NCBI RefSeq assembly: GCF_023716925.1
Contig: NZ_JAMQQG010000284.1
Coordinates: 1 to 54,061 of the forward strand
DNA length: 54,061 nucleotides
Source: Frankia sp. R82
Lineage (GTDB): Bacteria; Actinomycetota; Actinomycetes; Frankiales; Frankiaceae
Direction: 5' to 3'
Part shown: positions 1 to 54,061 of the stretch, one piece after another
How positions within the stretch are numbered: the first letter of the stretch is position 1
Layout of the letters: every line of letters begins with the position of its first letter
The notes under the pieces: generated by a model
What the model was told of the DNA's origin: nothing
Seen by the model: only the letters and a program-made list of their open reading frames with translations
Databases searched by the model: none
Translations under genes and position numbers: made by a program

Positions 1-383
1 CCGGACCCTGCGGACCCGGACGTCGCACCCCCCTGCCCCGCGGACAACCGCCCGGCCGCGGCGAGACCGTTCGTGCCCGTCACCGTGGGACGGGCCACAC
101 CCGCCTTCCGATCAGCACCGGCCGCCCCGGCGGCGTCAGACGCAGCGGCGGACGGTGGCACGCCGGACGCGGTGGGGCGACGATCGAGGACGTCGGGCTG
201 TGCGGCGACCGTGCTCGTCCCCTCCGCGGAACGGGCCGGAGTACCCATGCTCTGCTGCAGCGCGAAACCGACCACCATCAGCAGCACGGCGCTGACGCAC
301 AGACCCACCCGGAACTGCCGTTGCCCACGGACGACGACCTGCACGCTGGCACGACGGTGACGGCGGATCGGGGTGTTCGACAC
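1..383 (-). CDS. Partial membrane-anchored or exported protein, N-terminus only
   Basis: The reading frame begins at a GTG at 383 and runs off the left edge without a stop (127 codons visible). GGAGG lies four bases upstream of the GTG, which decides the start. The product opens with about 20 residues rich in Arg and Gln, then a single hydrophobic segment (about residues 28-43, motif VGLCVSAVLLMVVGFAL), then a low-complexity Ala/Gly/Ser/Thr/Pro stretch. That is the look of a type II anchored or secreted protein with a flexible linker ahead of a domain lying outside the window. I do not recognise the family, because only the anchor and linker are visible. GC is high at third positions throughout, as expected for a real gene here. 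Confidence 0.6.
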   Translation of the reverse strand, partial: MSNTPIRRHRRASVQVVVRGQRQFRVGLCVSAVLLMVVGFALQQSMGTPARSAEGTSTVAAQPDVLDRRPTASGVPPSAAASDAAGAAGADRKAGVARPTVTGTNGLAAAGRLSAGQGGATSGSAGS

Positions 384-818
384 ACGACCTCCGGCTACCG
401 CGGACACGGGCGTGCCACGCAACGACCCTGAACGACAGTGCCGCGGACGATGGCCAGCGGCCAGCCGACCGATCCGGGGCGGCACCCGGGGCGGCGGCCG
501 ACCCAGGAACAGACAAAAGGGTACCGAGCGCCGCATCTACGGAGGTTGACGGCGTCGCTCGGACACCCCGCCCGACCCATCCTTGAGAGCCGAGAGTGAC
601 ATCGTTGGCCGAAGGAAGTCCTGCAGCGCCGTGAAGTTGAGCCAACAGCAAACCAGGCTGCATCATGTTGCGTGAGTGTCGGGATTCACCATCGAGCTAC
701 CCCGCATACGCCATCCGACCCGGCCCACGACCTGTCTGGCCGGCCCGCCGGCCCGCCGGCCCGAACACAGGCCACGCCGACCTGTCTGGACGGATCCGGA
801 CCGGATGGCGGTCGGCAG
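384..818. other. Intergenic region, no gene seen
   Basis: This stretch lies between the start of the leftward partial gene and the stop of the leftward binding-protein gene. I see no frame with a convincing start and domain. A 12-base direct repeat, cgacctgtctgg, occurs at 728-739 and 778-789, flanking short ccggcccg iterations. The right part presumably holds the 3' end of the binding-protein transcript and the left part the promoter of the partial gene. Confidence 0.5.
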
Positions 819-2009
819 CTATTTGACGGCGTTCGCCGGGGTGGCGATGCCGTCAGGCGCAGCGGTCTGCAGGATCTGGGTCAGCTCGTCGGCAGTGGGC
901 CTGTGGCCGAAGTAGGTCTGATAGAAGCTGCTGGTGACCGAGCGAAGGTCGACGTCGGAAAACAGCGGCGGGTTGAGGACCTTGGCCACCCACTGCAGGT
1001 TGACCGCCTGCTCCGGGGTGTACTGACCCCACGGGTAGAGGCCACGCGGGTGGATGTACAGCTTGTTGTTCTTGACCGCGTTCAGGTCGTTCCAGCCCGA
1101 CAGCTTCGACAGCGCGTCCACGACCGAGGTGCCGGTGTTGGCGGCCAGGCCCTGATCACCGCCGGGGGTGGCGACGATCAGGTAGTCCGGGTTCCACTGG
1201 AGCACCTGCTCCATGGTGACCTTGACCCGGTTGCCCTTGATGTCCTTGGCCGCGTCCGTGCCGCCGGCCTTCTCGATCCACTGGTCGATCAGGGAGGCAC
1301 CGCCCTGGACCGTGATGTCGCTGCCGCCGGTGTAGGCCTCGATGAAGAGCACCTTCGGCTTCGCCGTTGCGCCCGAAAGCTTCGAGGACAGGGCGGCGGA
1401 GACCTTTTCGTAGTACGCGTTGTAGGCCTTCGCCTTCGCTACGGCTGGGCCACCGTAGGTCGCACCGGCGACCGTCATCGACTTCGTGATGTCGTCCAGC
1501 TTGGTGAAGAACATGCTGACGGCCGGGACCCCGGCGTTCTTGAAGGGGGTCGCCGTGTCGCCGCCGCTGATCAGGGACACCACATCGGGCTTGCGCTGGA
1601 GCAGCTGCTCCATGTTCACCATGCCACCGTTGCGGAACAGCTGCGGAACCTTGGCGATACCCGGCTGCACGGTCTGCATGAAAGGAATGGTGCTGACGTT
1701 CTGCGGAATCGCAACCAGCTTGTCGCCGACCCCAAGCATCACGTCGGTCACGGTATGCGCCGGGAACTGCTCGGCAATTTTGTTGATGGTTGTCGGCACT
1801 GTCACCTGCGCACCGGAAAGGTCCGTGACCACGTGGTTGGCCGGCGTGGGGCTGGCCGATGGGCTGGCCGAGGTGCTGTCGTCACCCGAGCTGGAACAGC
1901 CAGCCAGGGCGATCATGCCCGTGAGACCTATCGCAACTGCAATGCGCCGCGGACGGCGTATCGAACGCACTGGTCGTCCCCCCTGAACCGAGCGATTCCC
2001 ATCGCTCAC
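819..2009 (-). CDS. Iron-siderophore/cobalamin-type ABC transporter substrate-binding lipoprotein
   Basis: A 396-residue extracytoplasmic solute-binding protein of the TroA/FepB/BtuF type (periplasmic-binding-protein 2 fold). A basic N-terminus, a hydrophobic segment and a lipobox LAGC with the lipidated Cys at residue 38 show it is an exported lipoprotein. The mature part opens with a Ser/Asp/Thr linker, then the family pattern VVTDLSGAQVTVP and later KPDVV and WNPDYLIV strands. The GTG start at 2009 has no clear Shine-Dalgarno, but a good promoter ends about 15 bases upstream, which supports it. No permease or ATPase gene adjoins it, so it either works with components encoded elsewhere or is an orphan. 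Substrate (Fe3+-siderophore, haem or B12) cannot be told from sequence. Confidence 0.85.
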   Translation of the reverse strand: MSDGNRSVQGGRPVRSIRRPRRIAVAIGLTGMIALAGCSSSGDDSTSASPSASPTPANHVVTDLSGAQVTVPTTINKIAEQFPAHTVTDVMLGVGDKLVAIPQNVSTIPFMQTVQPGIAKVPQLFRNGGMVNMEQLLQRKPDVVSLISGGDTATPFKNAGVPAVSMFFTKLDDITKSMTVAGATYGGPAVAKAKAYNAYYEKVSAALSSKLSGATAKPKVLFIEAYTGGSDITVQGGASLIDQWIEKAGGTDAAKDIKGNRVKVTMEQVLQWNPDYLIVATPGGDQGLAANTGTSVVDALSKLSGWNDLNAVKNNKLYIHPRGLYPWGQYTPEQAVNLQWVAKVLNPPLFSDVDLRSVTSSFYQTYFGHRPTADELTQILQTAAPDGIATPANAVK

Positions 2010-2030
2010 GTCGAACCGATTGGTCGGCGA

Positions 2031-2060
2031 AAATTAGCAGCGGCCGAATCAGGGCGTCAA
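2031..2060 (-). promoter_or_regulatory. Sigma70-type promoter of the binding-protein gene
   Basis: On the minus strand, TTGACG (2055-2060) and TAATTT (2031-2036) are separated by 18 bases. The predicted transcript start is about 15 bases ahead of the GTG at 2009, giving a very short leader. No IdeR-type iron box was recognised over it. Confidence 0.6.
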
Positions 2061-2887
2061 GGCGGATTCTTCGCACTCGAAGAAAGATGACGAAACGGTG
2101 AACGCCCTGTTTCGACGACATCGGCCAGGCGCAGGACGGAAGGCCGTGGGTGTAGGGGCGGGAGCCGCCACCCCGACCCACGCCGCCATTCACTGACGGT
2201 CTCCGGATGCCATGAAGGCGTGCATTGGGATGCGAATAATTCGGGCAAAACTTCCACTCGGCACCCGGGTGGCCACGGATCCGAGGGCGACCCCGAAGCC
2301 GAGTGGGCCTCTCGGCCAGAACGATCAAGTCGAGCCGCTTTGTGTCAGACAGGTTACCAACAGAAGTTCGAGATATCCGCATATGCGGTCAGTTACGGAC
2401 GCTGCATCCGCAGATGCGTCGCACATAAGGATGGATTCCCGCGGATGCCGGTACGCCACCGCCCGCCACCCAACCTGCAAGACGACCGCGGTCACCCTAT
2501 TTGATCGCTAAAAGAAACATCAATACTACGCTGCGTCAGGAGTGACGGAGGTCTGGCCGCCCGTTTCGGACCATCGGAGCAGAGATGGAGACGGGTACCG
2601 GGGCCCAGGCAGGCGCCGGAACCGGAACGCAGGGATGCCCGCCGGCCGCTGCCGCGGTGGAGATCGGGACGTTCTCGGGCTCACCCGGGCAGCCGTACAC
2701 CCGCCGCGCGGCGTCCAGAAGTCTGGTCCCAGGGACGGAAACAACAGCTGCGCGGTGGGCCCACCGGCCAGCCGCAAAGAATTTTTCGGGCTTTTCAGGG
2801 ATTCTTTCCGAAGCCATTGGAGGCCGTCGGAGGTCGCCCCGGTCCACCGTTTCCTGCAGAGGGGACGCCGCAGCCGAAGGTCGCGAT
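2061..2887. other. Long non-coding region with palindromes
   Basis: Over 800 bases without a convincing gene and with visibly lower GC than the surrounding coding DNA. It contains a perfect palindrome CCGCATATGCGG (2377-2388), an inverted repeat GCATC-cgca-GATGC (2404-2417 with flanks), and an inverted repeat AAAGAAT (2776-2782)/ATTCTTT (2801-2807) just beyond the end of the GH6 gene. The last could form a weak stem-loop after that operon. The palindromes are possible regulator sites. No riboswitch consensus was recognised. Confidence 0.5.
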
Positions 2888-4012
2888 TCAGCCGACGGCG
2901 TTCTGGACGAGCTCCGCGGCGGCCTGCGGCCACCACTCCCCCGCCTTCGGATTACCGCGGTTACATTCCCCGTCGCTGGCCCCGGGAGTTTTGATCCACA
3001 GAAAGGCATCGGCATGCGGAAAACCGGTGCTGGTGGTGGGCTTGGTACCGAGCCCACGACCAGGCGGGTTGCACCACGGGTCCGAGATGCCGGTTGCCGG
3101 GCCCCGACCGTTGCGGGACGTGTCGATAACGTAGTGAGCGCCGCCGAGCAGACGGGAAAGAACCTCGCCGCGGGCCGCCTCATCCGCGGTGGCGTAGTAG
3201 TTCGACACGTTCACCGCGAATCCGCGGGCGTGCGCCACGCCGGCCTGCGCCAGGCGGTGGGCCATCTCCACGGGGTCGGTCCAGCCGCAGTTCGCGCCGT
3301 CGAGGTAGACGCTGGTCGCCGGCAGGGCGCCATAGGCGTCGACCGCGTCACGCAGCAGGGCGTAGCGTTCCGCTGCCTTGCCGGCGTCGAGTTCGTTGAT
3401 CTGGCCGAGCGCGTCGGGTTCGAGCACGATGACGGCCCGTGCGCCGCCGATGCCGGCCGCGACCTTCGCGGTGAACTGGCGGTACTCCGCGGCGTTGGGC
3501 AGGCCGCCCGCGGAGTACTGGCCCACATCCCGGTAGGGGATGGCGTACACCATGAACACGGCGGTGGCGCCGGCGGCCTGCGCGGCGGCGGCCCGGGCGT
3601 GTACCTCCCCGATGACGTCGCCGATCCAGTCGCCGACCGGGAAGGCGGTCGACGTCTGGACCAGCGGTGCGATCGTGCTCGCCTCGCCGGGGTGGGACCC
3701 GGCGCGCTGCGCTGCCTGGCTGCTCGGGTCGACCAGGAACGGCTCCTGCGGCGCCCGGGAGGACGCGCCGTCCCCGTCCGGAGTAGCCACGGTCGGCTCG
3801 TTGACGGTGTCGGCTCCGCCCTGCGGGCACCGGGTGGGGTCCGGGGCGGGTACCGCCGCGGCGGCGGACGCGCTGCCGGAGCGACCCGGGTCGCCGCTGT
3901 GGTCCTTTCCACCACCGAGATCGCAGGCAGCCAACACGGCGACAAGGGCCAGGACGATGCCGATCCGGCCGGCACGCTCGGCGGCCACGGGCAGCAACCT
4001 GGATGTCGGCAC
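2888..4012 (-). CDS. cslZ: GH6 endoglucanase/cellobiohydrolase-like lipoprotein (CslZ-like)
   Basis: A 374-residue glycoside hydrolase family 6 protein, predicted to cut beta-1,4-glucan outside the membrane. A lipobox AVLAAC puts the lipidated Cys at residue 30, followed by a flexible linker to about residue 90 and the GH6 barrel. Signature 1 is VYAIPYRDVGQ, where D162 corresponds to the conserved RD aspartate; signature 2 is VIVLEPDAL, where D200 is the catalytic acid. The GTG start at 4012 has GAGAGGA seven bases upstream. It lies 86 bases downstream of the galactose-oxidase-like gene. In Streptomyces the order cslA-glxA-cslZ encodes a glucan synthase, a copper oxidase and a GH6 enzyme working at hyphal tips, and the same order here supports the same role. 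Confidence 0.88.
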   Translation of the reverse strand: MPTSRLLPVAAERAGRIGIVLALVAVLAACDLGGGKDHSGDPGRSGSASAAAAVPAPDPTRCPQGGADTVNEPTVATPDGDGASSRAPQEPFLVDPSSQAAQRAGSHPGEASTIAPLVQTSTAFPVGDWIGDVIGEVHARAAAAQAAGATAVFMVYAIPYRDVGQYSAGGLPNAAEYRQFTAKVAAGIGGARAVIVLEPDALGQINELDAGKAAERYALLRDAVDAYGALPATSVYLDGANCGWTDPVEMAHRLAQAGVAHARGFAVNVSNYYATADEAARGEVLSRLLGGAHYVIDTSRNGRGPATGISDPWCNPPGRGLGTKPTTSTGFPHADAFLWIKTPGASDGECNRGNPKAGEWWPQAAAELVQNAVG

Positions 4013-4098
4013 GACGGCGTCCTCTCTGCGGTTACTCGCATGACGGGCAGCGCCGGACAGGCCACCCCACAGCCCCCGGGGCCGGCGGGCCGGCGACG

Positions 4099-5964
4099 CT
4101 ACTGAGCCACGTGCACCCAGGTTGCGACCGACGGAACGTTCGCTCCGTTGTCGACAAAGAGCATGTACCAGTCGCCCGGCAGGACGTTCGCGTTGTCCGG
4201 CACGCTCACCGTGACCGTACCGTCCACCTGGGAGGTGATCGGAAGGGCCACCGAACGTTGCTCGGTATCCGTCACGTGAGTGTAGGCTCCCGGCCGGATC
4301 AAACGGACTTTTCCGACTTTCTGTGACACGGACAGCGAGATTGAGGTACCCCGCGCGAGGGCGTTCGGCGCGGTACGGATGACCGGCCGCGTCCCGGCGT
4401 AGAGGTACGGCGGCGAGTAGACCTCGACTCTGGTCTCAAAGGTGTTGTCGTCGGTGAGCGGGTTCGAGCCGAACACCGCCACCCGACCGTCGGGCAGCAG
4501 GAGGTACTCGGAGTGGTAGTCCCGGCCGACGTGCGGGGCGGCCACCTGGCGGAAGGTGTTGCTCGTCGGGTTGTAGAGCTCCGCGCTCAGCATGTCCTTG
4601 GCCCGGTAGCGTCGCGACCCGCCCGAGACCAGCACTGTGTCGTCGGGCAGCACGACCGCGCCGGGATAGCGCTTGGGTGAGCTGAGGTCGGGGCCGCGCA
4701 CCCAGGCGGGCTGCGGCGAGGTCAGGTCCACGATGGCGGTCCGGTCGGTGGCCACCTGGGTGTCGCCGACGCCACCACCGCCGATGAACATGATCTTCTG
4801 GTCCTGGGCCGGGGCAAGCAGGACCGTGCCGGCGGTCTCGTTGACCTCGGGCAGCGGCAGCCCGGGAACGGCCTGGAAGTTGTTGTTGGTGAGGTTCCAC
4901 AGCCCGGACTGACGGGCCTCCAACGATGCTGGGCCGTAGCCGGCGTTCGCGCCGGAGAAGAACAGCCGGCCATCCGCGGTCAGCAGCAGCGACGGGTAGG
5001 TCGGGAACTCCTTGCGCAGCTCGGGATGCTCGAGCCAGCTGGCACTGCCGGCGTCGTAGGACTCGGTGTTGCCCGGGTCGATGTCGCCCTTCTCGTTGAG
5101 TCCCGAGACGGCGACGACCGCGCCGTTGGCCAGCGTGACCAGCGTCGGGTACCACCGGGCGTGCTGCAGGAAGCCGGTCTTGACGTAACGCTCGCTGATC
5201 GGGTCGAACAGGTAGGAGTCCTTGAGGCCCTGGTACTCCTTCTTCTTGCCGTCCGGCGCGTCCGCGGCGAGCACCTCGTAGGCCTTGGTGCCGCCGGCGA
5301 TCAGCAGGTCGCCGTTGGGCAGGAACGCGTGCCCGGCGCAGAAGACGTCCCATGGGGTGGCGATCTTCTGGAAGGTGTTCGCGACCGGATCCCACAGGAC
5401 GGTCTCGAACCGCTTGGCGTCGAAGTTCTTCTTGTCGTTGCCGGAGCCCGACATCAGCAGAACCTTGCCGGTGCGCAGCATCGCGGCGTGGATCGACCGC
5501 GAACCGCTGTCGGCGACGATGTCCCAGCGACCGTTGTCACGCATGTAGCCCGGCTGGTGGGAACGCCAGTCGTTGTACTGGTCGGACGCCCACGAGTTGA
5601 CGTAGGGGAAGTTTCCGGCCAGCACCACCAGCACGATGATCCCGGCCTGCAGGATCCGGCGGCGGCGTCGGGACCTCGTCGGCGTTGCCACCACCGGTGC
5701 CATCCGCGGGTCGTCCAGGCTGGGCCGGCCTCCCACCGGCGCCGGCCGACGACCTGGCTCGGATCGGCGGCCCGACTCCGAACGGCGGGTCCGCTCCGAA
5801 GGGCGCTCCGAGTCGGACCGGTGGCCCGACTCGGAGCGTCGCGGGGCGGCCGGACGATCATCCCGAGCCGACGCCGGCGCGGCGCCGCCGATGGTCGGCA
5901 GGTCGGTGACGGTCGGCTCGTCGGGTTCCGGGCGCCCCGCGGGGCGACGCGGGCGGTCGGGCAT
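4099..5964 (-). CDS. glxA: GlxA-like mononuclear copper-radical oxidase (galactose oxidase fold)
   Basis: A 621-residue protein with a disordered Arg/Ser/Glu-rich cytosolic head (1-100), one membrane anchor (about 104-120) and an extracellular kelch beta-propeller plus a C-terminal DUF1929-type domain (about 525-620). The radical site of the galactose oxidase family is visible: C209 in FCAGHAF, Y272 in HARWYPTL (the Cys-Tyr thioether pair), Y483-H484 in RDYHSEY and H563 in YTHVTD as copper ligands. It should oxidise a primary alcohol on a sugar polymer and release peroxide. Its ATG overlaps the cslA stop by one base (TGATG), so it is translationally coupled to the glucan synthase. Streptomyces GlxA acts with CslA on the hyphal-tip glycan. 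Confidence 0.92.
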   Translation of the reverse strand: MPDRPRRPAGRPEPDEPTVTDLPTIGGAAPASARDDRPAAPRRSESGHRSDSERPSERTRRSESGRRSEPGRRPAPVGGRPSLDDPRMAPVVATPTRSRRRRRILQAGIIVLVVLAGNFPYVNSWASDQYNDWRSHQPGYMRDNGRWDIVADSGSRSIHAAMLRTGKVLLMSGSGNDKKNFDAKRFETVLWDPVANTFQKIATPWDVFCAGHAFLPNGDLLIAGGTKAYEVLAADAPDGKKKEYQGLKDSYLFDPISERYVKTGFLQHARWYPTLVTLANGAVVAVSGLNEKGDIDPGNTESYDAGSASWLEHPELRKEFPTYPSLLLTADGRLFFSGANAGYGPASLEARQSGLWNLTNNNFQAVPGLPLPEVNETAGTVLLAPAQDQKIMFIGGGGVGDTQVATDRTAIVDLTSPQPAWVRGPDLSSPKRYPGAVVLPDDTVLVSGGSRRYRAKDMLSAELYNPTSNTFRQVAAPHVGRDYHSEYLLLPDGRVAVFGSNPLTDDNTFETRVEVYSPPYLYAGTRPVIRTAPNALARGTSISLSVSQKVGKVRLIRPGAYTHVTDTEQRSVALPITSQVDGTVTVSVPDNANVLPGDWYMLFVDNGANVPSVATWVHVAQ

Positions 5965-8579
5965 CAGCCAATCTCCTCGAGCAGGCCGTCGAGGGACACC
6001 CGACGTCGGCGTGGGGTCAGTCGCATCGTCACGTCCTCGACGTAGACAGGCCGGTCACCGGCGGTGGCACCCACTCCGGCGAGCACCTCGCGGCGGCCGG
6101 TGATCACCGTCTCGTGTTCGGTGTAGACCGGCGGCGTGGCCGGGTGGGAGCGATGGTCCGGGTCGTCCCCGCCGGCGGCAGGCGCCTCCTCCGCGGCCAC
6201 GGGCGCCCGGGACGGCTGGTCGTTCGGGCCAGGCAGCGTCCGGGTGACGACCGTGTCATCACGCTCGCCGTCCGAGTGACCGTCCGAGTGACCGGACCCG
6301 CCGCCGGCGGCGGGTCCGGTGGTCGTCGCACGGGCGAGGGCAGCAGCCACGCCGGCGGCCGACAGAAGCATGGTCGGGCCGTCGATCCCGAGCGCGCCCT
6401 GGGCGTCGGCACCCCTGGCCGAGCCGGTCGCCTGCCCCGGGCCGGCGCCGTCCGTGGAGCCGGCCTGCGCGGTGGCGCCGGCCAGTTCCCGGTCCTTGCC
6501 CCTACGGCTGTCCCGGTCCCGGTCGTCCTCCCGGTCGTCCTCCCGGTTGTTCTCCCGGCCCTTGCCGCCCTTGTCCGTGGTGCCGCCACGCCCGCCTGCA
6601 CGGGGCGGCGTGCTCGGTGGGCGGGCACCGACGATGGTGACCGTGTCGCCGGTAAGGCCGTCGGGACCATCCAGGAGCTGCACCTCCTCGGTGACCGGAT
6701 CCGCGAACGTGGCGGCCACCACGGCCGGCACCTCCTCGGTCACCGGATCGTCCGCCCCTGCACCGCCGGACCGGCGCGACGCGGGCGTACCAGCCGTGCC
6801 GAGCTCGCGTTCGGCATGGGGTCCCGCCTGCGGGAGGGCTGGCCACGCAGCCTCCGCTGCCCGCCGCGGTGCCGGCACGTGCGCGGCCGGCAGCGGATTG
6901 GGAGCCTTGGCCCGGCGCGGCGCGAGGATGGGTTCCAACCGCCACAGACCAATCGGCAGCAGGCAGGTCACCAGCGACAGCGACACCCACACCATGTTCG
7001 CCGGATACAGATGCCCGAGCGCCGCCGCGGCCGCGATCGACCCGGCCGACCAGACCGCCCAGAAGAGATGCTTGCGGAAGGTCAACAGACGGTCCGGGCT
7101 GGCCTGATCGCCCTTGGGAGTGACGACGAAACCCAGCTTGCGCCGGAACACCGCGCCGACGAACGCCGTCGAATAGAACGGCGTGCACAGCACGGACACG
7201 AAGATGCCGGACATTCCTGCGGAACCGGGTTCCTCGTGCGGGCTGGTGTTGAACCGACGCAGCCAGAAGTACAGCAGCAGCCGTGAGGCGAACACGTCGA
7301 CGTAGAGCGCGAACCAGGCCGAGACGTGCACGACGACGCCGGTGGAGCCGAGCGCCATGTAGGTCGTCGTGAGCATCATGCCGAGAATCCAGGTCAGCGC
7401 GACCGTCGGGTAGTGCAGCATCAGCGTCGCGTAGTGCAGCCGCGGCCCCCAGGACAGCTTGCGCATCCGACCGGCAGCCTCGGTGACCAGGACCTCGTTG
7501 GCCCCCCGGGCCCACCGCAGCTGCTGACTGAAGAAGTCGGTCCAGGTGGCCGGCCCCTCTCCGACGGCGACGACGTCCGGCGTGTACACCGAGGTCCAGC
7601 GGTGCTTCGTCACCGGGTTGCGGGCACCGTGGACGGCGAAGGAAGTCGCGAGATCCTCGGTGATCGAGTCCTGGAAGCCGCCGATCTGCCGCCAGGTCTC
7701 GACCCGGTAGGCGTGGTTCGTACCGACGAACATTCCGCAGGCGAACCGGTTGGCCGCCCGCTGGACGACCGAGTGGAACATGTAGTTCTGCGCCTCGGCG
7801 CCCCGGGTGAGGTAGTGCCGGAAGTTTCCGTACACCTGCGGGCCGACCACGAACGCGACGTTGGGATCGCGGAAGTAGCCGAGCATGCGTTCGGCGAAGT
7901 TCGGCAGGGGAATGTGATCCGGGTCCACCGAGAGCACCACGTCATAGCCGTCGCCGTGGGCGTCCAACCACGAGTTGTGATTTCCGTGCTTTGTCTTCGC
8001 GCGGAACCGGCCGCGGCTGGTGTTGTAACGCTCCACGTCTTTGCGGGAGAAGTGGTTGATACCGATCTCCGCGCACATCGCGCGGACCGCCGGGTCATTG
8101 CCCTCATCCAACAGCCAGACGTCGATGATCGAGTCGTGCCGAATGTTCAGGGCCGCGATCAGGGTGTCCCGGACGACGTCGAGGGGTTCCTTGGAAGGCA
8201 CGATCGTCGTCGTGAAGGCAACCCGCAGACCAGTCGGCGGTCGCACGGGAACCGGGTTGCGCATGATGAACGCCGACCAGCACAACGTGATCGAGTTGAT
8301 CAGTCGAATACCCTCAGTGACTACGATCAGCCAGAACATCACTGCGTTGCCGACCTGGACCGCCGTCGGCAGATAACGGCCCTGCGGGTAGTGCTCGGGC
8401 TGGATCAGCCACACGAAGAACAGCGACGACAGGCCGACCGTGGCGATCAGCTGCGGCAGCACCTGGTAGAGGTGCCGACCGACCATGATCTTGCGGTAGG
8501 CGACGTGGTACTGGCCGCGGGTCGGCGGCTCCTGCAGCGGTCCGGCCAGCGTCGAGAACGACGCGTAGTCATAGGCCAC
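5964..8579 (-). CDS. cslA: CslA-like family 2 processive glycosyltransferase (cellulose-synthase-like)
   Basis: An 871-residue membrane beta-glucan synthase. The GTG start at 8579 is chosen because GGTAGGAG precedes it by five bases; it overlaps the upstream gene by 11 bases. Two membrane segments (about 43-60, 75-97) precede the GT2 domain with VDPDH (D219/D221), TED (307-309) and QQLRW (352-356), the D,D,D,QxxRW signature of processive synthases, then further membrane segments (about 385-545). Beyond about residue 560 is a disordered tail of roughly 310 residues rich in Ala, Gly, Asp and Arg, ending in VSLDGLLEEIG. That tail is longer than I would expect for CslA. UDP-glucose is the likely donor, by family. 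Confidence 0.92.
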   Translation of the reverse strand: MAYDYASFSTLAGPLQEPPTRGQYHVAYRKIMVGRHLYQVLPQLIATVGLSSLFFVWLIQPEHYPQGRYLPTAVQVGNAVMFWLIVVTEGIRLINSITLCWSAFIMRNPVPVRPPTGLRVAFTTTIVPSKEPLDVVRDTLIAALNIRHDSIIDVWLLDEGNDPAVRAMCAEIGINHFSRKDVERYNTSRGRFRAKTKHGNHNSWLDAHGDGYDVVLSVDPDHIPLPNFAERMLGYFRDPNVAFVVGPQVYGNFRHYLTRGAEAQNYMFHSVVQRAANRFACGMFVGTNHAYRVETWRQIGGFQDSITEDLATSFAVHGARNPVTKHRWTSVYTPDVVAVGEGPATWTDFFSQQLRWARGANEVLVTEAAGRMRKLSWGPRLHYATLMLHYPTVALTWILGMMLTTTYMALGSTGVVVHVSAWFALYVDVFASRLLLYFWLRRFNTSPHEEPGSAGMSGIFVSVLCTPFYSTAFVGAVFRRKLGFVVTPKGDQASPDRLLTFRKHLFWAVWSAGSIAAAAALGHLYPANMVWVSLSLVTCLLPIGLWRLEPILAPRRAKAPNPLPAAHVPAPRRAAEAAWPALPQAGPHAERELGTAGTPASRRSGGAGADDPVTEEVPAVVAATFADPVTEEVQLLDGPDGLTGDTVTIVGARPPSTPPRAGGRGGTTDKGGKGRENNREDDREDDRDRDSRRGKDRELAGATAQAGSTDGAGPGQATGSARGADAQGALGIDGPTMLLSAAGVAAALARATTTGPAAGGGSGHSDGHSDGERDDTVVTRTLPGPNDQPSRAPVAAEEAPAAGGDDPDHRSHPATPPVYTEHETVITGRREVLAGVGATAGDRPVYVEDVTMRLTPRRRRVSLDGLLEEIG

Positions 8580-9366
8580 GATGGCTCCTACCCGACCGGC
8601 CGTCGACCACGGGGCGTCCGGCGGGACCCGGCCGCGGTCGCGACCGCCCGAGCGCCAGGCAGCCAGCCGCAGCCCCGACCATGACGACGCCGCAGACCAC
8701 CGCGACCCACAACCACAATGCGGGACCACTTGCCGTGACCGGTTCGTCCGTCTGGAAGGTGCCGATCCGTAGCCGGCCGATCGTGTGCTCGAGCGGGTCG
8801 GCAGCGTTCAACCGGCCAAGTGCCAGCGCAACGATCGCCAGCCCGCAGGCCAGCGGCCCGACGATCAGCCTGCGTCGACCAGTCCAGCCCACCAGCAGGC
8901 AGAGCACGATCGAGAGCACCGCGGCGGTGCCCACCAGGGCGCCGGTGGGCGCCAGCTCCCAACCGGACCGGGTGGCGACCAGCAGGTGCGCGCCCCGGTC
9001 CGACAGCGTTGCGCGAGCCCAGGTCCGCGGCACGGTGAACAGCGCAACCAGACCAGCAATCACACACAGCGTGAGAAGCCGATCGCTCCAGCCGCCCCCC
9101 GTCCTCGCGGCACCCCGGCGGCGGCCAACGCCGGCCCCGGTGTCCCTGGCGGCGCGCTCGCGCCGATCGCCCCCGACGTCCAGGTCGTCCCGGTCGCCCA
9201 GGCCGTCCAGGCCGGGATCTGCATCCCCGGCGACACGGTCGCCCGGGCCGCCCCGGGCCTCCCCGGCGCCAAGATTGTCCCGGGCCTCCCCCACACCCAC
9301 AACGACCTCGGAGTTCAAAGCATCCAGGGCCGATCGATCGCCGCTGTCCGGCTCCTCGTGGACCAC
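8569..9366 (-). CDS. Four-helix membrane protein resembling Trp_oprn_chp family, upstream of cslA
   Basis: A 265-residue protein whose last 11 bases overlap cslA. I chose the GTG at 9366 because GGGAGGGG lies just upstream. Residues 1-95 are a charged Gly/Asp/Arg linker; then come four predicted membrane helices (GLVALFTVP, LVGTAAVLSIVLCLLVG, GLAIVALALG, LWVAVVCGVVMVGAAAG). The spacing of helices and the TW...L.P...AL pattern between helices 1 and 2 resemble the trp-operon-associated membrane family that also occurs at 26051-26722. That family link is my inference from topology and motif spacing. Its coupling to cslA suggests a part in the glucan synthase complex. Confidence 0.65.
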   Translation of the reverse strand: MVHEEPDSGDRSALDALNSEVVVGVGEARDNLGAGEARGGPGDRVAGDADPGLDGLGDRDDLDVGGDRRERAARDTGAGVGRRRGAARTGGGWSDRLLTLCVIAGLVALFTVPRTWARATLSDRGAHLLVATRSGWELAPTGALVGTAAVLSIVLCLLVGWTGRRRLIVGPLACGLAIVALALGRLNAADPLEHTIGRLRIGTFQTDEPVTASGPALWLWVAVVCGVVMVGAAAGCLALGRSRPRPGPAGRPVVDGRSGRSHRGL

Positions 9367-9673
9367 GAAACCCCTCCCGGCGGAACGGCCACGCGGGTAC
9401 GACCACCATGGCCGATCCACATTGCCGCGCCGCAATACCGCGTCAGCCCTGACGCGACAGAACCGATATCCGCCCATGGGCCCACACCGGGCAGCACCCT
9501 GCTGACAGACGCACGACGACGCGATAATGTTGCGCCGCCCCCACAGGACTACCGTTACGTCAGCGTTCCCCAAGAACACTGCGTGTACAGATTATGCGTA
9601 GTCACCGAATAGCCCTCGGCCGGGTGGTGCCGCCACGTCATCCTGACAGCGACGTGAGGGTTGACAGCGGCAC
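9367..9673. other. Intergenic region upstream of the cslA operon
   Basis: About 300 bases between the 3' end of the TauE gene and the start of the membrane-protein gene that heads the cslA-glxA-GH6 operon. The promoter of that operon should lie here on the minus strand. A TAATCT -10-like hexamer near 9590 is present but no good -35 goes with it. No small gene was recognised. Confidence 0.4.
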
Positions 9674-10708
<1,035 letters not shown>

Positions 10709-10847
10709 GGGCGAGGCTCCGCGGAACGCGGCGAGATCCGTCGGGGACGGGATGGGGACAAGGACGCGGGGCAGGCGGACAGGAGTGGGGCGGTCCGCGG
10801 GCTGCGACCCGCGGACGCGCCGAACGATCGTCGTCGAGCTGGCCCGG

Positions 10848-11303
10848 TTACAGGTCGAACTCCTCGGGGTTGATGCCGACGGCGAAGCAGGCCTCCCGCA
10901 CGACGGCCTGCTCACTCTTGTCGAACGAGCCGTCCGCACCGCCGATGACGATGCCGATCTGGATGACCGCCCGGGCCTCGGCCGGCTTCTTCTTGGTTTT
11001 GCCGATGTCCTGCAGTACCGACACCTTGCCGAACTCGAAGTCGGCCTGCAGCTTGGTGACGTAGTCGTTGAACCGGCGTTGCAGGTCGTCCGCCGGGAAG
11101 TTGTTCAGCACGTCGTTGGAGATGATCAGGGACGCGACGCGCTGACGCTCGGCCGGATCGATGGTGCCGTCGGCTGCGGCGACCAACGCGCAGATCGCCA
11201 TGCTCGCGTCCCGGAAGGCGCCGCTTTTCAGGTCGTTCTTCTTCGCGGTCAGCTGGCCCTGCATCGTTTGGGCCGACTGGCGAAGCTGGTTCCAGATGGG
11301 CAC
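10848..11303 (-). CDS. TerB-like tellurite-resistance/stress protein
   Basis: A 151-residue cytosolic all-helical protein, the usual TerB length. The GTG start at 11303 is preceded by GGGAG at five bases. Two acidic repeats typical of TerB are visible, AADGTIDPAE and GGADGSFDKSE, which form the paired metal-binding half-sites of the family, with FGKVSVLQDIG between. No terC, terD or terZ partner is in the window, so it stands alone between the permease and the PLC-like gene. Family members are linked to tellurite and general stress responses and to Ca2+-type metal binding; the precise role here is unknown. Confidence 0.85.
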   Translation of the reverse strand: MPIWNQLRQSAQTMQGQLTAKKNDLKSGAFRDASMAICALVAAADGTIDPAERQRVASLIISNDVLNNFPADDLQRRFNDYVTKLQADFEFGKVSVLQDIGKTKKKPAEARAVIQIGIVIGGADGSFDKSEQAVVREACFAVGINPEEFDL

Positions 11304-11465
11304 CTCGGCTCCCTTGCACGAGTATTTCCGGACAGCGGGCGTCCGAAAGGCTGGGTCGTCGGCATCGGACCGGCGACAGACGGCTTCAGCAGGGTGAACG
11401 CACGATCGGCCGGCCACGATCCCACCGAGGTCCGACCACCCCGGGCCGGTCGCGGTGTGGCCGGT

Positions 11466-13757
11466 TCACCGGCCGGTGCCGAACCCGGCATGGGTGGACA
11501 GGCCGTTGAGGCGATCGACGGCGGCCTGGGCCGACCCGATCGTCGAGAAATCGACGGCAATGTAGGTCGGGGCCCGGTCCTGCTCGGTGCGGCAGCGCTG
11601 GGCCCGTTTCCACAGTGCGTCCGCGGCGTTGGCGGTCAGCGCCGCGTGCCGGCTCGGCGCCGCCGCAGTGATCCAGTTGTTCATCAGCAGCAGATCCGCC
11701 CCGGCGGTACCGCGATTGCGCGGGCAGCCGACCAGGTCGGCGGGCTGCTTCGCATCGAACGGAGTGTCGGTCGCGTACCGGTAGAAGCCGCGCAGGAACG
11801 TGCCGGGCAGGTCCTGTTGCTCGGTGAACACGACGAGTCGACGACCGGAGTCGACCATCGTGCCCAGCGTGGGCCAGCGACCGTGCGGATCCTCCGGTGG
11901 CGTGGCGACCATCGCGGTGAGCCCGGCCGTGGCCACCGCCCCCGCGATCTCGCTGGCCGGTACCTCGTCGTCCTGGATGATCAGCGTGACCACCTCGGTC
12001 GGGTTACGGGTCATCCAGCCGCGGACCTGGCCCAGCGCCGCGGCGAAGTCCAGCGCGCCGAGCTGACACACGTCGTGGCACAGCCACACACCGGGCCGCT
12101 GCGAGACCGCCCCGCGGGTCAGCGGTTCCAGGGCAGCCCGGGTCGTCGGTGGCAGGGTCGCCAGGTAGGTGGCGACCTGCTCGGCGGGCGTCCAGTGGTG
12201 CACGTCCACCAGCAGGGTGCGCACCCCGAGATCCAGCTGGTGAACCAGGGTCGGGTCCTGGGACGGGCCGAGGAAGCGGTCCTCACTGTTGGCCATCGCG
12301 TTGTGGGTGGCCAGGTAGGTGACCTGATCGTAGCGCCGGTCACACAGCGACGGGCTGGACTCGCACAGCCGGCGGGACTCCGCCGCGGCGCCCGGGAAGG
12401 CCGTCCAGGTCACGCTCACCATCACCGGCACGGCGAGGGCCAGTGCGGTGGCAAGGCGCCGACGTCGCCCGGTCGCGCTCCAGCGGGCCGACAGCGACAC
12501 CAGCAGCGACAGACCGCCGACGACCAGGCCCGCCACCAGCGTCCAGCCGACGACCCGCAGGTAGTCGCTCTCCACGGTCCGGTAGGCCTGCCGGGAGAAG
12601 TCGACGAGGACGGCGCTGGCCCCCGCGGGCAGCGGCGAGTGTGGCCCGGCGAGCGGTCGCAGCGGATTGGGCAGCGCGAGACGCAGTGCGACGCCGGCCC
12701 CGAGCAGACCCACCCCGGCGGCGACCACCGCTCCGGCGCCGGCGCGCGCCCGGGAGACGCCCTGACGCCCGGCGAGCACGACGATGCCGACCAGGGCCGC
12801 GACCACCAGCAGCACCAGGCCGACCGACAGCCACACCAGCAGATGGGTGAGGTCGTGCAGCCGGTCGATCGCGGTGATCGCCGGCTGGTCGCGCAGGTCC
12901 GACAGGCGCACGCCGAGGTCGAGAGTCGACCCGTGCAGCGCCTGGCGCAGCCGCGCGGTGGCCTGCTCGTCCCCCTGGAACAGCTGCGGGCCGAGCAGGG
13001 CGAGCGCGCCGGCGACGTCGCCGGCGCGCAGCAGTGCCCGCAGCTGCGGTTCGAGGCGGATGCGGGTGTCGCGGTCGACCCGGTCGAGCACGAGCGGCAG
13101 GACCCGGTCGGTGTCCTGAGCGGTCAGCTCGATCGCGGGCAGCGAGGTCGGGGGGCGTCCGGCGGCGACGTCGTTGATCGCGGCGAGCACGTCCTGAGTG
13201 AAGGCGGCCACGGACGTGACCCGGTAGGTGGTGCCGGAGCCGAGCTCACCGGCGATGTACCGGTTGGCCAGACCCGAGACGTTGTCGAAGATCGGGGCCA
13301 GGTCGACGGCGAGTTCGATGTCGTCCGCGTTGCCGCGCAGGTAATCGACGACCCGGGTGATCTGCTCGTCGGTCATCGCCTCGACGGTGGCCGGCGGCAG
13401 CACCGTGCGCAGGTTCGCGGTGATCAGTGAGCTGTCGATCGGAAGACCGGCAAGCAGGGCGCCCACCGCCGGGTCGGGCAGCACCTCGGTGTAGAGCCGG
13501 TCGTAGGCATCCGCCCGGTTCAGCGACTGGGAGTAGAACGCCGGGTTGAGCACCGTACGGCTGGCGGTCAGGATGATCACGAGCGGCACGGAGCCCAGCA
13601 TCACCACCAGGACCAGCGCCAGGTACGCGAGCCGACCCCGGCCCGTGCGCCACCGACGCGTCACCGGCGGCCGGCCGCCACCGGACCGGCCCGGATCAGC
13701 GACCGGGCCCGCCCCACGGCGCGCTACCGGCTCGTGCTCGTCCGTCTCGCCGCCCAC
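11466..13757 (-). CDS. Membrane protein with C-terminal PI-PLC-like phosphodiesterase domain
   Basis: A 763-residue protein. After a cytosolic Arg-rich start there is a membrane helix (about 43-65), a large outer region (about 65-285) with repeated hydrophobic/acidic helices, a helix pair (about 290-345) and further membrane segments to about residue 450. The last 290 residues resemble the PLC-like TIM-barrel phosphodiesterases: ATHNAM with the first catalytic-type His, DVHHW, then WLCHDVC. Cysteines around the barrel could form disulfides outside the cell. The GTG start at 13757 has GAGG two bases away, so the start is moderately supported. The stop-to-start gap from adk is 21 bases, so both may be cotranscribed. 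Function is not known; phospholipid head-group cleavage is the family-based guess. Confidence 0.75.
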   Translation of the reverse strand: MGGETDEHEPVARRGAGPVADPGRSGGGRPPVTRRWRTGRGRLAYLALVLVVMLGSVPLVIILTASRTVLNPAFYSQSLNRADAYDRLYTEVLPDPAVGALLAGLPIDSSLITANLRTVLPPATVEAMTDEQITRVVDYLRGNADDIELAVDLAPIFDNVSGLANRYIAGELGSGTTYRVTSVAAFTQDVLAAINDVAAGRPPTSLPAIELTAQDTDRVLPLVLDRVDRDTRIRLEPQLRALLRAGDVAGALALLGPQLFQGDEQATARLRQALHGSTLDLGVRLSDLRDQPAITAIDRLHDLTHLLVWLSVGLVLLVVAALVGIVVLAGRQGVSRARAGAGAVVAAGVGLLGAGVALRLALPNPLRPLAGPHSPLPAGASAVLVDFSRQAYRTVESDYLRVVGWTLVAGLVVGGLSLLVSLSARWSATGRRRRLATALALAVPVMVSVTWTAFPGAAAESRRLCESSPSLCDRRYDQVTYLATHNAMANSEDRFLGPSQDPTLVHQLDLGVRTLLVDVHHWTPAEQVATYLATLPPTTRAALEPLTRGAVSQRPGVWLCHDVCQLGALDFAAALGQVRGWMTRNPTEVVTLIIQDDEVPASEIAGAVATAGLTAMVATPPEDPHGRWPTLGTMVDSGRRLVVFTEQQDLPGTFLRGFYRYATDTPFDAKQPADLVGCPRNRGTAGADLLLMNNWITAAAPSRHAALTANAADALWKRAQRCRTEQDRAPTYIAVDFSTIGSAQAAVDRLNGLSTHAGFGTGR

Positions 13758-13778
13758 CGCCTCGAAGATATCGCGCGA

Positions 13779-14375
13779 TCAGCTGCCCAGGTGAAGCTGC
13801 GGATGGGCGATCGCGGCCAGGGTCTGTCCGATCCGGGCGGCCACCTCGTCGGGGTCGCCCGCGCCCTCGATGGTGTGCAGCAGGCCGGCCTGCTGGTAGT
13901 AGCGGCGCAGCGGGGCGGTCTCCGCGGCGAAGACCGCCATGCGACGCCGTGCGGTGTCCTCGGCGTCGTCCAGACGGTCCTCGGTGTGGGCCCGACGACG
14001 GATGCGGGCCAGCACCTCGTCCACGTCCACGTCGAGGTCGATGACGGCGTCCAGCGGGCCGCAGCTCGCCGCGAGCATCCGGTCCAGTGCCTCCGCCTGC
14101 GGGTAGGTGCGCGGGAAGCCGTCGAACAGAAACCCCTCGGCGCAGTCGACACCGGCGGCGAGCCGGTCGGCGACCATGTCCAGCACGATCTCGTCGGGGA
14201 CGAGCTCACCGGCTCGCACGTACCGCTCGGCCCGCTGCCCCAGGGGGGTGCCCGCGGAGATCTGCCGATCGAACAGCTGACCGGTGGAGATCGTCGGAAT
14301 GCCGTGTCGGGCGCTGATCCGCGCACCCTGCGTTCCCTTGCCGGAGCCGGGGGGACCGAGCAGCACGAGCCTCAT
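13779..14375 (-). CDS. adk: Adenylate kinase, short-LID form
   Basis: A 198-residue nucleoside monophosphate kinase catalysing ATP + AMP = 2 ADP. The P-loop GPPGSGKGTQ starts eight residues in, followed by STGQLFDRQI (AMP-binding region), FLFDGFPRTYPQA (the conserved DGFPR) and RRRAHTEDR before the LID. The LID is the short type with no zinc-ribbon insertion, unlike the long-LID enzymes of about 215 residues. I used the ATG at 14375; an ATG two codons upstream at 14381 is equally possible and no strong ribosome site decides. Actinobacteria normally carry adk beside secY in the ribosomal-protein cluster, so this copy may be a second one; that cannot be checked here. Confidence 0.9.
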   Translation of the reverse strand: MRLVLLGPPGSGKGTQGARISARHGIPTISTGQLFDRQISAGTPLGQRAERYVRAGELVPDEIVLDMVADRLAAGVDCAEGFLFDGFPRTYPQAEALDRMLAASCGPLDAVIDLDVDVDEVLARIRRRAHTEDRLDDAEDTARRRMAVFAAETAPLRRYYQQAGLLHTIEGAGDPDEVAARIGQTLAAIAHPQLHLGS

Positions 14376-14580
14376 GCCCATGGACGGTACCGCCACCAGC
14401 GCCGATGCCCAGCGCTGATACCGGCCAATCGCGACAGATGCGGCGGGGAGCAAGCCACATCACACCCGTTTGTCACGGGACGCGCGATCGTGGCTCACTC
14501 CCCGGCCAGGCTCTGACCGCCCGGCGCCGCATCCGCCGCACGCGGTCCGGTCCGGACCCGTCCTGCTCTGCCTGGCTCTG

Positions 14581-14660
14581 CGGCGAGTGCGGGTGATCAG
14601 CGGCGGGTGCGGGTGATCAGCGGCGGGTGGGGGTGATCAGCGGCGGGTGGGGGTGATCGG
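14581..14660 (+). repeat. Four 20-bp tandem repeats across the gltD stop codon
   Basis: Units at 14581-14600, 14601-14620, 14621-14640 and 14641-14660 have the consensus cggcgggtgsgggtgatcag with one to two changes each. On the minus strand the unit includes TGATCA, so each carries a stop codon. The gltD stop (14637-14639) is in the third unit, and two more units lie downstream of it. Confidence 0.95.
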
Positions 14661-16079
14661 GTCGGGCAGGTCGGTGCCGCCCATGAGCCGCCGGTCGACC
14701 GCCGCGGCCGCGGAACGTCCCTCGGAGATCGCCCAGACGATCAGTGACTGGCCACGGCCCATGTCGCCGGCGACGAACACGCCGGGCACCGAGGTCTCCC
14801 AACCCGCGTTGCGGGCCACGTTGCCCCGGGCGTCGAGCTCGACGCCGAGCTCCGCCAGCAGGCCGGTGCGCTGCGGGCCGGTGAAGCCCATCGCCAGCAG
14901 CACCAGCTCGCACGGCAGCTCGACGTCGGTGCCCTCGACCTTCTCGAACCGTCCCGAGGTGAAGCGCACCTCGTGCATCCGCAGCGCCCGCACGTTGCCC
15001 GCGTCATCGCCGAGGAAGCGTTCGGTGGACACGGCGAACACCCGCTCGCCACCCTCCTCGTGCGCGCTGGACACCCGGTAGAGGATCGGGAAGGACGGCC
15101 ACGGGTTCGCCGGTGCGCGCAGCTCCGGCGGTCGCGGCATGATCTCCAGCTGGTGGACGGAGGCCGCGCCCTGGCGGTGCGAGGTGCCCAGGCAGTCGGC
15201 GCCGGTGTCCCCGCCGCCGATGATGACCACCCGCTTGCCCGCCGCCGTGATCGGCGGTTCGGCCAGGTCACCGGAGACAACCCGGTTCGCCGGCTCCAGG
15301 AACTCCATCGCCAGGTGGATCCCACCGAGCTCCCGGCCGGGAACGGGCAGGTCCCGGCCGATCGTCGACCCACCGGCGAGGATCACCGCCTCGTAGGACG
15401 AGCGCAGTTCGGCAGCCGAGATGTCCACCCCGACATCACACGAGGTGACGAACGAGGTGCCCTCGGCCTCCATCTGGGCAAGGCGGCGGTCCAGGACCGC
15501 CTTCTCCATCTTGAACTCGGGGATGCCGTAACGCAGCAGGCCGCCGACGCGGTCGGCCCGCTCGTAGACGACGACGTCATGCCCCGCCCGGGTGAGCTGC
15601 TGGGCGGCGGCGAGCCCGGCGGGCCCGGAGCCGACGACGGCGACCCGGCGCCCGGTGCGCACCGACGGCGGCACCGGGACGACGGTCCCGTCCGCCCAGG
15701 CCCGGTCGATGATGCTGACCTCGACCTGCTTGATCGTCACCGGATCATCGCCGATGCCCAGCACACAGGCCGCCTCACAGGGCGCCGGGCAGAGCCGACC
15801 GGTGAACTCGGGGAAGTTGTTCGTCGCGTGCAGCCGCTCGATCGCGTCCGGCCAGTCGCCGCGGCGGGCCAGGTCGTTCCACTCGGGGATGATGTTCCCC
15901 AGGGGGCAGCCGTTGTGACAGAACGGGATACCGCAGTCCATACAGCGGCCCGCCTGCGCGCGCAGGTCCTCCTCCGGAAACGGCTGGTAGACCTCTCGCC
16001 AGTCCTGGATGCGCAGGTCGACCGGGCGACGGGTCGGCAGCTCCCGGTGGTGCTTGAGAAAGCCGGTCGGGTCGGCCAT
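14637..16079 (-). CDS. gltD: Glutamate synthase small (beta) subunit
   Basis: A 480-residue flavoprotein that passes electrons from NADPH to the large subunit for glutamate synthesis from 2-oxoglutarate and glutamine. The N-terminal iron-sulfur region shows C46, C49, C54, C58 (CMDCGIPFCHNGC) and C97, C101, C105 (CPAPCEAAC). The FAD motif is VAVVGSGPAGLAAAQ, the NADPH motif VVIIGGGDTGADCLG, and the C-terminal FAD motif GVFVAGDMGRGQS. The ATG at 16079 is preceded by AGGAG at four bases. It follows gltB by 56 bases in one operon. Its last codons lie in a 20-bp tandem repeat that also continues past the stop. Confidence 0.97.
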   Translation of the reverse strand: MADPTGFLKHHRELPTRRPVDLRIQDWREVYQPFPEEDLRAQAGRCMDCGIPFCHNGCPLGNIIPEWNDLARRGDWPDAIERLHATNNFPEFTGRLCPAPCEAACVLGIGDDPVTIKQVEVSIIDRAWADGTVVPVPPSVRTGRRVAVVGSGPAGLAAAQQLTRAGHDVVVYERADRVGGLLRYGIPEFKMEKAVLDRRLAQMEAEGTSFVTSCDVGVDISAAELRSSYEAVILAGGSTIGRDLPVPGRELGGIHLAMEFLEPANRVVSGDLAEPPITAAGKRVVIIGGGDTGADCLGTSHRQGAASVHQLEIMPRPPELRAPANPWPSFPILYRVSSAHEEGGERVFAVSTERFLGDDAGNVRALRMHEVRFTSGRFEKVEGTDVELPCELVLLAMGFTGPQRTGLLAELGVELDARGNVARNAGWETSVPGVFVAGDMGRGQSLIVWAISEGRSAAAAVDRRLMGGTDLPDPITPTRR

Positions 16080-16135
16080 GTCACTCCTGTCCGGTCGTGC
16101 GGGAATGGGACGGGCAGAGCTGGCGGTGGTGGCGG

Positions 16136-20755
<4,620 letters not shown>

Positions 20756-21029
20756 CCGGCGAAGTCCCGTCCGTCTTCAGGGGCTGAAGGTGAGGCGGAC
20801 GACGCTGTCCGAAGGTGAACCACGGCACGACGGCGCTGGCCCAGCGACCCGTGTGTCTGCTCTCGAGTGTGCCATGCGCCGAGCCGACACGCCTTGATCA
20901 TATATGTCCGGCAGGTCACAGCCGTATAACGTCACACAACCTGACACGGGCCGCGTATCTGGCGGTAGTGGATGGCCATCTTTCGGACATCTGGCACGAT
21001 CCAGCTCCGGCCGAGCGGGGTCCGCAGGT

Positions 21030-22115
21030 TCAGTGCGGCGGCGCCTCAGCCGGGGCCTGCCCCGCCGATTCTCCCCTGCCCGGCGCCGGGCGGCCAGCCT
21101 GCGACCCGACGTCGACGCCGTCGCCGTACCCGGCGACGAGTCCCGGCTCGAGTCTGCGCCCCGGCTCGTTCCCAGGCGCGGCACTCTCGGCCTCGGTCTT
21201 CGCCTCGGCTGTGCCCTCGGGCTCGGCCCCGGCCTCGCTCGTGGCGTCGGCGTAGGCATCGGCGCCGCGGCGGGCTCGGTCGCGTACCAGGCCCAGCTCG
21301 CGCTGCTCCTCAGGTGACACGTCCAGGTCAACAGGTCGACGGGTGACCGCGAACGCGATGATGGCCCCGAGGCAGACCAGGGCGGACGTCCAGATGTTCA
21401 CCCGAAGCCCGAGAATCTTGTCGGCGGTGTCGATACGCAGCATCTCGATCCACAGCCGGCCGAACGTGTACAGCGCCACGTACAGGGCGAACAGCCGGCC
21501 GCGGCCGAGGCGGTGCCGTCGGTCGACGACCAGCAGGATGCCGGCGACGACCAGGTTCCACAGGAACTCGTACAGAAACGTCGGCTGATAGGTGGCGACT
21601 GCCGGGTCGATCCGGTGCGCGGGATCGATGCGCACGGCCCAGGGCAGATCGGTGGCACGCCCGTACAGTTCCTGGTTGAACCAGTTACCCCAACGGCCGA
21701 TGGCCTGCGCCAGGATGATCCCGGGCGCGGCGGCATCGGCGAACAGGGCGAGACTGACCCCCAGCCGACGCGCCGCGATCCACGCACCGAGCGCGCCGCC
21801 GGCGATCGCCCCCCAGATGCCGAGCCCGCCGTTCCAGATCTTCACCACGTCGCCGAGGTTGCCGTCGTGCCCGAAGTACGGATCAGGCGTACTGAGCACA
21901 TGGTAGATCCGGGCGCCGACAATCCCGAAGGGCACCGCCCAGAAGGCGATCTCCCCCGCGATCTCGGGATCGACCCCGCGGGCACGCAACCGCCGGCCGG
22001 TGACGACCACGGCGACCACGATTCCAATGATGATCATCAGGGCATAGGCGCGCAACGGCACCGGCCCCAGATGCACCACACCACGGGACGGACTGGGAAT
22101 AGCGGCGAACACCAC
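21030..22115 (-). CDS. lgt: Phosphatidylglycerol-prolipoprotein diacylglyceryl transferase
   Basis: A 361-residue integral membrane enzyme that adds diacylglycerol to the lipobox Cys of prolipoproteins, such as those encoded at 819-2009 and 2888-4012. The Lgt signature GRWGNWFNQELYG is intact, as are the early motif GLGIWGA and the Tyr/Arg-rich helices. About seven membrane helices end near residue 265; the remaining 95 residues are a disordered Ala/Glu/Pro-rich tail common in actinomycete Lgt. Two GTG codons in tandem open the frame at 22115. lgt lies 106 bases downstream of trpA, the conserved actinobacterial position. Confidence 0.95.
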   Translation of the reverse strand: MVFAAIPSPSRGVVHLGPVPLRAYALMIIIGIVVAVVVTGRRLRARGVDPEIAGEIAFWAVPFGIVGARIYHVLSTPDPYFGHDGNLGDVVKIWNGGLGIWGAIAGGALGAWIAARRLGVSLALFADAAAPGIILAQAIGRWGNWFNQELYGRATDLPWAVRIDPAHRIDPAVATYQPTFLYEFLWNLVVAGILLVVDRRHRLGRGRLFALYVALYTFGRLWIEMLRIDTADKILGLRVNIWTSALVCLGAIIAFAVTRRPVDLDVSPEEQRELGLVRDRARRGADAYADATSEAGAEPEGTAEAKTEAESAAPGNEPGRRLEPGLVAGYGDGVDVGSQAGRPAPGRGESAGQAPAEAPPH

Positions 22116-22221
22116 GATGGTCAGGCTATCTCGACACCCTTACCGACCCGGCGCCAGCCACGCCCGTCGCACCACCCGCCCGTTTCGTCCGCCCCGCGCG
22201 TGGATACAGGGCCCATTCGGG

Positions 22222-23133
22222 TCAGGCGGTGACGGGGACGGCGCCCTGGCCGCCGCGCACGCCCAGGGCGAGGTCGGCGGCGAGGGCTTTGATGCCGCTG
22301 AGGGCGGACTCGGGGTCGTCGCCGCGGCGCTGTGCGTCGACGAGCACGCGGACCAGCGCCGATCCGACGATGACGCCGTCGGCGAAGGTGGCGACCTGGG
22401 CCGCCTGCGCGGCGGTGCCCACGCCGAGGCCGACGGCCACCGGCAGCGAGGTGACCTCCCGGACCCGCGCGACAAGCCCCTCAGCCTGAGCGCCCACCTG
22501 AGCCCGGGCGCCGGTGACACCCATCAGTGAGGCCGCGTAGACGAAGCCGCCGCTGATGTCGGCCACCCGGCGTAGACGCTCGGGCGACGAGCTGGGCGCG
22601 ACCAGGAACACCGAATCCAGGCCATGCTCGGCGGTGGCGGCGAGCCACGGACCAGCTTCCTCCGGCGGCAGGTCCGGAGTGATCGCCCCGGCGCCGCCGG
22701 CGGCTGCGAGGTCGGCGGCGAAGGCAGCCACACCATGGCGCTCGATCGGATTCCAGTAGGTCATCACCAGCGTCGGGGCGCCGGTGTCGGCAACCGCTTC
22801 GACGGTGCGCAGCACGTCCTGGGTAGTGATCCCGCCGCGCAGGGCGGCATCGGCGGCCTCCTGGATCACCGGGCCGTCCATCGTCGGATCGGAGTAGGGC
22901 AGACCGACCTCGACAATGTCCACACCGGCAGCGACCATCGCGCGCATGGCAGCGATCGCACCGTCCACCGTGGGATAGCCGGCGGGCAGGTATCCCACCA
23001 GGGCCGCGCGCCCCTCGGCTCGAGCGGCCGTGAAACACGCGTCCAACCGGCTGTGCATGGTGCGTCCGTTCGCTTCGGGCCCGCGGGCCGGCTGTGGATG
23101 ATTCGGCCCGACCCGGCCGGGGACCGCGGACAT
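22222..23133 (-). CDS. trpA: Tryptophan synthase alpha subunit
   Basis: Converts indole-3-glycerol phosphate to indole and glyceraldehyde 3-phosphate in complex with TrpB. With the ATG at 23133, which overlaps the trpB stop (TGATG), the protein has 303 residues and catalytic residues E75 and D86 in VEVGLPYSDPTMDGP. An inner ATG (residue 26, MHSRLDACF) would give a protein closer to the usual start of TrpA; the extra 25 residues look poorly conserved. Coupling with trpB favours the outer ATG, so the true start is open. LGVGTAAQ and the phosphate-binding GSALVRV are also present. Confidence 0.95.
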   Translation of the reverse strand: MSAVPGRVGPNHPQPARGPEANGRTMHSRLDACFTAARAEGRAALVGYLPAGYPTVDGAIAAMRAMVAAGVDIVEVGLPYSDPTMDGPVIQEAADAALRGGITTQDVLRTVEAVADTGAPTLVMTYWNPIERHGVAAFAADLAAAGGAGAITPDLPPEEAGPWLAATAEHGLDSVFLVAPSSSPERLRRVADISGGFVYAASLMGVTGARAQVGAQAEGLVARVREVTSLPVAVGLGVGTAAQAAQVATFADGVIVGSALVRVLVDAQRRGDDPESALSGIKALAADLALGVRGGQGAVPVTA

Positions 23134-24470
23134 CAGCGCTGCTCGCCGACGTCAGTGGTGGTACCGGCAGTCCCTGCGGTGGCAGGCTCGTCGAGCAGGC
23201 CGAACCAGCGGGCCGCGGTGTCGACGTCCTTGTCTCCCCGACCGGAGCAGTTGACCAGCAGGGTTGCCTCCGGGCCCAGCTCGCGGGCCACCTCGATCGC
23301 GGCGGCGAAGGCGTGGGCGCTCTCGATCGCGACCAGGATGCCTTCCGTGCGGGCGACCAGAGCGAGGGCCTCCATGGCCGCGGTGTCATCGACCACCCGG
23401 TAGGTTGCCCGGCCGGTCTCGTGCAGCAGCGCGTGCTCGGGGCCGATGCCGGGGTAGTCCAGGCCGGCGGAGATGGAGTGGGAGACCTGGGTCTGGCCCC
23501 ACTCGTCCTGCAGCAGGTACGTGCGCATGCCGTGCAGCACACCTGGCGCGCCGCCGGCGATCGCTGCCGCGTGGCGGCCGGTGGCCACGCCGTCGCCGCC
23601 GGCCTCGCAGCCGATCAGCGCGACGTCGGTGTCCGGAATGAACGGATGGAAGATGCCCATCGCGTTGGAACCGCCGCCGACACAGGCGACCACCGCGTCC
23701 GGCAACCGACCGGTGCGCTCGAGAACCTGCGCCCGGGCCTCCACGCCGATCACGCGCTGGAAGTCACGTACCAGCATCGGGAACGGATGCGGGCCCATCA
23801 CCGAGCCGATGCAGTAATGGGTGTCCTCGACGGTGGCAACCCAGTCCCGCAGGGCCTCGTTGATGGCGTCCTTGAGGGTGCGGCTACCGGAGGCCACCGA
23901 GACGACCTCGGCGCCGAGCATGCGCATCCGGGCGACGTTGAGGGCCTGGCGACGGGTGTCCTCCTCGCCCATGTAGACGACGCAGTCCAGCCCGAGCAAC
24001 GCACAGGCTGTGGCGGTGGCGACCCCGTGCTGGCCGGCGCCTGTCTCGGCGATGACTCTCGACTTGCCCATCCGCTTTGTCAGCAGGGCCTGGCCGAGCA
24101 CGTTGTTGATTTTGTGGGAGCCGGTGTGGGCCAGGTCCTCCCGCTTGAGCAGGATGCGGGCACCACCGACATGGTCGGTGAGCCGGCGCGCGTCGGTGAG
24201 CGGGGTGGGCCGCCCGGCATAGGTGGCGAGCAGATCGTCGAGCTCGGCAGTGAACGCCTCGTCGATCCGGGCCTGCGCGTAGGCCTCGGTCAGCGCGTCG
24301 AGCGCGGCCATGAGCGCCTCGGGCACGAAGCGCCCGCCGAACCGGCCGAAGTGGCCCGACGCATCCGGAAACGCCTGCCAGTCGGCCGCGGCCTGCACAC
24401 CCGTGGGACGCAGCGGCGCCGCTCCCGCGGCATCGGCGGAGGGGGCTGGGGCAGCGGTTCGAATGGCCAC
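23133..24470 (-). CDS. trpB: Tryptophan synthase beta subunit
   Basis: A 445-residue PLP enzyme that condenses indole with serine. The PLP lysine is K120 in HTGSHKINN, and the phosphate loop [10 protein letters not shown] is complete. The first 30 or so residues form an Ala/Pro-rich extension upstream of the [11 protein letters not shown] start of the conserved fold. The GTG at 24470 is the first plausible start after the 141-base gap from trpC; no strong ribosome site is present, and a later start is possible. The stop overlaps the trpA start by one base. Confidence 0.96.
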
Positions 24471-24611
24471 GGTGCGACTGTATCGGGCCCCGCCGACAGA
24501 ACGCGTCCGGCCGCCGCGGCGGCCGGGTCCGACCCGACACGACGGTGTCCACCGGCGGCCGGGCGCAACATCAGTGGCCGACGCGGGAGCCGCCGCGACC
24601 GGCAGGAGACC

Positions 24612-25415
24612 TCAGCGCCCGACGCGGCCGGCCGGGTGGGCGCCGGCGGCGACCAGGTCGGCGACCGTCTGTCGGGGGTCGCCGGTGACGGCGGCCTCGC
24701 CGACCAGCACCGCGTCGGCCCCGGAGGCCGCATATGTGCGCAGGTCGTGGGGCCCGCGCACGCCGGACTCGGCCACCTTCAGCACCCCGGACGGGATCAT
24801 CGGCGCCAACCGGGCGAAGGTGCTTCGGTCGATCTCGAGGGTGCGCAGGTCCCGGGCGTTCACGCCGACCAGGCGGGCGTCGGCGTCCAGCGCGCGGACG
24901 AGTTCGGCCTCGTCGTGCACCTCGACCAGCGCGGTCATCCCGAGGGACTCGATGCGCTCGCGCAGGCCGACCAGGCGAGGCTGGTCAAGCGCCGCGACGA
25001 TCAACAGGACGATGTCCGCGCCGTGCGCGCGGGCCTCGAAGACCTGGTACGGCGAGACGACGAAGTCCTTGCGCAGCAGCGGGACGTCGACCGCACGGCG
25101 CACCGCGTCGAGATCCGCGAGCGAGCCGCCGAACCGGCGCTGCTCGGTGAGCACGCTGATGGCGGCGGCACCGCCCGCCTCGTAGTCCACCGCGAGAGCG
25201 GCTGGATCCGTGATCGCCGCCAGGCTGCCCTTGGACGGCGAACGACGCTTGACCTCGGCGATCACCGACACCGGTGAGTCATGGAAGACGGCCAGCGCGT
25301 CCCGGGGGTCCGGGACGCGCTCGACGCGCCGTTTGAGGTCGTCGAGGGAGGTCTGCTGTTCACGCACGGCAAGGTCTGACCGGACCCCGTCGAGGATGTC
25401 GTCGAGGACGCTCAT
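24612..25415 (-). CDS. trpC: Indole-3-glycerol phosphate synthase
   Basis: A 267-residue TIM-barrel enzyme that closes CdRP to indole-3-glycerol phosphate. The signature [12 protein letters not shown] contains E54 and K56, LLRKDFVV follows, and LVGVNARDL and AESGV close the active site. The frame stays open well upstream, but the product starting with [10 protein letters not shown] (ATG at 25415) matches the family length and start. The block ahead of it is broken by the oppositely oriented Cys-repeat gene, so trpC probably needs a promoter within 25416-25670 rather than relying only on readthrough from hisI-trpE. Confidence 0.96.
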
Positions 25416-25641
25416 CGACCCGTGCTCGCGGCTTTCGCGCTCATGCCGCCGATGGTAGGCCAGGTCACCGACGTGGGCCCCACGCACCCACACCTTGCTA
25501 CGTGCCGCGACCATCCACCCCCACCTCCGAGGGCCGCCCTCGACCGCGGACGTCATCCACCCGGCCCGCTTCGGCGACCTGTCCAGCACGGCACGCCACG
25601 CCACCGGCGCGCCATGCTGGCCGACCACCCCGGCAATCCCG

Positions 25642-25647
25642 TATAGT
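25642..25647 (+). promoter_or_regulatory. -10 element of the Cys-repeat gene
   Basis: TATAGT lies 37 bases upstream of the ATG at 25679 and directly abuts the SOS-type box. No clear -35 hexamer is found 17-18 bases upstream, where the bases read near GGCCGA. It is the most A/T-rich point in several hundred bases. Confidence 0.55.
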
Positions 25648-25661
25648 CGAACACACGTTCG
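25648..25661 (+). promoter_or_regulatory. LexA-type SOS box
   Basis: CGAAC-acac-GTTCG is a perfect ten-base match to the dyad core of the LexA (DinR) box known from Bacillus and actinobacteria (CGAAC-N4-GTTCG). It is preceded by T, as in the extended TCGAAC form. It lies right after the -10, over the expected transcription start, a place where a repressor would block initiation. It is 17 bases upstream of the start codon of the Cys-repeat gene. Confidence 0.72.
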
Positions 25662-25674
25662 GAAACGAGGGAGA

Positions 25675-25758
25675 ATGCATGAACGGATGCATGAACGGAT
25701 GCATGAACGAATGTTTGGACGGATGCCTGGACGGATGTATAGACGGATGCCTGAACGC
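25675..25758 (+). repeat. Seven diverged 12-bp tandem repeats, coding
   Basis: Units start at 25675, 25687, 25699, 25711, 25723, 25735 and 25747 with consensus atgcatgaacgg. The first two are identical and the rest carry one to several changes. Being 12 bases, each unit is four codons, so gain or loss of a unit would not shift the frame. The repeats encode the Cys-rich N-terminus of the gene at 25679. Confidence 0.93.
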
Positions 25759-26050
25759 CCGCCAGGTCCTGGTCCCGCCACTGTCGGGTTGGTCGTCCGT
25801 CGGCGCACGGGTGCCTGAACGGCCCACGGTTGCGCCGGTCGGGCTGCCAGCCAGCGGCCGGGAGCAAGAGCCGCTCGAGCGGCTGCTCCGCTGCCTGGAC
25901 CGGATGGATGCGCTGGTCACTCTGCTGGAGGCCGATCTACGTCGTCAGCAGGACCTGCTCGCCTCGCTCACGACTCCGGAGCGGGTGTCCGGGCCGCTGG
26001 GAGGCGGCGGGTGGGCAGGGCCGCCGGGTGGTCACGGCGGATCCCGGTGA
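25679..26050 (+). CDS. Small Cys-repeat protein with SOS-type promoter, family not recognised
   Basis: A 123-residue product. Residues 1-26 are a tetrapeptide repeat, [MLI]-[ND]-[GE]-C, placing Cys at 4, 8, 12, 16, 20 and 24. Residues 62-102 form an amphipathic helix (motif [19 protein letters not shown]) with one more Cys at 72; the end is a Gly-rich tail. AGGGAG lies five bases from the ATG; a second ATG at 25675 would be too close to it. Among the repeats, changes are synonymous (TGC/TGT) at Cys and conservative (Met/Leu/Ile; Asn/Asp) elsewhere in this frame only. It runs opposite to the trp genes and ends directly against the stop of the trp-associated membrane gene. The SOS box suggests DNA-damage induction. 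I do not know its function; metal or redox chemistry at the Cys ladder is a guess. Confidence 0.72.
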
Positions 26051-26722
26051 TCAGGTGGGGTCGTGGCCCCGCTCGATCGCGTCCCAGGCGTCGACCGGCC
26101 GGGCGTCGCGAGCCTGGTAGCGGCCCGACATCGCCGGCCATCGGCGTCCGCGCGCGGCGGCGAGCGCGCCGGCGGCGGTGAGCAGCAGGCCGCCGAACGC
26201 CGCCAGCCACGGTGCCGCTGTGCGGTGTACGGCGGTGATGTCCGCCGGGCCGCCGACGGACAGCTGGCGCACGCTGTCGGTGCGGCGCAGCGCGGGCGTC
26301 GGGTCGAGGCCGATCCGCAGCACCACATAGACGATGCCGATCCCGGCCACGATGGCCAGCAGACCCACAGCGGCGCGCCCGATACCGCGGGCGGCCACGA
26401 TCGCCACGGTGGCAGCCAACCCGACCAGGGCGAGAGCGGTCGCTGCCGGGGCAAGTGTGGAGCCGGTCCAGTGGGTGGCCAGCGGCGCGGCCACGGCTGC
26501 ACCGTCACTGGCGGTGTGCGGCGCGCCGACCCTGGCGGAGACCCAGGTCGCCGCCCCACACACGAGTACCAGTCCCGCGCCGAGCAGACAGCCGAGCACG
26601 GCCAGACCGCGTTCCCGCCGCCCGGCGCGGGCGGCGTCGCCCGCGCCCGGCGCAGAACCGGGCGACCCGGGGAGCCCGGGCGTCGCGTCGGGGGACGCGG
26701 GGCCCGAAGAGGAGGAGGTCAT
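26051..26722 (-). CDS. Trp biosynthesis-associated membrane protein (Trp_oprn_chp)
   Basis: A 223-residue protein with four predicted membrane helices: GAGLVLVCGAATWVSA, ALALVGLAATVAIVAA, GLLAIVAGIGIVYVVLRIG and AAFGGLLLTAAGALAAA. This family lies in actinobacterial trp operons and its function is not known. The ATG at 26722 overlaps the trpE stop (ATGA). It ends one base beyond the stop of the oppositely oriented Cys-repeat gene, so the two 3' ends meet exactly. Long Ala/Gly/Pro-rich N-terminus (about 35 residues) precedes the first helix. Confidence 0.88.
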   Translation of the reverse strand: MTSSSSGPASPDATPGLPGSPGSAPGAGDAARAGRRERGLAVLGCLLGAGLVLVCGAATWVSARVGAPHTASDGAAVAAPLATHWTGSTLAPAATALALVGLAATVAIVAARGIGRAAVGLLAIVAGIGIVYVVLRIGLDPTPALRRTDSVRQLSVGGPADITAVHRTAAPWLAAFGGLLLTAAGALAAARGRRWPAMSGRYQARDARPVDAWDAIERGHDPT

Positions 26723-28284
26723 GCCGGCGGTCGGAGGGATTCGGCGACCTCGATAGCCCGCAGTACGGCGGCGGCCTTGGTGCGGCTCTCGAGATCTTCG
26801 GCATCGGGATCGGAGTCGGCGACGATTCCGGCACCGGCCTGGACGTAGGCGACGCCGTCGCGGATCACCGCGGTCCGGATCGCGATGGCGGTGTCCAGGT
26901 CGCCGCCGAAGTCCAGATAACCGACCACCCCGCCGTAGACGCCGCGGCGGGTCGGTTCCAGCTCGTCGATGACCTCCATCGCACGCACCTTCGGCGCCCC
27001 GGACAGCGTCCCGGCGGGGAACGTCGCGGCCAGCACGTCCACGGCACTGCGCTGTCCGGCCACCTCACCGATCACCGTGGAGACGATATGCATGATGTGG
27101 GAGAAGCGCTCGACCTCCGCGAACTCGACGACTCGCACCGAACCGGGCACACACACCCGGCCGAGGTCGTTGCGGACGAGGTCGACCAGCATCACGTGCT
27201 CGGCGCGTTCCTTCGGGTCGGCCAGCATCTCGGTGGCAAGCTCGGCGTCCTGTTCCGGCGTCGCGCCACGGGGGCGGGAGCCGGCGATCGGGTGCAGCAG
27301 GGCGCGGCGTCCGGTGACCTTCACATGCGCCTCCGGCGACGATCCGACGACGTCGTGGTCGCCGAAGCGCAGCAGGTACATGTACGGGCTTGGGTTGGTG
27401 GTGCGCAGCACCCGGTAGACGTCCAGCGGATCGGCGGTCGTGGCGCGCTCGAAGCGCTGCGAGACGACGATCTGGAAGCACTCCCCGGCGCGGATCTCCT
27501 CGATCGCGCGCTCGACCGCGCTCTGGTAGGCACCGGGCGGCGTGGCGGAGACGAAGTCCTTGACACCGGTGAGCGCACCGGTGGTCGTGGCCACCGTCGG
27601 CTCGCTCCACTTGGCCAGGTCGCTGGTCATCGTGTCCAGGCGCGCCACCGCCTCGTCGTAGAGGGCGTCGAGTTCGGCCGGGTCACGGGGGCTGACGGCA
27701 GCACGGCGGTCGGTTGCGGGGCGGCCTGGTCCGTCCGCGGCGGACGCGGTGAAGGCGTTGGCCACGAGCAGGCAGGACCCATCCCGGTGGTCCAGGACGG
27801 CGAGGTCGGTGACCAGCAGCATGCGCAGCTCGGGCAGGTGCAGGTCGTCCACGGCGTGCGACGGCAGCCGTTCGATCCGCCGGACGATGTCATAGCTGAG
27901 GTAGCCGACAAGCCCGCCCATCAGGGGTGGTGCGCCGTCGTCATGAGCGGCGCGCAGGCTGCTTTCCACCGCGCGCAGGATGTCCAGCGGGTCACCACCG
28001 GTCGGCACCCCCGGCGGTGGTGTGCCGTCCACCCACAGGGCCTTGCCGTCGCGCTCGGTGAGCGTCGCCGCCGCCCGTACGCCCACGAACGAATAGCGCG
28101 ACCACTCGCCGCCGTGCTCGGCCGACTCCAGCAGAAACGTGCCCGGGCCGCCGGCGAGCTTGCGGTAGATGCCGACCGGGGTTTCGCCGTCGGCGAGCAG
28201 CCGACGGGTGACAGCGACGACCGGATGGCGGGCCGCGGCGGCGTGGAAGCCGGCCCGGTCGGGAACGATGCGGCCGGTGGTCAT
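26719..28284 (-). CDS. trpE: Anthranilate synthase component I
   Basis: A 521-residue enzyme that makes anthranilate from chorismate, with ammonia from a glutamine amidotransferase partner (TrpG) not encoded here. The Trp feedback motif LLES is at 51-54, so inhibition by tryptophan is expected. The catalytic half has [13 protein letters not shown], the PIAGSRPRG motif and [20 protein letters not shown]. The ATG overlaps the hisI stop by four bases. Regulation by an attenuator is not evident, since no Trp-rich leader stands before it. Confidence 0.97.
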
Positions 28285-28682
28285 CGGCCGGCCTCGGAGT
28301 CCGGCCCGGAATCCGGGTTACCCACGCGGGCGGGCAGCGGGCCGCCGGCCTCAAAACAGGTGTGGGTGCCGGTGTGGCACGCCGGGCCGATCTGGTCGAC
28401 CCGCACCAGCAGGGCGTCGCCATCGCAGTCGAGCGCGACCGAGCGGACCCACTGCTGGTGGCCCGACGTATCGCCCTTGACCCAGTACTCACCGCGGCTA
28501 CGGCTCCAGTACGTGGCCCGCCCGGTGGTCAACGTCCGGTGCAGCGCCTCGTCGTCCATCCACCCGAGCATCAGCACCTCCCCGGTGTCGTACTGCTGGG
28601 CGATGGCCGGGAACAGGCCGGCACCGTCGCGGCGCAGGCGCCCGGCGATGTCAGGGTCGAGAGCGGAGGGACGTTCGGTCAC
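28281..28682 (-). CDS. hisI: Phosphoribosyl-AMP cyclohydrolase
   Basis: A 133-residue enzyme opening the purine ring of PR-AMP in the third step of histidine synthesis. The zinc and magnesium residues are visible: DCDGD (C86) and CHTGTHTCF (C102 and C109). The short GTG start at 28682 places it four bases after the stop of the ABC transporter gene, without a strong ribosome site. The pyrophosphohydrolase (HisE) is not fused. The stop overlaps the trpE ATG, joining the histidine and tryptophan genes. Confidence 0.96.
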
Positions 28683-28686
28683 AGCT

Positions 28687-30708
28687 TCATTCTGCTCCCC
28701 CACCGGCCGGGCGCGGGGCCGGCGTCCGGGGTGCCGCGGGCACGCGGCGCTGATCGGCGAGGGCCGCCGAGGCCGGGACCGCCAGCCTCGGTCGCGCGCC
28801 CGCAGGCCCGGTCGCCCCGATCCCCGCAGCCCAGGACTGGTGCAGCCGCTGGTAGATCCCGGGCACGCGGACCAGATCCCCGTGCCGCCCACGCTGGGCG
28901 ATCCGGCCAGCGTCGACGACCAGTACCTCGTCCGCCGTCTCGGCCGTGGACAGCCGGTGGGCGATTGTCACCGACGTGCGGTGGCGCATCAGTTCGGCCA
29001 GGGCCTGGGCCAGACGCACCTCGGTCTCCGGGTCGACCGCGGAGGTGGCCTCGTCGAGGACGAGCAGGTCGGGGTCGGCCAGCCGGGCCCTGGCCAGCGC
29101 TACCAGCTGGCGTTCGCCGGCCGACAGCCGCGATCCGCTCTCCCCCACCCGGGTGGCGAGCCCGCCGGGCTGGGCGGCGAGCCAGTCGCCAAGGCCGAGC
29201 GCCTCGAACGCGGCGTGTACCGCGGTGTCATCGGCCTCCGGGCGGCCGTAGCGGACGTTGTCGGCGATCGTCAGATCGAACAGGAACCCCTCCTGCGGCA
29301 CCAGCAGGACCCGGCGGCGCAGAGAGGCGAACCGCACCTGGTCGAGCGGTACCCCGCCGACCAGGACCTGCCCCACGCTTGGGTCCATCAGTCGGGTCAG
29401 CAGCTTGACCAGGGTTGTTTTGCCGGAGCCGGTCTCGCCGACCACGGCGATCCGGCTACCCGCGACGATCTCCAGATCAATGTCCCGCAGTACCTGCGGC
29501 CCGTCCGGGTAGGCGAACCCGACCCCGGTGAAGCGCACGCCCAGCGGTCCCGCCGGCAGATCACGCCCGGACGGTTCCGGGTATCCGCCGGCGGGGCCGG
29601 CGGGGCCGGCCAGGGCCGGATCGCGGACGTCGGTGGGCAGGTCGAGGACATCGAGCACGCGGCGCAGGCCCGCCAGCGCGTTCGCCGCGTCGTTGAGGAT
29701 CTCGGTCATCGACTGGATCGGCATGATGAACAGGGTCATCAGGAACAGGAAGGCGACCAGTCGGCCGGTGCTGATCGACCCGTCGACGCCGAGCAGAACG
29801 CCGACGATGACGGCCGACGCGGTGGCTACGGCGGCCACCAGCTCGCTCAGCGAGAACACACCGGCGATCATTCGCTGGGCCGAGGTCTGGGCGGCGCGAT
29901 GGCGATCGATCGAGGTGTCGATACGCCGGGCGGTCCGCTCCTGGACGCCGTAGGCCCGCACGACCGAGGCGCCGACGACAGCCTCGGCGACGGCGCCGAG
30001 CAGATCGCCGATGCGTTCCCGGACCTGGGCATACCGTCCGGCGAGGCGGCGCTGAGTGTGCCGGGTGAACAGAAACAGGGGGACGTAGAAGCCGTAGACC
30101 ACCAGGGTGAGCGGCCAGGAGTAGATGACCATCAGCACGGTCGCGATCAGCATCTGTCCGGTCGAGACCAACAACATCACGCCGCCGAACTGCAGGAACT
30201 GCGACATCTGGTCGATGTCGCTGGTGACCCGGGAGGTCAACGAGCCACGGCGCTGCGCGGACTGGCTGAGCATCGACAGATCGTGGATGTGGCGGAACGC
30301 CCGGATCCGCAGGGCGGCAAGGGCCGTCTCGGACAGCCGGTACAGCCGCCGGTTCATCCGGTAGTTGGCCAGCGCGGTCAACATGATCACTATCGCGGCC
30401 ACCCCGACGGCCGCGCCGACCAGAGCCAGGTCGACCTGGTCATCCGCAAGACCCCGGTCGAGGATCTGCTGGACTGTCACCGGAATGGCGACCTTGCCTG
30501 CGGTGGCGACCGCGGCGAGTGCCAGGGTACCCACCAGACCGCGGGTCAGGTCGGGGGCGAGTGCACGCAGTCGCCGCAGCGTCGTCGTCAGCAGATCCAC
30601 GCGAGTTGGCTCGGCGCCGCCGAGTCCTGCACCGGACGGGTCGGGCGGTGCGGAACCGGGCGGTGCGGAACCGGGGGGTGCGGGGCTCGTCTGGATGGGC
30701 GTGGTCAT
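28687..30708 (-). CDS. ABC exporter half-transporter, catalytically competent NBD
   Basis: A 673-residue fused membrane domain and ATPase. Six transmembrane helices span about 65-330, including [17 protein letters not shown] and [15 protein letters not shown]. The ATPase begins near 410, with Walker [10 protein letters not shown] and Walker [15 protein letters not shown], which retains the catalytic Glu. The signature reads LSAGERQ rather than LSGGQ. Paired with the upstream gene, whose Walker B has Asp instead of Glu and whose signature is LSGGQ, it matches a heterodimeric exporter with one competent and one degenerate site. Its ATG overlaps the stop of that gene by four bases. The substrate is unknown. 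It lies inside the his/trp block, and its tail ends four bases from hisI. Confidence 0.9.
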
Positions 30709-32744
30709 CGCGCCGTCTCCGGCTCCTGGGTGGGCTCCGTTTTCCGGGTGGGCTCTGGAGCTCGTTCTGGCTCGGGGTCGGCGGTGTCGAGGGCGGCTGC
30801 CTGCGCGGCCAGTTCGTAGGCGGTGAGCAGGGCCGCATAGCGGGGCGAGGTGGCCAGCAGGTCCTCGTGGCGGCCATGGCCGATCACCTGTCCGCCCTCG
30901 AGGTGCACCACCTCGTCCGCCAGGGCGATCGTGGAGCGGCGCTGGGCGACGACTACCACCGTGGCGGCACCGGCGCGGGCCCGCAGATCCGCGAGGATCG
31001 CGGCCTCGACCCGTGGGTCGACGCTGGCGGTCGCGTCGTCGAGGACCAGCAGCCGGGGCTCGCGCAGCAGGGCCCGGGCCAGGCAGATCCGTTGGCGCTG
31101 GCCGCCGGACAGGCTGGTGCCCCGTTCGCCGACCATGGTGTCGAGTCCGTCCGGGAGCTTGGCGACAAACCGGTCGGCCTGGGCCCGGCGCAGTGCTGTC
31201 CACACCGCGTCGTCGGTGGCGGTCAGACCCAGCGTGATGTTGGCGCGCACGCTGTCGTCGAACAGGAACGCCTGCTGGGCCACGACGGCCACCGCCCGGC
31301 TCACCTCTCCGACGGCAAGGTCACGCAGATCGATCCCATCGAGCAGGACCTCACCGTGGTCTGGATCAACGAGCCGGGCGAGCAGGCCCACCAGGGTCGA
31401 CTTGCCCGCGCCGGTCCGTCCGGTGATCGCGACGACGCTGCCCGGAGCCACCTCGACGCTCACCTGGTCCACCGTCGGTCGCTGATCCCGGGCCGACTGC
31501 GTCACCGCCGTGCCCCCGGTCACCGGTCCGTCGGGTGCGAGGACCGCGGGGTCGGGAGCGGAGGCCGTGCGCTCGGGGTCGCTGCCGGGGTAGGTGTAGG
31601 TGACGTCGCGCAGACCCAGCGCCGCGGGGCCGGTGCCGGTCAGGGTGCGGGGGCCATGGCGCTCGTCCGAGCGGGCCTGGGTCACCGCGTCCACCCGCTG
31701 ACGGCCGACGACGGCGCGCGGCAGCTCGCCGAACACCCAGCCGAACGCGCGCAGCGGGAAGGCCAGCAGGGTGAACAGGTAGGCGACCCGGACGAGCTGA
31801 CCGACGTCGATCGCCCCGGCCTGGATCCGCATGGCACCGACGAACAGCACGGCCAGGATGCCGAGGTTCGGCAGCGCCTCCATCAGCGGGTCGAACATGC
31901 CGCGCAGCCGCCCGGCGTTGATCATCGCGTCACGCAGCCGTTCGGCGCGGTCGGCGAAGCGGGCGGTCTCCTCCTCCTCGCGGCCGAGGGCCTTCACCAC
32001 GAGCGCGCCGTCGAACGACTCGTGCGCCACCGCACTCACCTCGCCGCGCAGGGCCTGGGCGGCCGAGTACAACGGCGACGCCCGCCGGGCATACCAGATG
32101 TTGATCAGGCCGAAGGTGGGGAAGACCGCGAGCCCGATCAGGGCCAGCACGGGATCGGTGACGACGAGCAGCGCCAGTGCGGCCACCAGCATCGCCAGCG
32201 CCCCGACGGCGAACGGCAGCGGCATCAGCGGCGAGACCAGTGCTTCGACGTCCGCGTTGGCGTTGGACAGCAGGCTGCCGGTGGAATGGCTCTGATGCCA
32301 GGACAGCGGCAGCCGCAGGTACTGGCGGGTGACCTCGTGGCGGTAGCGGGCCTGCAGGCGGAACACCACCGCGCCGCCGGCGAGCCGGCGCAGGTACATG
32401 CCGAAGGCCCGCACGATGCCGACGGCGACGAACGCGACGCCGACCACCGCGAGCGCGGACCAGTCGGCGTGGCCCCGATCGATGGCCGGGAGCACGACCC
32501 GGTCCGTCGCCTCGCCGAGTACGAGCGAGCTCGCCACCCCACTCAGGGTGAACAGGCAGCCGCCGAACGTCGCCAGCGCGAACTGCCGGGGTTCCCGGAC
32601 CGCGGCCCGCCACATCGTGGCCAGGCCCCGCGAGATGATCCCCGGACGTCTCCCGCCGCCGACATGGTCTCCGCCGCCGATATGGTCTCCGGTGTCGGTA
32701 CGGTCTCCGGTGTCGGTACGGTCTCCGGTGTCGGACTCCGTCAT
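30705..32744 (-). CDS. ABC exporter half-transporter, degenerate NBD
   Basis: A 679-residue partner of the downstream half-transporter. The N-terminus holds a Thr/Asp/Gly repeat from an 18-bp tandem repeat. The membrane domain (about 50-330) is followed by an ATPase with Walker A GRTGAGKSTL, signature LSGGQRQ, and Walker B LLVLDDATASVDP, in which the catalytic Glu is replaced by Asp. An insert of about 40 residues precedes the ATPase core. The asymmetry defines the degenerate site of a heterodimer. Start at the ATG 32744, ten bases after hisF. The likely role is export of a lipid, peptide or drug; the sequence does not say which. Confidence 0.9.
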   Translation of the reverse strand: MTESDTGDRTDTGDRTDTGDHIGGGDHVGGGRRPGIISRGLATMWRAAVREPRQFALATFGGCLFTLSGVASSLVLGEATDRVVLPAIDRGHADWSALAVVGVAFVAVGIVRAFGMYLRRLAGGAVVFRLQARYRHEVTRQYLRLPLSWHQSHSTGSLLSNANADVEALVSPLMPLPFAVGALAMLVAALALLVVTDPVLALIGLAVFPTFGLINIWYARRASPLYSAAQALRGEVSAVAHESFDGALVVKALGREEEETARFADRAERLRDAMINAGRLRGMFDPLMEALPNLGILAVLFVGAMRIQAGAIDVGQLVRVAYLFTLLAFPLRAFGWVFGELPRAVVGRQRVDAVTQARSDERHGPRTLTGTGPAALGLRDVTYTYPGSDPERTASAPDPAVLAPDGPVTGGTAVTQSARDQRPTVDQVSVEVAPGSVVAITGRTGAGKSTLVGLLARLVDPDHGEVLLDGIDLRDLAVGEVSRAVAVVAQQAFLFDDSVRANITLGLTATDDAVWTALRRAQADRFVAKLPDGLDTMVGERGTSLSGGQRQRICLARALLREPRLLVLDDATASVDPRVEAAILADLRARAGAATVVVVAQRRSTIALADEVVHLEGGQVIGHGRHEDLLATSPRYAALLTAYELAAQAAALDTADPEPERAPEPTRKTEPTQEPETAR
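32663..32734 (+). repeat. 18-bp tandem repeat in the N-terminus of the ABC gene
   Basis: Four units start at 32663, 32681, 32699 and 32717; the last two are identical (tacggtctccggtgtcgg), the first two diverge. They encode a Thr-Asp-Gly repeat in the N-terminal cytosolic tail of the half-transporter. Confidence 0.9.
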
Positions 32745-32754
32745 CGGAATCCCG

Positions 32755-33519
32755 TCAGCGCACCGGGACGTCGGCGTCCCGCAGCGCGGTCTTCACCTGG
32801 CCGATGCGCAGCTGCCCGAAGTGGAACACGCTCGCGGCGAGCACGGCGTCCGCGCCCGCGGCCACCGCCGGGGCGAAATGCGCGAGGTCCCCGGCGCCGC
32901 CGCTGGCGATCACCGGGACGTCGACCTCGGCCCGCACGGCGGTGAGCAGCTCCAGGTCGTAGCCGTCGCGGGTGCCGTCAGCGTCCATCGAGTTGAGCAG
33001 GATCTCCCCCGAGCCGAGCTCCGTGACCTGCGCCGCCCACGCGACCGCGTCGATGCCGGTGCCGCGCCGTCCCCCGTGGGTGGTGACCTCGAAGCGGGGG
33101 CCGTCCGGGTCGGGGCAGCGGCGGGCGTCGATGGAGATCACGATGCACTGGTTGCCGAACCGGTGGGCGCATTCGCGGACGAGTTCCGGGCGGGCGACGG
33201 CCGCGGTGTTGATGCCGACCTTGTCCGCGCCGGCCCGCAGCAGCCGGTCGACGTCCTCGGCGGAGCGTACGCCGCCGCCGACGGTCAGCGGGATGAACAC
33301 CTGCTCGGCGGTGCGCCGCACGATGTCGTAGGTGGTCGCCCGGTCCCCGGAGGAGGCGGTGATGTCGAGGAAGGTCAGCTCGTCGGCACCCTCGGCGTCG
33401 TAGAGGCGGGCCATCTCGACCGGGTCGCCGGCGTCGCGCAGATCGGTGAAGTTGACGCCCTTGACGACCCGCCCGCCGTCGACGTCCAGACAGGGAATGA
33501 CCCGGACGGCGACACTCAC
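32755..33519 (-). CDS. hisF: Imidazole glycerol phosphate synthase cyclase subunit
   Basis: A 254-residue TIM barrel. The catalytic aspartates are D12 ([14 protein letters not shown]) and D131 (ISIDARR). It takes the ammonia released by HisH and closes the imidazole ring. The GTG start overlaps the priA stop by four bases (GTGA). The gene ends ten bases before the ABC exporter pair, so both sets may be on one transcript. Confidence 0.97.
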
Positions 33520-34316
33520 CGGCCCGCCCCGCCGCCGCCGACCGAGCCGGCCGCGTCCTGGCCCAGGCTGCCCGTGGACCGGGTGGGACTGCCGGCGGCG
33601 AGGCTCGCGGTGAGGGCCAGCGCCTGCGGCAGGGTGAACGCGCCGGCGTACAGGGCCTTGCCGATGATGGCGCCCTCGACCCCGGGGATGGCGGCGATCT
33701 CGGTCAGGTCCTCCAGCTTCGACACGCCCCCGCTGGCCACCACGGGACGGTCCGTCGCAGCGGTCACCGAGCGCAGCAGTTCGACGTTCGGGCCGGTCAG
33801 CGTCCCGTCCCGGCGGACGTCGGTGAGGACGTAGCGGGCGCAGCCGTCGGCGTCGAGACGGGTGAGGACGTCGTAGAGCTCCCCGCCCTCGCGGGTCCAG
33901 CCACGGGCGGCGAGCGTGGTGCCGCGCACGTCCAGGCCGACGGCGATGCGGTCGCCGACCCGGGCGATCGCCCGGCGCACCCAGTCGGGGTTCTCCAGCG
34001 CCGCGGTGCCGATGTTCACCCGGGCCGCGCCGGTCGCCAGCGCCGCGTCGAGCGAGTCGTCGTCGCGGATGCCGCCGGAGACCTCCACGGCGACGTCGAC
34101 GGAGCGCACGACCTTGGCGATCAGCTCCCGGTTGGACCCGCGGCCGAACGCAGCATCAAGATCGACAAGATGGATCCACTCGGCGCCGTCCCGCTGCCAG
34201 GTGAGCGCCGCCTCCAGCGGGTCGCCATAGGACGTCTCGGAGCCGGCCTCGCCCTGGACGAGACGCACGGCAAGACCGTCGGCCACATCGACGGCGGGCA
34301 GCAGAGTCAGAGCCAT
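33516..34316 (-). CDS. priA: Bifunctional ProFAR/PRA isomerase, PriA (HisA/TrpF)
   Basis: A 266-residue TIM barrel that serves both histidine and tryptophan synthesis in actinobacteria. Acid/base residues are D10 (LPAVDVADG) and D170 ([11 protein letters not shown]); an Arg-rich loop and GW at 139-140 match the TrpF-capable type. No separate trpF is in the window, which agrees with a dual role. A Gly/Ser-rich C-terminal extension of about 25 residues follows the last helix and looks disordered. It follows hisH after 89 bases. Confidence 0.94.
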
Positions 34317-34405
34317 GCCGACACCCTACGGGCTGTCCGACCTGGACGGATCCGGCAGCGGGCCGCAGCTGTCCGGGCGGTGGGAAGCGCAACTCCGACC
34401 GGACG

Positions 34406-35014
34406 TCAGGACAGGGTGGCGAGCCAGTTGGTGAGCAGGTGGGCGCCGGCGTCCCCGGACTTCTCCGGGTGGAACTGGGTGGCGGCGAGTGACCCGCGTT
34501 CGACGGCGGCGGCGAACGGTTCGCCGTGCTCGCCGATGGTGTCGCCGGCGGACAGGTCGGCCTTGGCCGCATACGAGTGGACGAAGTAGAACCGCGTGTC
34601 GGACGCAAGCCCCGCGAACAGCATCGAGCCGGCCGGCGGACGCACCGTGTTCCAGCCCATGTGCGGCAGGATCGGCGCGGCCAGCCGGCGCACCTCGCCG
34701 GCCAGCACGCCGATCCCCTCAGTGCGCACCCCGTGCTCGTCGCCGAGCTCGTAGAGCACCTGCATGCCGACGCAGATCCCGAGTACCGGCCGCCCGGCGG
34801 CGACCCGGGCACGCACGACCGCACCCGCACCCAGGGCGTCGATCCCGGCCATGCACGCCGCGTAGGCGCCGACCCCGGGCACGACCAGCCCGTCGGCCTC
34901 CCGCGCCGCGGCCAGGTCGTCGGTGACGGTCACGTCCGCCCCGACCCGAGCCAGCGCCCGCTCGGCCGAACGCAGGTTCCCCGACCCGTAGTCGAGCACG
35001 ACCACCCGACTCAC
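34406..35014 (-). CDS. hisH: Imidazole glycerol phosphate synthase glutaminase subunit
   Basis: A 202-residue class I amidotransferase. The catalytic triad is complete: C81 (LGICVGMQ), H182 and E184 (QFHPEKSG). It feeds ammonia to HisF. The GTG start overlaps the hisB stop by four bases. Confidence 0.97.
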
Positions 35015-35598
35015 AGCGTGCCCTTGGTGGACGGGATGCCGGTGACCCGGGCGTCCAGGGCGACCGCGTCGCGCAGGGCCCGGGCGACCGCCTTGAACTG
35101 GGCTTCGACGACATGGTGGGCGTTGCGGCCGGAAAGCACCCGCACGTGCAGGGCAATCCGGGCCGAGCTGGTGATCGACTCGAAGATGTGGCGGGTGAGG
35201 GTGGTGTCGTAGGTGCCGATCAGGCCGACGAGGTCCGGTTCGACGTGCACGCAGTACGGGCGGCCGGACAGGTCGACGACGGCCAGGGCGAGCGCCTCGT
35301 CCAGGGGAACGGTGGCGTCCCCGAAACGGCGGATGCCGACCTTGTCGCCGAGCGCCTCGCGCAGCGCCGTGCCGAACGCGATCGAGGTGTCCTCGACCGT
35401 GTGGTGGGCGTCGATGTGCAGGTCGCCGCGGGTGCGCACGGTCAGGTCGAAACCACCGTGCTTGCCGAGCTGGGACAGCATGTGGTCGTAGAACGGCACG
35501 CCGGTGTCGACGGTGGCCACGCCCGTGCCGTCGAGGTCGAGCTCGACGAGGACGTCCGACTCCAGGGTCTTGCGGGCGATACGCGCGGTGCGGGCCAT
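35011..35598 (-). CDS. hisB: Imidazoleglycerol-phosphate dehydratase
   Basis: A 195-residue enzyme of the monofunctional dehydratase type, with no fused phosphatase. The manganese-binding motifs DAHHTVEDT and [10 protein letters not shown] are visible, and the protein length is normal. The ATG at 35598 follows hisC by 67 bases. Confidence 0.97.
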
Positions 35599-35665
35599 CG
35601 GGGCTGTCCTCGGTGCCTTTCTCGAACGTCAGCGAAACGGTGACGGCAGCGGACGTGGTTCGGCG

Positions 35666-36871
35666 TCAGCGGGAGGCGAGGGTGACCAGGCCGGACTCGT
35701 CGGTCCGGGCACCGGCGAGGACCTGGGACAGGGCGGCGAGGAACGCGTCGATCTCGCCGGGCAGACCCGCGGTGACCCGCAGCCAGCCGTCGGGGCCGAC
35801 GTCGCGCACGAGCACGCCGCGGTCCAGCAGACGACGCCAGACGTCCTGCTCGTCGGCGAACCGGCCGAAGTACACGAAGTTGGCGTCGCTGGGCGTGAGC
35901 GCCAGGCCGAGGCCGGGCAGTTCCCGCACGATCCGGTCGCGCTGGGCCTTGACCGCCTCGACCGTGCCGAGCAGCTCGTCGGCGTGGGCCAGCGCGGTAC
36001 GCGCGACCGCCTGGGTGAAGCTCGACAGGTGGTAGGGCAGCCGGACCAGCTGCAACGCGTCGACGACCGCGGGATGCGCGGCGAGGTAGCCGACCCGCGC
36101 GCCGGCGAGCGCGAACGCCTTGCTCATCGTGCGGGTGACGACCAGGCGTGGGTTCGCCGGCAGCAGGGTCAGGGCGCTGGGCACCCCGGCCCGGCGGAAC
36201 TCGGCGTACGCCTCGTCGACGACGACGATGCCGCTGCCGACGGCCGCCATCGCCGTGCAGGCGGCGGTGACGACCTCGGGGGGCAGGGCGGTGCCGGTCG
36301 GGTTGTTCGGGGAGCACAGGAACACCAGCGCCGGGCGGTGCGTCTCGATCGCGGCCGTGACCTGCTCGGGCGTGAGGGTGAAGTCGTCGGCGCGCTGCTC
36401 GCCGGCCCAGTCGGTGGCCGTGGCCAGCGCGATCAGCCGGTGCATCGAGTAGGACGGCTCGAACCCGACCGCGACCCGGCCCGGGCCGCCGAACGCCTGG
36501 CACAGCTGCTGGAGGATCTCGTTGGACCCGTTGGCCGCCCACACCTGGGCGGCGTGGACGCCGAAGCCGGCATCCGGCGTCAGGTAGTAGGCGAGGTCGG
36601 CGCGCAGCGCCTCGGCGTCGCGGTCCGGGTACCGGTTGGCCTCGGTGGCGGCGAGGGTGGCGGCCTTGCCGAGCGCGTCCACGAGGCCGATCGACGGCGG
36701 ATGCGGGTTCTCGTTGGTGTTCAGGCGAACCGCAACGTCGAGCTGCGGGGCGCCGTAGGGCGACATCCCCCGCAGGCTGTCGCGCAACGGCAGCTCATCC
36801 AGGCCCAGGGGCTGCCAGGGCCGGTCGTCCCCGACCATGCCGGCGTCGGTGCCGGCGAGCTGGACGGTCAT
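35666..36871 (-). CDS. hisC: Histidinol-phosphate aminotransferase
   Basis: A 401-residue class I/II PLP aminotransferase. The PLP lysine is K251 in [28 protein letters not shown] and VVDEAYAEF are the expected fold landmarks. Its ATG overlaps the hisD stop by four bases. Confidence 0.97.
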
Positions 36872-38163
36872 CGGAATCGAACCTCCACGGCGTCACGGTG
36901 TGCGGTGAGGTCCTCGGCTCCGGCGAGTGCGCCGAGGCGCCCGGAGACGGCGTGCAGCGCGTCCCGGGTGCTCTCGACGACGTGGACCTGCCGCTGGAAG
37001 GCGGCGACGGACAGACCGCCGGAGTGGCGCGCGGTCGCGCCGGTGGGCAGGACGTGGTTGGAGCCGGCGAGGTAGTCGCCGAGTGGCACCGGTGCGTACG
37101 GCCCGACGAACACCGCCCCGGCGTGGCGAACCCGGGCGGCGACGGCGGCGGCGTCCGCGGTCTGGATCTCCAGGTGCTCGGCGGCCCAGCCGTCGGCGAC
37201 GGCAAGCCCGGCGGCCAGGTCGGCGACGATCGCGACGGCGCCCTGGCCGGCGAGGGCCTGCTCGACCCGCTCGCGGTGACGGGTGGCGGGTACCCGCTTG
37301 CCGAGTTCGACGTCGACGGCGTCGGCGAGCTCCGCCGACGTGGTGACGAGCAGGCAGGCGGCCATCGGGTCGTGCTCGGCCTGGGCGATCAGGTCGGCGG
37401 CGACGTGCGCCGGGTCGGCCGTGTCGTCGGCGAGGATCGCGACCTCGGTCGGGCCGGCCTCGGCATCCACCCCGACGACGCCGCGCACCAGACGCTTGGC
37501 CGCCGTCACGTAGACGTTGCCGGGCCCGGTGATCACGTCGACCGGCGCGCAGGAAACGGTGCCGTAGGCGGCCATCGCGATCGCCTGGGCGCCACCGGCC
37601 GCGTACACCTCGTCGATGCCGAGCATCGCGCACGCACCGAGGACGACCGGATGCGGCAACCCGCCGTTGTCCTTCTGCGGCGGGGAGAACACCGCCAGCG
37701 ACGTCACCCCGGCCTCCTGGGCCGGGACGACGTTCATCACCACGCTGCTCGGGTAGGCGACCCGCCCCCCCGGCACATACAGCCCGACCCGCTCGACCGG
37801 CACCCAGCGCTCGGTGACGGCGAGCCCCGGGGCGACCTCGACGGTCACCGGCGCGCGCAGCTGGGCGGCGTGCACCAGCCGGCAGCGGCGGATCGCCTCG
37901 GCCAGCGCGTCGCGCACGTCCGGGTCGAGCCGTTCGGCGGCCGCGGCCAGCTCCGCGGCGGGCACCCGAAGATGCGGGGGGCGGACCCCGTCGAACCGCA
38001 CGGCGGCGTCGAGCACGGCCTCGTCGCCACGGTCGCGGACGTCCTCGCATACCGGGCGCACGGCCTCGACGGCGACGTCCACATCGATCGCGGCGCGGGG
38101 CAGCAGACGCCGCACCTGCGCCCCGGTGGGGGTCGAGCCACGCAGATCCAGCCTTCTGAGCAC
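36868..38163 (-). CDS. hisD: Histidinol dehydrogenase
   Basis: A 431-residue zinc enzyme doing the last two oxidation steps to histidine. The zinc/catalytic region AQAEHDPMA and the loop GSNHVLPTG are intact, as are [14 protein letters not shown] and [11 protein letters not shown] place the start at the GTG at 38163, giving VLRRLDLRG, which matches the usual N-terminus. GGGAG directly abuts the GTG, so the ribosome site is poorly spaced and a leaderless or upstream start is possible. It is divergent from the BpsA-like gene, with 67 bases between them holding both promoters. Confidence 0.95.
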
Positions 38164-38230
38164 CTCCCGAGGGTAGCCGCCGAAGCCGCGACCGGTGAAA
38201 TCACGTCGCGTCGTGGGGTGACACGCTGGG

Positions 38231-40183
38231 ATGGTGACCGATTCCCACCCGCCTGCCACGTCCGGCATCTCCGCACCGGCCACCGCACCCCCGGCACTAC
38301 CGGCACCCCCAGCACCCCCAGCAGCCCCGGCACCCCCAGCAGCCGCTGTGCCCATGTCGGGCGAGTCGCTGGCGACGATGCTGCACGGCTACGGGGTGCA
38401 CGCGCGGGCGCCGCGCCGGGTCGTGGCGGCGCTGACCGAACGGCCCCACACCCTGCGCGACCTGGTGCAGGACTCCGGACTACCACGCCGCTCGGTCGAG
38501 ATCATCCTGCAGGCTCTCGGTGACGACCTGCACACCGCAGCCGGCGGCCGGCTGGTGCTGCGCGCCCCGACGATCGACCACTACCGGTCCATGATCCGCT
38601 ATGACGAGCTGCGCTCGACCACCCCGGTGGACCCGCTGGCCACCGAGATCCACCGGCACGGTGACCTGATCACCACGATGCACGGCCTCATCGCGGCCGC
38701 CCCGAGACCGCAGGCCGACCTCGACCATGTCCCGGCCACCGCGGCGACGGCGGTACGCCGGGCGGTCTGGCTGTCCACGCACTACGACCTGCGTGAGGCG
38801 CGCCTGCTTCTCGTCGGCGACCACGACCTGACGTCGCTGGCCCTGCTGTTGCTGCTCGCCGGCCGTCCCGGCGGGCCACAGGTCACCGTCGTCGACATCG
38901 ACGAGGAACTGCTGGCCTTCCTGCACCGCTGCGCCCACACGCGTCAGGTGACGCTGCACTGCGTGTACGCGGATCTGCGCCTCGGCCTGCCACCGTCGGT
39001 CGCCGGCCAGGCCGACCTGGTGTTCACCGACCCGCCGTACACCCCGGCCGGCGTGTCCCTGTTCGCCGCGCGGGGCGCGCAGGGGCTGGCCGACCGGGAC
39101 CGCGGCCGGGTTCTCGTCGCCTACGGCTACAGCGAACGGGCACCGGCGCTCGGCGCCCGGGTCCAGAAGGCCCTGCTGGACCAGGGATTCGTCTTTGAGG
39201 CCATCTGGCCGGGGTTCCACGTCTACGACGGCGCGGAGGCGGTGGGCGCCCGCGCCGACATGTACAGCTGCCAACCGACCGCCGCCACGTGGAAACGGCT
39301 GGACCGCCTGGACCAGCCGGGTGAGCGTGACACCGGTGGCCCCGGCGGCTACCCGCGCTCCATCTACACCCGCGGCCGGCAGGCCGAGGAGAGCCAGGCC
39401 GAGGAGCTTGCCGCCCCGGCCGTCGCGGCAGCCCGGCGGTTCCTCGCGGCGGTGCCCGGGCGGGGCGTGTTCGTGGGCGAGCGTCCGTTGCCGGAGGTCC
39501 CGTCACACACCCGGCTACCCACCGTCCTCGGCCGCGGCCTGCCGCCGTCCACGACCGGCGCGGCCGGCACGGGTCGCAGCGTCGTCGCCGACCTGACCGA
39601 TGATCCCGGCCCGTGGCTGCTGCGCCTGTTGCTGGCCGCCAACGCCGACCGGCTCGCGGTGCTGGTGGATGCCGGCCATCCCGACCTGCGCTCCCCCGGC
39701 CGTCCGGACGCCGCCGGCGGCCCGGGTGCCGGCGCTCCGTTCGACCTGGTGCGGGCGAAATGGGCGCGCACGCCCGAGTGTGACGAGACACCGCTCGGCG
39801 CCGGACAGACCCGGCTGCTGGCCTTCGCCGCGGTCGACCCGACGACGTTGGCCGGACCCGAGCGCCTCACTCGCTGGCTGTTGGAGCGGGTGCACGGCCG
39901 GCTCGGCAACGTCTGGCGCGACGGCCTGATCCGGATCGCGCGTGACCAGGGCGGCGAGCCGCTCCCCCAACGGGCCGCCCTGAGCACCGTCCACGCTGCT
40001 CTCACCGCCAGCCAGGTGAACGGCGAAGCACGCGGCCAGGAGCCCGGCAACAGTCGGGGAATCAGCCTCGGTACCACCGACCTGCTGTCCGCCCGGCTGA
40101 TCGACCTGCCCCGGCACACTCTCGCGGCCGTGTTCGACGCCGCGGCCACCAGCGTCGAGCGCCTGCCCGCCTCCGCCACCTGA
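38231..40183 (+). CDS. BpsA-like branched-polyamine synthase family protein with large C-terminal extension
   Basis: A 650-residue protein. After a Pro/Ala-rich linker (residues 20-42) comes a winged-helix-like segment (about 58-110), then a Rossmann aminopropyltransferase/methyltransferase core: GDHD (196-199), VVDIDEE (221-226), YADLR and TDPPYTPAG with DPPY at 267-270. These match the DUF43/BpsA_C N4-bis(aminopropyl)spermidine synthase family. The catalytic motif is GDHD where the thermophilic enzymes I know of have GDDD. Residues from about 375 to 650 form an extra region I do not recognise. Start at the ATG 38231 has no ribosome site and may be leaderless. The product could be a branched polyamine or something else. 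It is divergent from hisD. Confidence 0.7.
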
Positions 40184-40416
40184 CCGTCCCGCACCGGATC
40201 GCCGGCCCACCAGGGCCGCCGTCCCGCCAGATCAGCGGCCCGCCGGCGGAATGTGCGGGGACCGCGGGTCGGCCTGTCACAGATCGGGTGGCAGGGCCGT
40301 CCAGATGGGGGGAGGGTCGCCGCGAAGGGCGGCTCGTGGGACGTCACAGGAGGCGCTCCCCCGGCCGGGCAGCCGCCCCGGCCGGCCCGGAGTCGTTCGG
40401 CAGAAGGAGGCTGACC

Positions 40417-40890
40417 ATGACGCAGCGGGCAGGGACGCAGCTGGCAGGGACGCAGCGGATGAACATCGCCGAGGTGGCGCCGGACGGGTACAAGGCGGTG
40501 CTGGGGCTGGAGGGCTATGTGCGCAGGCACGTGGACGCCACCGTGCTGGAGCTGGTGAAGCTGCGCGCGTCGGTGCTCAACGGCTGCGCGTTCTGCGTGG
40601 ACATGCACAGCCGGGACGCGCTGGCGGCCGGCGAGTCGTCGCGACGGCTGTTCGCGGTCGCCGCCTGGCACGACGCACCGTTCTTCGACGAGCGGGAGCG
40701 GGCCGCACTGGCGCTGACCGACGAGGTCACCCGGCTCGGCCCGGACGGCGTCAGCGACGACACCTGGGCGAGCGTCACCAAGCACTGGTCCGAGGCGGAG
40801 ACCGCGAACCTGATCCTCGCCATCGTGACGATCAATGCCTGGAACCGGATCGCCATCCCGACCCGGTCCCAGCCACCCCTCGACGTCTGA
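40417..40890 (+). CDS. AhpD-like carboxymuconolactone-decarboxylase family protein
   Basis: A 157-residue all-helical protein of the AhpD/CMD family. The ATG at 40417 has a textbook AGAAGGAGG six bases upstream. The redox site is NGCAFCVDMHSRDA with C57, C60 and H64, the CxxC...H pattern of alkylhydroperoxidase-type members. It likely reduces peroxides or similar. A perfect palindrome GACCCGGACCGGGTC (40889-40903) overlaps its stop, and the homopolymer tract begins 40 bases later. Confidence 0.9.
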   Translation: MTQRAGTQLAGTQRMNIAEVAPDGYKAVLGLEGYVRRHVDATVLELVKLRASVLNGCAFCVDMHSRDALAAGESSRRLFAVAAWHDAPFFDERERAALALTDEVTRLGPDGVSDDTWASVTKHWSEAETANLILAIVTINAWNRIAIPTRSQPPLDV

Positions 40891-40903
40891 CCCGGACCGG
40901 GTC
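40889..40903. other. 15-bp palindrome at the end of the AhpD-like gene
   Basis: GACCCGG-a-CCGGGTC is a perfect inverted repeat with one central base, overlapping the stop codon. It could fold as a strong stem but lacks a T-run, so it is not a standard terminator. Confidence 0.6.
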
Positions 40904-40929
40904 CGATCCGGACGCTTCAGGGGCACGGT

Positions 40930-41125
<196 letters not shown>

Positions 41126-41341
41126 ACCCGGCGACCGGCCTCTCCGTGCCCCGCCGGGACCACCGACGGGTGGGCATCCGGCCGGGCGACTCGGTGGGCG
41201 AACCGGCGAACCTGCAGGTGAAGGGATCGGGCGTCCGTCGTGGACGAGAACAGGGGCGGGCGGCGGGGACATGGCCCGTCCGGCGTCACTACGGTGAAAC
41301 AGTTTTGCTACTACAACGCGTAGAAGCGGAGCTGGTGCTGG

Positions 41342-42529
41342 ATGAGCGCCGTCCCGACGCAGCAGTCCGCTGCGGTCCTGCGAGCGACCGCGGGTGTTGT
41401 CGCCGAGCACGCGGAGGAGATCAGCGCCGTGTTCTACCGCCGGCTGCTGGCGGCGCACCCGCAGCTCGCACCGATGTTCTCCCGCAGCGGTCAGGTCACC
41501 GGCGCCCAGTCCCGGGCGCTGGCCGCCTCGCTGGTCGCCTTCACCGGACATCTGCTCGGCGAGTCCGAGCGCCCGTTCGACCCGGTGCTGCGTCGGATCG
41601 CGCACCGGCATGCCTCGCTGGGTGTCGGGCCGGGGCACTATCCGCTGGTCGGGCGGCAGCTGCTGGCCGCCGTCGCCGAGGTGCTCGGGGACGCGGTCAC
41701 GCCGCAGGTGCACGATGCCTGGGACGAGGCGTACTGGCTGTTCGCCACGGCGCTCATCGCCGAGGAGGCGCGCGCCTACCAGCGGATGGGCACCGATCCG
41801 ACGCGGCCGTGGCGGCCGTGGCGGGTCACCGCACGCACGGTGGCGACCCCCGAGGTGATCTCCTTCGATCTGGTGCCGACCGGGCCCGACCCGCTGCCCG
41901 CCTTTCTGCCCGGGCAGTATGTGACGGTCGCCGTGGACCTGCCCGACGGCGGCCGGCAGATCCGCCCGTACAGCCTGTCGCGGGCGCCGGGAGCGGGCAG
42001 CCTGCGGATCACCGTGCGCCGCGTGCCCGCGGTCGGCGCCGGCCCGGAGGGGGTCGTCTCCGCCCATCTACACGAGCAGGTGAAGGTCGGGGACGTACTG
42101 GATGTCAGCCCGCCGACCGGCGCTGTGACCCTCACCCCCGGCGCCGACCCGCTGGTGCTGATCAGTGCCGGTATCGGCATCACCCCCATGATCGCGATGC
42201 TGGGCCACACCGCCCGGCTGCGCCCGCAGCGCACGGTGGTGGCGGCGCACGCCGACCGCTCCCCCGAGCACCATCCGCTGCGCGCGGAGATGCTGGAGAT
42301 CGGCGCCCTGCTGCGCAACTTCCAGCTGCACACCCGTTACGAACCACACAGCCCCGTCCAGATCGACGTCGATGCCCTGCCGCTGCCCGACGGCGCCCGG
42401 GTGTACCTGTGCGGACCACTGCCGTTCATGCGGGACGTCCGTGCCGGCCTGCTGCGCCGCGGGCTGTCCCCCGACCACATCCGCTACGAGATCTTCGGCC
42501 CCGACCCGTGGGCCGGCAACCCGACCTGA
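41342..42529 (+). CDS. hmp: Flavohemoglobin (nitric oxide dioxygenase)
   Basis: A 395-residue globin-FAD-NAD(P)H fusion that turns NO into nitrate using oxygen. The globin domain shows the distal-type Tyr Y32 (FYRRLL) and the proximal His H90 (AHRHASLG). The reductase has the FAD motif RPYSLS and GIGITPM, and ends YEIFGP, as usual. GGAG lies ten bases from the ATG. The upstream 60 bases are A/T-richer (41290-41325) than the tract before them, so a promoter is likely there. I could not identify an NsrR-type operator. Gene order gives no operon partner. Confidence 0.95.
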   Translation: MSAVPTQQSAAVLRATAGVVAEHAEEISAVFYRRLLAAHPQLAPMFSRSGQVTGAQSRALAASLVAFTGHLLGESERPFDPVLRRIAHRHASLGVGPGHYPLVGRQLLAAVAEVLGDAVTPQVHDAWDEAYWLFATALIAEEARAYQRMGTDPTRPWRPWRVTARTVATPEVISFDLVPTGPDPLPAFLPGQYVTVAVDLPDGGRQIRPYSLSRAPGAGSLRITVRRVPAVGAGPEGVVSAHLHEQVKVGDVLDVSPPTGAVTLTPGADPLVLISAGIGITPMIAMLGHTARLRPQRTVVAAHADRSPEHHPLRAEMLEIGALLRNFQLHTRYEPHSPVQIDVDALPLPDGARVYLCGPLPFMRDVRAGLLRRGLSPDHIRYEIFGPDPWAGNPT

Positions 42530-42661
42530 GCGCTCATCCGGCCGGGACGCAATCCGTTCTCGCGGCGCCGCCACCGAGGCGGCGCAGGTCGGCTGCCAGG
42601 GCGTCGCGGCGGTCCGATGGGACGGGATCAGGGCCGCGAAACGACGGTGCGCCACCGCAAC

Positions 42662-43144
42662 TCACACGACGGCTCGGCGGCGACGAGCTCGCAGACCCGA
42701 CCCCACCGGAAGATCCCGGCGCGGTTGGCCCCCCGGAACCGGGCCCCGGGAACGGCGACCTGCGCGCCACGGGTCGATGGACACGACCTGGCCGAGCAGG
42801 CCGGGGCGGTCGCAGGGTTCGATCCGCAGCGGGACAAGGCGACGGATGACACCGCTCGGTTCGGAGGCGAAGGCCACCTGCCATTCCTGCTCACCGACCA
42901 CCGACTCCAGGTAGGCGCCGAAGCAGACGGCGATCGTACGGGTGCTGTAACGGATGCCATCCTGCATGGCCGCGGTCCAGTCGGACCCGACGACCATGTC
43001 CCACGCCTGCACCAGGACCCGGAACCCGTCGGCTTCCAGTTGCCAGGCCATCCACTCCGCCCAGATGCGATCCCTGGCTGTGTACGAGACGAAGAAATCC
43101 CACCGCCCGTCGGCCGGCGGCCGGCCCAATCCCCCGCTGTTCAT
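42662..43144 (-). CDS. TIR-domain protein with degenerate C-terminus
   Basis: Residues 15-125 are a clear TIR domain: WDFFVSYTARDRIWAEW, then FRVLVQAWDM with the BB-loop region, and GEQEW, whose E87 is the candidate catalytic Glu of NAD-cleaving TIRs. It ends VPLRIEPCDRPG and VVSID. The last 35 residues are a basic Arg/Gly/Pro run of poor quality, unlike the helix that normally follows, and no effector partner domain is attached. Start is uncertain: ATG at 43144 (used), or upstream starts to 43261; none has a good ribosome site. It may be an orphan toxin-like or immune-type module, or a truncated remnant. It ends 132 bases from the flavohemoglobin gene, convergently. Confidence 0.7.
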   Translation of the reverse strand: MNSGGLGRPPADGRWDFFVSYTARDRIWAEWMAWQLEADGFRVLVQAWDMVVGSDWTAAMQDGIRYSTRTIAVCFGAYLESVVGEQEWQVAFASEPSGVIRRLVPLRIEPCDRPGLLGQVVSIDPWRAGRRSRGPVPGGQPRRDLPVGSGLRARRRRAVV

Positions 43145-43151
43145 CAGATCA

Positions 43152-43167
43152 TCAGACGAAAGTCTGA
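43152..43167. promoter_or_regulatory. Perfect hairpin with GAAA loop upstream of the TIR gene
   Basis: TCAGAC-GAAA-GTCTGA is a six-bp stem with four-base loop, seven bases upstream of the TIR ATG at 43144. It could sequester the start region in the RNA or be a repressor site. Confidence 0.45.
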
Positions 43168-43291
43168 CACCGGGCAGCAGGTTGGTCGCCGGCGGCGAAA
43201 GACCATCGACGAGCGACATTCGACGCTGGTGGACGGTTGAGAACGCGTGGCTGCGGACCATCGGTTTGACCGGATCCCCGGGGAGGGGACC

Positions 43292-44350
43292 TCAGGCGAC
43301 GGGCAGATAGGTGCGGAAGGCCGACGCGGACGCGGTGCCGCCGAGGGTGACCGGGTACTGGGCGGCGGCAACGGTGTGCGGCTGGCCGAGGTCGATCCGG
43401 CTGACCTCTTCCAGCCGCTGGTACTGCTTCTCCTCCAGGTTCACCTCGAGCGCGGCGAGATAGTCGTCGAGCTGGGCGACGCTTCGCGGGCCGATGATCG
43501 GGACGAGCCCGGTCGACGACCGGTCGGCCCGTGCACGCACCCAGGCCGTGGCGACCTGGGCCGGGGAAACGGCGAGCTCGGCGGCGATGTCGAGCACCGC
43601 GTCGACGACCGCGGTCTTGCGCGGCTCGTCCTCGGTGTGGATCACTCGGCCGAGGTCGGTGAGCCGCCCGGCGCTGCTGGTGCGGTACTTGCCGGTCAGC
43701 AGCCCGCCACCGAGCGGCGACCACAGCGCAGCGCCAAGGCCGAGGGCCTCGGCCATCGGCAGGACCTCACGATCAGCGGTCCGCTCCACCAGGCTGTACT
43801 CGAACTGCACGGCGGTGACGGGGGCCAGACCGCGCAGCTCGGCCAGGGTGGCCGCGCGGGCCGTACGCCAGGCGGGGAAGTTCGACAGCCCCACATAGAG
43901 GATCTTGCCGGAGCGCACCAGATCGTCGAGACCCCGCATGATCTCCTCGATGGGCGTCACCGGGTCGGGGAAGTGCACCCAGAGCAGGTCGAGATAGTCG
44001 GTGTCGAGCCGGGTGAGGCTGCCCTCGACCGCGCCGACCAGCGCGCGTCGGCCGTTGCCGGTCGCGAGAACGCCGCTGTCGGGCGTGCGGCCCACGCCGA
44101 ACTTGGTGGCGAGAGTGAAATGTGCGCGCTGACCCGTGAGCAGGCGCCCGAGTATCTCCTCGGACTCGCCGAACTGGTAGCTCTCGGCCGTGTCAAGGAA
44201 GGTGCCGCCCGCCTCGGCGAAGCGCTCGAGGATGCGCCGCGCCTCGTCCGGCTCGGCCCCGGCACCCCACCCGGTGCCGAAGTTGGCGGCACCGAGCGCC
44301 AGCTCGCTCACGCGCAGGCCCGTGGTGCGGCCGAACGTCGTCTGCCTCAT
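43292..44350 (-). CDS. Aldo/keto reductase
   Basis: A 352-residue NADPH-dependent oxidoreductase. The catalytic tetrad is D53 (FLDTAESY), Y58, K83 (ATKFGVG) and H126 (WVHFPDP); the cofactor end has GPRSVAQL. The ATG at 44350 has GGGAGG five bases upstream. It is divergent from the TetR gene and one of the two operators is in its promoter region, so repression by that TetR is likely. The substrate is not predictable. Confidence 0.92.
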   Translation of the reverse strand: MRQTTFGRTTGLRVSELALGAANFGTGWGAGAEPDEARRILERFAEAGGTFLDTAESYQFGESEEILGRLLTGQRAHFTLATKFGVGRTPDSGVLATGNGRRALVGAVEGSLTRLDTDYLDLLWVHFPDPVTPIEEIMRGLDDLVRSGKILYVGLSNFPAWRTARAATLAELRGLAPVTAVQFEYSLVERTADREVLPMAEALGLGAALWSPLGGGLLTGKYRTSSAGRLTDLGRVIHTEDEPRKTAVVDAVLDIAAELAVSPAQVATAWVRARADRSSTGLVPIIGPRSVAQLDDYLAALEVNLEEKQYQRLEEVSRIDLGQPHTVAAAQYPVTLGGTASASAFRTYLPVA

Positions 44351-44396
44351 CGAAACCTCCCGACAGTGGGCAAGGGCCCCGTGGCCGCCCACCCAG

Positions 44397-44414
44397 GTAA
44401 AACGACCGGTTTAC
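44397..44414. promoter_or_regulatory. TetR operator 1, on the aldo/keto reductase side
   Basis: GTAAAACGACCGGTTTAC is an imperfect 18-bp palindrome with matching GTAAA/TTTAC ends. It differs from operator 2 at only three positions. It sits 46 bases upstream of the reductase ATG. Confidence 0.75.
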
Positions 44415-44443
44415 TTCGGTGGCAGGGCAACCCTAGCACCACC

Positions 44444-44473
44444 TGGACACAGGTACAACGATCGGTCTACATT
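44444..44473 (+). promoter_or_regulatory. Promoter of the TetR gene, predicted leaderless
   Basis: TGGACA (44444-44449) and TACATT (44468-44473) are 18 bases apart, and the predicted start of transcription falls at about the ATG at 44481. Together with the lack of a ribosome site this predicts a leaderless transcript. Operator 2 lies in the spacer. Confidence 0.6.
44453..44470. promoter_or_regulatory. TetR operator 2, in the tetR promoter
   Basis: GTACAACGATCGGTCTAC shares the consensus GTAMAACGAYCGGTYTAC with operator 1. Located between the -35 and -10 of the TetR gene, it would allow self-repression. Both sites are preceded by CAG, so the similarity extends to 21 bases. Confidence 0.78.
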
Positions 44474-44480
44474 GGCGACC

Positions 44481-45437
44481 ATGCAAGACGATCAGATCGC
44501 TCCCCTGTCGGTCCCCGCCGCCGATCGCACCGTGGCGGCGGGGACCGACACGCGGCTCGACGCCCGGGGTACGGACGGACCCGACCAGGAGATGCGCGCC
44601 GTGGAGGTGACACCGCCATCTGAGGTCGTGGGAGCCCCTGGCCCACGAGGCGGCGTACGGCGGGGCGGGCGGGGCGGGCGTGGCGCGCGGGAGCGCATTC
44701 TCCGGGCGGCGGAACAGCTCTTCTACGCCGAGGGCGTCAACACCACCGGCATGGAGCGGCTCACCGAGGTCGCCCAGGTGTCGAAACGGACCTTCTATCA
44801 GCACTTCCCCAGCAAGAACGCCCTGGTGGCGGAGTACCTGCGGCGGCTGGACGCCCATCCGGTCGCCCGGGAGCGTGTCCTGCGCCGGGACGATCTGCCG
44901 GCCCGCGCCCGCCTGATCGCGCTGTTCGCCGACGATCTGTCCGGTGGCACGGCGGGCGGCGGAAGTACCGGCGCGACCACGGCCACCGCGGGCGTCGGGG
45001 GGGTGTACCGGATGCGAGGCTGCCCGTTCCACAACGCGGCGGTGGAGACGGCCGGCACCGTGCCCGACATCGAACAGGCGGTCGTCGAGCACAAGGCGGG
45101 ATTCACCCGACTGCTCATCGATACCGCCCGCGAGGCCGGTGCCGCCGATCCCGTCAGGCTCGGGCGCCAGCTCGCCGTGCTGTTCGAGGGCGCGGCCGCC
45201 CTGTCCACGTCCCTGAACGATCCCGCGCCCCTCGCCGACGCCCGTTCCGCGGCCCTCGTCCTGCTCGGTTCGGCGCTCGACGAGCCTGCCAGCCGCCCGG
45301 CCGACGGCCACGTCCGGGGCCGCGAGGGTCACCGCCGCGACCAGCCGGATCCCGGCCAGCCAGGGATGAAGTGTGACAAGGAAGGTCCTGCACAGGGGCG
45401 CCAATCAGACGATCGCGCCGCCCGCGGCATGCTGTAA
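44481..45437 (+). CDS. TetR-family regulator of the aldo/keto reductase
   Basis: A 318-residue regulator; the HTH is at about 72-118 (RILRAAEQLFYAEGVNTTGMERL ending near FYQHFPSKNALV). The first 70 residues form a disordered, Arg/Gly-rich extension, unusually long for TetR. The ligand domain includes a CPFHNAAVE segment. The C-terminal 40 residues are also low-complexity. It ends eight bases before the VIT-type gene and is divergent from the reductase. Two near-identical operators flank the divergent promoters. Confidence 0.88.
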   Translation: MQDDQIAPLSVPAADRTVAAGTDTRLDARGTDGPDQEMRAVEVTPPSEVVGAPGPRGGVRRGGRGGRGARERILRAAEQLFYAEGVNTTGMERLTEVAQVSKRTFYQHFPSKNALVAEYLRRLDAHPVARERVLRRDDLPARARLIALFADDLSGGTAGGGSTGATTATAGVGGVYRMRGCPFHNAAVETAGTVPDIEQAVVEHKAGFTRLLIDTAREAGAADPVRLGRQLAVLFEGAAALSTSLNDPAPLADARSAALVLLGSALDEPASRPADGHVRGREGHRRDQPDPGQPGMKCDKEGPAQGRQSDDRAARGML

Positions 45438-45445
45438 TCGCGAGC

Positions 45446-46159
45446 GTGGCGGCGCCGAGAACCAGGACGCGACATCGGGAACGGCACGGCGCGGAGCGGG
45501 CCGGATGGCTGCGGGCCGCCGTGCTTGGCGCGAACGACGGGCTGGTGTCGACGTCGAGTCTGGTGATCGGAGTCGCCGCGAGCGGCGCGTCCGGCAGTGC
45601 GATCCTCACCGCGGGTCTGGCCGGGCTCACCGCCGGGGCGCTGTCGATGGCGGCCGGCGAATACGTGTCGGTCAGCGCCCAGGCCGACGTCGAGCATGCC
45701 GACCGGGCGCAGGAAAAGGCGGAACTGGCCAGTACCCCCGCGGCGGAGTTGGACGAGCTGACCGGGATCTACGAACGGCGGGGCCTGCCCCCGGCGCTCG
45801 CCCGGCAGGTCGCCGAGGCGCTGACCGAGCGGGACGCGCTCGCCGCGCACCTGCGCGACGAACTCGGCCACAACGAGCAGAACCGGGCCCGGCCCCTGCA
45901 GGCCTCGGCCGCGTCGGCGAGCAGTTTCGCCGTCGGCGCGCTGGTGCCGTTCCTCGGCATGGCCGCGCCGCCCGGTTCGACGCGGCTCACCCTGATCGTC
46001 GTGGTCACCGTGATCGGTCTGGCGGTCGCCGGGGCGCTCGGCGCGCGCACCGCCGGGACGCCCCTCGCCCGTCCGACCCTACGGGTCGTGGTCGGTGGCT
46101 GCGCGGCGATGGCGGTGACGGCACTCGTCGGCGCGCTCGTCCACACGGCGGGTGTCTGA
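45446..46159 (+). CDS. VIT1/CCC1 family Fe2+/Mn2+ transporter
   Basis: A 237-residue membrane protein of the VIT/CCC1 family, which moves ferrous iron or manganese. The first helix pair contains LGANDGLVSTSSLVIG, the family signature, followed by GALSMAAGEYVSVSAQ. A cytosolic acidic helix region (about 83-143) is the metal-binding domain of the family and is followed by three more helices. The GTG start is eight bases after the TetR stop, so both are probably on one transcript. Confidence 0.92.
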   Translation: MAAPRTRTRHRERHGAERAGWLRAAVLGANDGLVSTSSLVIGVAASGASGSAILTAGLAGLTAGALSMAAGEYVSVSAQADVEHADRAQEKAELASTPAAELDELTGIYERRGLPPALARQVAEALTERDALAAHLRDELGHNEQNRARPLQASAASASSFAVGALVPFLGMAAPPGSTRLTLIVVVTVIGLAVAGALGARTAGTPLARPTLRVVVGGCAAMAVTALVGALVHTAGV

Positions 46160-46302
46160 CCCGCGTGACGGCGCGCCCGGAACGCACCCTCCGGTCCGCC
46201 ACGGGCCGGCCGGTCAGGTTCCGGGCATCGCACACAGACAGCTACGCCGAACCGTCCGCTCGATCGATGAGGATGGCGGGCGGACGGACCGGCAGGCCGG
46301 AC

Positions 46303-48033
46303 TCAGGTGTCGCGGGTGAGCAGGAAGGTGCCACCGGGGGCGCCGCCGCCGGTGGAGACGACGGCGACCTGGGCATCGGCGACCTGGCGCTCCCCGGCCA
46401 CACCGCGCAGCTGGGTGATCGCCTCGTGCAGGAAGCCGAAACCGTGCAGGCGCCCGGCGGAGAGCTGGCCACCGTGCGGGTTGAGCGGCAGAGAGCCGCC
46501 CAGGCCGATGGTCGTGCCGTCGCCGATGAAGTCGCTGGCCTCACCGAAGCCGCAGAAGCCGAGCGCCTCGATCCACGACAGGCAGTTGAACGAGAAACCG
46601 TCGTAGAGCAGGGCCACGTCGACGTCGGCCGGGGTCAGATCGGTGCGGGTCCACAGGTGCGTGGCGGGGCCGAGCACCATCGGTTCGTGGGTGAGGGTGC
46701 CCTGGTCCCAGGACGGGCGCTCGGTGATCTGAGTGCCGACGGCGTTGATCCGCACCACGCCGTTCGGCGCGTCACCGGCGGTCTCCGCGGCGGAGACGAT
46801 GACGGCGACCGAGCCGTCGCAGGGCACGTCGCAGTCGTACAGGCCGAACGGGGTCGAGATCATCCGGGCGGCGAAGTAGTCGTCCAACGTCAACGGGTCG
46901 CGGTAGACCGCGTTGGGGTTGCGGGCCGCGCCGGCGCGGGCGTTCACCGCGATCCGGCCGAGGACCTCCCGGTCCGCCTTGTACCGGTGCAGGTACTGGG
47001 AGGCGGCCAGGCCGATCCAGGTCCCGGCGGAGGCGGCGCCGTAGGGCAGCCGCCACTGGATGTCTCCCTCGAGCCGGCCACCCCCGCCGCCGACCAGGCC
47101 GCGGCGCTGGTAGTCGGTGTAGGTCGCCTCCCAGACGGTGCGCACGCACAGGACGTGGCGGCACAGCCCGGACGCGACGGCGAGCATCGCGGCGACGATC
47201 GCCCCCGACTGGCCGGGCTGGTCGAGCCCGCCGTGGAACCAGGTCGGACGCACGCCGAGGGCTTCCTCCAACGGCGCGATGCCACCCTCGGACATCCCGC
47301 CGCCGAGCCCGCCCGGGTAGGTGGAAATGCCGTCGATGTCGTCGCGGGTGAGCCCGGCGTCGGCGATCGCGGCAAGGCTCGCCTCGACCGCGAGGCTCAC
47401 CGGCGGGCGCCCGAGCCGCCGGCCGACCGCGGAGATTCCCACGCCGGAGAGCACGCTGCGCCGCTCGAACCGCTCGTCGCTCACCGGCGGACGCGCAGCG
47501 GGACGGGCCTCGTGGACCAGACCGGCACGATCCGGCTCGCCGGACGGGCGGAACACCGGCACCCACACGTCACCCGGTCCGTCCAGACGCTGCGGGTCGA
47601 ACCGCTGCTCGTCGAACGCGACGGTGACGGCGAGCCCCACCCGGGCGAGCTGCGCGATCTCGCTCGGATCGTCCACCAGCAGGTTCGAGGTGAGCCGCAC
47701 CCCGGGGGCGTCGTCGAGCTCCACCACGATCACGACATACGGCGGGGTGATCCCCGGCAGCCACATCTGGTGGTTGACGCTCACGCCGACGACGACACCC
47801 GTCGGGCCGACGGCGGCGTAGGCGAGCTCGGCGCCCGGGCAGTCCGGGCAGACCGACTCGCCGGGGTGCCGAAACCGCGCGCAGGTGGTGCACCGCGGCA
47901 GCCGCAGTTCGCCGTCCGCGCCGCCGGTCCAGAACGGCGCGACCTGCGGAACCAGCGCGGGCAGCGGCCGTTGCCACCCGGTGGTCACGATCGGGGCGGC
48001 CTCGACCGCGGCGGTCCGGTCGGAGCTGGGCAT
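46303..48033 (-). CDS. DUF35 (Zn-ribbon/OB)-thiolase-like fusion, lipid-transfer type
   Basis: A 576-residue fusion. The N-terminal zinc ribbon has C48, C51, C62 and C65 (CTTC...CPDC) and is followed by an OB-fold DUF35 domain to about 150. From about 190 to the end is a thiolase-like lipid-transfer domain. The place of the usual nucleophile Cys reads QPGQSG, so it probably does not do a classic thiolysis. Actinobacterial Ltp2-type proteins with DUF35 partners act as aldolases in steroid side-chain removal; this could be a fused version. The ATG at 48033 is one base from the stop of the thiolase gene (TGACATG). Confidence 0.85.
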   Translation of the reverse strand: MPSSDRTAAVEAAPIVTTGWQRPLPALVPQVAPFWTGGADGELRLPRCTTCARFRHPGESVCPDCPGAELAYAAVGPTGVVVGVSVNHQMWLPGITPPYVVIVVELDDAPGVRLTSNLLVDDPSEIAQLARVGLAVTVAFDEQRFDPQRLDGPGDVWVPVFRPSGEPDRAGLVHEARPAARPPVSDERFERRSVLSGVGISAVGRRLGRPPVSLAVEASLAAIADAGLTRDDIDGISTYPGGLGGGMSEGGIAPLEEALGVRPTWFHGGLDQPGQSGAIVAAMLAVASGLCRHVLCVRTVWEATYTDYQRRGLVGGGGGRLEGDIQWRLPYGAASAGTWIGLAASQYLHRYKADREVLGRIAVNARAGAARNPNAVYRDPLTLDDYFAARMISTPFGLYDCDVPCDGSVAVIVSAAETAGDAPNGVVRINAVGTQITERPSWDQGTLTHEPMVLGPATHLWTRTDLTPADVDVALLYDGFSFNCLSWIEALGFCGFGEASDFIGDGTTIGLGGSLPLNPHGGQLSAGRLHGFGFLHEAITQLRGVAGERQVADAQVAVVSTGGGAPGGTFLLTRDT

Positions 48034-48034
48034 G

Positions 48035-49237
48035 TCAGGCTGCCGCCTTCTCGAGGATGTGGACGCCGCAGGCGCTGCCGAGGCCGATGACGTGGGCCAG
48101 CCCGACGCGGGCGCCCTCGATCTGGCGGTCGCCGGCCTCGCCGCGCAGGTGGGTCGCGATCTCCCAGATGTTCGCGATACCGGTGGCGGACACCGGGTGC
48201 CCCTTGGACTCCAGCCCACCGGAGACGTTCACCGGGGTGGTGCCGTCGCGCCAGGTGGCCCCGGAGTTGAAGAAGTCGACCGCGCCACCGGGCGGGCACA
48301 GCCGCAGGTTGTCGTAGTGGACGAGCTCGGCGGTGGCGAAGCAGTCGTGCAGTTCGACGAGATCGAGGTCATCGGGCCCGACGCCGGCCTGCTCGTAGGC
48401 CTGGTTGGCGGCGGCCCGGGTAAGGGTGTTGACATCGGGCAGGACCTGGCAGGCCTCCTGCCACGGGTCACTGGTCAGCACCGAGGCGCTGATCTTCACG
48501 GCCCGGCGCTGCTGCTCGAGCGAGAGGGTACGCAGCTTCGACTCGCTGACGACGACCGCCGCGGCGCCGCCGTCGCAGTTGGCCGAGCACATCGGCCGGG
48601 TGTTCGGGTAGGCGACCATGACGTCGTTCATGATCTGCTCGAGGGTGAACCGCTTCTGGTAGGACGCCAGCGGGTTCAAGGTCGAGTGGGCATGGTTCTT
48701 CTCGGAGATCCGCGCGAACAGCTCGAAGTCGGCGCCGCCGTACTTGTGGCCGTATTCCATGCCGATCTGCGCGAACACGCCGGGCATCGTCTCGGTGCCG
48801 ATCCGCCCGTCGAGTGGGGCGACCGCGCCGAACCGGCCCTGCGGCGACCAGGTGTCGCCCTGCTCCTTGGTGGTTCCGCCGGCGAGCAGCCCCGCTCCGG
48901 ACAGCTTCTCGACGCCGACCGCAAGGCCCACGTCGGCCTCGCCGGCCCGGATCGCCATGATGGCGACGCGCAGCGCGGTCGCCCCGGTGGCGCAGGCGTT
49001 GGCCACGTTGAACACCGGAATGCCGGTCTGTCCGATCTGCTTCTGCAGCTGCTGACCGAAGCTCGCCGCGGCCCGCATCAGGTTGCCCGCCGCCAGCACG
49101 CCCACGTCCCGCATGTGCAGGCCCGCGTCGCCGAGCGCGCCGCGGGCCGCCTGCGCCCCCAGGTCCACCGTGTCAAGATCCGGGTGCTTGCCGAACTTCG
49201 TCATGTGGATGCCGAGGATCCACACGTTCTCCGCCAT
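48035..49237 (-). CDS. Thiolase family protein (SCP2-type acetyl-CoA acetyltransferase-like)
   Basis: A 400-residue thiolase with catalytic C82 (NACATGATAL), His in VELHDCFAT and the C-terminal SKGHPVSATG loop. The ATG at 49237 has AGGAG seven bases upstream. It may cleave or form beta-ketoacyl-CoA bonds on sterol or fatty substrates. It is the second gene of the three-gene leftward cluster. Confidence 0.9.
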   Translation of the reverse strand: MAENVWILGIHMTKFGKHPDLDTVDLGAQAARGALGDAGLHMRDVGVLAAGNLMRAAASFGQQLQKQIGQTGIPVFNVANACATGATALRVAIMAIRAGEADVGLAVGVEKLSGAGLLAGGTTKEQGDTWSPQGRFGAVAPLDGRIGTETMPGVFAQIGMEYGHKYGGADFELFARISEKNHAHSTLNPLASYQKRFTLEQIMNDVMVAYPNTRPMCSANCDGGAAAVVVSESKLRTLSLEQQRRAVKISASVLTSDPWQEACQVLPDVNTLTRAAANQAYEQAGVGPDDLDLVELHDCFATAELVHYDNLRLCPPGGAVDFFNSGATWRDGTTPVNVSGGLESKGHPVSATGIANIWEIATHLRGEAGDRQIEGARVGLAHVIGLGSACGVHILEKAAA

Positions 49238-49294
49238 CGCCCTACTCCTGTCCCACGCCGTCCGATGCCGTCCGATGCCGTCAGCCCGGCACCG

Positions 49295-49690
49295 TCAGCC
49301 AGCTGGTTCGAAGCCGAACCCGACCGCTTCGGTGCCGGCCGCGTCCGCACCCAGCGGAACCGTCGTCAGCCGCAGCTTCATCCCGACCCGGACGTGCTCC
49401 GGGTCCGCCGGCACGTTCACCACGTTGGCCCGCACGGACGTCCCGCCGCAGTCGACCACGCCGGCCACGAACGGCACCGGGATCCCCGGCGCCGCGTACG
49501 ACACGATCGTGAACGCCCGAAGCTCACCCTCCGTCGGCACATCGACGACGCGGAACACGTCCGCCTCGCAGGCCGCGCAGGCGTTGCGACGGTCGAAGTA
49601 CCGGGCGCCGCACGCGGTGCACTCGTGTGCCGTGAGATGCGGAGTTCCGGTCAGGACGAGATAGTCGACGAGCGGGACGCGTTCGCTCAC
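49295..49690 (-). CDS. DUF35 Zn-ribbon/OB-fold protein
   Basis: A 131-residue protein with a CTACGARYFDRRNACAAC zinc ribbon and an OB fold. The GTG at 49690 is preceded by GGGAGG at four bases. It starts the leftward cluster and is divergent from the P450 gene. In related clusters such proteins partner with thiolase-like proteins and bind acyl-CoA. Confidence 0.88.
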   Translation of the reverse strand: MSERVPLVDYLVLTGTPHLTAHECTACGARYFDRRNACAACEADVFRVVDVPTEGELRAFTIVSYAAPGIPVPFVAGVVDCGGTSVRANVVNVPADPEHVRVGMKLRLTTVPLGADAAGTEAVGFGFEPAG

Positions 49691-50148
49691 GGGCCCTCCC
49701 TGCAGAGGCGACGGAATCGGGACGTGGCCGGCGGCCGACGAGGGGGAAACGAGGGGATCGGTCAGGCCATCGGGGGCCCTGACCGGCCAGGAAGTCGGGC
49801 CAACCACGCATCCCAGGCAGCTGCACAGTAGCGCACCAGCGGCGCCGGCGCCGGTGTTGCGGCACTTCATGATCCACGGTCCGAGCCCGTCGGAAGACAC
49901 CAGAAGCTGGACGGAGTATAGTTTTCGTGATGATCAGATTAGCCGGTTTGCAACCGCGGTCTCCACTGTCTGGCCAGGCCTTATGGCGGCAGTGGGGGCG
50001 GGAGCCGGCGGCCGTGATCTCTCCGCACGCAGATGGGCACGTCAGGTATTCGTGAGGATGCCTGCCCGTGTCGCCGGACCCGGTCCAGCGCGATCCGGGC
50101 CACGCCGTGCACAGGCGCCACGCCGGAATTCCCCAAAGGAGCTCGCGC
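49691..50148. other. Divergent intergenic region between DUF35 and P450 genes
   Basis: 458 bases holding the promoters of both clusters. An A/T-rich part near 49915-49950 has TATAGT (49917-49922, plus strand) and, overlapping it, TATACT on the minus strand. I saw no clear KstR operator. No small gene was recognised. Confidence 0.45.
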
Positions 50149-51348
50149 ATGTCGGTGACCAGCCCCAGCGACGTCTATTACGACCCGTACGATCCTGAGA
50201 TCGACACCGATCCGTACCCGGTGTGGAAGCGGATGCGGGATGAGGCGCCGCTCTACTACAACGAGAAGCACGACTTCTGGGCGCTCACCCGGTACGAGGA
50301 CGTGGAGCCCGCGCTCGGCGACTGGAACACCTATCGGTCCGGCGAAGGAACGGTGCTGGAGTTCGTCAAGGCGGGTATCACCTTTCCCCCCGGGGCGATC
50401 CTCTTCGAGGACCCGCCGATTCACGACCTGCACCGCAAGCTCCTCATCCGGGTCTTCTCCCCACGGGCGATGAACGCGCTTGAGGACAAGGTCCGCGGGT
50501 ACTGTGCGCACACGCTCGATCCCCTCGTGGGCGCCGACCGCTTCGACTTCATCGAGGATCTCGGCGCCCAGATGCCGATGCGGACCATCGGCTACCTGCT
50601 CGGTATCCCCGAGGAGGACCAAGTGGCGCTGCGCGACCAGATCGACGATGGCCTTCGGCTCAACGCCGACGGCAGCCTCAGCGACTATCAGCGTTCCGGG
50701 GACTTCAGCCCCGAGTCGTTCGGTGACTATGTCGACTGGCGTGCCAAGCACCCCTCGGACGACCTGATGACCCAGCTGCTCAACGCCGAGTTCGAGGACG
50801 AGAACGGCACGGTGCGCAAGCTGACCCGGGAGCAGGTCGTCACCGTCGCCTTCCTGCTGGCCGGCGCCGGCAACGAGACCACCACCCGGCTGATCGGCTG
50901 GACCGGCAAGGTCCTCGGCGAGAACCCCGACCAGCTGCGGGAGCTTGCCGCGGACCGGTCGCTCATCCCGAACGCCATCGAGGAGCTGCTGCGCTACGAG
51001 GCGCCGAGCCCCGTGCAGGCCCGCAAGCTGTCCCGCGACGTGACCCACCACGGTCAGACCGTGGAAGCCGGCCAGATCATGCTGCTGCTCAACGCCTCGG
51101 CGAACCGCGACGAGCGGCGCTTCCCCGACCCCGACCGGTTCGACATCCACCGCAGCGCACGCCACCTCAGCTTCGGCTACGGCATCCACCACTGCCTGGG
51201 TGCCGCGCTTGCCCGGCTCGAGGGGCGGGTCGCCCTCGACGAGGTCCTCAAGCGCTTCCCGAGCTGGGAGGTCGACTGGGACAACGCCGTTCAGGCCCGC
51301 ACCTCGACCGTGCGCGGCTGGGAGAAGCTGCCGGTCTTCATCCGGTAG
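50149..51348 (+). CDS. Cytochrome P450
   Basis: A 399-residue soluble bacterial P450. The heme Cys is C349 in FGYGIHHCLG; the I-helix is AGAGNETTT and the K-helix EELLR. AAAGGAG is seven bases from the ATG. It is divergent from the DUF35-thiolase cluster and next to a TetR gene, so it probably hydroxylates a steroid or terpenoid in the same pathway. A stem-loop terminator follows at 51426. Confidence 0.95.
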   Translation: MSVTSPSDVYYDPYDPEIDTDPYPVWKRMRDEAPLYYNEKHDFWALTRYEDVEPALGDWNTYRSGEGTVLEFVKAGITFPPGAILFEDPPIHDLHRKLLIRVFSPRAMNALEDKVRGYCAHTLDPLVGADRFDFIEDLGAQMPMRTIGYLLGIPEEDQVALRDQIDDGLRLNADGSLSDYQRSGDFSPESFGDYVDWRAKHPSDDLMTQLLNAEFEDENGTVRKLTREQVVTVAFLLAGAGNETTTRLIGWTGKVLGENPDQLRELAADRSLIPNAIEELLRYEAPSPVQARKLSRDVTHHGQTVEAGQIMLLLNASANRDERRFPDPDRFDIHRSARHLSFGYGIHHCLGAALARLEGRVALDEVLKRFPSWEVDWDNAVQARTSTVRGWEKLPVFIR

Positions 51349-51368
51349 GTAGCGCATACCGGTCGGCA

Positions 51369-51400
51369 CCGGCACACCGGCACACCGGCACACCGGCACC
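51369..51400 (+). repeat. Four 8-bp tandem repeats
   Basis: Three copies of ccggcaca and a fourth with one change, in the 3' untranslated region of the P450 gene. Confidence 0.85.
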
Positions 51401-51425
51401 GACAGGTTGCCCACCCCGCCACGAC

Positions 51426-51456
51426 GGCCCGCTCCCCTCCGGAGCGGGCCGTTTGT
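51426..51456 (+). terminator. Intrinsic-type terminator after the P450 gene
   Basis: A perfect 10-bp stem GGCCCGCTCC (51426-51435)/GGAGCGGGCC (51441-51450) with loop CCTCC, followed by gtttgt. Confidence 0.8.
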
Positions 51457-51701
51457 CGTTCGTACGACGACATGCTGGCGACTCTGTCTCATTCACCTGG
51501 TAAAAGGCCGGGAAGATGACCGACAATGAGCCGGACGACCAGGCAGCCGGCAGGCCGTGGCCGACCATCACGTGTCGGGTGTCACAGCGGCGACGTCGGT
51601 CAGCGGCCCGACGCCCGTACAGCATGTCGACCGGAGAACCTGCGCCGGAGAACGCGGCGTGCGCCGGCCGAGTCGGTGACACAGCGCCCGAGAGGACCAA
51701 G

Positions 51702-52388
51702 GTGCCCGAACGTACTGATCGCGGAGCCGCCCTGCCCAACGCGTCCCGTGCCCGGCGCGACGTCGGCGAGCTGAACAAGCGCCGCGGCACCGGACGCACC
51801 CGGCGCGGACGGCAGACTCGCGGCCAGCTGGTCGACGCGGCCCGCACCGTCTTCGAACGCGACGGCTTCCTCCATGCCCGGGTTGCCGACATCTGTGATC
51901 TGGCGGGGCTGTCGCACGGCTCCTTCTACACGTACTTCCACTCGAAGGAGGAGGTCTTCCGGGAGGTCGTCGACTCGGTCGAACTCGACCTGCTCACCCC
52001 GGAACCGGTACCGGCGGGCACCGACGCGATCGCCCGGATCCGCGCGGCGAACCGCCACTACCTCGAGACCTACGCCGCCAACGCCAAGATCATGCGTGTG
52101 ATCCAGCAGGTGTCCACCTTCGACGCGGACGTACGGCGAATCCGGACCGAACGCCACGACGAGTTCGCCCTGGCCATCGAGCGGCGGACCCGGTCCCTGC
52201 AGGCCGCCGAGCTCGCCGATCGCCAGGTCGACGCCGCCTACGCCGCGCAGGCCCTCGGTGGCATGGTCGCCTACTTCGCCGAGCTGCTGTTCAACTCCGA
52301 GAACGCCGTCGGTTTCGACCTGGACGCCTCCGTCGACCAGCTCACCCTGCTGTGGCGCAACGCCCTGGGTATCAGTGCCGACGAGTAG
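51702..52388 (+). CDS. TetR-family regulator
   Basis: A 228-residue regulator if started at GTG 51702, which has AGAGG about five bases upstream. A longer frame from ATG 51516 exists, but its extra 62 residues look non-conserved. The HTH follows RGQLVDAARTVFERDGF and ends SHGSFYTYFHSKEEVF. The C-terminal ligand domain is of normal length. It likely regulates the P450 and thiolase clusters. Confidence 0.85.
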   Translation: MPERTDRGAALPNASRARRDVGELNKRRGTGRTRRGRQTRGQLVDAARTVFERDGFLHARVADICDLAGLSHGSFYTYFHSKEEVFREVVDSVELDLLTPEPVPAGTDAIARIRAANRHYLETYAANAKIMRVIQQVSTFDADVRRIRTERHDEFALAIERRTRSLQAAELADRQVDAAYAAQALGGMVAYFAELLFNSENAVGFDLDASVDQLTLLWRNALGISADE

Positions 52389-52427
52389 CCGCCCGGACCT
52401 CGGTTGACCCGCAGCCGCCGTCGGCTG

Positions 52428-53066
52428 TCAACGCACGGCATCGGGAACGTGCCGGGCGCCGACGAGCACCAGCGCGGCACGTTGTCGAAGGACGACCGGC
52501 AGCTGGTCCGAGCCATCCGCCGACCACTGCCAGATGGCGTCGATGGTGATGGCCTTCAACATGGTCGCCAGCGCCGTGACACTGACCCGCTCGGGTAGCT
52601 GACCCGCTTCAAGCGCCGGTTGCAGAAGTGCGAGAAAAGCCTGCTCCAGCCCGAACGACTCGCCTTCGATCGCGGATCCCCGCGGCATGCTCATCTGAGC
52701 ATCCAGAATCCGGCGCAACGCCGCCCGCGGCACCCGTTGCACCCGCCGGCCGAGCCGGTTCATCATCCGGTCGACCGCGGCGTCCAGCTCCCGCCCGGCG
52801 GCGACCTCCGCGAGGGCGTCCTCGTACACCACCCCGGCCGTGATCCAGCCGGTGTGCAGGAGGATGTCCTCCTTACGCGCGAAATGCAGATAGAAGGTCG
52901 CCTTGGAGACGCCGGCCCGGGTCGCGATCTCCTCGGCCGTCGTTCGCTCGAAGCCGTCTTCATAGCCGCGCTGCGCCCACAGCTCCAACGCGGCCCGCAG
53001 AATCGCGCGCCGGGTGTCTCGGGAACGTTCCTGGGCAAGCTGTGAACGCTTGGGAACCGCCCCCAT
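52428..53066 (-). CDS. TetR-family regulator
   Basis: A 212-residue regulator. The HTH is at about 20-66 with GVSKATFYLHFARKEDIL. The ATG at 53066 gives MGAVPKRSQL; a longer start at 53126 would overlap the SnoaL gene. It is convergent with the neighbouring TetR gene and is five bases downstream of the SnoaL-like gene, so it is probably in the same operon. Confidence 0.88.
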   Translation of the reverse strand: MGAVPKRSQLAQERSRDTRRAILRAALELWAQRGYEDGFERTTAEEIATRAGVSKATFYLHFARKEDILLHTGWITAGVVYEDALAEVAAGRELDAAVDRMMNRLGRRVQRVPRAALRRILDAQMSMPRGSAIEGESFGLEQAFLALLQPALEAGQLPERVSVTALATMLKAITIDAIWQWSADGSDQLPVVLRQRAALVLVGARHVPDAVR

Positions 53067-53071
53067 CCGCG

Positions 53072-53563
53072 TCAGCGCGCGGGTCGGTCGGACAGCCCGT
53101 CCGCCGTGATGAACTGGCACCGGCACGAGCGGATACGCCAGCCGTCCGGGGTGCGCACAAGATCGTCGGTGTAGACCGCGTTCCGGGGAACGCCATCGGT
53201 GCGGTCGATGAACAACAGGTTGCGGGTGGTCCGGGCGGTGTCCGCGCCGAGCATCTCGATCACCGGCGGGCCGCCGAGGTGCAGACCGCCGGGGGCGGCC
53301 GTCGCCATCCGGCGCAGGCCCGCATGGCCGTCGAAGGTCCGCCCGTACACGTGGTAGACGGCGTCGGGGGTGAACAGGGCGACCCAGCCTTCGGCGTCGT
53401 CCAGGTCGAGGGCCAGGCAGTAGCGGGCCAGCAGCTGGCTGATCGCCACCTGGTCGACCGGGCCGGGCAGCCGGGCCTCCGCGCCGGACAGCGGTGACGT
53501 GGAACCGTCAGGGCTGGGTTCCGACGGGGTGGAGGCCGGTGGAACGGAGGATGCAACGGTCAC
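53072..53563 (-). CDS. SnoaL-like (NTF2-fold) protein
   Basis: A 163-residue cone-fold protein. After about 35 flexible residues, ISQLLARYCLALDLDDAEGWVALFTPDAVYHVYG is split across the expected first helix and strand. It resembles hydroxysteroid dehydratase/isomerase-type proteins of the NTF2 superfamily. The GTG at 53563 has GGAG six bases upstream. It is a paralogue of the next gene (53574-53969). Confidence 0.85.
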   Translation of the reverse strand: MTVASSVPPASTPSEPSPDGSTSPLSGAEARLPGPVDQVAISQLLARYCLALDLDDAEGWVALFTPDAVYHVYGRTFDGHAGLRRMATAAPGGLHLGGPPVIEMLGADTARTTRNLLFIDRTDGVPRNAVYTDDLVRTPDGWRIRSCRCQFITADGLSDRPAR

Positions 53564-53573
53564 GGCGAACTCC

Positions 53574-53969
53574 TCAGGACCTGCTGGCGAGCACGGCGTC
53601 GCGGCGGGCGATCCGCCAGCGGTCTCCGTCCCGGGCCAGGGTGTCGGTGTACCGGCCGATCAGACGCGGCTCGGGTGCGGGGCTACCGAGGCCGAAGTAC
53701 AGAAAGTCCGAGACGGCCACGGCGCTGTCGCCGTCGATCTCCACGACGGTGTTGACCGTGACGTGCCGGCCCCGCTGCTCCGCCGTACCCTGCGACTTCT
53801 CGAAGAACGCGGTGAGCTCGGCCGCGCCCCGGTGCTCCGCGCCGAAGGCGAACACGGCGTCGGGGGTGAACAGCGCGACCACGTCGGCCAGCTTCCCGTC
53901 ATCGAGCAGATGGCAGTAGCGGGACAGGGTGTCGCGGATGGCGAGCTCGTCGGCCACGGCATCGGACAT
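53574..53969 (-). CDS. SnoaL-like (NTF2-fold) protein
   Basis: A 131-residue protein sharing IRDTLSRYCHLLDDGK and VALFTPDAVFAFG with its neighbour. The ATG at 53969 has GAGGAG five bases upstream. It is ten bases upstream of the second copy and the first gene of the operon that also carries the TetR gene. It may act on a steroid or polyketide. Confidence 0.87.
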   Translation of the reverse strand: MSDAVADELAIRDTLSRYCHLLDDGKLADVVALFTPDAVFAFGAEHRGAAELTAFFEKSQGTAEQRGRHVTVNTVVEIDGDSAVAVSDFLYFGLGSPAPEPRLIGRYTDTLARDGDRWRIARRDAVLASRS

Positions 53970-54061
53970 GTCTTCTCCTCACGATCCCCCGCGGGAGAGG
54001 TGCCCCGCGGCTGCGGATGCGCCCGGCGCCAGCCGGCCCCGGCACGAGGCCGGCCCGGGCC

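Follow-up and report, generated by a model that had tools for sequence, protein, structure and literature searches.

A conserved LexA-boxed gene beside trpC in Frankia: a candidate SOS protein with a single predicted coiled-coil helix

Frankia is a genus of soil bacteria with many members that carry out nitrogen fixation in plant roots. In Frankia sp. R82, a stretch of 54,061 nucleotides (contig NZ_JAMQQG010000284.1, referred to here as the window) carries a short open reading frame between trpC and a gene for a tryptophan-associated membrane protein, which begins with six regularly spaced cysteines and stands directly behind a promoter with a LexA box. This arrangement raises the question of whether the frame is a genuine protein gene of the SOS response and, if so, whether the cysteine ladder or some other segment is the working part of its product. 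The elements on which the original prediction was built, namely TATAGT, the LexA box, AGGGAG, an ATG, a 123-codon frame and cysteines at residues 4, 8, 12, 16, 20 and 24, were all confirmed by direct reading, and are placed as follows.

24612-25415, minus strand: trpC (indole-3-glycerol phosphate synthase; PF00218, E 3.1e-75), divergent neighbour
25642-25647, plus strand: -10 hexamer TATAGT, with no gap to the LexA box
25648-25661, plus strand: LexA/SOS box CGAACACACGTTCG, over the expected transcription start
25668-25673, plus strand: ribosome-binding site AGGGAG, followed after a 5-nt gap by the ATG at 25679
25675-25757, plus strand: 12-nt tandem array encoding the cysteine ladder (residues 1-24), 6.9 copies at 80% match, in the window's genome only
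25679-26050, plus strand: small SOS-box protein gene, 123 codons including TGA, with orthologues in the same place and core pN/pS below 1
25865-25972, plus strand: conserved core (residues 63-98), predicted 36-residue amphipathic helix with Leu/Met spaced three to four residues apart, defined by pN/pS, invariant residues and AlphaFold
26051-26722, minus strand: tryptophan-associated membrane protein gene (PF09534, E 4.8e-39), convergent neighbour

Position, promoter and LexA boxes

The start codon of trpC and the stop codon of the PF09534 gene are separated by a gap of 635 bp (25416-26050), in which the frame is wholly contained; the stop codon of the frame (TGA, 26048-26050) adjoins the reversed stop codon of the PF09534 gene. 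As the frame is encoded on the strand opposite to both neighbours, it is not a structural gene of the trp operon. Its original description as antisense to that operon holds with respect to strand, but not with respect to overlap, as the frame touches no trp coding sequence.

The other side of the same gap has features of its own. On the minus strand upstream of trpC (25412-25457), TACCAT is followed after 7 nt by the ATG of a 10-codon frame, the stop codon of which overlaps the trpC start (ATGA). A similar short frame precedes trpC at most loci of Frankia (g1), g3 and g6, and at both re-read loci of the sister genus g2. In G007 and G003 this ATG runs in frame into trpC (MTATAASAGRKNVLAEILDG...), and it is therefore probably a real leaderless start. 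The 10-codon frame lacks Trp codons and is thus not a classical attenuator; the arrangement suggests that trpCBA has its own promoter. Elsewhere, the window contains two low-complexity stretches, a perfect 6-nt array of GCTCTG (11.3 copies, 10588-10655) and a C run of 59 nt (93% match, 40946-41004).

The box at 25648-25661 matches the actinobacterial LexA consensus, taken here from Streptomyces venezuelae, for which PMC9380542 gives tCGAAC-N4-GNNCGa. It is the only perfect LexA box in the window, among 11 matches at one mismatch or fewer, compared with a mean of 2.97 such matches when the window was shuffled (n=100). Across the 6.9-Mb genome from which the window derives (G000) there are 33 perfect sites, against three for a backwards control pattern. 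The ten fixed bases (CGAAC-N4-GTTCG) are identical in all 20 orthologous promoters, in a comparison which was anchored on the box and from which no orthologue was excluded for want of one. The flanking sequence (-60 to -11) has a mean pairwise identity of 0.44 over all 20 promoters; among the Frankia promoters the value is 0.53, and among those of g2 it is 0.70. The -10 hexamer reads TATANT in 13 of 13 Frankia orthologues, TATCAT in six of six from g2, and TACGAT in G016, and in all 20 it adjoins a box that lies over the expected start site; by eye, a TTGACG -35 element is clear only in g2. Downstream, AGGGAG-N5-ATG/GTG is found in 11 of the 13 Frankia orthologues, G004 and G010 being the exceptions.

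The combined -10 and box pattern TATNNTCGAACNNNNGTTCG was sought in all 13 Frankia genomes, in each of which the matches include the site between trpC and the PF09534 gene. It occurs once in 12 genomes and twice in G010, where the additional site precedes a 510-codon frame of the DUF222 family (Pfam); the control pattern scored zero. In 12 of 13 genomes, then, the only perfect LexA box abutted by TATNNT is that in the promoter of the small SOS-box gene. Taken together, the conservation and rarity of this promoter strongly support control of the gene by LexA as part of the SOS response.

In G000, lexA itself was identified, and some 260 bp upstream of it lies a perfect box; the same box accompanies known SOS genes in this one genome. 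Frames near the other 32 perfect sites were listed mechanically, and nine of them, from eight sites, were run against Pfam, yielding RecA, Ku, DnaB, a SAV_6107-like HEPN protein, two DUF222/HNH proteins and one Mutator transposase. At one locus (L082) the first two frames had no Pfam match, and another frame there is a DUF222 protein (E 1.5e-9). Perfect boxes thereby stand before or over the starts of recA, ku, dnaB, the SAV_6107-like HEPN gene and three DUF222 genes, overlapping the first start codon of the frame in the cases of ku and the HEPN gene. Of the other 24 perfect sites, some fall within long frames and could be coincidental. Two of these loci deserve mention in their own right. At L068 (G000:C199:8507, 2008-3999), a perfect box lies 37 nt before a frame reaching into dnaB. 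This dnaB contains an intein-like insertion of the LAGLIDADG/homing-endonuclease type; the replicative helicase is possibly under SOS control in this genome. At L060 (G000:C74:5258), the perfect box at the ku start codon is accompanied by a divergent LigD primase-polymerase gene (PF21686, E 2.2e-78), an arrangement that may place non-homologous end joining under SOS control in this Frankia.

Orthologues and distribution

Orthologues were sought by a protein search of 58 genomes, followed by tblastn on fetched loci. In 13 of 13 Frankia genomes (the window's own included) and in six of six genomes of g2, the gene was found in the interval that separates trpC from the PF09534 gene, encoded on the other strand; together with G016 (g5), these genomes make up the total of 20. 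tblastn placed it in 11 of the 12 other Frankia genomes, and the copy in G010 became apparent once its PF09534 locus was fetched. The versions in g2 are longer (213-274 aa by the chosen starts), and share the position, TATCAT and the box. G016 has a distant, shorter version beside the PF09534 gene, with a box, in a 3.6-kb locus without trpC. Its homology rests on position, box and a short EADL-R motif; used as a query, its protein reaches the g2 core at no better than E 0.3 (G025) and 0.9 (G019), and by sequence its membership of the family is weak. The original prediction had staked itself on relatives with the same frame and an intact box, and finds both in all 13 Frankia and all six g2 genomes, and, more distantly, in G016.

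Beyond these genomes the gene becomes elusive. tblastn with the window protein did not find it at the trp/PF09534 loci of eight of eight g6 and five of five g3 genomes, and it is therefore dispensable in close relatives; no box-like site was seen at the PF09534 locus in any of the eight g6 genomes or in four of the five from g3. The fifth, G014 (L034, intergenic position 441), keeps TACCAT and CGAACGCGGGTTCG at the same locus with no recognisable core helix, possibly as a relic promoter or the site of a replaced gene. PF09534 matched no convincing trp locus in g4 and g7. In a FastTree phylogeny of the TrpC, TrpE and PF09534 proteins, from which G015 and G023 were left out and which was rooted on one weak sequence from a g7 genome, Frankia and g2 are sisters (support 0.99), joined next by g6 and then g3, and G016 is the first to branch. 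This distribution fits either loss of an old gene from g6 and g3, or a separate origin of the G016 version.

Wider searches did not extend the family. A pattern scan of the genomes of 84,980 species, with closer alignment, confirmed nine loci, all in Frankia; these records (including Candidatus Frankia nodulisporulans AgTrS, F. torreyi CpI1 and Frankia sp. QA3) hold copies that are letter-identical to nine of the genus orthologues. A hidden Markov model of the 43-aa core found matches at E up to 0.05 in 41 of 296 genomes of the class, in a search that scored at most 24 candidates per genome, such that weak relatives may escape it. The strong matches (E 4.2e-16 or better), in 12 Frankia and four g2 genomes, are so by construction, because all are in the model or closely resemble its rows. 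No convincing match outside the Frankia family emerged among the 296 genomes: the best, in G055 (E 2.2e-5), covers columns 11-36 within a 706-aa frame, and was set aside as a generic coiled coil. The window protein has no match in Pfam (E up to 1), and three orthologues each have none in NCBIfam, PHROGs or PADLOC. Eighteen core segments gave only weak matches to eukaryotic coiled coils in Pfam (best E 0.026), PDB sequences gave nothing meaningful (best E 0.0095 over 22 residues), Foldseek against PDB returned a single match at E 8.4, and phage records held nothing matching the core. Among the matches listed in literature searches on Frankia or actinobacterial LexA, SOS and division inhibitors, subscription papers aside, no title concerned this gene. 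These comparisons establish the SOS-box gene as genuine and conserved and, within the reach of the searches, undescribed: an apparent orphan member of the LexA regulon.

The conserved helix and the cysteine ladder

Which part of the product matters is best judged from how the frame evolves. We calculated pN/pS for 13 chosen pairs of Frankia orthologues (out of 78), taking residues 63-101 of the window protein as the core. Eleven pairs have core ratios of 0.08-0.35, and G007 paired with G004 and with G000 gives 0.46 and 0.55; outside the core the ratio is 0.66-0.98 in all 13. Differences at the first, second and third codon positions, over six pairs, number 10, 10 and 41 in the core, and 63, 71 and 77 in the rest. 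The frame is intact in all Frankia orthologues, at lengths of 94-133 aa. Low core ratios, codon-position bias, an intact frame and the AGGGAG-N5-start arrangement together show that the frame codes for a real protein, in which the helix is the constrained part. By these measures, a helix of about 40 residues is under purifying selection and the remainder is near-neutral. The same evidence bears on a reading in which there is no protein gene at all, and RNA from the LexA promoter runs against transcription of trpE-PF09534 with the frame being incidental. The convergence of the frame with the PF09534 gene, stop codon to stop codon, would suit such an antisense role; the codon-position bias and low pN/pS of the core, the start arrangement in 11 of 13 orthologues and a frame that stays open across 13 genomes speak against it. 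We rejected antisense RNA as the sole product on the codon evidence, and consider it scarcely credible.

Structure prediction agrees on where the conserved part lies. The AlphaFold model, from 10 sequences, is of low confidence overall (mean pLDDT 63.7, pTM 0.34), and contains one confident helix at residues 63-98 (block pLDDT 79-98, against 48-56 in other blocks); within the cysteine ladder there is a four-residue helical turn at 12-15, with pLDDT of about 48. By eye, Leu, Met or Val at positions 66, 69, 73, 76, 79/80, 83, 87, 94 and 97 follow coiled-coil spacing. Among the invariant residues of the core are E84, D86 and R89 (window numbering). The flanks of the core, modelled with low confidence, are rich in Pro, Ala and Gly in most orthologues, and a short N-terminal motif, roughly M-D/E-T-R-x4-P, is recognisable in most. 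Hydropathy indicates no membrane segment, the highest 19-residue value (KD19) among the 20 proteins being 1.23. A lone predicted helix identifies no partner. The best reading of the product is as a small, soluble, orphan coiled-coil protein under putative LexA control, and we think it very probable that the gene is coding and controlled by LexA, and that the helix is the part of its product that does the work.

The cysteine ladder, by comparison, is found in one of the 20 orthologues, that of the window. The other 19 carry 0-3 cysteines in total (the G016 protein being cut to 62 aa in this count, as in the hydropathy analysis), and five (G007, G003, G028, G013 and G025) have none. G006, the nearest relative in the tree, begins METHQILIPPLSGW and has no ladder, and G004, a close relative, has a different N-terminal repeat, METHLTDTHLTETRQ. 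In g2, the sister genomes G028 and G013 are set apart by a single in-frame TDRV unit of 12 nt immediately after the start codon, a repeat of the same unit length as the window's array but of another sequence; the orthologues at loci L032 and L033 start with MTDRVTDRVTDQ in the one and MTDRVTDQ in the other. From the G004 repeat and the G028/G013 difference it follows that the N-terminus gains small in-frame repeats in several lineages.

The original prediction held that the frame keeps its cysteines as the repeats diverge, and that changes in the other frames are radical. The seven units of the array differ from their consensus by 11 changes, of which nine are nonsynonymous and two synonymous, and both changes at cysteine codons are synonymous (TGC/TGT). 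The cysteines are indeed kept; as evidence of selection this is weak, given the nine nonsynonymous changes and a random-placement null in which, among stop-free cases, all six cysteines survive in 8.7% (2.7% when the six hydrophobic residues are also required). The ladder was also to be the defining feature of the protein, with a possible metal or redox role. On that view, the C-x3-C ladder would bind metal or form disulfides and be the working part of a metal- or redox-responsive SOS protein, and the register of six cysteines across residues 4-24 and the silent changes at their codons count in its favour. Against it stand the absence of the ladder from the other 19 orthologues, nearest relatives included, the predominance of nonsynonymous changes between units, the freely evolving region in which it sits, and the different short in-frame repeats that G004 and G028 carry in this position. 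Occurrence in one of 20 orthologues, within a region at pN/pS 0.66-0.98, rules the ladder out as a family feature, and for the same reasons a metal or redox role through it cannot be the function of the family; membership of the metallothionein-like Cys-rich metal-binding proteins was likewise rejected, the cysteine pattern being unconserved. We therefore regard a metal- or redox-responsive ladder as highly improbable. Judged by comparison of orthologues, the ladder is an expansion of the N-terminus that arose by slippage in one species and lies outside the mechanism of the family, although it could be active in something within that species. A striking repeat in a single genome can mislead, and comparison shifts interest from the ladder to the adjacent helix.

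Candidate roles and known systems

If the helix is the working part, a simple sequence of events can be proposed. LexA bound to the box over the start site would block initiation; upon DNA damage, RecA-driven cleavage of LexA would release this repression; the helix would then pair, either with another copy of itself or with a partner's helix, and the short-lived product might in this way adapt or inhibit a protein of the cell cycle or of repair. The single most likely role, though a tentative one, is that of a soluble SOS checkpoint factor acting on division or replication.

In its most specific form, this would be a soluble inhibitor of cell division resembling SulA or DivS, which stops Z-ring formation via the coiled coil, a possibility that we hold as tentatively as the checkpoint role itself. 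SOS-box control, small size, lack of a membrane segment and one strongly kept helix are all compatible with it. So is the statement, in PMC9380542, that Streptomyces has no clear homologues of known SOS division regulators, from which a mechanism yet to be identified is expected there. The protein, however, matches no family in sequence, and was not found at the trp loci of g6 and g3; moreover, in G005 a LysM gene (PF01476, E 3.3e-5) is already divergent from lexA, and the usual slot of an SOS division inhibitor may therefore be filled. After the checkpoint role, our next choice, somewhat more doubtful, is that the protein modulates a factor of repair or replication (RecA, DnaB or a translesion polymerase) in the manner of DinI or RecX, with a short helix that docks on its partner. 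SOS control would suit this role, as would the box shared with recA, ku and dnaB in the same genome; neither a sequence nor a fold match supports it, and no conserved clamp-binding motif was seen by eye. A composite reading, in which a new lineage-specific SOS effector, mostly unstructured around one coiled-coil helix, acts as a checkpoint or repair adaptor in filamentous nitrogen-fixing actinobacteria and in one species has a functional C-x3-C ladder linking the response to the state of metals or redox, strikes us as a very long shot.

The preferred reading, a LexA-controlled protein working through its helix, can be set beside three known systems. DinI and RecX are small soluble SOS modulators of RecA. 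The Frankia protein is likewise small, soluble and, by prediction, SOS-induced; it differs in having no family match, and in being mostly structureless, as predicted, around a single helix. With the actinobacterial LexA regulon, as described for S. venezuelae in PMC9380542, it shares a box that fits the motif and abuts the -10 element, alongside boxed recA, ku and others, and it departs from that regulon in being a small gene with no named family, an orphan added to the Frankia SOS response and conserved across two genera. The SOS division inhibitors DivS, ChiZ/Rv2719c, YneA and SulA (PMC3989709) are similarly small and DNA-damage induced, as the box predicts for the Frankia gene. The same paper describes LysM domains in YneA and ChiZ, and lexA close to SOS-induced genes; the Frankia protein has neither the LysM domain of YneA and ChiZ nor the membrane segment of YneA, and no Pfam match. 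For Streptomyces, PMC9380542 describes the mechanism that holds back division after DNA damage as unidentified. In Frankia, a direct and testable candidate for such a role is this small SOS protein, which is conserved and lacks relatives.
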